Shown in pieces: positions 1-33,926 of a DNA stretch of 33,926 bases. The stretch is from NCBI RefSeq assembly GCF_020515525.1, contig NZ_JAIYEP010000050.1, positions 1 through 33,926 on the forward strand, read 5' to 3'. Every line of letters begins with the position of its first letter. Position 1 is the first letter of the stretch. A program made the translations under genes and the position numbers. The stretch is from Rhodococcus yananensis. Lineage in GTDB: Bacteria > Actinomycetota > Actinomycetes > Mycobacteriales > Mycobacteriaceae. The notes beneath the pieces are model-generated. The model saw only the letters and a list, made by a program, of their open reading frames with translations. It had not been told where the DNA came from and made no database searches.

Positions 1-50
1 GGTGGCTCCAGCTACCAGAAACGCGCACGGGTGGGGCAGGTGATCTCGGG

Positions 51-701
51 TCAGCCGACCGGTGGTGGCGTCGACGGGTAGCCCGCGATGAACAGTCCTT
101 CGGCCGACACGCACACCCGGCCGTCCGCGGTGCGGATGTCTCCGACGGTGCGGATCTTGCGGCCGTCGGTGGACAGATGCCGAGCCCGAACGGTCAACGG
201 CTCGAACAACGGTGTCGTGCGGTGGTAGCGCACGGTCAGTTCGGCGGTCATCCCGGACCGTCCCGCGAAGTCGTTCGCGTTACCGAGCGCGTGATCGAGG
301 ATCAGTGCGCTGATCCCGCCGTGCACCATCGCCGGTGGGCCCTGGTACTGCAGATCGAGCGTGACGTCGGCGCCGACCGAACCGTCCCCGCGGCCGCGGA
401 AGGCGACAGGCGGGGCGACAGGGTTCTCCGCTCCGGTCACGGGGCCGGTACGGGTGGGTCGCGTCGCCCAGATCTCGGCCAGCCTGGTGTCGACGTCGGG
501 AGCGTGCTCGTCGAGCAGATCGGCGATCTCGCGGAGCGTGTCGCGGATGCGTTCGAGGTGCGGATTGTCGCGGGACGTGCGCACCACCCCGGCGACGACC
601 CGCCGGGCCGCCTCGGTGACCTCCTCGATCACGTGGCCGGTGTCCGGGGATCCGAGTGGCACACCGTCCTCGGGGGTACCCACCGGCGTGGAGGTTGTCA
701 T
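51..701 (-). CDS. PaaI-type hotdog-fold thioesterase
   Basis: The 216-residue protein looks like a hotdog-fold acyl-CoA thioesterase of the PaaI/4HBT group, which hydrolyses acyl-CoA or aryl-CoA in the cytoplasm. Residues 1-100 are a variable, partly helical N-terminus. The hotdog domain runs from about 105 to 210 and contains the HGG motif (127-129) followed by the long central helix (ISALILDHALGNA), then the strands ELTVRYHRTTPLFEPLTV. The ATG at 699-701 is preceded by an AAGGGA ribosome site at good spacing. The gene is codirectional with the PLDc_N gene upstream, but a hairpin at 732-756 separates them, so it may be transcribed alone. The substrate cannot be assigned. The family assignment is firm and the exact function is not. 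Confidence 0.85.
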   Translation of the reverse strand: MTTSTPVGTPEDGVPLGSPDTGHVIEEVTEAARRVVAGVVRTSRDNPHLERIRDTLREIADLLDEHAPDVDTRLAEIWATRPTRTGPVTGAENPVAPPVAFRGRGDGSVGADVTLDLQYQGPPAMVHGGISALILDHALGNANDFAGRSGMTAELTVRYHRTTPLFEPLTVRARHLSTDGRKIRTVGDIRTADGRVCVSAEGLFIAGYPSTPPPVG

Positions 702-731
702 CCGTTCCCTTCCCGATCCGACGACGCGATC

Positions 732-756
732 GTGCCGCTGCGTCGCGCAGCGGGCA
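732..756 (-). terminator. Hairpin, probable terminator
   Basis: GTGCC-GCTGCG pairs with CGCAGC-GGGCAC around a 3-base loop with one bulged base. It lies between the PLDc_N stop codon and the thioesterase start on the minus strand. There is no U-tract, which is common for terminators in GC-rich actinobacteria. It could also be a leader structure for the thioesterase mRNA. Confidence 0.4.
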
Positions 757-792
757 CGGGGCCGACGATAGGGTGCCGTCGAGGTGCGGGGA

Positions 793-815
793 GCGGATGC
801 TTCCGCTGATCGGGA
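793..815. repeat. 23-bp dispersed repeat, copy 1
   Basis: The reverse complement of these 23 bases recurs exactly at 23891-23913, and a shorter version occurs at 23960-23977. The core is GATCAGCGGAAGCATCCGC, in which GCGGA-AGCA-TCCGC can form a small hairpin. This copy lies just 3' of the PLDc_N stop codon. Confidence 0.8.
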
Positions 816-821
816 CGGGGT

Positions 822-1175
822 TCAGGACCCTTCGGCGTCCCGCCGTCGCTGCTGCTCGCGTGCGATACGCCGCTGCTCCTCCGCGCGTGCGCGGCAGCGT
901 CGCAGGAATTCCTCGTCGTCCTCGGCGTACTGCGCGACATGACGGTTCGGTCGGTCGTGTTCGGGGTAGGCCGACGTGGACCGTGCCGTCCCCGGCAGGC
1001 TGCCCGGCGGGCGTCCGATCACCAACCACAGCACGGATCCGACGAGCGGGATCAGCAGGACGATCATCACCCACATCATCTTGGGGAGATGACGGATCCG
1101 GTGTTCGTCGGCGCAGATCACGTCGACCAGACAGATCACCCACAGCACCATCGTGATCAACCCGAGGTATGGCAC
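822..1175 (-). CDS. Small PLDc_N-type membrane protein
   Basis: This encodes a 117-residue membrane protein with two hydrophobic segments. The first begins at the N-terminus (LGLITMVLWVICLVDVICA) and the second is MMWVMIVLLIPLVGSVLWLVIG. The second, with its conserved Pro and Gly and the following GRP, is typical of the phospholipase D N-terminal (PLDc_N) segment found alone in many actinobacterial small proteins. The C-terminal third is a charged Arg/Glu-rich helix, probably cytoplasmic. The GTG at 1173-1175 was chosen because GGGAGG lies 8 bases upstream; the open frame continues further 5' without a better ribosome site. No catalytic HKD motif is present, so it is not a phospholipase. Its function is unknown, possibly a membrane-anchored regulatory or assembly protein. 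Confidence 0.75.
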   Translation of the reverse strand: MPYLGLITMVLWVICLVDVICADEHRIRHLPKMMWVMIVLLIPLVGSVLWLVIGRPPGSLPGTARSTSAYPEHDRPNRHVAQYAEDDEEFLRRCRARAEEQRRIAREQQRRRDAEGS

Positions 1176-1383
1176 GGTGATTCCCTCCCGATTCGTCTCG
1201 ACCGTCCGATACTGCCATCTGTGCGCACCATGTCCAGCAGGAACGACGGATCGGGCGTCCGCGGTGCCGCGGAACGACGACGGTGGGCGCGGGTCCTCGC
1301 CCACGCCGCGTGTACACCCGATGTTCGCGAGGACGTCCCGTGACGGAGGGCGACCGCTCACCGCACGCCGATAGAAACGGGGC

Positions 1384-2709
1384 ATGCGCTGTGCGGTGTT
1401 CGGAACGGGATACCTCGGAGTCACCCATGCCGCGTGCATGGCCGAACTGGGGCACGAGGTGATCGGCGTCGACATCGACGCCGGCAAGGTCGCGAAACTC
1501 GAGGCGGGGGAGGTGCCGTTCTACGAACCGGGACTGGCGGAGTTGGTGCGCCGCAACATCGATGCGGGCCGGTTGTCGTTCGGCACCTCCTATGATGCTG
1601 CGGCAGCGTTCGCCGACGTGCACTTCATCGCGGTCGGCACCCCGCAGAAGCACGGGGAGTACGCCGCGGACCTGAGGTATGTGCACGCCGTCGTGGAGGA
1701 ACTGGCCCCGCGACTGGATCGGCCCGCCCTCGTCGTCGGCAAGTCGACGGTGCCGGTCGGCACCGCTGCGGGGCTCGTCGAGCGCGTCCGCGTCCTCGCC
1801 CCGGCCGGTCGGGACGTGGAGGTGGTGTGGAATCCGGAGTTCCTCCGTGAGGGGCTCGCGGTCCGGGACACACTGTCGCCGGATCGGCTCGTCGTCGGCG
1901 TGGAGAACCGGGACGGTGGACGGGGCGGCGACACGATGCGGGAGTTCTACACCGACCTGATCTCGGACGGGGTCCCGTTCGTCGTCACCGATCTCGCGAC
2001 CGCGGAGCTCGCGAAGTCCGCCGCCAACGCGTTCCTGGCGACCAAGATCTCGTTCATCAATGCGATCTCGGAGGTCTGCGAGGTGGCCGACGCCGATGCG
2101 GTGGCGCTCGCCGACATCCTCGGTCACGACACCCGCATCGGCCGCCGCTACCTCGACGGCGGACTCGGATTCGGTGGTGGTTGTCTGCCGAAGGACATCC
2201 GCGCGTTGATGGCCCGGGCCGGGGAACTGGGCGCGAATCAGGTCGTGCATCTGCTGCGGGAGGTCGACAGCATCAACATGCGCCGCCGCACCCGCATGGT
2301 GGAACTGGCGCGCGCCGCCTGCGGCGGTTCGGTGCTCGGTGTGCGCATCGGGGTGCTCGGGGCGGCGTTCAAACCCGGCTCCGACGACGTCCGGGACTCC
2401 CCGGCGTTGAATGTGGCCGGGCAACTGCATCTCGAGGGTGCGACGGTGTCGGTGTTCGATCCGCAGGCCATGGACAACGCGAGGACCGTGTTCCCGACAC
2501 TGCGGTACGCCACCGACCCCGTCGACGCGTGCCGGCGTGCCGCTGTCGTCCTGGTGCTGACCGAGTGGCCGGAGTTCCGGGAACTCGATCCGGTGTCGCT
2601 CGGCGACGCAGCTGGGGACCGGGTCGTCCTCGACGGCAGGAACTGCCTCGACAGGTCGGTGTGGGAGGACGCCCACTGGCGTTACGTCAGGCTCGGCACC
2701 GCCGCCTGA
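1384..2709 (+). CDS. udgA: UDP-glucose 6-dehydrogenase
   Basis: This enzyme oxidises UDP-glucose to UDP-glucuronate in two NAD-dependent steps, supplying uronate for cell-envelope polysaccharide. The 441-residue length is normal for the UDP-glucose/GDP-mannose dehydrogenase family. An N-terminal Rossmann motif GTGYLG lies at residues 7-12. The central domain contains the active-site loop GFGGGCLPKD, with the catalytic cysteine at residue 267. A C-terminal UDP-binding domain carries GAAFKPGSDDVRDSPAL. The start ATG has only a weak ribosome site (AAACGGGGC), but the Rossmann strand begins at residue 2, so no upstream start is needed. It corresponds to udgA (Rv0322) of M. tuberculosis, which lies in a similar chromosomal neighbourhood. 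The gene stands alone, divergent from the PLDc_N gene. Confidence 0.93.
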   Translation: MRCAVFGTGYLGVTHAACMAELGHEVIGVDIDAGKVAKLEAGEVPFYEPGLAELVRRNIDAGRLSFGTSYDAAAAFADVHFIAVGTPQKHGEYAADLRYVHAVVEELAPRLDRPALVVGKSTVPVGTAAGLVERVRVLAPAGRDVEVVWNPEFLREGLAVRDTLSPDRLVVGVENRDGGRGGDTMREFYTDLISDGVPFVVTDLATAELAKSAANAFLATKISFINAISEVCEVADADAVALADILGHDTRIGRRYLDGGLGFGGGCLPKDIRALMARAGELGANQVVHLLREVDSINMRRRTRMVELARAACGGSVLGVRIGVLGAAFKPGSDDVRDSPALNVAGQLHLEGATVSVFDPQAMDNARTVFPTLRYATDPVDACRRAAVVLVLTEWPEFRELDPVSLGDAAGDRVVLDGRNCLDRSVWEDAHWRYVRLGTAA

Positions 2710-2818
2710 GCCACGCGCAGCCCCGACTGTCGGTGCCGTGGAGGTGGGATTTTCCCGCTCTCGTGTTGTGGCCGAGCACCGGCATCGGGAGCCGCGCTTC
2801 GCCCGATGAGCATGCGGA

Positions 2819-2847
2819 ATGACCCGGATCAGACCGTTGGGTACTAT
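2819..2847 (+). promoter_or_regulatory. Candidate sigma-A promoter for the Hsp70-like gene
   Basis: ATGACC (2819-2824) and TACTAT (2842-2847) are separated by 17 bases, a fair match to -35/-10 hexamers. The predicted start of transcription lies about 28 bases before the ATG at 2882. Confidence 0.35.
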
Positions 2848-2881
2848 ACGGACCGTTGCGTAGGGCGCCGGGGGACTCGAC

Positions 2882-4333
2882 ATGCCGGCGCGAAAACGAT
2901 CGTTAAGGCGGCTGATGAGTTCGGTTCTCGGGGTGACCGCGGGGGAGAGCGCCGTCCGGATCGTGCGTCCCATCGACAGGGCGGCGCCGTCGGCGGGATT
3001 CCAGTTCCAGGTGGTCGATACGGACGGCGATGATCCCGCGCGGTTGGCGGCGAGCACTCTGGGGGTGCTGTTCCAGACCGGTGTCGCCGGCGATCCGATC
3101 GACCGCGTCGGCATCGTCTACCGCGATCAGGCGCAGGCCGACCGGATCCGTGCGGCGATGGCCGTCGAGGATCTGCCCGCCTACGTGCTGGTGTCCGAAC
3201 CGGAAGCGGCGCTGACATACCTGCAGGCCACCGGCGAGTTGGGCAGCGACACGGCGGTGTTCTACGACCTCGGCGACACCGGACTGACCGTCACGGTCGT
3301 CGATCTCGCGGCCCGTGAGGTCCTCGCCGAGCGCACCGACCTCATCGCCGGCCGCGTGTTCGACAAGGTCATCCGCGACCATCAGCTCGACACCAACGGT
3401 GTGTGGCGCCCCGACGATCCCGCCACCGACAACGAGTTGTCGGCGCAGTGCCGCGAGGCCAAGGAGCAGCTCTCGAACTCCGAGACCGTTGCCGTGCCCG
3501 GGGCCGCCGGTGTGGTTCTCATGTCCCGCGACACGTTCGACCCGCTGATCTCGCAGTGCGTCGAATCGTCGGCGCAGTTCGTCCACCAGGTCATCGCTCG
3601 GTCCGGCCGCAACCCGGAAGCGGTGGTGCTCCTCGGTGGTGGCGCGCACATCCCGCTCGTGCAGGAGGTGCTGAGGTCGTGGCTGGCGCTGCCGCTGGTG
3701 GTGCCGCACGAACCCGAACTCGTCCTCGCGAAGGGTGGTGCGCTCGTCGCGTCGCGCACCCCCGCGTCGGAGCCGAAGGCCAGTGCGCTGACGAAGATCG
3801 TCGCCCCGGCAGGTTCGGGTGAGGACACCGAGCGGATTCCCGTGGTCACCGCCGCGATCCCGGGCACGGAGCCGCGTGCGTCCGAGCCGCGGAAACCGAG
3901 ACAGCGGCCGAAGACGTGGTTGGCGTCGCTCACCCGCAGTGAACCGGCGGTGAGCGGACGGCAGATCTCCGGTGCCGGGCTGGCCGGGACGGCGCTGGCC
4001 GTCGTCGCGGTGATCGGGGTGGCGCTCGGCGCCGGCAACAGCCTGTTCTCGGGACAGTCCGGGGACGACGAGCAGAGCCCCAGCCAGACGTTCGTCAGAC
4101 CCACCACGACGACGAAACCCGAACCGCAGCCCGCGGTCGCTCCGGTCACCGTGGCTCCCACGACCACCGAGGAGCCTCCGGCCGAATCGACCTATGTTCC
4201 GCGTCCGGTTCCGCCGGCTCCGGAGCCGCCCCCCGAGCCGCCGCAGCTCATTCCGGGTCTGAACATTCCGGTTCCCCAGCTGCCCACGCTCGAGTTGCCG
4301 CCGCTGCCGCAGTTGCAGCTTCCCGGCCCCTGA
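2882..4333 (+). CDS. Membrane-anchored Hsp70-like protein with Pro-rich outer tail
   Basis: The 483-residue protein has an actin/Hsp70-like ATPase fold (about 1-300) joined to one transmembrane helix (about 362-388) and a Thr/Pro-rich tail ending in PQLPTLELPPLPQLQL. Two ATP-site elements of DnaK are recognisable: the phosphate-2 strand-turn as VFYDLGDTGLTVTVVDL and the adenosine motif as VVLLGGGAHIPLV. The canonical phosphate-1 GIDLGTT is absent, replaced by VTAGESAVRIV, and there is no substrate-binding domain. It is therefore unlikely to be a conventional chaperone. The predicted topology puts the ATPase-like domain inside and the tail outside. It resembles M. tuberculosis Rv0312, annotated as a proline/threonine-rich protein, as recalled. 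A second protein of similar design is at 17717-19375. Confidence 0.8.
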   Translation: MPARKRSLRRLMSSVLGVTAGESAVRIVRPIDRAAPSAGFQFQVVDTDGDDPARLAASTLGVLFQTGVAGDPIDRVGIVYRDQAQADRIRAAMAVEDLPAYVLVSEPEAALTYLQATGELGSDTAVFYDLGDTGLTVTVVDLAAREVLAERTDLIAGRVFDKVIRDHQLDTNGVWRPDDPATDNELSAQCREAKEQLSNSETVAVPGAAGVVLMSRDTFDPLISQCVESSAQFVHQVIARSGRNPEAVVLLGGGAHIPLVQEVLRSWLALPLVVPHEPELVLAKGGALVASRTPASEPKASALTKIVAPAGSGEDTERIPVVTAAIPGTEPRASEPRKPRQRPKTWLASLTRSEPAVSGRQISGAGLAGTALAVVAVIGVALGAGNSLFSGQSGDDEQSPSQTFVRPTTTTKPEPQPAVAPVTVAPTTTEEPPAESTYVPRPVPPAPEPPPEPPQLIPGLNIPVPQLPTLELPPLPQLQLPGP

Positions 4334-4354
4334 CGGACGGGACCGGCGACCTGC

Positions 4355-5620
4355 TCAGCGGGCGTGTCGCCCGGATCCTCGGGTCTGTGCGGCAGCCGGA
4401 GCGTCGGCACGCGCGAGGAGCGCGGCGATCGCGGTGGTGAGCGGGACCGACAGTGCCAGAGCAACACCACCGACGCAGGCGCGGACCACTTCGATGGCGA
4501 CCGCGTCCGCGGTGATCACGTCCGTCACGGACCGTCCGGCCACCGAGAACAACAGCAGCAGTGGCAAGGCCCCACCGGCGTAGGCGAGGACGAGGGTGTA
4601 GACGGTGCTCGCGATGTGGTCGCGGCCCACCCGCATCGCGGACGAGAACACGGCGCGCCGTGACGCGTCCGGGTCGAGCGCGGCGAGTTCGAACGCCGAC
4701 GACGCCTGCGTGATCGTCACGTCGTTGAGGACGCCGAGCGAGCCGATGATGAATCCGGCGAGCAGCAGCCCGGTGATCGACACGTTCCCGATGTAGAGCT
4801 GCACGTCGGTGTTCTGTTCTTCCGACAGCCCGGTCAGGTGGGTCATCTCGATGGCGACGTACGACAGGGCTGCCGCGACGGCCATGGACGCGAGTGTGCC
4901 GAGCAGCGCGGAACTCGTCCGCAGGTTGAGGCCGTGGGCGAGATACAGCACCGCGTACAGGATCAGGGAGCCCCCCACCAGCGCGACCGGCACGGCGGGT
5001 CGGCCGTCGAGCAACGCCGGCAGCATGAACACCACGAGGACGCCGAAGGCGACGCCGAGCCCGACGAGGGCGCGGAATCCGCGCCACCGGGCCACCGCGA
5101 CGATCACGACGGCGAACACCGCGACGATCACGGTCAGGGGGAGTCCCCGAGCGAAGTCGTAGAACGAGTACTGGGTGGTGCCCGACGGGTCGGTCTGGCG
5201 GACGAGTCGGATGTCGTCGCCGGCCTGCAGTTCGGGTTGCCCGGGGCCCGGGATCACCTCCAGGAGGGTGCGGGTGCCGGCGTTGGGCCCGGATTCGATG
5301 TCGACGATGCTGCGTTCGCACTCGAACGCGGCGTTCGCCGGGGGTGTGGGGTCGCCGGTGAAGACACGCCCCGACGACGGGCTGCCACACGCCCCGACGT
5401 CCTGTTCGACGACGGTGCCCGCTTCGGTGACGACGGCGTCGCCGCCGCTGGTCTGGAACGGGGTGGGGATGTCGACGGCACGGTTGCTCGGCCAGAGCAG
5501 CGCGGTGCCGACGAGCACGGCGATACCGATGGCCACGAGCAGGCCGACGACGATCCTGGCGGCGAGCGGGCCGATCGGTGCGGGGCCTTCGAAGTGTCCG
5601 TGTCCGTGTCCGTGACTCAC
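4355..5620 (-). CDS. YibE/F-like multi-spanning membrane protein
   Basis: This 421-residue protein resembles the YibE/F family. The N-terminus is a His/Gly string (SHGHGHGHF), possibly metal-binding. It is followed by a transmembrane helix, a domain of about 120 residues that is probably outside the membrane, and then roughly seven hydrophobic helices from about residue 155. Typical family stretches include RGFRALVGLGVAFGVLVVF and GSLGVLNDVTITQASSAFEL. The GTG start at 5618-5620 gives the His-rich N-terminus; no strong ribosome site is visible, and the codon lies just downstream of the 6C RNA. The family is sometimes described as a transporter, but no substrate is established. The gene converges on the Hsp70-like gene with 21 bp between the stop codons. 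Confidence 0.85.
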   Translation of the reverse strand: MSHGHGHGHFEGPAPIGPLAARIVVGLLVAIGIAVLVGTALLWPSNRAVDIPTPFQTSGGDAVVTEAGTVVEQDVGACGSPSSGRVFTGDPTPPANAAFECERSIVDIESGPNAGTRTLLEVIPGPGQPELQAGDDIRLVRQTDPSGTTQYSFYDFARGLPLTVIVAVFAVVIVAVARWRGFRALVGLGVAFGVLVVFMLPALLDGRPAVPVALVGGSLILYAVLYLAHGLNLRTSSALLGTLASMAVAAALSYVAIEMTHLTGLSEEQNTDVQLYIGNVSITGLLLAGFIIGSLGVLNDVTITQASSAFELAALDPDASRRAVFSSAMRVGRDHIASTVYTLVLAYAGGALPLLLLFSVAGRSVTDVITADAVAIEVVRACVGGVALALSVPLTTAIAALLARADAPAAAQTRGSGRHAR

Positions 5621-5644
5621 CGCAACAGGCTAGCGACACCGGGA

Positions 5645-5740
5645 GAAAGAAGTGGGCTGGTGGTGGCGGGGAGCAGGGGGGTGTCCCCGCCACCTTCACC
5701 TGACCTCGCACAGGGGGGGATGGCGTTGGTCAGGGAGCCC
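5645..5740 (-). ncRNA. 6C small RNA (B11-like)
   Basis: On the minus strand two hairpins occur in tandem, each with a C-run in the loop, which is the defining architecture of the actinobacterial 6C RNA. Hairpin 1 has a perfect 7-bp stem CCTGACC/GGTCAGG (5728-5734 with 5699-5705) and seven consecutive C in its loop. Hairpin 2 has a perfect 10-bp stem GGTGGCGGGG/CCCCGCCACC (5685-5694 with 5662-5671) and six C in its 13-base loop. It is followed by a pyrimidine-rich tail (CTTCTTTCT) that probably terminates transcription. Published work on 6C/B11 in mycobacteria describes C-loops pairing with G-rich mRNA leaders, and in Corynebacterium a link to the SOS response. A third small stem, GGCACT-TCG-AGTGCC, lies immediately 5' (5741-5755). 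The exact ends are not determined. The RNA lies between the aminotransferase and YibE/F genes. Confidence 0.85.
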
Positions 5741-5979
5741 GGCACTCGAAGTGCCGTAACCCAACGTACTTTGCTTTTCATCGATCCGGAAAGGAGGGGA
5801 GGGTGTGTGTCTGGTCACCCTCGGACAAATCGCTCGCCCCGGTACGGATGTCACCCCCTCTCACCTGCGGATACCACCCCGGGAGGAGGCATTGTCTCTC
5901 TTTGGCAACGATTGGGAGTTCGGTTGCGGAGCAGGGTGATCTGTGAGGGGCCGGTCGGGGGTGTGTGACGCGCCGAGGG
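5741..5979 (-). other. Gene-free stretch upstream of the 6C RNA
   Basis: This stretch separates the aminotransferase stop codon from the 6C RNA core. It should contain the 6C promoter, but no -35/-10 pair is convincing by eye. No protein-coding sequence with a ribosome site was found. Confidence 0.5.
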
Positions 5980-7245
5980 TCACTGCTTGTAGCTGGACAG
6001 GAAGTTGCCGAACCGCTCGATGGCGACGGCGAGATCCCGCGCCCACGGCAACGTCACGATGCGCAGATGGTCGTGATCCGGCCAGTTGAAGCCGGTGCCC
6101 TGCACCATGAGGATCTTCTCCTGCAGCAGCAGGTCCTGCACCAGCTTCTCGTCGTCGTGGATCTCGTACACCTCGGGATCGAGCCTCGGGAACGCATACA
6201 GCGCGCCACGCGGTTTCACACAGCTCACCCCCGGAATCGCGTTGAGGCGTTCCCAGGCGACATCGCGCTGCTCGAGCAGCCGTCCGCCCGGCAGGATGAG
6301 ATCCTCGATGCTCTGATAGCCGCCGAGCGCCACCTGAATCGCGTGCTGGGCGGGAACGTTCGGGCACAGTCGCGTGGAGGCGAGCAGATCGACGCCTTCG
6401 AGGAACCCGGCCGCGTGGTCCTTCGGGCCGGTGATGACCATCCAGCCGGCGCGGTACCCGGCGACGCGGTACGCCTTGGACAGGCCGTTGAACGTCAGAC
6501 ACAACAGATCCGGGGCGAGTGTCGCGAGCGACACGTGCTTCGCGTCGTCGTAGAGGATCTTGTCGTAGATCTCGTCGGCGAGCAGCAGCAGCTGGTGTTT
6601 GCGCGCGAGTGCCACCAGCTGGGTGAGCACCTCCGCCGAGTACACGGCGCCCGTCGGATTGTTCGGGTTGATGACGAGCAGCGCCTTGGTGCGGTCGGTG
6701 ATCTTCGACTCGATGTCCGCGATGTCGGGGTTCCAGTCGTTGGACTCGTCGCACAGGTAGTGGACGGGCGTTCCCCCGGCCAGTGACGTCATCGCCGTCC
6801 ACAGCGGATAGTCCGGTGCGGGGATCAGCACCTCGTCGCCGTCGTCGAGCAGCGCCTGCATCGTCATGGTGATGAGCTCGGACACGCCGTTGCCGAGGTA
6901 CACGTCGTTGATCCCGAACTTCGGGAAGCCGGGCACCAGTTCGTAGCGCGTCACGATCGCGCGCCGCGCCGACGCGATCCCGCGGGATTCCGAGTATCCC
7001 TGCGCGTGGGGGAGCGCCGCGATCATGTCCTGCACGATCGTCTCGGGCGCTTCGAAACCGAACGGGGCGGGATTGCCGATGTTGAGTTTGAGGATGCGGT
7101 GACCTTCGGCCTCCAGGCGCGCGGCGTGCGCGTGCACGGGTCCGCGGATCTCGTACAGCACGTTCTGCAGCTTCGAGGACTGCTCGAGCTTGCGGGTGAT
7201 CTGGTGGTGAAGGTGGCCTTGCTCCTCGATGTTCACGGCGTCCAT
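5980..7245 (-). CDS. aspC: PLP-dependent alanine/aspartate-type aminotransferase
   Basis: This is a fold-type I (class I/II) aminotransferase of the AlaA/YfbQ group. It transfers amino groups between alanine or related amino acids and 2-oxoglutarate in the cytoplasm. Visible hallmarks are LNIGNPAPFGFEAPE near the N-terminus, the loop INPNNPTGAVYS, ADEIYDKILYD, and the PLP lysine in NGLSKAYRVAGYRAGW (Lys257 with this start). Near the C-terminus an Arg in DHLRIVTLPW is the expected carboxylate-binding residue. The length is 421 residues. The ATG at 7243-7245 is used here; a TTG six codons upstream (7261-7263) is a possible alternative with a GGGTGAA upstream. The M. tuberculosis relative Rv0337c is named aspC and also lies near the large Fe-S reductase gene. 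True substrate preference may be alanine. Confidence 0.9.
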   Translation of the reverse strand: MDAVNIEEQGHLHHQITRKLEQSSKLQNVLYEIRGPVHAHAARLEAEGHRILKLNIGNPAPFGFEAPETIVQDMIAALPHAQGYSESRGIASARRAIVTRYELVPGFPKFGINDVYLGNGVSELITMTMQALLDDGDEVLIPAPDYPLWTAMTSLAGGTPVHYLCDESNDWNPDIADIESKITDRTKALLVINPNNPTGAVYSAEVLTQLVALARKHQLLLLADEIYDKILYDDAKHVSLATLAPDLLCLTFNGLSKAYRVAGYRAGWMVITGPKDHAAGFLEGVDLLASTRLCPNVPAQHAIQVALGGYQSIEDLILPGGRLLEQRDVAWERLNAIPGVSCVKPRGALYAFPRLDPEVYEIHDDEKLVQDLLLQEKILMVQGTGFNWPDHDHLRIVTLPWARDLAVAIERFGNFLSSYKQ

Positions 7246-7408
7246 GGTGCCACTGAACCGCAACCCGATTTCACCCGGATTTTCGCGACACGCGCATCGG
7301 AATCGAAATCAACCACGACGAATGTCCGGATCAGTGCGATGATTGGGGTTCATAACGAAGAGGCCGCATTGTCGGGGCGACCGTGCGGGACGATGAGGAG
7401 CACGTGGT

Positions 7409-7612
7409 ATGGCGCAGGGAACTGTCAAATGGTTCAACGCGGAGAAGGGGTTCGGTTTCATCGAACAGGACGGCGGCGGAGCCGACGTCTTCGTCCACTA
7501 CTCCGAGATCCAGGGTTCGGGTTTCAAGACCCTGGACGAGGGGGCTCGCGTGGAGTTCGAGATCGGACAGGGCCAGAAGGGACCGCAGGCGCAGGGCGTG
7601 CGCACCATCTGA
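7409..7612 (+). CDS. cspA: Cold-shock protein, CspA family
   Basis: The 67-residue protein is a complete single-domain cold-shock protein. It carries the RNA-binding motifs RNP1 (KGFGFIEQ) and RNP2 (VFVHYSEI) and begins with the typical [18 protein letters not shown]. Such proteins bind single-stranded RNA and DNA and melt secondary structure in mRNA. The ribosome site GAGGAG lies 8 bases before the ATG. The region from 7264 to 7408 separates it from the divergent aminotransferase gene and probably provides a structured leader, as is common for csp genes. It is a single-gene unit. Confidence 0.95.
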
Positions 7613-7624
7613 TCTGCACGACGA

Positions 7625-7777
7625 TCACGCGCGCGGCGTCGCACCCACCGAGGGTGCGGCGCCGTCGTCGTCTCGCCACAACGATCCCCGCCGGAATGTG
7701 TCGCGGAACACCGAGGGCAGCCCCTCCCAGGTCACAGCTACCGTTCGGTAGTATTCGAGTTCGGCTTCGGGGGTCAT
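7625..7777 (-). CDS. Possible 50-residue small protein
   Basis: On the minus strand an ATG at 7775-7777 follows GGAAAG at suitable spacing and opens a 50-codon frame. It encodes an amphipathic, acidic start (MTPEAELEYYRTVAVTWEGL) and a basic middle (FRDTFRRGSLWRDD). The composition is protein-like, with Tyr, Trp and Phe spaced as in a small folded domain, and the frame fits exactly between the csp and alkB genes. No family is recognised. It could be a chance frame in GC-rich DNA. Confidence 0.45.
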   Translation of the reverse strand: MTPEAELEYYRTVAVTWEGLPSVFRDTFRRGSLWRDDDGAAPSVGATPRA

Positions 7778-7868
7778 CGAATTTCTTTCCGGGGCGACCG
7801 GTGCCTGCACGCGGACGAACGCGACGAGCAACGACCCGGTACGGAAACCTCTGGAACGGGGAAGCAGG

Positions 7869-9047
7869 ATGGTTGTGTTCGATATACGGGCCGGGGGGTC
7901 GAAGACGCGTGACACCGCGAGGTGGCGCGATCCGAAGCGCTACATGTGGATCTACGGGCTGGCCATTCCCGCCAGTCCGTTTCTCGCGTGGGTACTCGTC
8001 CACTACCTGCACCTCGGCGTCTTCTGGGCGGCCGGCGCGCTGATCATCGCGGTCGTCTGCCCACTCGTCGACCGCTTCGCGCGGCTCGACACGAGCAACC
8101 CGCCCGAAGCAGTGATGAAGCAGCTCGAGAACGACAAGTACTACCGGCGCTGCACCTACATGTACCTGCCGTTGCAGTACGCGGGCCTGTTCTTCGGATG
8201 CTGGATGTGGGTCTCGCAGCCGATGGGCTGGGCGGAGATGTTCGCCATGGCGTCGACGCTCGGCATCGTCGGTGGTGTCGGCATCAACGCCGCCCACGAA
8301 CTCGGCCACAAACGGACGAAGCACGAACGCCTCCTCGCGAAGATCGCTCTCGCGCAATCCTGCTACGGGCACTTCTACGTCGAACACAATCTCGGTCACC
8401 ACATCCGGGTGGCGACACCGGAGGATCCCGCGACCGCCCGATTCGGTGAGGGTTATTGGCGGTTCCTGCCCCGATCCGTCTTCGGGGGGCTCGTGTCGGC
8501 GTGGCGGTACGAGTCGGCCCGCCTGCGCCGCCGTCGGGTCTCGGTGTGGAACGTGCGCCGCAACAACATTCTGAACGCCTGGCTGATGAGCGTGGTGCTG
8601 TATGTGGTGCTCATCGCAGTGTTCGGGTGGGGCATCGCGCCGTGGCTGGCCGTGCAGGCCGTCATGGCGGTGATGTTCCTCGAAGGCGTCAACTATCTCG
8701 AGCACTACGGACTCCTGCGTCGCCGCCGCGCCGACGGCAAGTACGAGAAGGTGGCGGCCGAGCACAGCTGGAACAGCGACCACGTGTGTTCCAACGCGTT
8801 CCTGTACAACCTGCAGCGGCACAGCGACCACCACGCCAACCCGCTGCGTCGTTACCAGACGCTGCGGTCGATGGACGGGGCTCCGCAGCTACCCGCCGGG
8901 TACGCGGTGCTGGTGATCCTGTCGTTGTTCCCACCGCTGTGGCGGAAGGTGATGGACAAGCGTCTGCTCGACCACTACGACCACGACCTGTCGCGGATCA
9001 ACGTCGACCCGCTGGCCCGTCGACGGGTGGTCGCGAAGTACTCCTGA
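7869..9047 (+). CDS. alkB: Alkane 1-monooxygenase (AlkB)
   Basis: This is an integral-membrane non-haem di-iron hydroxylase that converts medium-chain n-alkanes to 1-alkanols with O2 and electrons from rubredoxin. All histidine boxes of AlkB are present: HELGHK (His143 first), EHNLGHH (172-178), the AlkB-specific NYLEHYGL (His279) and LQRHSDHHA (His318, His321, His322). About six hydrophobic helices surround them. The 392-residue length is normal. A GGGGAAGCAGG purine stretch precedes the ATG. No rubredoxin, rubredoxin reductase or TetR-type AlkU gene lies beside it, unlike the alkB-rubA-rubB clusters of many rhodococci, so electrons must come from proteins encoded elsewhere. The chain-length range cannot be read from sequence here. 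Confidence 0.93.
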   Translation: MVVFDIRAGGSKTRDTARWRDPKRYMWIYGLAIPASPFLAWVLVHYLHLGVFWAAGALIIAVVCPLVDRFARLDTSNPPEAVMKQLENDKYYRRCTYMYLPLQYAGLFFGCWMWVSQPMGWAEMFAMASTLGIVGGVGINAAHELGHKRTKHERLLAKIALAQSCYGHFYVEHNLGHHIRVATPEDPATARFGEGYWRFLPRSVFGGLVSAWRYESARLRRRRVSVWNVRRNNILNAWLMSVVLYVVLIAVFGWGIAPWLAVQAVMAVMFLEGVNYLEHYGLLRRRRADGKYEKVAAEHSWNSDHVCSNAFLYNLQRHSDHHANPLRRYQTLRSMDGAPQLPAGYAVLVILSLFPPLWRKVMDKRLLDHYDHDLSRINVDPLARRRVVAKYS

Positions 9048-9053
9048 GCATCG

Positions 9054-9132
9054 GGTTCACAACACCTGTGCAAGGCTCACAGCGCGAGTGGTTGCTGCCG
9101 GTGCTGTGAGCCTCGTACCGGGTCTGTGAGCT
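9054..9132. promoter_or_regulatory. Four-site palindromic array, left copy
   Basis: GGTTCACA (9054), GGCTCACA (9074), TGTGAGCC (9105) and TGTGAGCT (9125) form two sites in one orientation followed by two in the other, at offsets 0, +20, +51 and +71. The same four offsets recur at 10180-10258. The inner pair extends to an 11-bp perfect inverted repeat, AGGCTCACAGC/GCTGTGAGCCT (9073-9083 and 9103-9113). The array covers the stop codon and last codons of the DUF559 gene. Confidence 0.75.
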
Positions 9133-10102
9133 TCCCCGTGGTGAAACGTCCGACGGGGCCGGGGCCCCGGGCGGCGAGCTCGAATCCGCCCCGGAGACGC
9201 GCCGCCAGCACGCCCGGCGTGGACAGATCCGACCACGTCCAGCGCACGACGACCCAGCCCGCGTGGCGCAGACCGTCTTCACGCAGCTTCTCCCTGTAGA
9301 CGACGTTCTCGGCGTCGTCGGTGGCGACGCCGTCCCGTCGGTACTTGATCCGCCCGTCGAACTCCCCGACCACACCGTGTTCGGGGAACAGGAAATCGAC
9401 GCGCGCGAGCCACCGACCCTCCTCGTCGAACACGTCGACCTGGGTCAACGGCACGGGGAGTTGCTCGCCGACCATCCGTGCGCGGCTCAGGGACTCACCG
9501 ACGCTGTCGCTGCGCTCGCACATGAAGCGCACGGCGCGGGCCGCGCGTGCACGTCCCGGATGCGACCCCATGTCGTCGACGGCACGCCGCACTTCGTCGA
9601 GGTCGACGAGTCCGTTCCGCAACGCCTGGTCGCCGACGACGACGGCCCTGTCGAACGGGACCGTCGCGGCGAGATCGGTGACGGTCTTCGCGGGTGACAA
9701 CACTCGGGTGCCGCCGACATCGGCGACATCCACCTCGCGGAAACTGGCGGAATGGAGGACGCGTCCGTCGCGGCGCCGACCGCCGGTGGGGCGGTTGCGC
9801 GCGATGTGCACGTCGTCGAGCGGGATGTTCCACGGTCGCAGACCGTGCAGCACCGCCGCCGAGACGTGACTGAGAACCGCGTCCGGAGAGGCGGTCGCGA
9901 GCACCGCGCGGGCACGCAGTTCGTGCCGTCGGTACTCGTCGGCGGCGTCGTACGCCTCGCAGGGCACGTACACCCCGGACGCCAGGCGGATCCATCGCCG
10001 GGTGGCGACCAGTCGTCGGATCTCGGCGTCGGTCACGCCGCGCTCGTGTGCGTCGCGTCGGTGGATCAATGCGTCGGCCCCCATGACTACAGCGTCGGTC
10101 AT
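9077..10102 (-). CDS. AbiEi-like/DUF559 endonuclease-fold protein
   Basis: The 341-residue protein matches a common actinobacterial architecture. It has an N-terminal winged-helix of the AbiEi type (about 1-60; RRDAHERGVTDAEIRRLVATRRW, IRLASGVYVPC), a middle domain with SHVSAAVLHGLRPW and VTDLAATVPFDRAVVVGDQAL, and a C-terminal Vsr/DUF559 nuclease-like fold (about 245-325). The putative catalytic acids are in RVDFLFPE and GEFDGRIKY. AbiEi proteins are antitoxins in type IV toxin-antitoxin systems, but no AbiEii-like toxin gene is adjacent. The ATG at 10100-10102 lacks a good ribosome site, and a second ATG six codons later is possible. The gene is bracketed by matching four-site arrays, one in its promoter region and one over its 3' end. 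It could be a regulator, a nuclease or a selfish element. Confidence 0.75.
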   Translation of the reverse strand: MTDAVVMGADALIHRRDAHERGVTDAEIRRLVATRRWIRLASGVYVPCEAYDAADEYRRHELRARAVLATASPDAVLSHVSAAVLHGLRPWNIPLDDVHIARNRPTGGRRRDGRVLHSASFREVDVADVGGTRVLSPAKTVTDLAATVPFDRAVVVGDQALRNGLVDLDEVRRAVDDMGSHPGRARAARAVRFMCERSDSVGESLSRARMVGEQLPVPLTQVDVFDEEGRWLARVDFLFPEHGVVGEFDGRIKYRRDGVATDDAENVVYREKLREDGLRHAGWVVVRWTWSDLSTPGVLAARLRGGFELAARGPGPVGRFTTGKLTDPVRGSQHRQQPLAL

Positions 10103-10146
10103 CGATGGCGACGTACCACCGCCGGCGGGGCCGGTCGGCTGCTGCC

Positions 10147-10174
10147 TGTGGATGAACACGGGGGTTGTGGACAA
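10147..10174. promoter_or_regulatory. Two DnaA-box-like 9-mers
   Basis: TGTGGACAA at 10166-10174 is the complement of TTGTCCACA, the actinobacterial DnaA box, and TGTGGATGA at 10147-10155 is a near match 19 bp away. They lie in the leader of the DUF559 gene, next to the right array. The locus does not look like an origin (no dnaA, dnaN or gyrB nearby). These could be DnaA-titrating or regulatory sites, or chance. Confidence 0.3.
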
Positions 10175-10179
10175 CTTGG

Positions 10180-10258
10180 GGTTCACACCCCTGCTGCGAG
10201 GTTCACAACTCCACCAGCAGCAGTACGACCTGTGAGCCTCGCATCCGTGCTGTGAGCC
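10180..10258. promoter_or_regulatory. Four-site palindromic array, right copy
   Basis: GGTTCACA (10180), GGTTCACA (10200), TGTGAGCC (10231) and TGTGAGCC (10251) have exactly the spacing of the left array (0, +20, +51, +71). The 20-bp phase puts paired sites on nearly the same DNA face. It lies 78 bp upstream of the DUF559 start codon, so it may contain or control that promoter. Confidence 0.75.
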
Positions 10259-10270
10259 CGGTGAGACCCC

Positions 10271-10300
10271 GCAGGGCCGGTGAATGATCACCGGCCCTGC
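10271..10300 (-). terminator. Strong hairpin terminator of the Fe-S reductase gene
   Basis: GCAGGGCCGGTGA and TCACCGGCCCTGC form a perfect 13-bp stem with a 4-base loop, 20 bases after the Fe-S reductase stop codon. There is no U-tract. Confidence 0.75.
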
Positions 10301-10320
10301 GAGATGATTGCCCTGCTTGC

Positions 10321-13300
10321 CTACCTGCGGCCCGGCGCCTTCGTGCCGGACTTGAACCCGAGTGCACCGGGCTTGGCCTTCGGAGCCTCCGGTTCCGGTG
10401 CCGCTGCGGGTGCTGCGGGCTCGGGTTCCGGCGCGGACTCGGGTTCCGGTGCCGCGTCGGGAGCCGATTCGGTCGTCGGCGCCGCCGGGGCGGCCGCCTT
10501 CTTCGGGCCGGGGCCCTTCAGCCCGCTCTTGAGCTGCAGTCCACCCGGCTTGGCCTTCGGGATCGCACTTTCCTTCGGTGCCTCGACGGGTGCCTCGGTG
10601 GCTTCCGCCGCGGCAGTCTCCGCCTCGGGTGCGGCGACCTCCGGTGCTGCAGCGGCGGGCTTCGGTGCCGCTGCCTTCTTCGGGCCGGGGCCCTTCAGCC
10701 CGCTCTTGAGCTGCAGTCCACCGGGCTTGGCCTTCGGGACCGCGGCCTCGGCGGGTGCCTCCGTGGTGGGAGCCTCGGCTGCGGGAGCAGCGGCCTTCTT
10801 GGCGCGGGGAGCCTTCGGTCCGCCCGGAGCCTTGAGGCCGCCCTTCATCTGGAGTCCGCCCGGCTTGGCCTTCGGAACTGCTGCCGGCGCTTCCGCGGTT
10901 TCGGCTGCGGGTGCCTCGGCGGCCGGCTTCTTGGCGCCGGGAGCCTTCGCACCCGGTCCCTTGAGGCCGCCCTTCATCTGCAGGCCACCGGCCTTCGGTG
11001 CACCGACCGTCTTCGGCGCAGCAGGTGCTGCGCCGGCCTTCGCGACCTCCTCGACGCGTGCTTCCTCGCTCTCCTCGGCAGCGACCTCGGCGGCGACCGG
11101 GGTCTTCGGCTCCTGGATCACCTTCAGGTTCTCCGTGAGCGTCGCCGGTTCGACCCGGGCGATCGAGTCGAGCATCAACTGCGCGACGTCGACGACCTCG
11201 ACGCCCTCACCCTTGCCCTCTTCCTGGCGTGCCGTGACACCGTCGGTGAGCATGACGCGGCAGAACGGGCATCCCGTCGCGATCTTCGAGGGATTCGTGG
11301 TGAGCGCTTCGTCGACGCGGTCGACGTTGATGCGCTTACCGATGCGCTCCTCCATCCACATGCGGGCGCCACCGGCACCACAGCACATGGACCGCTCACC
11401 GTGACGGGGCATCTCGACGAGCTTCGCGCCCGACGCCTCCATCAGCTCACGCGGCGCGTTGTACACCTTGTTGTGGCGACCGAGGAAGCACGGGTCGTGG
11501 TACGTGACGTCCTGCCCGACCGGCGCCACCTGGATGAGCTTCTTCGCCCGCACGAGACGGTTGAGGAGCTGCGTGTGGTGGACGACCTCGTAGGTGCCGC
11601 CGACCTCCGGGTACTCGTTGTTCAGGGCGTTGAAGCAGTGCGCACACGTGACGACGATCTTGCGCTTGGACTGCTCGACACCCTCGAACACACCGTTGAG
11701 GACCTCGATGTTCTGCTGCGCCAACTGCTGGAACAGGAACTCGTTGCCCGCGCGGCGAGCGGAGTCACCGGTACAGGTCTCCTCGGCGCCGAGCACCATG
11801 AACTTGGTGCCTGCGGTCGCGAGGAGCTCGGCGACGGCCTTCGTCGTCTTCTTCGCGCGGTCCTCGTAGGCACCGGCACATCCGACCCAGAACAGGTACT
11901 CGTAGCCGTCGAAGCTCTCGGCGTCCTGACCGAACACCGGGATCTCGAAATCGAGCTCGTTGATCCAGTTGAGACGGTCCTTGGAGTTCTGGCCCCAGGG
12001 GTTGCCCTTGTTCTCGAGGTTCTTGAACAGACCGGCCAGCTCGGACGGGAAGTCCGACTCGATGAGCACCTGATAACGGCGCATATCGATGATGTGGTCG
12101 ACGTGCTCGATGTCGACGGGGCACTGCTCGACGCATGCACCACAGTTGGTGCAGCTCCACAGGGTCTCCGTGTCGATCACCGGGGTGAGCTCGCCGGCTT
12201 CGACCATCTCGGCGGATTCGCCGACGAGTTTGCGGCCGGCCTCTGCGAGCGCGGGGGCCGGGATCTTCGCGAGCGCGGCCTCGTTCGGGTTGCCTTCGGC
12301 GTCGACGAGACCGACCTCGTCGCCACCGAGATCCTTGCGACCGCCGGCGAGCAGGTACGGCGCCTTCGCCTGACCGTGGTCGCGCAGCGACATGATGAGC
12401 AGTTTCGGCGACAGCGGCTTACCGGTGTTCCAGGCGGGGCACTGCGACTGGCAGCGACCGCACTCGGTGCACGTGGTGAAGTCCAGCCAGCCCTTCCAGG
12501 AGAAGTCCTCGATGCGGCCGGCGCCGAACGTGTCGTTGTCGGGGTCCGCGTCCTCCATGTCGACGGGCTTGCCCTTCGACATCATGGGCTTGACGGCGCC
12601 GAGGGCGACATCGCCGTCGTCTTCACGCTTGAAGTAGATGTTGAAGAAGGCGGCGAACCGGTGCCAGGCGACACCCCAGTTGATGTTGCGGCCGACGACG
12701 TAGAGCCACACCATGCCCGACATCAGCTTGATGAACGCGAAGATCGACACCATGACCGCGCTCGCGGGCAGCAGCTTCGCGAGGTTCATGGTGAAGAAGT
12801 CGGTGGACATGTGACCGCCGCCGTAGGTGGCGATCTTGCCGGCCTTCACGAAGATCATGCCGAGGCCCTCGATGAGGACGACGAGCTCGACGAAGTACGC
12901 GGCCTTGAAGTCCGAGCCGGTGAACCGTGACAGGCGGCCGGGCTGACGCGGGTGGTTGAGCTGGCGGATGATGATCAGCGTGACGATGCCGATCACGGTG
13001 CCGAGCCCGAGGATCTCGTCGATGAAATGGTAGACCGCGGTTCCGCCGATGAGCGGCCAGTGGAACTCGGGGTTGAAGGTCTGACCGTATGCCTCGAACC
13101 AGACGATGGCGCCGAGCAGGAAGCCCACCATCACGAGCCAGTGGGCCCAACCCACCGTCCGGAACTTGTTCATTCTCGTGTGGGCGATGAACTCGACGAT
13201 CATCTGCTTGAACCGCGGGAAGAACGGGTGCCACCGGTCGGGTGCCGGCTGGCCTACCCGGATGGCGCTGAACATCTTCCAGGCGCCGCCGAGGAACGAG

Positions 13301-13362
13301 TACCAACACACGAGGCTGAGCAGCACGCCGATCGTGCCCAACGTGATCGTCAGGGCATTCAT
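10321..13362 (-). CDS. Membrane Fe-S oxidoreductase (HdrD/GlpC-like) with repetitive tail
   Basis: The 1013-residue protein is a membrane-bound (Fe-S)-binding reductase, the counterpart of M. tuberculosis Rv0338c. About five to six transmembrane helices (1-255) resemble the cytochrome-b-like module that feeds or draws quinone electrons. Two 4Fe-4S motifs follow: CTECGRCQSQCP from Cys298 and CTNCGACVEQCP from Cys404. Two CCG-type domains come next, with CAHCFNALNNEYP and MCCGAGGARMW (CCG at 660-662), as in heterodisulfide reductase HdrD and GlpC. The last ~250 residues are an Ala/Pro/Lys-rich tail with five GLQxKxGLKxPG-like repeats. The ATG at 13360-13362 has AAAGG at good spacing. It probably moves electrons between a soluble donor and the quinone pool; the donor is unknown. 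Confidence 0.88.
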   Translation of the reverse strand: MNALTITLGTIGVLLSLVCWYSFLGGAWKMFSAIRVGQPAPDRWHPFFPRFKQMIVEFIAHTRMNKFRTVGWAHWLVMVGFLLGAIVWFEAYGQTFNPEFHWPLIGGTAVYHFIDEILGLGTVIGIVTLIIIRQLNHPRQPGRLSRFTGSDFKAAYFVELVVLIEGLGMIFVKAGKIATYGGGHMSTDFFTMNLAKLLPASAVMVSIFAFIKLMSGMVWLYVVGRNINWGVAWHRFAAFFNIYFKREDDGDVALGAVKPMMSKGKPVDMEDADPDNDTFGAGRIEDFSWKGWLDFTTCTECGRCQSQCPAWNTGKPLSPKLLIMSLRDHGQAKAPYLLAGGRKDLGGDEVGLVDAEGNPNEAALAKIPAPALAEAGRKLVGESAEMVEAGELTPVIDTETLWSCTNCGACVEQCPVDIEHVDHIIDMRRYQVLIESDFPSELAGLFKNLENKGNPWGQNSKDRLNWINELDFEIPVFGQDAESFDGYEYLFWVGCAGAYEDRAKKTTKAVAELLATAGTKFMVLGAEETCTGDSARRAGNEFLFQQLAQQNIEVLNGVFEGVEQSKRKIVVTCAHCFNALNNEYPEVGGTYEVVHHTQLLNRLVRAKKLIQVAPVGQDVTYHDPCFLGRHNKVYNAPRELMEASGAKLVEMPRHGERSMCCGAGGARMWMEERIGKRINVDRVDEALTTNPSKIATGCPFCRVMLTDGVTARQEEGKGEGVEVVDVAQLMLDSIARVEPATLTENLKVIQEPKTPVAAEVAAEESEEARVEEVAKAGAAPAAPKTVGAPKAGGLQMKGGLKGPGAKAPGAKKPAAEAPAAETAEAPAAVPKAKPGGLQMKGGLKAPGGPKAPRAKKAAAPAAEAPTTEAPAEAAVPKAKPGGLQLKSGLKGPGPKKAAAPKPAAAAPEVAAPEAETAAAEATEAPVEAPKESAIPKAKPGGLQLKSGLKGPGPKKAAAPAAPTTESAPDAAPEPESAPEPEPAAPAAAPEPEAPKAKPGALGFKSGTKAPGRR
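10330..11000 (-). repeat. Coding repeats in the Fe-S reductase tail
   Basis: The DNA encodes five copies of a basic motif around KPGGLQMKGGLKAPG or KPGGLQLKSGLKGPG; the last is degenerate (KPGALGFKSGTKAPG). They are separated by Ala/Glu/Pro linkers of 20-55 residues. Long near-identical nucleotide stretches (for example around 10498-10555 and 10672-10730) suggest recent duplication. Confidence 0.8.
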
Positions 13363-13431
13363 ACGTGGCCTTTCGTGTCGGGGGCGGCCGTCGCCGCCTG
13401 GTATAAGCCCCTGGATCGTAGCGCACGCTAA

Positions 13432-13472
13432 GTTACTCGCTGGTAACCGTAGTCGGGTTACCCGTGGGTAAC
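13432..13472. promoter_or_regulatory. Paired GTTAC-N6-GTAAC dyads
   Basis: Two dyads of identical form, GTTAC-N6-GTAAC, lie at 13432-13447 and 13457-13472, 25 bp apart start to start. The second is the fuller palindrome GTTACCC-GT-GGGTAAC. They sit 70-110 bp upstream of the Fe-S reductase start codon. Such half-sites resemble those reported for the MtrA response regulator in actinobacteria, but this is only a resemblance. Confidence 0.5.
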
Positions 13473-13617
13473 TTGGCGTTGCGCTGCTGAGGGCTGATGC
13501 GGCAGTCACCGTAGTGGCCCCTGCTGATGGGCTCGAGAGCCAGGCTGTCCTAACTTCCTTCTGCAACGATTCGATCACCGATCAGCGAATCCGGGCACGA
13601 TCGAATTACTATCTGGC

Positions 13618-13631
13618 GTAACGCGGGTAAC
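13618..13631 (+). promoter_or_regulatory. Direct GTAAC repeat
   Basis: GTAACGCGGGTAAC is two GTAAC half-sites in direct orientation with a 9-bp period, a layout similar to MtrA boxes in mycobacteria. It lies about 145 bp upstream of the secreted-protein start codon. Confidence 0.4.
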
Positions 13632-13774
13632 AAAATGACCGATAGGTCGGATATGATCTCGGGTTGACGTGACTTTCGGGCAGAGAACATCGTCGGGGGT
13701 TCGAAGGCTTCACGGAAGTGAACGAAAGCTGGGGGGCGCCTGCGGGCGTGCACCATGTCACAGAACGGAAATTC

Positions 13775-14449
13775 ATGAAGCTCAGGAAGCTTGCTGCCGT
13801 GGCGACGATGACCATCGCCGCCATGGGGATCACCGCCGGAACGTCGTACGCGGCGCCGGAGGCACCCGCGACGCAGGACGAAATCAACTACGAGGCCAAC
13901 ATCGTCGACGACTCCGTCGTCACGGTCATCGACGCCGGCACGTTCCAGGTCTCGGGTGACGGCCAGAGCGTCGAACTGCAGGACGACGCGGGCAACACCG
14001 TCGTCAGCCTGCCGCTCGCGATCCAGCTCGGCGACCTTCAGCTCCCGTTCGAGCGGGAGATCAGCGAGGACGGCAAGACCCTCACGCTGACGCCGTCCAC
14101 CGACCTCGAGCAGGCCACCCCGGTCGCACCCGAGGACAAGGTCACTCCGGGGCTCACGCCGGTCGCGCTCAAGGTGACCGACGTCGCCTCGCCCGACGAA
14201 AACCTCGCGGCACAGCAGAACTTCGCGTCGCAGCTCGGCATCGCGACCGCCGTCGGCGGATTGATCGGGACGATCATCGGAGCCGTCGTCGGCACCTTCG
14301 CGATGCCCGCGGTCGGCACCGTTGCCGGTGCGGGCATCGGTGGCGTGATCGGCACCATCGTTGTTGGTGGACCGACCCTCGTCATTGCAGGTGTGGGACT
14401 CATCCAGACGCTGCTCGCGCCTCCGGGAACCACCGTCTACGCCAAGTAG
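13775..14449 (+). CDS. Secreted protein with beta domain and glycine-zipper tail
   Basis: The 224-residue protein begins with a classical Sec signal peptide (MKLRKLAAVATMTIAAMGI, cleavage expected after TSYA). Residues 30-125 look like a small beta-rich domain (VTVIDAGTFQVSGDGQSVEL, PLAIQLGDLQLPFE, KTLTLTP). Residues 150-210 are a hydrophobic glycine zipper with GxxxG spacing (GGLIGTIIGAVVGTF, GAGIGGVIGTIVVGG). This suggests association with the outer mycolate membrane or self-assembly. The same layout is seen in uncharacterised secreted proteins of Rhodococcus and Nocardia (I believe the DUF8020 group; not checked). The ATG at 13775 is preferred over one 19 codons upstream because it begins the signal peptide and follows ACGGAA. 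Its function is unknown. Confidence 0.8.
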   Translation: MKLRKLAAVATMTIAAMGITAGTSYAAPEAPATQDEINYEANIVDDSVVTVIDAGTFQVSGDGQSVELQDDAGNTVVSLPLAIQLGDLQLPFEREISEDGKTLTLTPSTDLEQATPVAPEDKVTPGLTPVALKVTDVASPDENLAAQQNFASQLGIATAVGGLIGTIIGAVVGTFAMPAVGTVAGAGIGGVIGTIVVGGPTLVIAGVGLIQTLLAPPGTTVYAK

Positions 14450-14463
14450 TCTTTCGACAGTCG

Positions 14464-14497
14464 AACGGCCCCGCCACCTCGAGGTGGCGGGGCCGTT
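14464..14497 (+). terminator. Perfect palindromic terminator
   Basis: AACGGCCCCGCCACCTC is followed directly by its exact complement, giving a 34-base palindrome (about 15 bp of stem), 14 bases after the secreted-protein stop codon. It is followed by CTGCTTGTC rather than a long U-tract. Confidence 0.85.
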
Positions 14498-14568
14498 CTG
14501 CTTGTCGCTGATCCCGCGGCAGCACACGCACCCCCGATGGGGAGCCGGCCGGGACTCCTCGAAACCCG

Positions 14569-14623
14569 CTGAGTGAACGGTACACTCGCTCGATTCAATC
14601 GAGTGGAGGGTACATTCGCTCAG
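14569..14623. repeat. 55-bp palindromic interspersed repeat, full copy
   Basis: An imperfect inverted repeat runs from CTGAGTGAACGGTACACTC to GGTACATTCGCTCAG, with CTCGATT-C-AATCGAG at its centre. Its complement shares GAGCGAATGTA and CTCGATYGARTCGAGC, in the same order and spacing, with the last 38 bases of the window (33889-33926). This indicates a dispersed repeat family. Confidence 0.75.
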
Positions 14624-14625
14624 TT

Positions 14626-14737
14626 GACGGGGAGGCCGACGGGGAGGCCGACGGGGAGGCCGACAGGGAGAAGTCGACGGGGGAGCCGACGCCGGTGGCG
14701 ACAGGGGGAAGTCGACAGGGGGAAGTCGACAGGGGAC
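14626..14737. repeat. GAC-phased minisatellite
   Basis: Units of 12 bp (GACGGGGAGGCC, three exact copies from 14626) are followed by degenerate 12-bp units and 14-bp units (GACAGGGGGAAGTC, two exact copies at 14700 and 14714, and one variant at 14662). Every unit begins with GAC. The tract is strongly G-rich on the plus strand. Confidence 0.85.
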
Positions 14738-14744
14738 GTGACAA

Positions 14745-14780
14745 CAGTGCCCCGCCTTCCGGGTGGAAGGCGGGGCACTG
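14745..14780 (-). terminator. Perfect 16-bp stem terminator of protease 1
   Basis: CAGTGCCCCGCCTTCC and its exact complement flank a 4-base GGGT loop, starting 16 bases after the stop codon of the minus-strand protease gene. It is one of the strongest hairpins in the window. Confidence 0.85.
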
Positions 14781-14796
14781 CGAACTCGACGGACGC

Positions 14797-16095
14797 TTAC
14801 CAGGTGCGGACCTCGAGGCCGGGGTTCGCTGCGAGGATCGAGCGGATCGGCGTCGCGAACAGTTCGGGAGTCTCGCCGAGGAGACCGCTGACCACACCGG
14901 CGATCTCGCACATCCCGTACTGGCCGACGTTCGATGCGCTCGAGATGCCGAGCGCGAGCGTGCCGGTGACCAGGGCTCCGCCGCTGTCGCCCTGCAGGGC
15001 GCACAGGTTGGTGGCGAAACCGTTCGTCAGCACACGCTGACCGATCTCCACGGTCTGACCGACGCCCGTCACCACACCGCAGCTGTATCCGGTACGCAGA
15101 CCGGACTTGCACACGGGTGCACCGACGACGGGGTCGGCGATGCCGGTGATGGGCAGCGGGGCGGCGCCCGGAACGCGCACACCGTTGTTCTCGAAGCGGC
15201 CGCGGGCGTCGGCCGTGGGCCGGATGATCGCGTAGTCGTCACCGTCGAGGCTGGTCTCCGCGAAGTTCCCGATGTGCTGTCCGAGGTCCTCGCCGAGGAG
15301 TTGGTACACCTTCGACGCCCACTCGGTGCCCGCCTGCAGCCGGTTCGGGTCGCAGTGGCCGGCGGTGATGTTGACGGGGTTGCCCGAACCGTCCTCGCCG
15401 TTGAAGCCGAGCGAGCACCGCAGGCCGTTGCCCGCGCCGAGCGCGGCGTACGCGTCGCCGCCGTGGAGTGCGCCGGGAGCACCGATGCCCGCGACCGGCT
15501 CGAGGTCGGACGCCGGCTCGAGGGTCAGTTCGGCCGGGGCGAACAGCACCCGCACGCCCTCGAGGAAGTCGGGGAGGTCGAGTCCGGCGACGTCGTCGGT
15601 GCGGATCACGACGTCGCTGTTGACGATGTCGATGGCGACTCCGCGGACGAGGTCGGCGACGGCGGGAGGTTGGGTCTCGAGCCAGTCGTTGAGCTCGGAG
15701 AGTTCGTCTTCGAGGGCGGCTTCGCTGCTGTCGGCCTCCGCGACCGTGAATCCGGCGTCCTCGGCGTCGGCGCGGGCCTCGTCGAATCCGTTGCCCTCGG
15801 TGAGGCCGACGGTCGGGGTGCCTTCTGCGTCGAGCCACACGCCGGCGAAGACCTGCGCGAACTTCTCGCGGGCGGTCTCGGCGAACTCCGCGAGGGCCTG
15901 GCTCGTGTCGGCATCCCGGAGGAACCGTTCGGGCGAGATCTGCAGGTCGCGGTGCAGGGCTTCGACGAGTTCGGTCGGCAGGTCACCGGCCTGGACCGGG
16001 GCGGGGTCGGCCTGGGCGATCGATGCGGCGGGTCCGAGGAGCAACGCGGCTGCGGAGCCGACCACCAGTGCTCGACGGGCGAGGGAACGTCGCAT
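14797..16095 (-). CDS. Secreted S1-family (streptogrisin-like) serine protease 1
   Basis: The 432-residue preproprotease has a signal peptide (RRALVVGSAAALLLGPAASI, cleavage after AQA). A pro-region of about 180 residues follows (DLPTELVEALHRDLQISPE... GVWLDAEGTPTVGLTEG). The catalytic domain is of chymotrypsin fold. The triad is visible as ITAGHCD (His247), GDDYAII (Asp287) and LQGDSGGAL (Ser371). Paired cysteines (CSLGF/GHC, VCKSG/YSCG, LCALQ/MCEI) suggest three disulfides, as in alpha-lytic protease and streptogrisins. The pro-region presumably assists folding and is cleaved off. The ATG at 16093-16095 follows GAAAGG. Its C-terminal half is clearly paralogous to the next gene (both contain PVVGAPVCKSG). 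Substrates are unknown. Confidence 0.9.
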   Translation of the reverse strand: MRRSLARRALVVGSAAALLLGPAASIAQADPAPVQAGDLPTELVEALHRDLQISPERFLRDADTSQALAEFAETAREKFAQVFAGVWLDAEGTPTVGLTEGNGFDEARADAEDAGFTVAEADSSEAALEDELSELNDWLETQPPAVADLVRGVAIDIVNSDVVIRTDDVAGLDLPDFLEGVRVLFAPAELTLEPASDLEPVAGIGAPGALHGGDAYAALGAGNGLRCSLGFNGEDGSGNPVNITAGHCDPNRLQAGTEWASKVYQLLGEDLGQHIGNFAETSLDGDDYAIIRPTADARGRFENNGVRVPGAAPLPITGIADPVVGAPVCKSGLRTGYSCGVVTGVGQTVEIGQRVLTNGFATNLCALQGDSGGALVTGTLALGISSASNVGQYGMCEIAGVVSGLLGETPELFATPIRSILAANPGLEVRTW

Positions 16096-16262
16096 GGAAA
16101 CCTTTCTCGTAGTTGCTCCCGGCGTGATGCGGGAGTGGTGCCGGCTCCCGGCGGATCGGCTGCGGACGATCATATGGGGTGACGTGCGCTCGATGCCCTC
16201 CGACAGGCTGTTGCCCGTGTGTCGTGTGGTTCTCTTGTGACTCGTCGGAGGTCGGTCGGACG

Positions 16263-17576
16263 TTACACGCCGTCGGCGGTGCGGACCCGCGTTCCCGTCG
16301 CCGATTCGATATCGGTGATCGAGATGCCGAGGCTCGAGGTGCCTCCGCTGGGGGCGAGCACGAGGTTGGCCTCCACGCAGTCGGGGGCTCCGGCGCTGTT
16401 CGACCCGGAGATCACGCCGAGGGCGCGGGTGCCGGTGACGATCGCGCCGCCGCTGTCGCCGGCGAGGGTGCACGCGGAGGTCGCGAAACCGCTGACGTTG
16501 GTCTCCGCACCGTTGGAGTACACGAGCTGGGTTTCGACGTGATCGGCCACGACGACGCCGCACGTGAACGACGACGACTGTCCGGACTTGCACACCGGGG
16601 CACCGACCACCGGCACCGCGGTTCCCGTGATGGTCAGCGTCGAACCGTTGCCGCCGCGCACGATCGGGCGGTTCAGTCCGGCGTCGACACCCGCATCGTT
16701 GAGCGCGATGATCCCGTAGTCGAGGGTGCTGTCGGTGCCGACCGTGGAGTTCGTGAACGAGCCGATCTGCACGCTCTCGTCGATGTTCGCGCGGTTCGGC
16801 AGGTACACGGTGGAGCCACCGTCGCGACGGGCCACGGCGTCGCAGTGCCCGGCGGTGATGTTGACGGCGTCGCCGTCGGCGTCAACTCCGTTGAATCCGA
16901 ACGAGCAGATCCCGATGCGATCGAGCGGCGTGTTGCGGACGTCGCCGTCGGCGGTGATGTAGGTGTCGCCACCCATCGGCGCGGGGTCGTTCTCCGGCAT
17001 TCCCGGTGTCAGCTGCACCTGGAGGTTCGCGATGAGCGACGGCAGGTTCAGGGCGCGACCCACCGGTGAGTTCACGATGTCGATGACGATCTGGTTGTCG
17101 AGGACATCGATGTAGGTGTTGTTCACCTGGGACGACAGCTCGCGGGGCAGCGCCGCCACCCACCGGTTCAGTTCGGCGAGGGCGCGCTCGAGGCCGTCGG
17201 CGGACAGCGGGGCGACGGTGGCCTGGTAGCCGTCGGCCTCCGCCCGCAGAGCCGCTTCCCGGTTCGTGACCGCGACCACCGACTCGCCGTCCTGCGACAA
17301 CCAGGCGCCCGCGAAGTCGTCGGGGCGCTCGGCGCGGAAGCTGCGGGCGTAGTCGCCGAGCTCCTGCGCGCGTGCCGCGCGGTCGAGGTATTCCTCGGGG
17401 CTCAGTCCGAGGTCACGCTGCACGGCCTCTACCAGCTCCGGGGGCAACGCGGGCGTCGGTTCGGCGTGCGCCACCGTGGCGAGGGGTCCTGCCAGCAGTG
17501 CCGCGGACGCCGCGACGGCAGCGACCCGGCGAACGGTGGAACGAACTGCGGCGCGCGACGCCGGCATGTGACGCAT
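16263..17576 (-). CDS. Secreted S1-family serine protease 2
   Basis: The 437-residue protein is a second preproprotease of the same design. It has a signal peptide (VAAVAASAALLAGPLATVAHA), a pro-region starting LPPELVEAVQRDLGLSPEEYL, and a chymotrypsin-fold domain with ITAGHCD (His244), LDYGII (Asp286) and LAGDSGGAI (Ser375). Cysteines are placed as in protease 1. The ATG at 17574-17576 follows GGAAGG; an ATG three codons later is possible. The 167 bp between the two proteases has no obvious terminator, so both could be cotranscribed or have separate promoters. Divergence from protease 1 is strongest in the pro-region and specificity loops, so the two probably cleave different substrates. Confidence 0.9.
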   Translation of the reverse strand: MRHMPASRAAVRSTVRRVAAVAASAALLAGPLATVAHAEPTPALPPELVEAVQRDLGLSPEEYLDRAARAQELGDYARSFRAERPDDFAGAWLSQDGESVVAVTNREAALRAEADGYQATVAPLSADGLERALAELNRWVAALPRELSSQVNNTYIDVLDNQIVIDIVNSPVGRALNLPSLIANLQVQLTPGMPENDPAPMGGDTYITADGDVRNTPLDRIGICSFGFNGVDADGDAVNITAGHCDAVARRDGGSTVYLPNRANIDESVQIGSFTNSTVGTDSTLDYGIIALNDAGVDAGLNRPIVRGGNGSTLTITGTAVPVVGAPVCKSGQSSSFTCGVVVADHVETQLVYSNGAETNVSGFATSACTLAGDSGGAIVTGTRALGVISGSNSAGAPDCVEANLVLAPSGGTSSLGISITDIESATGTRVRTADGV

Positions 17577-17716
17577 GGAGGCCTTCCGGAGGGTCGTGGG
17601 TGGGTGTGAGCTGGGTTTTCGTCGGATTCCGTGAGCGAAGGGTCCACGGTCCCGACACAGCCTACGGCACGGTGTGGGTGCCTCCGCCAGTGGCAGAGGT
17701 CACCAGTGGGATCGGG

Positions 17717-19375
17717 TCAGGGCGTGGTCTGTGTCGGCGTGGAAGACGGTGCCTCGGTGCTCGTGGACCCACCGTCGCCGGGATCGGTGGTCGAGGTCGG
17801 CTGACTCGTGTTCGTGGGTGTGCTCGTGCTGCTTTCGGACCCACCGCCGGACCCACCTCCCGATCCGCCGCCGGACCCGCCTCCCGATCCGCCGCCGGAG
17901 CCAGCACGCGGACCGTCGTCGGACGATCCGGGCGGATTGCGGCGCGACCATCCGGTGCTGCTCGTGGTGGTGTCCGAGGTGGTCGCCGACTCGTTGGTCG
18001 TCGACGACCCGGTCGTCGTGTCCGCTGTGGTGGATTCGTCGGTCGTGGTGCCCCACGCGGTGTCGTCGACCGCGGTGTCGGGCTCGACCCACGCCTCGGC
18101 CGTGGCCTCCGCGGATTCCGTCGACTCGTCGGTGGACGTCGCCGTGGTGGTGGTCGTCGTCGTGGTGGTCGAGGCCGGGCGCGTCGTGGTCGTGTCGGGC
18201 ACGACGATCGAGTCGGAGGGTTGTGTGCCCGCGTTGGCGGTGGAGACGTCCCGCAACGCGAACACGAGTGCACCGACCGCGACGAGCAGTGCGATGGCTG
18301 CTGCGGCGGCGCCCGCGGTGAACCACGACGAGCGTCGCCGCCCGGACTCGTCCGGGGGATCCGGCGCGGTGTCGTCGGTGGTGACGTCGCCGGGCGTCGC
18401 CGTGGTGGAGGGAAGGATGCCGGCGGCACGCGCCGACGTCGCGGCCTGTTCGGACGGGGGGTTCGCGGTGATCTTCGCGATGACCACCGTGGTTTCGGGG
18501 TCGAGATCGGATCGGATCGGGCCGGCCGGTCGCGCGGCGGGCAGCACCTGTGTGGAGCCGAGCAGATCCACCGACCCGGCGGCCGCGGCGACCGCGGCAC
18601 CGCGCACCATCGTCTGGTGGGGCACGGGGGCGAGCGCGCATCGCATGCCGAGACCGGATTTGATGGCCTGCGTGACGATCTGCGCGGCACTCGGGTCGAC
18701 GGTCTCGTCGACCGTGACGACGATCGCGTCGAGGTTGCTCACGAGCCACCCGTACGCGCCGAGCGTCGCCGACAACTGGTCGGCCACCGACGGCGCATCG
18801 CCTTCGGCGAACCGGAACGCCTTGCCGGCGGCGACGCCGGAACGCACCAGCGTGATCGTCGAACCGCGCGGATCGATGTGGTAGACGGCGACCAGACGTC
18901 CGGTCTGGTGTGAGACCTGCGATTCGAACCAGGCGGCCGCGGCTTCGGCGTCGGAGATCAGCGACACGTGCCGCAATCCCACGTAGTCGAGTGCGTTGCG
19001 CAGGACGGCGACCGTCGACGGCGGCCAGTCGGTGGGGTACGTCGCGACGGCCGTGTAGCCGCCCTCGCCGATCAGCGGTGTCGCGTCGGCGAGGAGGCAT
19101 TCGACGGCGGTGGCGACGAGATCTTCCGCCCGCGACAGCGCGCCGTCGTTGGCGCGTACCCCTCCGGACCGTCCGAGGCGGTCGACGAAGTCGGTGAACG
19201 AACTGGTGGTGCCGTCGGCGACGTCGTGCTGACCGAGTGTGGCGGTGCCGTTCGAGTGCAGGTGCACCGCGGTGATGCGTTCGATGGGGTCCGGATCCGG
19301 CCGGCCGGGCGTGGCGGAGGTGACCGCGACCGAGGACAGGGCATTGCCCACCCTGAGGCCCACGCCTACGGACAT
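17717..19375 (-). CDS. Membrane-anchored degenerate Hsp70-like protein with Thr/Ser and GGGS tail
   Basis: The 552-residue protein has an N-terminal actin/Hsp70-like region (about 1-270). Recognisable pieces are YPTDWPPSTVAVLRNAL, ISDAEAAAAWFES and a degenerate phosphate-2 turn, VYHIDPRGSTITLV. ATP-binding glycines are largely lost. A linker follows, then one transmembrane helix (TAGAAAAAIALLVAVGALVF) and an outer tail of about 180 residues rich in Thr, Ser, Asp and Glu. The tail includes a run of nine Thr after PAS and a five-fold GGGS repeat. The ATG at 19373-19375 follows GGGAGG. It is divergent from dnaK across 390 bp, and it resembles in layout the protein at 2882-4333. It may be a cell-envelope sensor or scaffold; chaperone activity is doubtful. 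Confidence 0.75.
   Translation of the reverse strand: MSVGVGLRVGNALSSVAVTSATPGRPDPDPIERITAVHLHSNGTATLGQHDVADGTTSSFTDFVDRLGRSGGVRANDGALSRAEDLVATAVECLLADATPLIGEGGYTAVATYPTDWPPSTVAVLRNALDYVGLRHVSLISDAEAAAAWFESQVSHQTGRLVAVYHIDPRGSTITLVRSGVAAGKAFRFAEGDAPSVADQLSATLGAYGWLVSNLDAIVVTVDETVDPSAAQIVTQAIKSGLGMRCALAPVPHQTMVRGAAVAAAAGSVDLLGSTQVLPAARPAGPIRSDLDPETTVVIAKITANPPSEQAATSARAAGILPSTTATPGDVTTDDTAPDPPDESGRRRSSWFTAGAAAAAIALLVAVGALVFALRDVSTANAGTQPSDSIVVPDTTTTRPASTTTTTTTTTATSTDESTESAEATAEAWVEPDTAVDDTAWGTTTDESTTADTTTGSSTTNESATTSDTTTSSTGWSRRNPPGSSDDGPRAGSGGGSGGGSGGGSGGGSGGGSESSTSTPTNTSQPTSTTDPGDGGSTSTEAPSSTPTQTTP
17837..17899 (-). repeat. In-frame GGGS repeat
   Basis: The minus strand encodes five consecutive GGGS units in the tail of the Hsp70-like protein. 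A 24-bp unit that alternates two codon versions is repeated in the DNA, consistent with slippage or duplication. Confidence 0.9.
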
Positions 19376-19590
19376 GACGGAGTCCTCCCGTTCGTTTCGG
19401 TGATTGCGCGGTGTTCCGCACGGGTGCGACGCGAGGGCAGATGTCCCACCGTCACTGCGGGAATGTACAGGTGGCGCGCTACCTCGCGGTAGGTCAGGCC
19501 GAAAACTGCGAGGTCGGGGACGTTCGCGGTCGCGCACCGAACGGATATGCGCGCCGCTTCACCCCGTTTCGTGTGATCCCCGTCACGAAC

Positions 19591-19616
19591 GGAACATTTC
19601 GGGGGTACCTGCCGTT
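19591..19616 (+). promoter_or_regulatory. SigH-type heat/oxidative-stress promoter for dnaK
   Basis: GGAACA (19591-19596), a 16-bp spacer and CGTT (19613-19616) match the SigH/SigR consensus GGAAC-N-GTT. In M. tuberculosis dnaK is known to be under SigH as well as HspR control. Confidence 0.65.
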
Positions 19617-19631
19617 GGACGAGTCAGACAA

Positions 19632-19652
19632 CTTGAGTGCATCCTGCTCAAC
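19632..19652 (+). promoter_or_regulatory. HAIR operator 1 (HspR binding site)
   Basis: CTTGAGT-N7-GCTCAAC matches the HspR-associated inverted repeat CTTGAGT-N7-ACTCAAG at 12 of 14 positions. It lies just downstream of the SigH-type promoter, where repressor binding would block transcription. Confidence 0.8.
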
Positions 19653-19705
19653 TCGGCTTGACTGGTGGAGGGCCACGGGTGCAAAGTCGAGTCGACCGCG
19701 CTCAG

Positions 19706-19726
19706 CGTGAGTCGGGCAGGCTCAGG
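19706..19726 (+). promoter_or_regulatory. HAIR operator 2, weaker
   Basis: CGTGAGT-N7-GCTCAGG matches the HAIR consensus at about 10 of 14 positions with the same 7-bp spacer, 74 bp downstream of operator 1. Multiple HAIRs upstream of dnaK are known in Streptomyces. Confidence 0.5.
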
Positions 19727-19765
19727 TTGGGCAAGGACAGTACTCGAAGCATTTGGAGGAACATC

Positions 19766-21606
<1,841 letters not shown>

Positions 21607-21610
<4 letters not shown>

Positions 21611-22245
21611 GCACCGACAGGCCCGAGCAGGAGCCGGTGACCGTCACCGACAAGCGCCGGATCGATCCCGACACCTTCGAGGTGCGTGACGAGGTCGTCG
21701 AGCCGGAGGTTCTCGAGCCGGTGGCCGACGGTGCCGCGGAATCCGCGGCACCGTCCGGTGAGGCCGCGGAGCCGGTGTCGACGGAAGCCGCGGAACTGGC
21801 CGAGCGCACCGCAGACCTGCAGCGCGTCACCGCCGAGTTCGCCAACTACCGTCGCCGCGCCGATGCCCAGCGCACGGCGGCAGCGGAGGAGGCGAAGGCG
21901 TCGATCGCGGCGAAGTTCCTCGACGTGCTCGACGACCTCGACCGTGCCCGCGCGCACGGCGACCTCGAGTCGGGCCCGTTGAAGTCGCTGTCCGACAAGC
22001 TCGGTGGCGTCTTCGATTCGGTCGGGCTGGTCGCGTTCGGAGCCGAGGGCGACGCCTTCGACCCGGAACTGCACGAGGCCGTGCAGATGGACGGTGACGG
22101 CACCCACCCCGTGCTCGGGACGGTGTTGCGCAAGGGGTACCGCTTCGGTGACCGCGTCCTGCGTCACGCGATGGTGATGGTCACCGACGGGGATCCGTCG
22201 GACACGCCGGAGCAGACGCAGGCCGGCGAGTCCGGTACCGAGTAG
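21607..22245 (+). CDS. grpE: Nucleotide exchange factor GrpE
   Basis: The 212-residue GrpE releases ADP from DnaK. Residues 1-55 are a disordered acidic leader, 60-105 form the long coiled-coil helix ([28 protein letters not shown], cut here only by description), and 110-190 form the four-helix and beta head ending in [20 protein letters not shown]. That C-terminal block is the GrpE signature. Translation starts at the GTG inside the dnaK stop region (GTGA overlap), a typical operon coupling. Length is normal for mycolata. Confidence 0.96.
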
Positions 22246-22278
22246 GAAATACACAGCAGCGGAAGGAGGAGACGCCCG

Positions 22279-23448
22279 GTGAGCCAGCGGGAGTGGATCG
22301 AGAAGGACTTCTACAAGGACCTGGGCGTCTCCCCGGACGCAACGCAGGACGACATCAAGAAGGCGTACCGGAAACTGGCGCGGGATCTGCATCCCGACGC
22401 CAACCCCGGTGACACCGCCGCCGAGGAACGGTTCAAGGCGGTCAGCGAGGCCAACGCGATCCTGTCGGATCCGGCCAAACGCAAGGAATACGACGAGACA
22501 CGCCGGATGTTCGCGTCCGGCGGCTTCCCCGGCGGGGGATTCCAGCCGGGCGCCGGTGGCGGATTCTCCGGCGGCACGTTCGACCTCGGCGACCTGTTCG
22601 GCGGCGGGGCCGCCGGCGGCGACGGCGGGCTCGGCGACCTCTTCGGAGGCCTGTTCAACCGGGGTGGCACCGGCGGCGCCACCCGGTCGCGTCCGCGGCG
22701 CGGCAGCGACGTCGAAACCGAGACCACCCTGGACTTCCGCGACGCGGTGCAGGGCGTGACGGTGCCGCTGCGGCTGACCAGCCCGTCGCCGTGCACCACG
22801 TGCCACGGCAGCGGAGCCGAACCGGGTACCAGCCCACGCGTGTGCCCGCACTGCAACGGCAGCGGGATCGTGTCGCGCAACCAGGGTGCCTTCGGGTTCT
22901 CGGAACCGTGCGACGACTGCCGCGGCACCGGCTCGATCATCGACAACCCGTGCGCGGACTGTCGCGGCAGCGGCGTCCAGAACCGCACCCGCACCGTCAC
23001 CTTCCGGGTTCCCGCCGGTATCAAGGACGGCTCCCGGATCCGTCTCGCCGGTCAGGGCGAAGCCGGTCTGCGGGGCGCACCGTCCGGCGACCTGTACGTG
23101 ACCGTGCACGTGCGCTCCGACAAGGTGTTCGGCCGCGACGGTGACAATCTCACGCTGGTGCTCCCCGTCAGCTACGGCGAACTCGTCCTCGGCGGCACCG
23201 TGTCGGTGCCGACCCTCGACGGCCGCGTGGGATTGAAGGTGCCCCCGGGCACAGCCGACGGCCGGGTGCTGCGCGTGCGCGGCCGGGGTGTCGCGAAGAA
23301 GGGCGGCGGCACGGGAGACCTGCTGGTCACCCTGAAGGTCGCGATCCCGCAGAATCTCGACGACACCGCGCTCGCCGCACTCCGCACCTATCTCGACGCC
23401 GAGCAGGCCGGGGGTTTCGATCCACGTGAAGGATGGGCGGGTGCGTGA
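22279..23448 (+). CDS. dnaJ: Co-chaperone DnaJ
   Basis: The 389-residue type I J-protein stimulates DnaK ATPase and delivers substrates. It has a J-domain at about 9-75 with His38-Pro39-Asp40 (LHPDANPGD), a Gly/Phe-rich linker ([15 protein letters not shown]), and four CxxCxGxG zinc repeats starting at Cys172 ([32 protein letters not shown]). Two beta substrate domains complete it. The GTG start at 22279 is preceded by AAGGAGG at slightly long spacing. The sequence N-terminal to the J-domain ([15 protein letters not shown]) is that of the actinobacterial dnaJ1 of the dnaK operon. The stop codon shares one base with the hspR start codon. Confidence 0.97.
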
Positions 23449-23879
23449 TGAACGAGCAGAAGGATCCGTCGGGCCGCCGTAGTGCCCACCAGCGGAATCT
23501 TCCCCCCGACCCCGACGCCCGCGTGTACGTCATCTCGGTGGCGGCCGAACTCGCGGGCATGCACGCGCAGACCCTCCGCAACTACGACCGGCTGGGTCTG
23601 GTCACCCCGCACCGCACGAGCGGCGGCGGGCGCCGGTACTCGCCGCGCGACGTCGAACTGCTCCGCGAGGTGCAGCGGTTGTCGCAGGACGAGGGCGTCA
23701 ATCTTGCGGGCATCAAACGCATCATCGAGCTGACCGGCGAGGTGGAGCAGCTGCAGCAGCAGGTCGAGCAGATGGCCGCCGAGGTCGCGCAGCTGCGGTC
23801 GATGCGCCGCGAGGTCGTGCCGATGACGCGCAGCAACGCGCTGGTGGTGTGGAAGCCCCGCGACCGGCGCGACCGCTGA
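23448..23879 (+). CDS. hspR: Heat-shock repressor HspR (MerR family)
   Basis: The 143-residue repressor binds HAIR sites and, with DnaK as co-repressor in Streptomyces, shuts down the operon. Residues 27-95 form a MerR-type winged helix (VYVISVAAELAGMHAQTLRNY, then GLVTPHRTSGGGRRYSPRDVELL). Residues 97-120 are a Gln/Glu coiled coil for dimerisation, and the basic end WKPRDRRDR is typical. The ATG at 23448-23450 overlaps the dnaJ TGA by one base; an in-frame ATG five codons upstream is possible. It closes the operon and, with the two HAIRs before dnaK, gives negative feedback. Confidence 0.96.
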   Translation: MNEQKDPSGRRSAHQRNLPPDPDARVYVISVAAELAGMHAQTLRNYDRLGLVTPHRTSGGGRRYSPRDVELLREVQRLSQDEGVNLAGIKRIIELTGEVEQLQQQVEQMAAEVAQLRSMRREVVPMTRSNALVVWKPRDRRDR

Positions 23880-23890
23880 TCGCGGCGTCC

Positions 23891-23913
23891 TCCCGATCAG
23901 CGGAAGCATCCGC
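23891..23913. repeat. 23-bp dispersed repeat, copy 2
   Basis: This is an exact match, in inverted orientation, to 793-815. It starts 12 bases after the hspR stop codon, so both full copies lie immediately 3' of a gene. A small hairpin GCGGA-AGCA-TCCGC lies within it. Confidence 0.8.
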
Positions 23914-23938
23914 CCGATCGGCACCTTCCGCGGGTTTA

Positions 23939-23956
23939 CTGTGGCGTGTTCCACAG
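23939..23956. promoter_or_regulatory. CTGTGG-N6-CCACAG dyad
   Basis: This perfect 6-bp inverted repeat with 6-bp spacer lies 26 bp before the start codon of the first KstD-like gene, where an operator would be expected. No regulator gene is adjacent. Confidence 0.4.
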
Positions 23957-23959
23957 GGT

Positions 23960-23977
23960 CGATCAGCGGAAGGCATC
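23960..23977 (+). repeat. Partial third copy of the dispersed repeat
   Basis: CGATCAGCGGAAGGCATC equals the core of the 23-bp repeat with one extra G. It contains the GGAAGG ribosome site of the next gene. Confidence 0.6.
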
Positions 23978-23981
23978 AAGC

Positions 23982-25517
23982 ATGGTGGATTGGGCGGAAG
24001 AAACCGACGTTCTCGTCGTCGGATCGGGCGCGGGCGGCTGCTGCGGGGCCTACACCGCGGCGCGTGAGGGTCTGTCCGTCACGCTCGTCGAGGCATCGGA
24101 GTACTTCGGTGGGACGACGGCGTACTCCGGTGGCGGCGGTGTCTGGTTCCCGACCAACGCCGTGCTGAAGGCGGCCGGGGACGACGACACGATCGAGGAT
24201 GCGCTCACGTACTACCACGCGGTGGTCGGCGACCGCACCCCCCGCGAACTGCAGGACGCGTACGTCCGCGGTGGTGCGCCGCTGATCGACTACCTCGAGG
24301 CCGACGACGACATCGAGTTCATGGCGTACCCGTGGCCCGACTACTTCGGCAAGGCCCCGAAGGCCCGCGCGCAGGGACGGCACATCGCGCCGACACCGCG
24401 CCCGATCGCGGACGATCCGGAACTCAACGAGTCCATCCGCGGCCCGCTCGGCCGCGAACGCATGGGTGAGGCGCTGCCCGACGTGCTGATCGGTGGTCGT
24501 GCGCTCGTCGGACGTTTCCTGATCGCGCTGCGCAAATTCGACGACGTGCAGCTGTACCGCAACACCCCGCTCGAGGAACTCGTCGTCGAGGACGGTGCCG
24601 TGGTCGGTGCGATCGTCGCGCACGACGGTGAGCGTCGTGCCATCCGCGCCCGCAAGGGGGTGGTCCTCGCCGCGGGTGGGTTCGACCAGGACGACGAGAT
24701 GCGCGCGAAGTACGGGGTGCCCGGTGCCGCGCGGGATTCGATGGGCCCGTGGTCGAACCTCGGTAAGGCGCACCGGGCGGGTATCGCGGCGGGCGCCGAC
24801 GTCGACCTCATGGGTGAGGCCTGGTGGTCGCCGGGTCTGACGCACCCGGACGGCCGGTCCGCGTTCGCGTTGTGCTTCACCGGCGGCATCTTCGTCGACC
24901 AGGACGGTGAGCGGTTCACGAACGAGTACGCACCGTACGACCGCCTCGGACGCGAGATCATCGCCCGGATGGAGGCGGGCGAGATGACCCTGCCGTTCTG
25001 GATGATCTACGACGATCGCGCCGGTGCGGTGCCGCCGATCGCGGCGACGAACGTGCCGTTCTCGGCGACGGAGGAGTACGTCGAGAAGGGGCTGTGGAAG
25101 ACGGCCGACACCCTCGCCGGTCTCGCCGAGCAGATCGGTGTTCCCGCCGAGACACTGGAGGCGACGGTCGCGCGGTTCAACGAGCTGGTCGCCGGTGGCG
25201 TCGACGAGGATTTCGGTCGCGGTGACGAGCCGTACGACCTCGCGTTCACCGGTGGTGGATCGGCGCTGGTGTCCATCGAGAAGGGACCCTTCCACGCGGC
25301 GCGGTTCGGCATCTCCGATCTGGGTACGAAGGGTGGGCTGAAGACCGACACGGTCGGCCGGGTCCTCGACACCGCCGGCAACTCGATCCCCGGTCTGTAT
25401 GCGGCGGGCAACACGATGGCGGCGCCGAGCGGCACCGTCTACCCGGGTGGCGGCAACCCGATCGGGACGAGCGCGCTGTTCGCGCATCTCGCGGTGAAGG
25501 ACGCGGCGACGCGCTGA
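23982..25517 (+). CDS. KstD-like FAD-dependent dehydrogenase 1
   Basis: The 511-residue flavoprotein belongs to the FAD_binding_2 family that includes 3-ketosteroid delta1-dehydrogenase (KstD), which desaturates ring A of 3-ketosteroids. The FAD motif VLVVGSGAGGCCGAYTA opens the protein, and GGFDQDDEMRAKYG and the C-terminal YPGGGNPIGTSALFAH are family hallmarks. Tyrosines at 121, 319 and 487 and Gly491 sit almost exactly where KstD1 of R. erythropolis has its catalytic Tyr119, Tyr318, Tyr487 and Gly491, and total length is nearly equal. That supports a steroid-like or cyclic-ketone substrate but does not prove it. The ATG at 23982 follows GGAAGG. It is a single gene running towards a convergent secreted-protein gene. 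Confidence 0.8.
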   Translation: MVDWAEETDVLVVGSGAGGCCGAYTAAREGLSVTLVEASEYFGGTTAYSGGGGVWFPTNAVLKAAGDDDTIEDALTYYHAVVGDRTPRELQDAYVRGGAPLIDYLEADDDIEFMAYPWPDYFGKAPKARAQGRHIAPTPRPIADDPELNESIRGPLGRERMGEALPDVLIGGRALVGRFLIALRKFDDVQLYRNTPLEELVVEDGAVVGAIVAHDGERRAIRARKGVVLAAGGFDQDDEMRAKYGVPGAARDSMGPWSNLGKAHRAGIAAGADVDLMGEAWWSPGLTHPDGRSAFALCFTGGIFVDQDGERFTNEYAPYDRLGREIIARMEAGEMTLPFWMIYDDRAGAVPPIAATNVPFSATEEYVEKGLWKTADTLAGLAEQIGVPAETLEATVARFNELVAGGVDEDFGRGDEPYDLAFTGGGSALVSIEKGPFHAARFGISDLGTKGGLKTDTVGRVLDTAGNSIPGLYAAGNTMAAPSGTVYPGGGNPIGTSALFAHLAVKDAATR

Positions 25518-25535
25518 CCTGGTTCGCGTCCTGCA

Positions 25536-25556
25536 ACCGGGGCGGCTCCCCCCGGT
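25536..25556. terminator. Bidirectional hairpin terminator
   Basis: ACCGGGG and CCCCGGT flank a 7-base loop in the 40-bp gap between two convergent genes. Confidence 0.55.
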
Positions 25557-25557
25557 C

Positions 25558-26010
25558 TCAGCGTCGGGTGACGGTGAACGTCGCGGTCATGTACGGAAAC
25601 CCGGTGTCGACCGTCGATGCGACGGCGTAGCCGTGCTGATTGCCCCCGTCGATGCGGGTGCCGTCGGTGTTCGCGGGGCCCGTGCCGTAGTCGCTGGTCA
25701 TGAGGACGACGCGGGCGTCGCCCGGCATCGTGTAGGAGACCTGCACACCGAACCCGCGCCGGTCGGTGCTCGCCGCGCTGATCGTCTCCGTGGTGCGCGC
25801 CGACACGACGGTGGCGGCTTCGTCGACCCAGGAACCGAACTGGTTGACCACCCCCGACAGCACCATCGGTGCGTCGGTGTCGTTGCGGACCGTCATCGTG
25901 ATGGTCGGAACGTCGGTGGGTAGTGGGTCCGCGCCCGCGGTGACGGGAACCGACAGGGTTGCGGCGGCGACGAGGATGCCGGTGGCGATCGCGCGGATGC
26001 GGTGACTCAT
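25558..26010 (-). CDS. Small secreted protein of unknown function
   Basis: The 150-residue protein has a clear signal peptide (RAIATGILVAAATLSVPVTA, cleavage after AGA or nearby). A beta-rich mature domain of about 120 residues starts TITMTVRNDTDAPMVLSGV. No cysteines are present. Alternating hydrophobic strands and aromatic/glycine turns (GVQVSYTMPGDARVVLM, GFPYMTATFTVTR) suggest a beta-sandwich, vaguely like aegerolysins, but the resemblance is too weak for a claim. The ATG at 26008-26010 has AGGGAGC upstream. It lies between KstD-like gene 1 (convergent) and the luciferase-like monooxygenase gene (same strand, 81 bp away). Confidence 0.75.
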   Translation of the reverse strand: MSHRIRAIATGILVAAATLSVPVTAGADPLPTDVPTITMTVRNDTDAPMVLSGVVNQFGSWVDEAATVVSARTTETISAASTDRRGFGVQVSYTMPGDARVVLMTSDYGTGPANTDGTRIDGGNQHGYAVASTVDTGFPYMTATFTVTRR

Positions 26011-26091
26011 GGTGCTCCCTGCGTTGTCTCACTCACAGCGTTACAGCTGGCCGCGTGATTGTACCCACCGGTAGCGTGCCGTGGGGAGAGC

Positions 26092-27081
26092 TCAGGCGGG
26101 AACGAGACCGCTCGCGTGCGCCACCAGTTCGAGGGACCGCAGCCACGCGGCACGTCCGGGGGCGGACGACACGACGATCAACTCGTCCGCGGTGGATCGT
26201 TCGACGAAGGCGTCGAGGTAGGTACGGACCTCGTCGGGTGTGCCGACGGCGGTGTAGCGCAGCATCGTCAGGACCTGCATGCCCGCGGGGGAGTCGAGCA
26301 GCAGGTCGATCTCCTCGTCGGTGAAGGTGCGTCCACGCCCGACCATCTGCACGACCCGGTTGCGTTTCGCCGCGTCGAACAGGTGCTCCGCCTCGTCGTG
26401 GGTGTCGGCGGCGATGACCCCGACCCCGGCGATGACGTACGGCTCGGGATGCTGTTCCGACGGCTGGTACTCGGCGCGGTAGAGGCGGACGGCCTCCTCG
26501 AGGGCCTGCGGCGCGAAATGCGACGCGAACGCGTAGGGCAGGCCCAGCAGTGCGGCGAGTTTCGCCCCGAACAGGGACGAACCGAGAATGTACAGCGGCA
26601 CGTCGGTGCCCTTGCCGGGGATCGCGTCGACCCCGGGGATCCGGGAGGTGCCCCGCAGGTAGGCCTGCAGTTCGAGGACGTCCTGCGGGAAGCTGTCGGC
26701 CGACGCCGGGTCGCGGCGCAACGCCCGCATCGTCTGCTGGTCGCTGCCGGGGGCGCGGCCCAGGCCCAGGTCGATGCGGTCGGGGTGCAGGGTGGCGAGG
26801 GTGCCGAACTGTTCGGCGATCGTCAGAGGCGAATGGTTGGGCAGCATGATGCCGCCGGCTCCGAGCCGGATCGTCGAGGTGTGTGCGGCGACGTGCGCGA
26901 TGAGGACGCTGGTGGCGGACGAGGCGATCGTCGGCATGTTGTGGTGTTCGGCGTACCAGATGCGCCGGTAGCCCCACCGTTCCGCCAGCTGCGCCATCCG
27001 CACGCTCGCGTCGAAGCTGTCGCGTGCGGTTTCGCCCTTGCCGATGTGTGCGAGGTCGAGGATGGAGAGGGGAACGGACAC
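26092..27081 (-). CDS. Luciferase-like flavin-dependent monooxygenase
   Basis: The 329-residue protein is an LLM-class oxidoreductase of the YhbW/MsnO8 type, using FMNH2 and O2. The TIM-barrel signatures are [55 protein letters not shown] and [17 protein letters not shown]. The GTG at 27079-27081 follows GAAGGAG; the frame runs on upstream through the intergenic region but without a ribosome site. A flavin reductase gene lies 92 bp upstream on the same strand, a natural source of reduced flavin, so the two probably form a two-component monooxygenase. The substrate is unknown. Confidence 0.85.
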
Positions 27082-27173
27082 CGGGGGCTCCTTCGCGTCG
27101 GGTGCCCGGGCCGTGGCCGGGCACGCCCCCGGTGCAACGACGATCCGCCGAACGGTTATTCCGTCCGCACGGG

Positions 27174-27665
27174 TCACAGCTGCCGGAACGCGCCGTACGA
27201 ACCGCGGTGGAACAGCAGCGGGCTGGTGTGCAGCGCGGTCAGTCCGGTGACGCGCCCGAGCACGATGGTGTGGTCGCCCGCGTCGTGTTCGGCCTCGAGG
27301 TCCACCTCCACCCGGGCGATCGCCCCGTCGAGTGCGGGGGCACCGTTGTCGCCGGGAGCCCAGTCCACACCCAGGAACTTGTTGCCACCGGACACCGCGA
27401 ACGCCCCGCACAGTGTGCGTTGGCTCTCGGCGAGCACGTTGATCGCGAACGTGCCGATCTCGCGGATCTTCGGCCACGTCGTCGACGTGCGGGCCGGGCA
27501 GATCGACACCAGCGGCGGATCCAGCGACACCGACGTGAACGACTGGCACGCGAACCCGATGGGTTCGTTGCCCGCCATCGCGGTGACCACGGTGACGCCC
27601 GTGCAGAAATTGCCCATCACATCGCGCATGCGCCGGGGGTCGAGCACCGCGTGTTCCGCTGTCAT
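27174..27665 (-). CDS. Flavin reductase, HsaB-like
   Basis: The 163-residue protein has the flavin-reductase fold of two-component monooxygenases. [48 protein letters not shown] and [10 protein letters not shown] match HsaB, the reductase of the steroid-degradation hydroxylase HsaAB. It would reduce FMN or FAD with NADH and pass it on by diffusion. It is somewhat shorter than mycobacterial HsaB (about 187 residues), ending at [14 protein letters not shown]. The ATG at 27663-27665 has GAGGAG at good spacing. It is first in a two-gene unit with the luciferase-like monooxygenase; no HsaA-type hydroxylase is present here. Confidence 0.87.
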
Positions 27666-27854
27666 CGAGACTCCTCATCGAATCGGGACCGGTCGTCGAC
27701 CGGGATCGGCGGCCGGTACCAGTGTCGGTCACGAACCGGAAGAAAGTCCCACCGGTTCCCGCTCAGTGACCGTACCCCCGGGTGTCCTCGGGCCCGCCCC
27801 ACCGGATCCGGACGACAGCGTCCACCAGGCGGGAACGTCGGTCCACGGCGACCG

Positions 27855-27877
27855 CGGACGGACGTAGCGTCCGTCCG
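27855..27877. promoter_or_regulatory. 10-bp inverted repeat, candidate operator
   Basis: CGGACGGACG-TAG-CGTCCGTCCG is a perfect dyad in the 268-bp gap between the divergent flavin-reductase and SnoaL-like genes, 57 bp before the latter's start codon. It could be an operator for a dimeric regulator or a hairpin in the leader RNA. Confidence 0.5.
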
Positions 27878-27933
27878 GACGATCCCCGCGTGCCGTCGGT
27901 CCCGACCGGTGCGCTCCACGAACGGAGGAAGCC

Positions 27934-28473
27934 GTGACCGATGCCGGTCGGGTGCAGGACAGCCGCGGACCATCGACCCTGTCGCCGATGGAGCAACTCG
28001 CCGCGATCGAGGAGATCAAGCGACTGTTCGCGCAGCGCCTGCGCGTGATGGACACCAAGCAGTGGCATCTGTACGCCGGGCTGCACACCGACGACGTGGT
28101 CAGCGAGACGTTCCGCCTCGACGGCGACGACTACCGCGACATCCCACCGGCCAAGCGTCCGGGCGCGGTCGTCGGCAACGACGTGCTCGCCGCCACCATC
28201 CGCGACTTCCTCGACGGCGACAGGTTCGTGATGTCGGCGCACCACGGGCACAACCCCGAGATCACGTTGACCTCCGACACCACCGCGACCGGCATCTGGG
28301 CGATGGAGGACCGGCTGTGGTGGACCGACGGCGACGTCGAGCAACACCTGCACGGCTGGGGTCACTACCACGAGGAGTACCGCAGGGTCGGCGACCGGTG
28401 GCTGATCTCCTACCGCAATCTCACCCGGCTGCGGGTCGATCACACCCCGGGCTTCTACGCGTACCGCCGCTGA
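27934..28473 (+). CDS. SnoaL/NTF2-like protein 1
   Basis: The 179-residue protein has the cone-shaped NTF2-like fold of SnoaL_4 proteins, which includes dehydratases, isomerases and ring hydroxylase-associated proteins. The helical start is MEQLAAIEEIKRLFAQRLRV with DTKQWHLYAGLHTDD. The later strands are HHGHNPEITLTSDTTATGIW and LHGWGHYHEEYRR, with GDRWLISYRNLTRLRVD at the end. Buried His and Asp residues (Asp94, His103 and His104 region) could be catalytic. The GTG start has a strong ACGGAGGA. It lies 117 bp before KstD-like gene 2, and they may share a transcript. The reaction is not predictable. Confidence 0.8.
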   Translation: MTDAGRVQDSRGPSTLSPMEQLAAIEEIKRLFAQRLRVMDTKQWHLYAGLHTDDVVSETFRLDGDDYRDIPPAKRPGAVVGNDVLAATIRDFLDGDRFVMSAHHGHNPEITLTSDTTATGIWAMEDRLWWTDGDVEQHLHGWGHYHEEYRRVGDRWLISYRNLTRLRVDHTPGFYAYRR

Positions 28474-28590
28474 CTCCGGGCCCGATCCGAACATCCGTAC
28501 GGTCGGCGTCCCGGTGTGCGGGATCACCCTGTTCCGGGGACATGACCGGCGCCTACCGTCCAGTCGAACCCCAGGCTAAGGAGAATTTCG

Positions 28591-30300
28591 ATGGCGAAGA
28601 GCCCCGTACCGGCCCTGACCCCGGCCCACGACACCACCGTGGACCTGCTCGTGATCGGCTCGGGAACGGGCATGGCCGCGGCGCTCACCGCGCACGAACG
28701 GGGCCTGTCCACCCTCATCGTGGAGAAGACGAAGTACGTGGGTGGCTCCACGGCCCGTTCGGGTGGCGCGTTCTGGATGCCCGCGAACCCGGTGCTCGAT
28801 GCGGCGCAGTCCGGTGACACCCGCGAACGCGGCCGCACGTACGTCCACGCCGTGGTGAACGGCAGCGCACCCGCCGAGCGCGGCGACGCGTTCGTCGACA
28901 ACGGCGCCGAGACCGTCGCGATGCTGCAGCGCACCACGCCGATGAAGTTCTTCTGGGCCAAGGGCTACTCCGACTACCACCCGGAGAAGCCGGGCGGGTT
29001 CGCCGCGGGCCGCACCTGCGAGTGCAAGCCGTTCAACATGTCGCAGCTCGGTGACGAGCGTGGCCGCCTGCGTCCGGGGCTGATGGAGGCGGGGCTCCCG
29101 ATGCCCACCACCGGCGCCGACTACAAGTGGATGAACCTGATGGTGCGGACCCCGGTCAAGGGGTTCTCGCGGATCTTCCGCCGCCTGGCGCAGGGTGTCG
29201 CGGGTCTCGCCGTCAAGCGTGAGTACGCCGCCGGTGGCCAGGCCATCGCCGCCGGCCTGTTCGCCGGTGTACTGAACGCCGGCATCCCGGTGTGGACGGA
29301 GACGTCGCTCGTCCGCCTGATCGCCGAGGGCGACCGGGTCACCGGTGCCGTCGTCGCGCAGAACGGCCGCGAGGTCACCGTCACCGCCCGCCGCGGTGTC
29401 GTCCTCGCCGCCGGTGGCTTCGACCACGACATGCAGTGGCGGCACAAGTTCCAGTCCGAGTCGCTCGTCGAGGGGGAGAGCCTCGGCGCCGAGGGCAACA
29501 CCGGCGACGCCATCAAGGTCGCCCAGGAGGTCGGCGCCGACATCGACCTGATGGATCAGGCATGGTGGTTCCCCGCCGTCGCCCCGTCGAAGCAGGGACG
29601 CCCACCGCTGGTGATGCTGGCCGAGCGTGCGCTGCCGGGTTCGTTCATCGTCGACCAGACCGGCCGCCGCTTCACCAACGAGTCCTCCGACTACATGTCG
29701 TTCGGCCAGGTGATCCTCGACCGGGAGAAGTCCGGTGATCCGGTCGAGTCGATGTGGATCGTGTTCGACCAGCAGTACCGCAACAGCTACATGTTCGCCG
29801 CCGGACTGTTCCCGCGCCAGCCGATCCCCGGGTCCTGGTACAAGGCGGGCATCGCCCACACCGGCCGCACCGCACAGGAACTCGCCGAGTCGATGGGCGT
29901 CCCGGTCGATGCCTTCGCCGACACCTTCCGGCGATTCAACGACGACGCCGCCGCCGGTGTCGACACCGAGTACTCCCGCGGGGCCAGCGCGTACGACCGC
30001 TACTACGGTGACCCGACGGTCGAGCCGAATCCGAACCTGCGTCCCCTCGACCGGGGTCCGTTGTTCGCGGTGAAGATGACGCTCAGCGACCTCGGTACCT
30101 GCGGTGGTCTGCGCGCCGACGCGGAAGCCCGCGTGCTGCGCGAGGACGGCAGCGTCATCGACGGGTTGTTCGCGATCGGCAACACCGCCGCGAACGCGTT
30201 CGGCGACAAGTACCCCGGTGCCGGCGCGACCATCGGTCAGGGGCTCGTGTTCGGATACATCGCGGCGAACGCCGCAGCGAAGGCGCCGGCGGCGTCCTGA
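28591..30300 (+). CDS. KstD-like FAD-dependent dehydrogenase 2
   Basis: The 569-residue flavoprotein is related to but clearly different from the one at 23982-25517. FAD is bound by LLVIGSGTGMAAALTAHERG. GGFDHDMQWRHKF and the C-terminal YPGAGATIGQGLVFGYIAA are close to KstD of rhodococci and mycobacteria. Candidate catalytic residues are Tyr129 (SDYHPE), Tyr368 (SDYMSFG) and Tyr541 with Gly545 (YPGAG). The length fits the longer KstD group (about 560). It would remove hydrogens next to a keto group of a steroid or similar ring, passing them to FAD. The ATG follows AAGGAG at proper spacing. The next two genes are close behind and probably belong to the same operon. Confidence 0.85.
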   Translation: MAKSPVPALTPAHDTTVDLLVIGSGTGMAAALTAHERGLSTLIVEKTKYVGGSTARSGGAFWMPANPVLDAAQSGDTRERGRTYVHAVVNGSAPAERGDAFVDNGAETVAMLQRTTPMKFFWAKGYSDYHPEKPGGFAAGRTCECKPFNMSQLGDERGRLRPGLMEAGLPMPTTGADYKWMNLMVRTPVKGFSRIFRRLAQGVAGLAVKREYAAGGQAIAAGLFAGVLNAGIPVWTETSLVRLIAEGDRVTGAVVAQNGREVTVTARRGVVLAAGGFDHDMQWRHKFQSESLVEGESLGAEGNTGDAIKVAQEVGADIDLMDQAWWFPAVAPSKQGRPPLVMLAERALPGSFIVDQTGRRFTNESSDYMSFGQVILDREKSGDPVESMWIVFDQQYRNSYMFAAGLFPRQPIPGSWYKAGIAHTGRTAQELAESMGVPVDAFADTFRRFNDDAAAGVDTEYSRGASAYDRYYGDPTVEPNPNLRPLDRGPLFAVKMTLSDLGTCGGLRADAEARVLREDGSVIDGLFAIGNTAANAFGDKYPGAGATIGQGLVFGYIAANAAAKAPAAS

Positions 30301-30334
30301 TCGAAGACCCGCTCCAGCGACAGGAAGGTGCATC

Positions 30335-30886
30335 ATGAGAAGTGTTGTCGACCAGGGTCATCCGACGCCCACCTTCCTGTCGCTCGGGGCGGAGGCCGGT
30401 GTCCTCGACGGCGGTGCGTCCGGCGGTGTGGCCGAGTCCGACATCGTCTTCTTCGTCCCGCCGCGCGGTGACGAACCGCTCAGCAGCCGCGCCCGCACCG
30501 TGCGCGACGCCGACACCCACCGCGTGGACCGCACCGTCGAGTACTTCGACAGCATCGGTCGCCGGGTCGCGGAGGTGTACGTGTCGGGAAACGGCGACAC
30601 GAGCACCGGATCCACATCCGAACGGCTCGTCGCCGAGCTCGTGCGCTGCGTCGTCGACAGATTCGGGGCCGCGAACGTCCGGCGGTTCCGTACTCGCATC
30701 ACCGGCGGCGCCGGTGACGAACCGCTGGTGTGCACAGACGGGGTGCTGCAGACCTATCGCACCGACCACGAGTCCGTGCGGGACGTCGCGGTCGTGTGCG
30801 CGACCGCTGCGGGCACCGTCGTCGGGCGCGCCTGGGTCACCGTCGCGGTGGACGGATCCGCTGCGGCGGACAGGATTTCCGCGTGA
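30335..30886 (+). CDS. Unrecognised 183-residue protein
   Basis: No family is recognised. The protein is soluble, with no signal peptide or membrane segment. It has an N-terminal variable part, then DIVFFVPPRGDEPLSSRARTV, a helix SERLVAELVRCVVDRFG, and two strand-rich blocks (NVRRFRTRITGG; VRDVAVVCATAAGTVVGRAW). Codon use is like that of its neighbours. The ATG at 30335 has GGAAGG. It starts 34 bp after KstD-like gene 2 and overlaps the next gene by 4 bases (GTGA), so it is almost certainly made with both. That suggests a role in the same pathway, perhaps as a small enzyme or binding subunit. Confidence 0.75.
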   Translation: MRSVVDQGHPTPTFLSLGAEAGVLDGGASGGVAESDIVFFVPPRGDEPLSSRARTVRDADTHRVDRTVEYFDSIGRRVAEVYVSGNGDTSTGSTSERLVAELVRCVVDRFGAANVRRFRTRITGGAGDEPLVCTDGVLQTYRTDHESVRDVAVVCATAAGTVVGRAWVTVAVDGSAAADRISA

Positions 30887-31287
30887 GCGTGTCCGAGGAG
30901 ATCACCGGCGCGCTGTTCGCCGTCGCGGGGCACCTCGACGACAAGGACTGGCCCGCGCTCGCCGCGGCCCTGACCGCCGACACCCGCTCGTACGGCCGGA
31001 TCGGGGTCGCCGACACGCTCGCCGTGGTTCGGGGATGCCTGGACGTCTGCGGCTCCACGCAGCATCTGATCGGCAACGTCGCCGTCGAGGTCGACGGCGA
31101 CGTTGCTGCCAGCCGCAGCGCCTTCCGTGCGTTCCACGTCGGGGCGGGCGCGACGGCCGGACGCACCTACGAATGCCTGGGCGACTACGAGGACCGGTGG
31201 ATCCGCGACGCCGGTCGCTGGCTGCTCGCGGCACGGACGGTGCGGATCCGCGCGGAGATCGGCGACCGCGCGGTGATCGGATACTGA
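30883..31287 (+). CDS. SnoaL/NTF2-like protein 2
   Basis: The 134-residue protein looks like a small NTF2/SnoaL_4 domain: an N-terminal helical part EITGALFAVAGHLDDKDWPAL, then TADTRSYGRIG, and strands GSTQHLIGNVAVEVDGDVAA and YEDRWIRDAGRWLLAARTV. The GTG start overlaps the preceding stop codon (GTGA). It ends the operon beginning with KstD-like gene 2. Family members act as ketosteroid isomerases, dehydratases or hydrolases, which would fit next to a ketosteroid-type dehydrogenase. The catalytic residues cannot be assigned by eye. Confidence 0.78.
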   Translation: MSVSEEITGALFAVAGHLDDKDWPALAAALTADTRSYGRIGVADTLAVVRGCLDVCGSTQHLIGNVAVEVDGDVAASRSAFRAFHVGAGATAGRTYECLGDYEDRWIRDAGRWLLAARTVRIRAEIGDRAVIGY

Positions 31288-31330
31288 ACGAGCCGGTGTC
31301 GAGGGTCGATCCGAGCGCCGGTCGCGTCGA

Positions 31331-32122
31331 TCAGTACGGGTCGTAGCGGATGTTCTCGATGGGGGTGCCCGAGTCGACGAGGCGCTGCACCGTCGCGGTG
31401 ACCATCGGCGCCGGACCGCACACCAGCACCTGGTGATCACCGAACGCCCCGTAGGACGACACGACCTCGTCGAGGCTGCCCTCGATCAGATCGTCGACGT
31501 CGGGTCCGATGTCGCCGATGCGGGTGAGGATCCGCTGGTGCCACGGATCCGGCACGTCCGGGTTCTCCACGTACTCGACGACCGGCACGACCGTCAGCCA
31601 CGGCAGTGCCTCGTCGAGCAGCGACAGCATGTCGGCGGCGTACAGGTCGCGCGGAGTGCGTCCGCCGACGAACAGGAATGCGCGGGGCGGGTTGTCGCGC
31701 CGGGCGACGTCGAGGATCAGCGACCGCAACGGCGCGAGTCCGGTGCCGCCGGCGATCATGATCGCGATGCGCCCGCTGTCGTCGATGTGCAGGTCGCCTC
31801 CGCGGGGGGCGCTGATCGCCCATTCGTCGCCGGGGCGGGTGTCGGCCACGATGGCGCCGCTGACCCAGCCTCCGGGCACGGTGCGCACGTGGAATTCGAG
31901 TTTGCCGTCCATCGACGGCGGCAGCGCCGGCGACAGGCGTCGCGGCAGATCGGGACGTTGCGGCACGGTGACGTCGACGTACTGGCCGGCGTGGAACGGC
32001 ACCATCGACTCGGTGCATTCGAGCCGGATGACGGCGAGGTCGTGGCGCAACCGGTGGTGTTCGACGACGGTCGCCGTGACGGTGACGGCGGGATCGGTCG
32101 AGGGCGGAGTGGCCGACGGCAT
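31331..32122 (-). CDS. FNR-type FAD/NAD(P)H reductase domain protein
   Basis: The 263-residue protein has a ferredoxin-reductase-like FAD domain (30-130; FHAGQYVDVTVP, RRLSPALPP in place of the usual RxYS, GGWVSGAIV) and an NAD(P)-binding domain (140-263; MIAGGTGLAPLRSLI, LFVGGRTPRDLYA, VLVCGPAPMV). It lacks a 2Fe-2S ferredoxin domain, so it resembles the reductase half of flavohaemoglobin or of some oxygenase reductases. It may pass electrons to an oxygenase or a separate ferredoxin. The replacement of Tyr by Leu in RxYS is unusual. The ATG at 32120-32122 has GGGGAG. It is divergent from the acyl-CoA ligase gene with a KstR-type site between them. Confidence 0.82.
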   Translation of the reverse strand: MPSATPPSTDPAVTVTATVVEHHRLRHDLAVIRLECTESMVPFHAGQYVDVTVPQRPDLPRRLSPALPPSMDGKLEFHVRTVPGGWVSGAIVADTRPGDEWAISAPRGGDLHIDDSGRIAIMIAGGTGLAPLRSLILDVARRDNPPRAFLFVGGRTPRDLYAADMLSLLDEALPWLTVVPVVEYVENPDVPDPWHQRILTRIGDIGPDVDDLIEGSLDEVVSSYGAFGDHQVLVCGPAPMVTATVQRLVDSGTPIENIRYDPY

Positions 32123-32189
32123 GTGGGGCTCCCCTGACGGTGAACGGTGTCGGGTCGACTCTAGCGACCCGCGACACCGACAAGAAGAA

Positions 32190-32203
32190 TGGAACATGTT
32201 TCA
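32190..32203. promoter_or_regulatory. KstR-type operator
   Basis: TGGAACATGTTTCA fits every fixed position of TNNAACNNGTTNNA, the motif described for the steroid-catabolism repressor KstR in mycobacteria. It lies in the 181-bp divergent promoter region of the reductase and ligase genes. No kstR gene is in the window. Confidence 0.6.
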
Positions 32204-32303
32204 GTTTTCGACGTTCAGCGGTTATCGTGACGGAAAGTGGGTGACGATCGACACATCCGCGGCCGTCGCCTCCCGAACCGTCCACACGACCGGAAGGACG
32301 CGC

Positions 32304-33857
32304 ATGTCCGAGGAGTACGCAGATCTGCACCGGCCCGTTTACACGCCGGACCTGCTCATCACCGCACTCGACCGCAGCGCCGACCGCCCCGCACTGCACC
32401 TGGGGGACGTCGTCCTCACCGGCGCGGAGATGCGCGCGGCCATCAGCCGCTACCTGCAGGCCCTGGCCTCGGTCGGGGTCGGGCAGGGCTCGTCGGTGGC
32501 GGTGCTGTCGAAGAACCGACCCGAGGTGCTCATCAACATGGGCGCGACGATGATCGCGGGGTGCCGCAACAGCGCGCTCAATCCGATGGGATCGCTCGCC
32601 GACCACCTCTACATCGCCGGCGACGCCGAGATCGAGACCCTCGTCTTCGATCCGACGCACTTCGAGGAACGGGCCGCCGAACTGAAGGCGCAGGTGCCCA
32701 CGCTGAAGAACCTGTTCTCGCTCGGCCCGTCGGACGTCGGTGTCGACATCCTCGCGCTCGCCGACACGTTCACCGAGCAGCGACTGGTGGCCGCGCACGT
32801 CGGCGCCGAGGACACCTCGTCCCTGGTGTACACCGGTGGCACCACCGGGAAACCGAAGGGCGTGATGGGGTCGTTCCGGTCGGGCGCGACGCTCCCGCAG
32901 ATCCAGATGTCGGAATGGCAGTGGCCCGACCGGCCGCGCTTCCTGATCTGCACGCCGCTCTCCCACGCCGGTGCCGCCTTCTTCATTCCCACACTGCTGC
33001 GCGGCGGATGCCTCTACGTGCTCCCGTATTTCGATCCAGCGCTGGTGCTCGAGACGATCGAGAAGCACCGGATCGACGCGACGATGCTCGTGCCCACCAT
33101 GATCTACCTGCTGCTGGACCACCCGGACTTCGACGATCGCGACCTGTCGAGCCTGCAGACGCTGTTCTACGGGGCGTCCGCGATGTCCCCCGCCCGGCTG
33201 CGCGAGGGAATCGAGCGGCTCGGCCCCGTCTTCTTCCAGTTCTACGGTCAGTCCGAATGCGGCATGACGATTTCGGTGCTGCGCAAGGAAGAGCACCTCG
33301 CGGACGACCCGGAGCGTCTCGCCACGTGCGGTCGCCCCGTGCCGTGGCTCGACGTGCGCCTGCTCGACGACGACCTGTGCGAGGTGCCGCAGGGAGAACT
33401 CGGCGAGATCTGTGTGCGCGGCCCGCTGGTGATGAAGGGGTACTGGAAGAAACCGCAGGAGACCGCCGAAGCGCTCCGCGGCGGGTGGCTGCACACCGGC
33501 GACGTCGCCCGCGCCGACAAGGACGGCTTCCTCACGATCGTCGACCGCAAGAAGGACATGATCGTCACCGGCGGATTCAACGTGTTCCCGCGCGAGATCG
33601 AGGACGTCGTCTCCGCGCATCCGGCGGTCGCGTCGGTCGCGGTCGTGGGGGTGCCCGACCAGAAGTGGGGTGAGGCGGTCAAGGCGTGCGTCGTGCTGCG
33701 TGACGGCCAGGACGTCGACGCCGCCGAGCTCATCGAGAAGGTTCGGGCTGCAAAGGGTTCCGTGCACGCGCCGAAGTCGGTGGACTTCCTCGACTCCCTC
33801 CCGTTGACCCCGCTCGGCAAGCTCGACAAGAAGACCCTGCGCGCGTCCTACCGGTGA
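32304..33857 (+). CDS. Acyl-CoA ligase (AMP-binding, FadD-type)
   Basis: The 517-residue protein is an ANL-superfamily acid-CoA ligase that activates a carboxylic acid with ATP and attaches it to CoA. The P-loop is LVYTGGTTGKPKGVM, the acid-binding A5 motif is QFYGQSECGM, the adenosine-binding block is LHTGDVARADKDGFL, and the hinge is DRKKDMIVTGGFNVFP. The catalytic lysine is in LTPLGKLDKK near the end. Length fits FadD3/FadD17-type ligases rather than the longest FadD proteins. The ATG at 32304 follows GGAAGG; the frame is open far upstream but crosses the operator. A KstR-type site upstream suggests a steroid or fatty-acid fragment as substrate. Confidence 0.9.
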   Translation: MSEEYADLHRPVYTPDLLITALDRSADRPALHLGDVVLTGAEMRAAISRYLQALASVGVGQGSSVAVLSKNRPEVLINMGATMIAGCRNSALNPMGSLADHLYIAGDAEIETLVFDPTHFEERAAELKAQVPTLKNLFSLGPSDVGVDILALADTFTEQRLVAAHVGAEDTSSLVYTGGTTGKPKGVMGSFRSGATLPQIQMSEWQWPDRPRFLICTPLSHAGAAFFIPTLLRGGCLYVLPYFDPALVLETIEKHRIDATMLVPTMIYLLLDHPDFDDRDLSSLQTLFYGASAMSPARLREGIERLGPVFFQFYGQSECGMTISVLRKEEHLADDPERLATCGRPVPWLDVRLLDDDLCEVPQGELGEICVRGPLVMKGYWKKPQETAEALRGGWLHTGDVARADKDGFLTIVDRKKDMIVTGGFNVFPREIEDVVSAHPAVASVAVVGVPDQKWGEAVKACVVLRDGQDVDAAELIEKVRAAKGSVHAPKSVDFLDSLPLTPLGKLDKKTLRASYR

Positions 33858-33889
33858 CGGTCGGGCTGCGTCCCCCTCCGGGGGTCACC
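33853..33889 (+). terminator. Hairpin terminator after the ligase gene
   Basis: CCCCC-TCC-GGGGG (33872-33884) is nested inside GGTGA/TCACC (33853-33857 and 33885-33889), overlapping the stop codon. Confidence 0.55.
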
Positions 33890-33926
33890 GAGCGAATGTA
33901 TCGCTGGCTCGATCGAGTCGAGCCAG
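33889..33926. repeat. Palindromic interspersed repeat, partial copy at window end
   Basis: GAGCGAATGTA followed by CTGGCTCGA-TCGAG-TCGAGCCAG (a 9-bp perfect stem) aligns without gaps to the complement of 14569-14623, with roughly three quarters of bases identical. The repeat is cut off by the window edge. Confidence 0.65.

Follow-up and report, generated by a model that had tools for sequence, protein, structure and literature searches.

The REP repeats of REPtrons often run to hundreds of copies. They lie near the 3' ends of genes and in the gaps between convergent ones, and REPs may also flank a RAYT gene on both sides, according to the excerpted text of one account (PMC3733652). AbiEi and Rv2827c are described, in excerpts of a second report, as repressing their own promoters, where they bind two and four 23-bp inverted repeats (PMC7319586). 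The homing endonuclease I-Bth0305I acts as a dimer on a target of nearly 60 bp, as stated in the part of the source consulted (PMC3943268).

A single gene between two four-word arrays

The window, a stretch of 33,926 nucleotides from Rhodococcus yananensis, contains a gene that stands between two arrays of short words. The features of the locus are as follows:

9054..9132, no strand: array A, words GGTTCACA, GGCTCACA, TGTGAGCC and TGTGAGCT at 9054, 9074, 9105 and 9125, with the stop codon of the gene inside (reading and pattern search)
9077..10102, minus strand: AbiEi-like/Vsr-like (DUF559-type) gene, 341 aa, start taken from alignment; structure model with mean pLDDT 89.8
9167..9511, minus strand: C-terminal nuclease-like part, residues 198-312
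9518..10102, minus strand: N-terminal AbiEi-antitoxin-like part, residues 1-195, a putative DNA reader
10147..10171, minus strand: two TCCACA boxes (TTGTCCACA, TCATCCACA), 19 bp apart, before the gene (reading)
10180..10258, no strand: array B, words GGTTCACA, GGTTCACA, TGTGAGCC and TGTGAGCC at 10180, 10200, 10231 and 10251, upstream of the gene (reading and pattern search)
10270..10301, no strand: hairpin behind the Fe-S gene, perfect-looking by eye and apart from array B

An earlier note on this DNA had described four sites with one geometry in both flanks, and both direct reading and pattern search place the words at offsets 0, +20, +51 and +71 on each side. A three-site pattern gave three matches in the window (array B counted on both strands) and none in 100 dinucleotide-preserving shuffles. 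The two arrays agree at 30/32 word bases and at 22/47 spacer bases. Their placement is also as that note had it, with array A covering the stop codon and array B on the promoter side. Array B lies between the hairpin behind the upstream Fe-S gene and the pair of TCCACA boxes before the start codon. The hairpin is likely an ordinary terminator, separate from array B.

The exact three-site pattern had no match in genome_contigs, a collection among whose records the genome of origin is possibly missing; with up to one mismatch it was found in 2 of the 18 genomes of the genus, that of R. yananensis included. The words are specific to R. yananensis and the geometry is wider than the species.

The mechanical open reading frame starts at 10291 and spans 404 aa; the start at 10102 was picked by alignment. 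The protein is predicted with high confidence to join an AbiEi-antitoxin-like half to a half resembling Vsr and the homing endonuclease I-Bth0305I, in keeping with the DNA-binding and Vsr/DUF559 nuclease-like domains proposed before. This fold list is a VIA-align re-ranking of Foldseek's own matches, and folds beyond it are possible. Residues E203, D236, E247 and D249, candidate counterparts of the EDxHD residues, are invariant, and K253 nearly so, across 41 sequences. The C-terminal tail (window positions 9077-9132) is encoded by array A itself and is longer than in aligned relatives.

The predicted composition raises the possibility of a defence or self/non-self system in which the nuclease attacks DNA that carries the arrays, or DNA that does not. 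A nuclease-like half would suit such a role, and the N-terminal half scores against PADLOC AbiEi models at 4e-19. These models describe the antitoxin half only, however, and we found no partner toxin or AbiEii gene adjoining the gene, whose neighbours are FA_desaturase and CCG/Fer4 proteins; the earlier reader had likewise seen no toxin. Nor did the plasmid records searched yield a homolog at 1e-20. We regard a defence function as improbable.

Matched flanks across the gene family

A search for the family returned a match at 1e-40 in 111 of 151 genomes, with at most 14 candidates scored per genome. Homologs occur in Rhodococcus, Prescottella, Nocardia, Antrihabitans, Hoyosella, Pseudonocardia, Geodermatophilus, Blastococcus, Modestobacter and others, and reading of their flanks suggested the same two-sided design with other words. 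The counts that follow concern homologs from named genomes, the best 80 of at least 557 relatives, of which 79 have long enough flanks; they are nearest relatives and not a random sample.

Among these best 80 of at least 557, a four-word score of at most 5 mismatches was reached by 18/80 5' flanks (one of the 80 being too short for a score) and 24/80 3' flanks, compared with 8/1169 control windows, and a single word set fitted the two flanks, with no more than 12 mismatches in the eight words, in 19/79 genes, compared with 11/1580 cross-pairs and 2/2692 same-locus pairs. Word spacings of 18, 19, 20, 21 and 22 were found in 2, 12, 19, 1 and 2 of the 79 genes from the same best 80 of at least 557; allowing 19 or 20 gave 38/79 genes against 9 and 3 of 1346 among the controls. 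Of the 38 genes with word sets at 19-20 bp, 34 have the same central spacing in the two flanks.

The two flanks were also compared without gaps and without any assumed word. At a score of 20 or more, 50 of the 79 homologs (best 80 of at least 557) are bracketed by a repeat, against 4/632 cross-pairings and 2/1059 same-locus windows, and the other 29 have no bracketing repeat at this threshold. At 25 or more the count is 42/79 in the same set (27 direct and 15 inverted repeats, 38 to 147 bases long and 75 to 97% identical) against 2/632 and 1/1059. The few high cross-pair scores (highest 65.6) come at least in part from pairs of related species among the controls. The window locus itself scores 25.8, inverted, over 81 bases. 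The earlier note had proposed a search with the exact words, which had no match in genome_contigs (the genome of origin possibly missing there); the repeats that bracket these 50 homologs are specific to each gene.

A second genome set gave 23 bracketed loci of 51 (omitting L040, whose score of 288 is an artefact of a short locus) compared with none of 29 loci of two unrelated genes (highest score 19.0); the two homolog sets are not fully independent, because some genomes are in both. Words vary between genes yet agree across one gene, and this holds within a single genome: R. yananensis has a second homolog (C19:18878-19750, L065) with its own, different repeats on both sides. That the arrays belong to the gene family and match across the two sides of the gene is well supported.

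Homologs of about 40% identity had been taken to be array-free (none of L052-L068 at up to 4 mismatches), a view overturned for many of them, L065 included, once 19-bp spacing was allowed and the flanks were compared plainly. A score based on shared 8-mers was discarded, as it did not separate own pairs from cross pairs. At L238 the repeat in the 3' flank, 147 bases long and 90% identical, takes in the promoter boxes and the region of the start codon and looks like the trace of a second copy; tblastn found no second gene in that flank.

Within Rhodococcus, orthologs at 54 to 65% identity are present in 12 of 17 other genomes. A word-blind scan of these 12 found, at the threshold used, one 3'-side array in 10, both arrays in G007 and none in G003; 11 of the 12 are without a matched array pair. 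Orthologs lacking both arrays, an outcome the earlier note had allowed for, are represented by G003 alone. The array words of the orthologs include GGTACGCA/GGCTCGCA, AGCTAGCA/AGCAAGCA, AGCTCGCA and GCTTACAC, and the orthologs retain the geometry and swap the word. Paired changes on sixteen arrays exceed those of all 500 shuffles, which fits a hairpin and palindromic duplex sites equally well.

The gene has opposite orientations in R. yananensis and in G007, with arrays on both sides in each, and in other Rhodococcus it is reversed between the same neighbours relative to the window. Flanks in g10 and in part of g22, read by eye, have the order Fe-S gene, array, gene, array, convergent neighbour; in two g22 genomes this neighbour resembles, also by eye, a desaturase-like gene, as in the window. 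We take g10 to be Prescottella because G104 and G140 share their arrays with the Prescottella defluvii and P. subtropica loci. From these few loci, the gene seems to have been inverted between its arrays, the arrangement in the window being that of other genera.

Arrays away from the gene

The genome of R. yananensis (4.25 Mb in 178 contigs) contains eight whole GGYTCACA arrays, identified with a two-word half pattern at up to 2 mismatches. They sit on C1, C19 (two), C43, C50 (the two of the window), C73 and C87, and six of them are away from the window gene. The earlier observation that site positions are more conserved than the rest extends to this set: seven arrays compared in 21 same-orientation pairs (the 80-bp array on C1 being omitted) agree at 29-31 of 32 word bases and at 22-28 of 47 spacer bases.

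The arrays on C43 and C73, which lie beside different genes, are identical at 74 of 79 bases. Their likeness starts at the first base of the array and fades about 10 bases past the last, and the two solo arrays are a recent copy of array size. At the C73 place, the gap between the two convergent neighbours does not exceed 7 bases in 9 of the 12 relatives found and is 29 and 149 bases in two others (the partner was not found in one), and the intergenic stretches shown for these relatives contain no array; in R. yananensis the neighbours are about 219 bases apart, array included. The extra DNA there is longer than the array, and no target-site duplication was seen by eye. The C43 place holds other sequence in 16 relatives, mostly a plain inverted repeat by eye.

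Model R1, whose training set included array A, recovers both window arrays on both strands and matches 16 of the 18 genomes of the genus at E <=0.01. Counting both strands, there are 5 to 27 matches in all 13 genomes with an ortholog, and 0, 0, 2, 2 and 4 in the five without, which possibly form one branch. This correlation is only suggestive, since R1 was trained on genomes that have the gene. Under stricter filters, R1 matched 11 of 151 genomes of the wider family. Within the genus, the most R1 matches occur in G006, where the ortholog (L099) is nevertheless shortened by its N-terminal third (the match starts at residue 106 and the ORF has 224 aa).

A second model, R2, was built from 22 bracket arrays of g10 and g22. 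It matched all 14 genomes of these two groups, with 6 to 32 matches each (both strands counted), and none of the four genomes of g9, g17, g19 and g30. Arrays occurring by chance with no link to DUF559 genes, another outcome named in advance, are not what these scans show: arrays do occur elsewhere, yet linked to the gene family. The clearest result against a strict partnership of gene and array is G063 (g22, L332), which has 24 array matches (both strands counted) and whose best homolog reaches 32% identity; its arrays may be remnants, or used by another protein. Arrays are arranged differently again in G115 (g6; L210, L330, L331), where several are strung in tandem over a few hundred bases and have words of the AGCGCACA type, and in G140 (L334), where arrays with two different words, TCACACAC and GTCGCAGG, lie side by side.

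We examined the settings of 80 arrays drawn from 12 genomes (79 places after merging of second-strand matches, plus one from L040; matches of G002, G007, G013 and G017 and weaker ones were left out). According to a crude gene finder, 62 of the 80 lie within -60 to +40 bases of the 3' end of a gene and 16 within that distance of a 5' end; 35 are between convergent genes, 35 between tandem genes and 5 between divergent genes, and 5 settings are incomplete. Many arrays share their place with close relatives and others are private.

This distribution bears on the proposal that the gene is a two-sided autoregulator, whose AbiEi-like domain binds both arrays and loops or insulates its own gene, the solo arrays being secondary or themselves controlled and the nuclease not needing to cut. 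One array does lie upstream of the gene, a single protein reading both arrays would account for words that match across the gene, and the nearest solved relatives of the N-terminal half, AbiEi and Rv2827c, repress their own promoters through the two and four 23-bp inverted repeats mentioned above (PMC7319586, excerpted text). The solo arrays, however, are seldom between divergent genes (5 of the 75 complete settings) and mostly at 3' ends, where few promoters are, and direct repeats of 60-90 bases that are nearly identical in the two flanks exceed what an operator needs. The conserved boxes near the promoter, moreover, are TCCACA pairs and not arrays. Among the best 80 of at least 557 relatives, a TCCACA box lies within 150 bp upstream in 66/79 homologs compared with 65/2276 control windows, and a pair 17-22 apart (all 18 or 19) in 19/79 compared with 0/2276. 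These boxes are presumably DnaA-box-like. Autoregulation seems unlikely to account for the system, though it deserves serious consideration.

The 3' location and the strong hairpins of the Rhodococcus arrays could also mean that these are ordinary bidirectional terminators or REP-like hairpins that stand beside the gene by chance, and plain hairpins do occupy one orthologous place. Against this, arrays in g10 and g22 retain their words although much of the remaining sequence is unpaired, a terminator has no need of direct word repeats 19-20 bp apart, and the match between flanks is specific to the AbiEi/Vsr-like gene family when compared with two control genes. In the window, array B is distinct from the hairpin behind the Fe-S gene. 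Chance placement of terminators is very improbable, a shade more so than defence.

Several arrays border larger segments. At L123, L139 and L092 they flank modules that by eye resemble protocatechuate-type genes. The module between two arrays in G011 is missing from G012, where one array is left, and contig C45 of R. yananensis shares arrays with G012. Clusters c27, c63, c81 and c26 (L112, L130, L133, L101) make up a module that two arrays enclose in G003 and G005 and that has arrays nearby in G006 and G009; its neighbours adjoin each other in G014, separated by a single array. Hybrid arrays, seen when G014 is set against G003, G005 and G006, may reflect exchange between arrays.

A proposed one-gene element and its described counterparts

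Any explanation has to cover brackets that match across a gene and are specific to it, their fixed spacing, the solo arrays scattered at the ends of genes, one copy of array size and the predicted fold. We consider the best reading to be a REPtron-like one-gene element with an unrelated enzyme, with a probability of roughly 0.58. Such an element would encode, between two palindromic four-word arrays, an AbiEi-like DNA-binding domain joined to a Vsr/homing-endonuclease-like nuclease, and the arrays would be the recognition sites of the encoded protein. The bound protein would nick or cut at the arrays; an array, or the whole unit of array, gene and array, would then be copied or recombined elsewhere and leave solo arrays at gene ends. 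Joint drift of words and protein would give each lineage its own word.

The steps of this scheme differ in strength. By inference, the protein likely binds the words, and it may also cut the arrays and bring about their copying. Both flanking arrays are whole, and they too should be cut unless something protects them. Dispersal, the C43/C73 copy and the extra DNA at C73 at most suggest that the system moves, and the old position of arrays at the Fe-S/desaturase locus speaks for slow or past movement.

A more specific version of this reading is a mobile element in which an AbiEi-Vsr nuclease copies or homes between its own arrays, which would serve as binding code, boundary and landing site, with a private code for each gene and solo arrays as footprints; we entertain this tentatively, at somewhat below even odds. 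The earlier note had listed a one-gene selfish or homing-type element among its explanations. The brackets around 50 of 79 homologs (best 80 of at least 557), the solo arrays and the homing-endonuclease-like fold favour that idea, and the part that sits poorly with it is that the element's own site is uninterrupted.

Were the one-gene reading true, a large group of solitary AbiEi/DUF559-type genes, which resemble antitoxins without toxins, would acquire a role and be linked to a family of repeats dispersed in actinobacterial genomes. It would further mean that REPtron-like repeats have arisen alongside an enzyme of quite another type. The family, in which every gene is flanked on both sides by its own word, would also offer a long natural series of matched proteins and words that could help to decipher the DNA-reading code of a compact nuclease.

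The matching brackets suggest a small kind of self-marking genetic element that is apparently undescribed. A partial survey of the literature, mostly titles and the openings of abstracts, contained nothing that connects bracketing repeats with DUF559-type or AbiEi-nuclease genes, a weak indication of novelty. Two matches to an Rfam family (E 0.12 and 0.98) fell far under the gathering scores and were set aside.

In comparison with known systems, the locus shares with AbiE and Rv2827c the N-terminal fold and, as far as the excerpted account goes, the feature of several inverted repeats bound near the own gene (PMC7319586). It differs in having no adjacent toxin, a nuclease half in addition, arrays that flank the gene and also lie elsewhere, and words 19-20 bp apart; without a toxin, it is not an AbiE system. 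With the EDxHD homing endonuclease I-Bth0305I and with Vsr it shares the predicted fold of the catalytic domain, whereas the DNA-reading half is AbiEi-like and no intron or phage setting was seen at this locus. Unlike a homing endonuclease gene, it stands between two whole arrays with its own target site uninterrupted, and for this reason it is not a classical homing gene.

The likeness to REPtrons lies in a lone gene of nuclease type with palindromic repeats on either side, repeats that are also dispersed at 3' ends and between convergent genes, as excerpts of the REPtron account have it (PMC3733652). The enzyme sets the two apart, for REPtrons use a Y1 HUH tyrosine transposase and the protein described here has an AbiEi plus Vsr-like predicted fold; it is on this ground not a REPtron. 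The repeats differ as well, being about 60-90 bp long, composed of four words, with an own word for each gene, and present in tens of copies per genome at most (0-27 matches with R1 and 6-32 with R2, both strands counted) and not in hundreds. Among known systems, it is nevertheless the REPtron that this element would appear to resemble most in its working.
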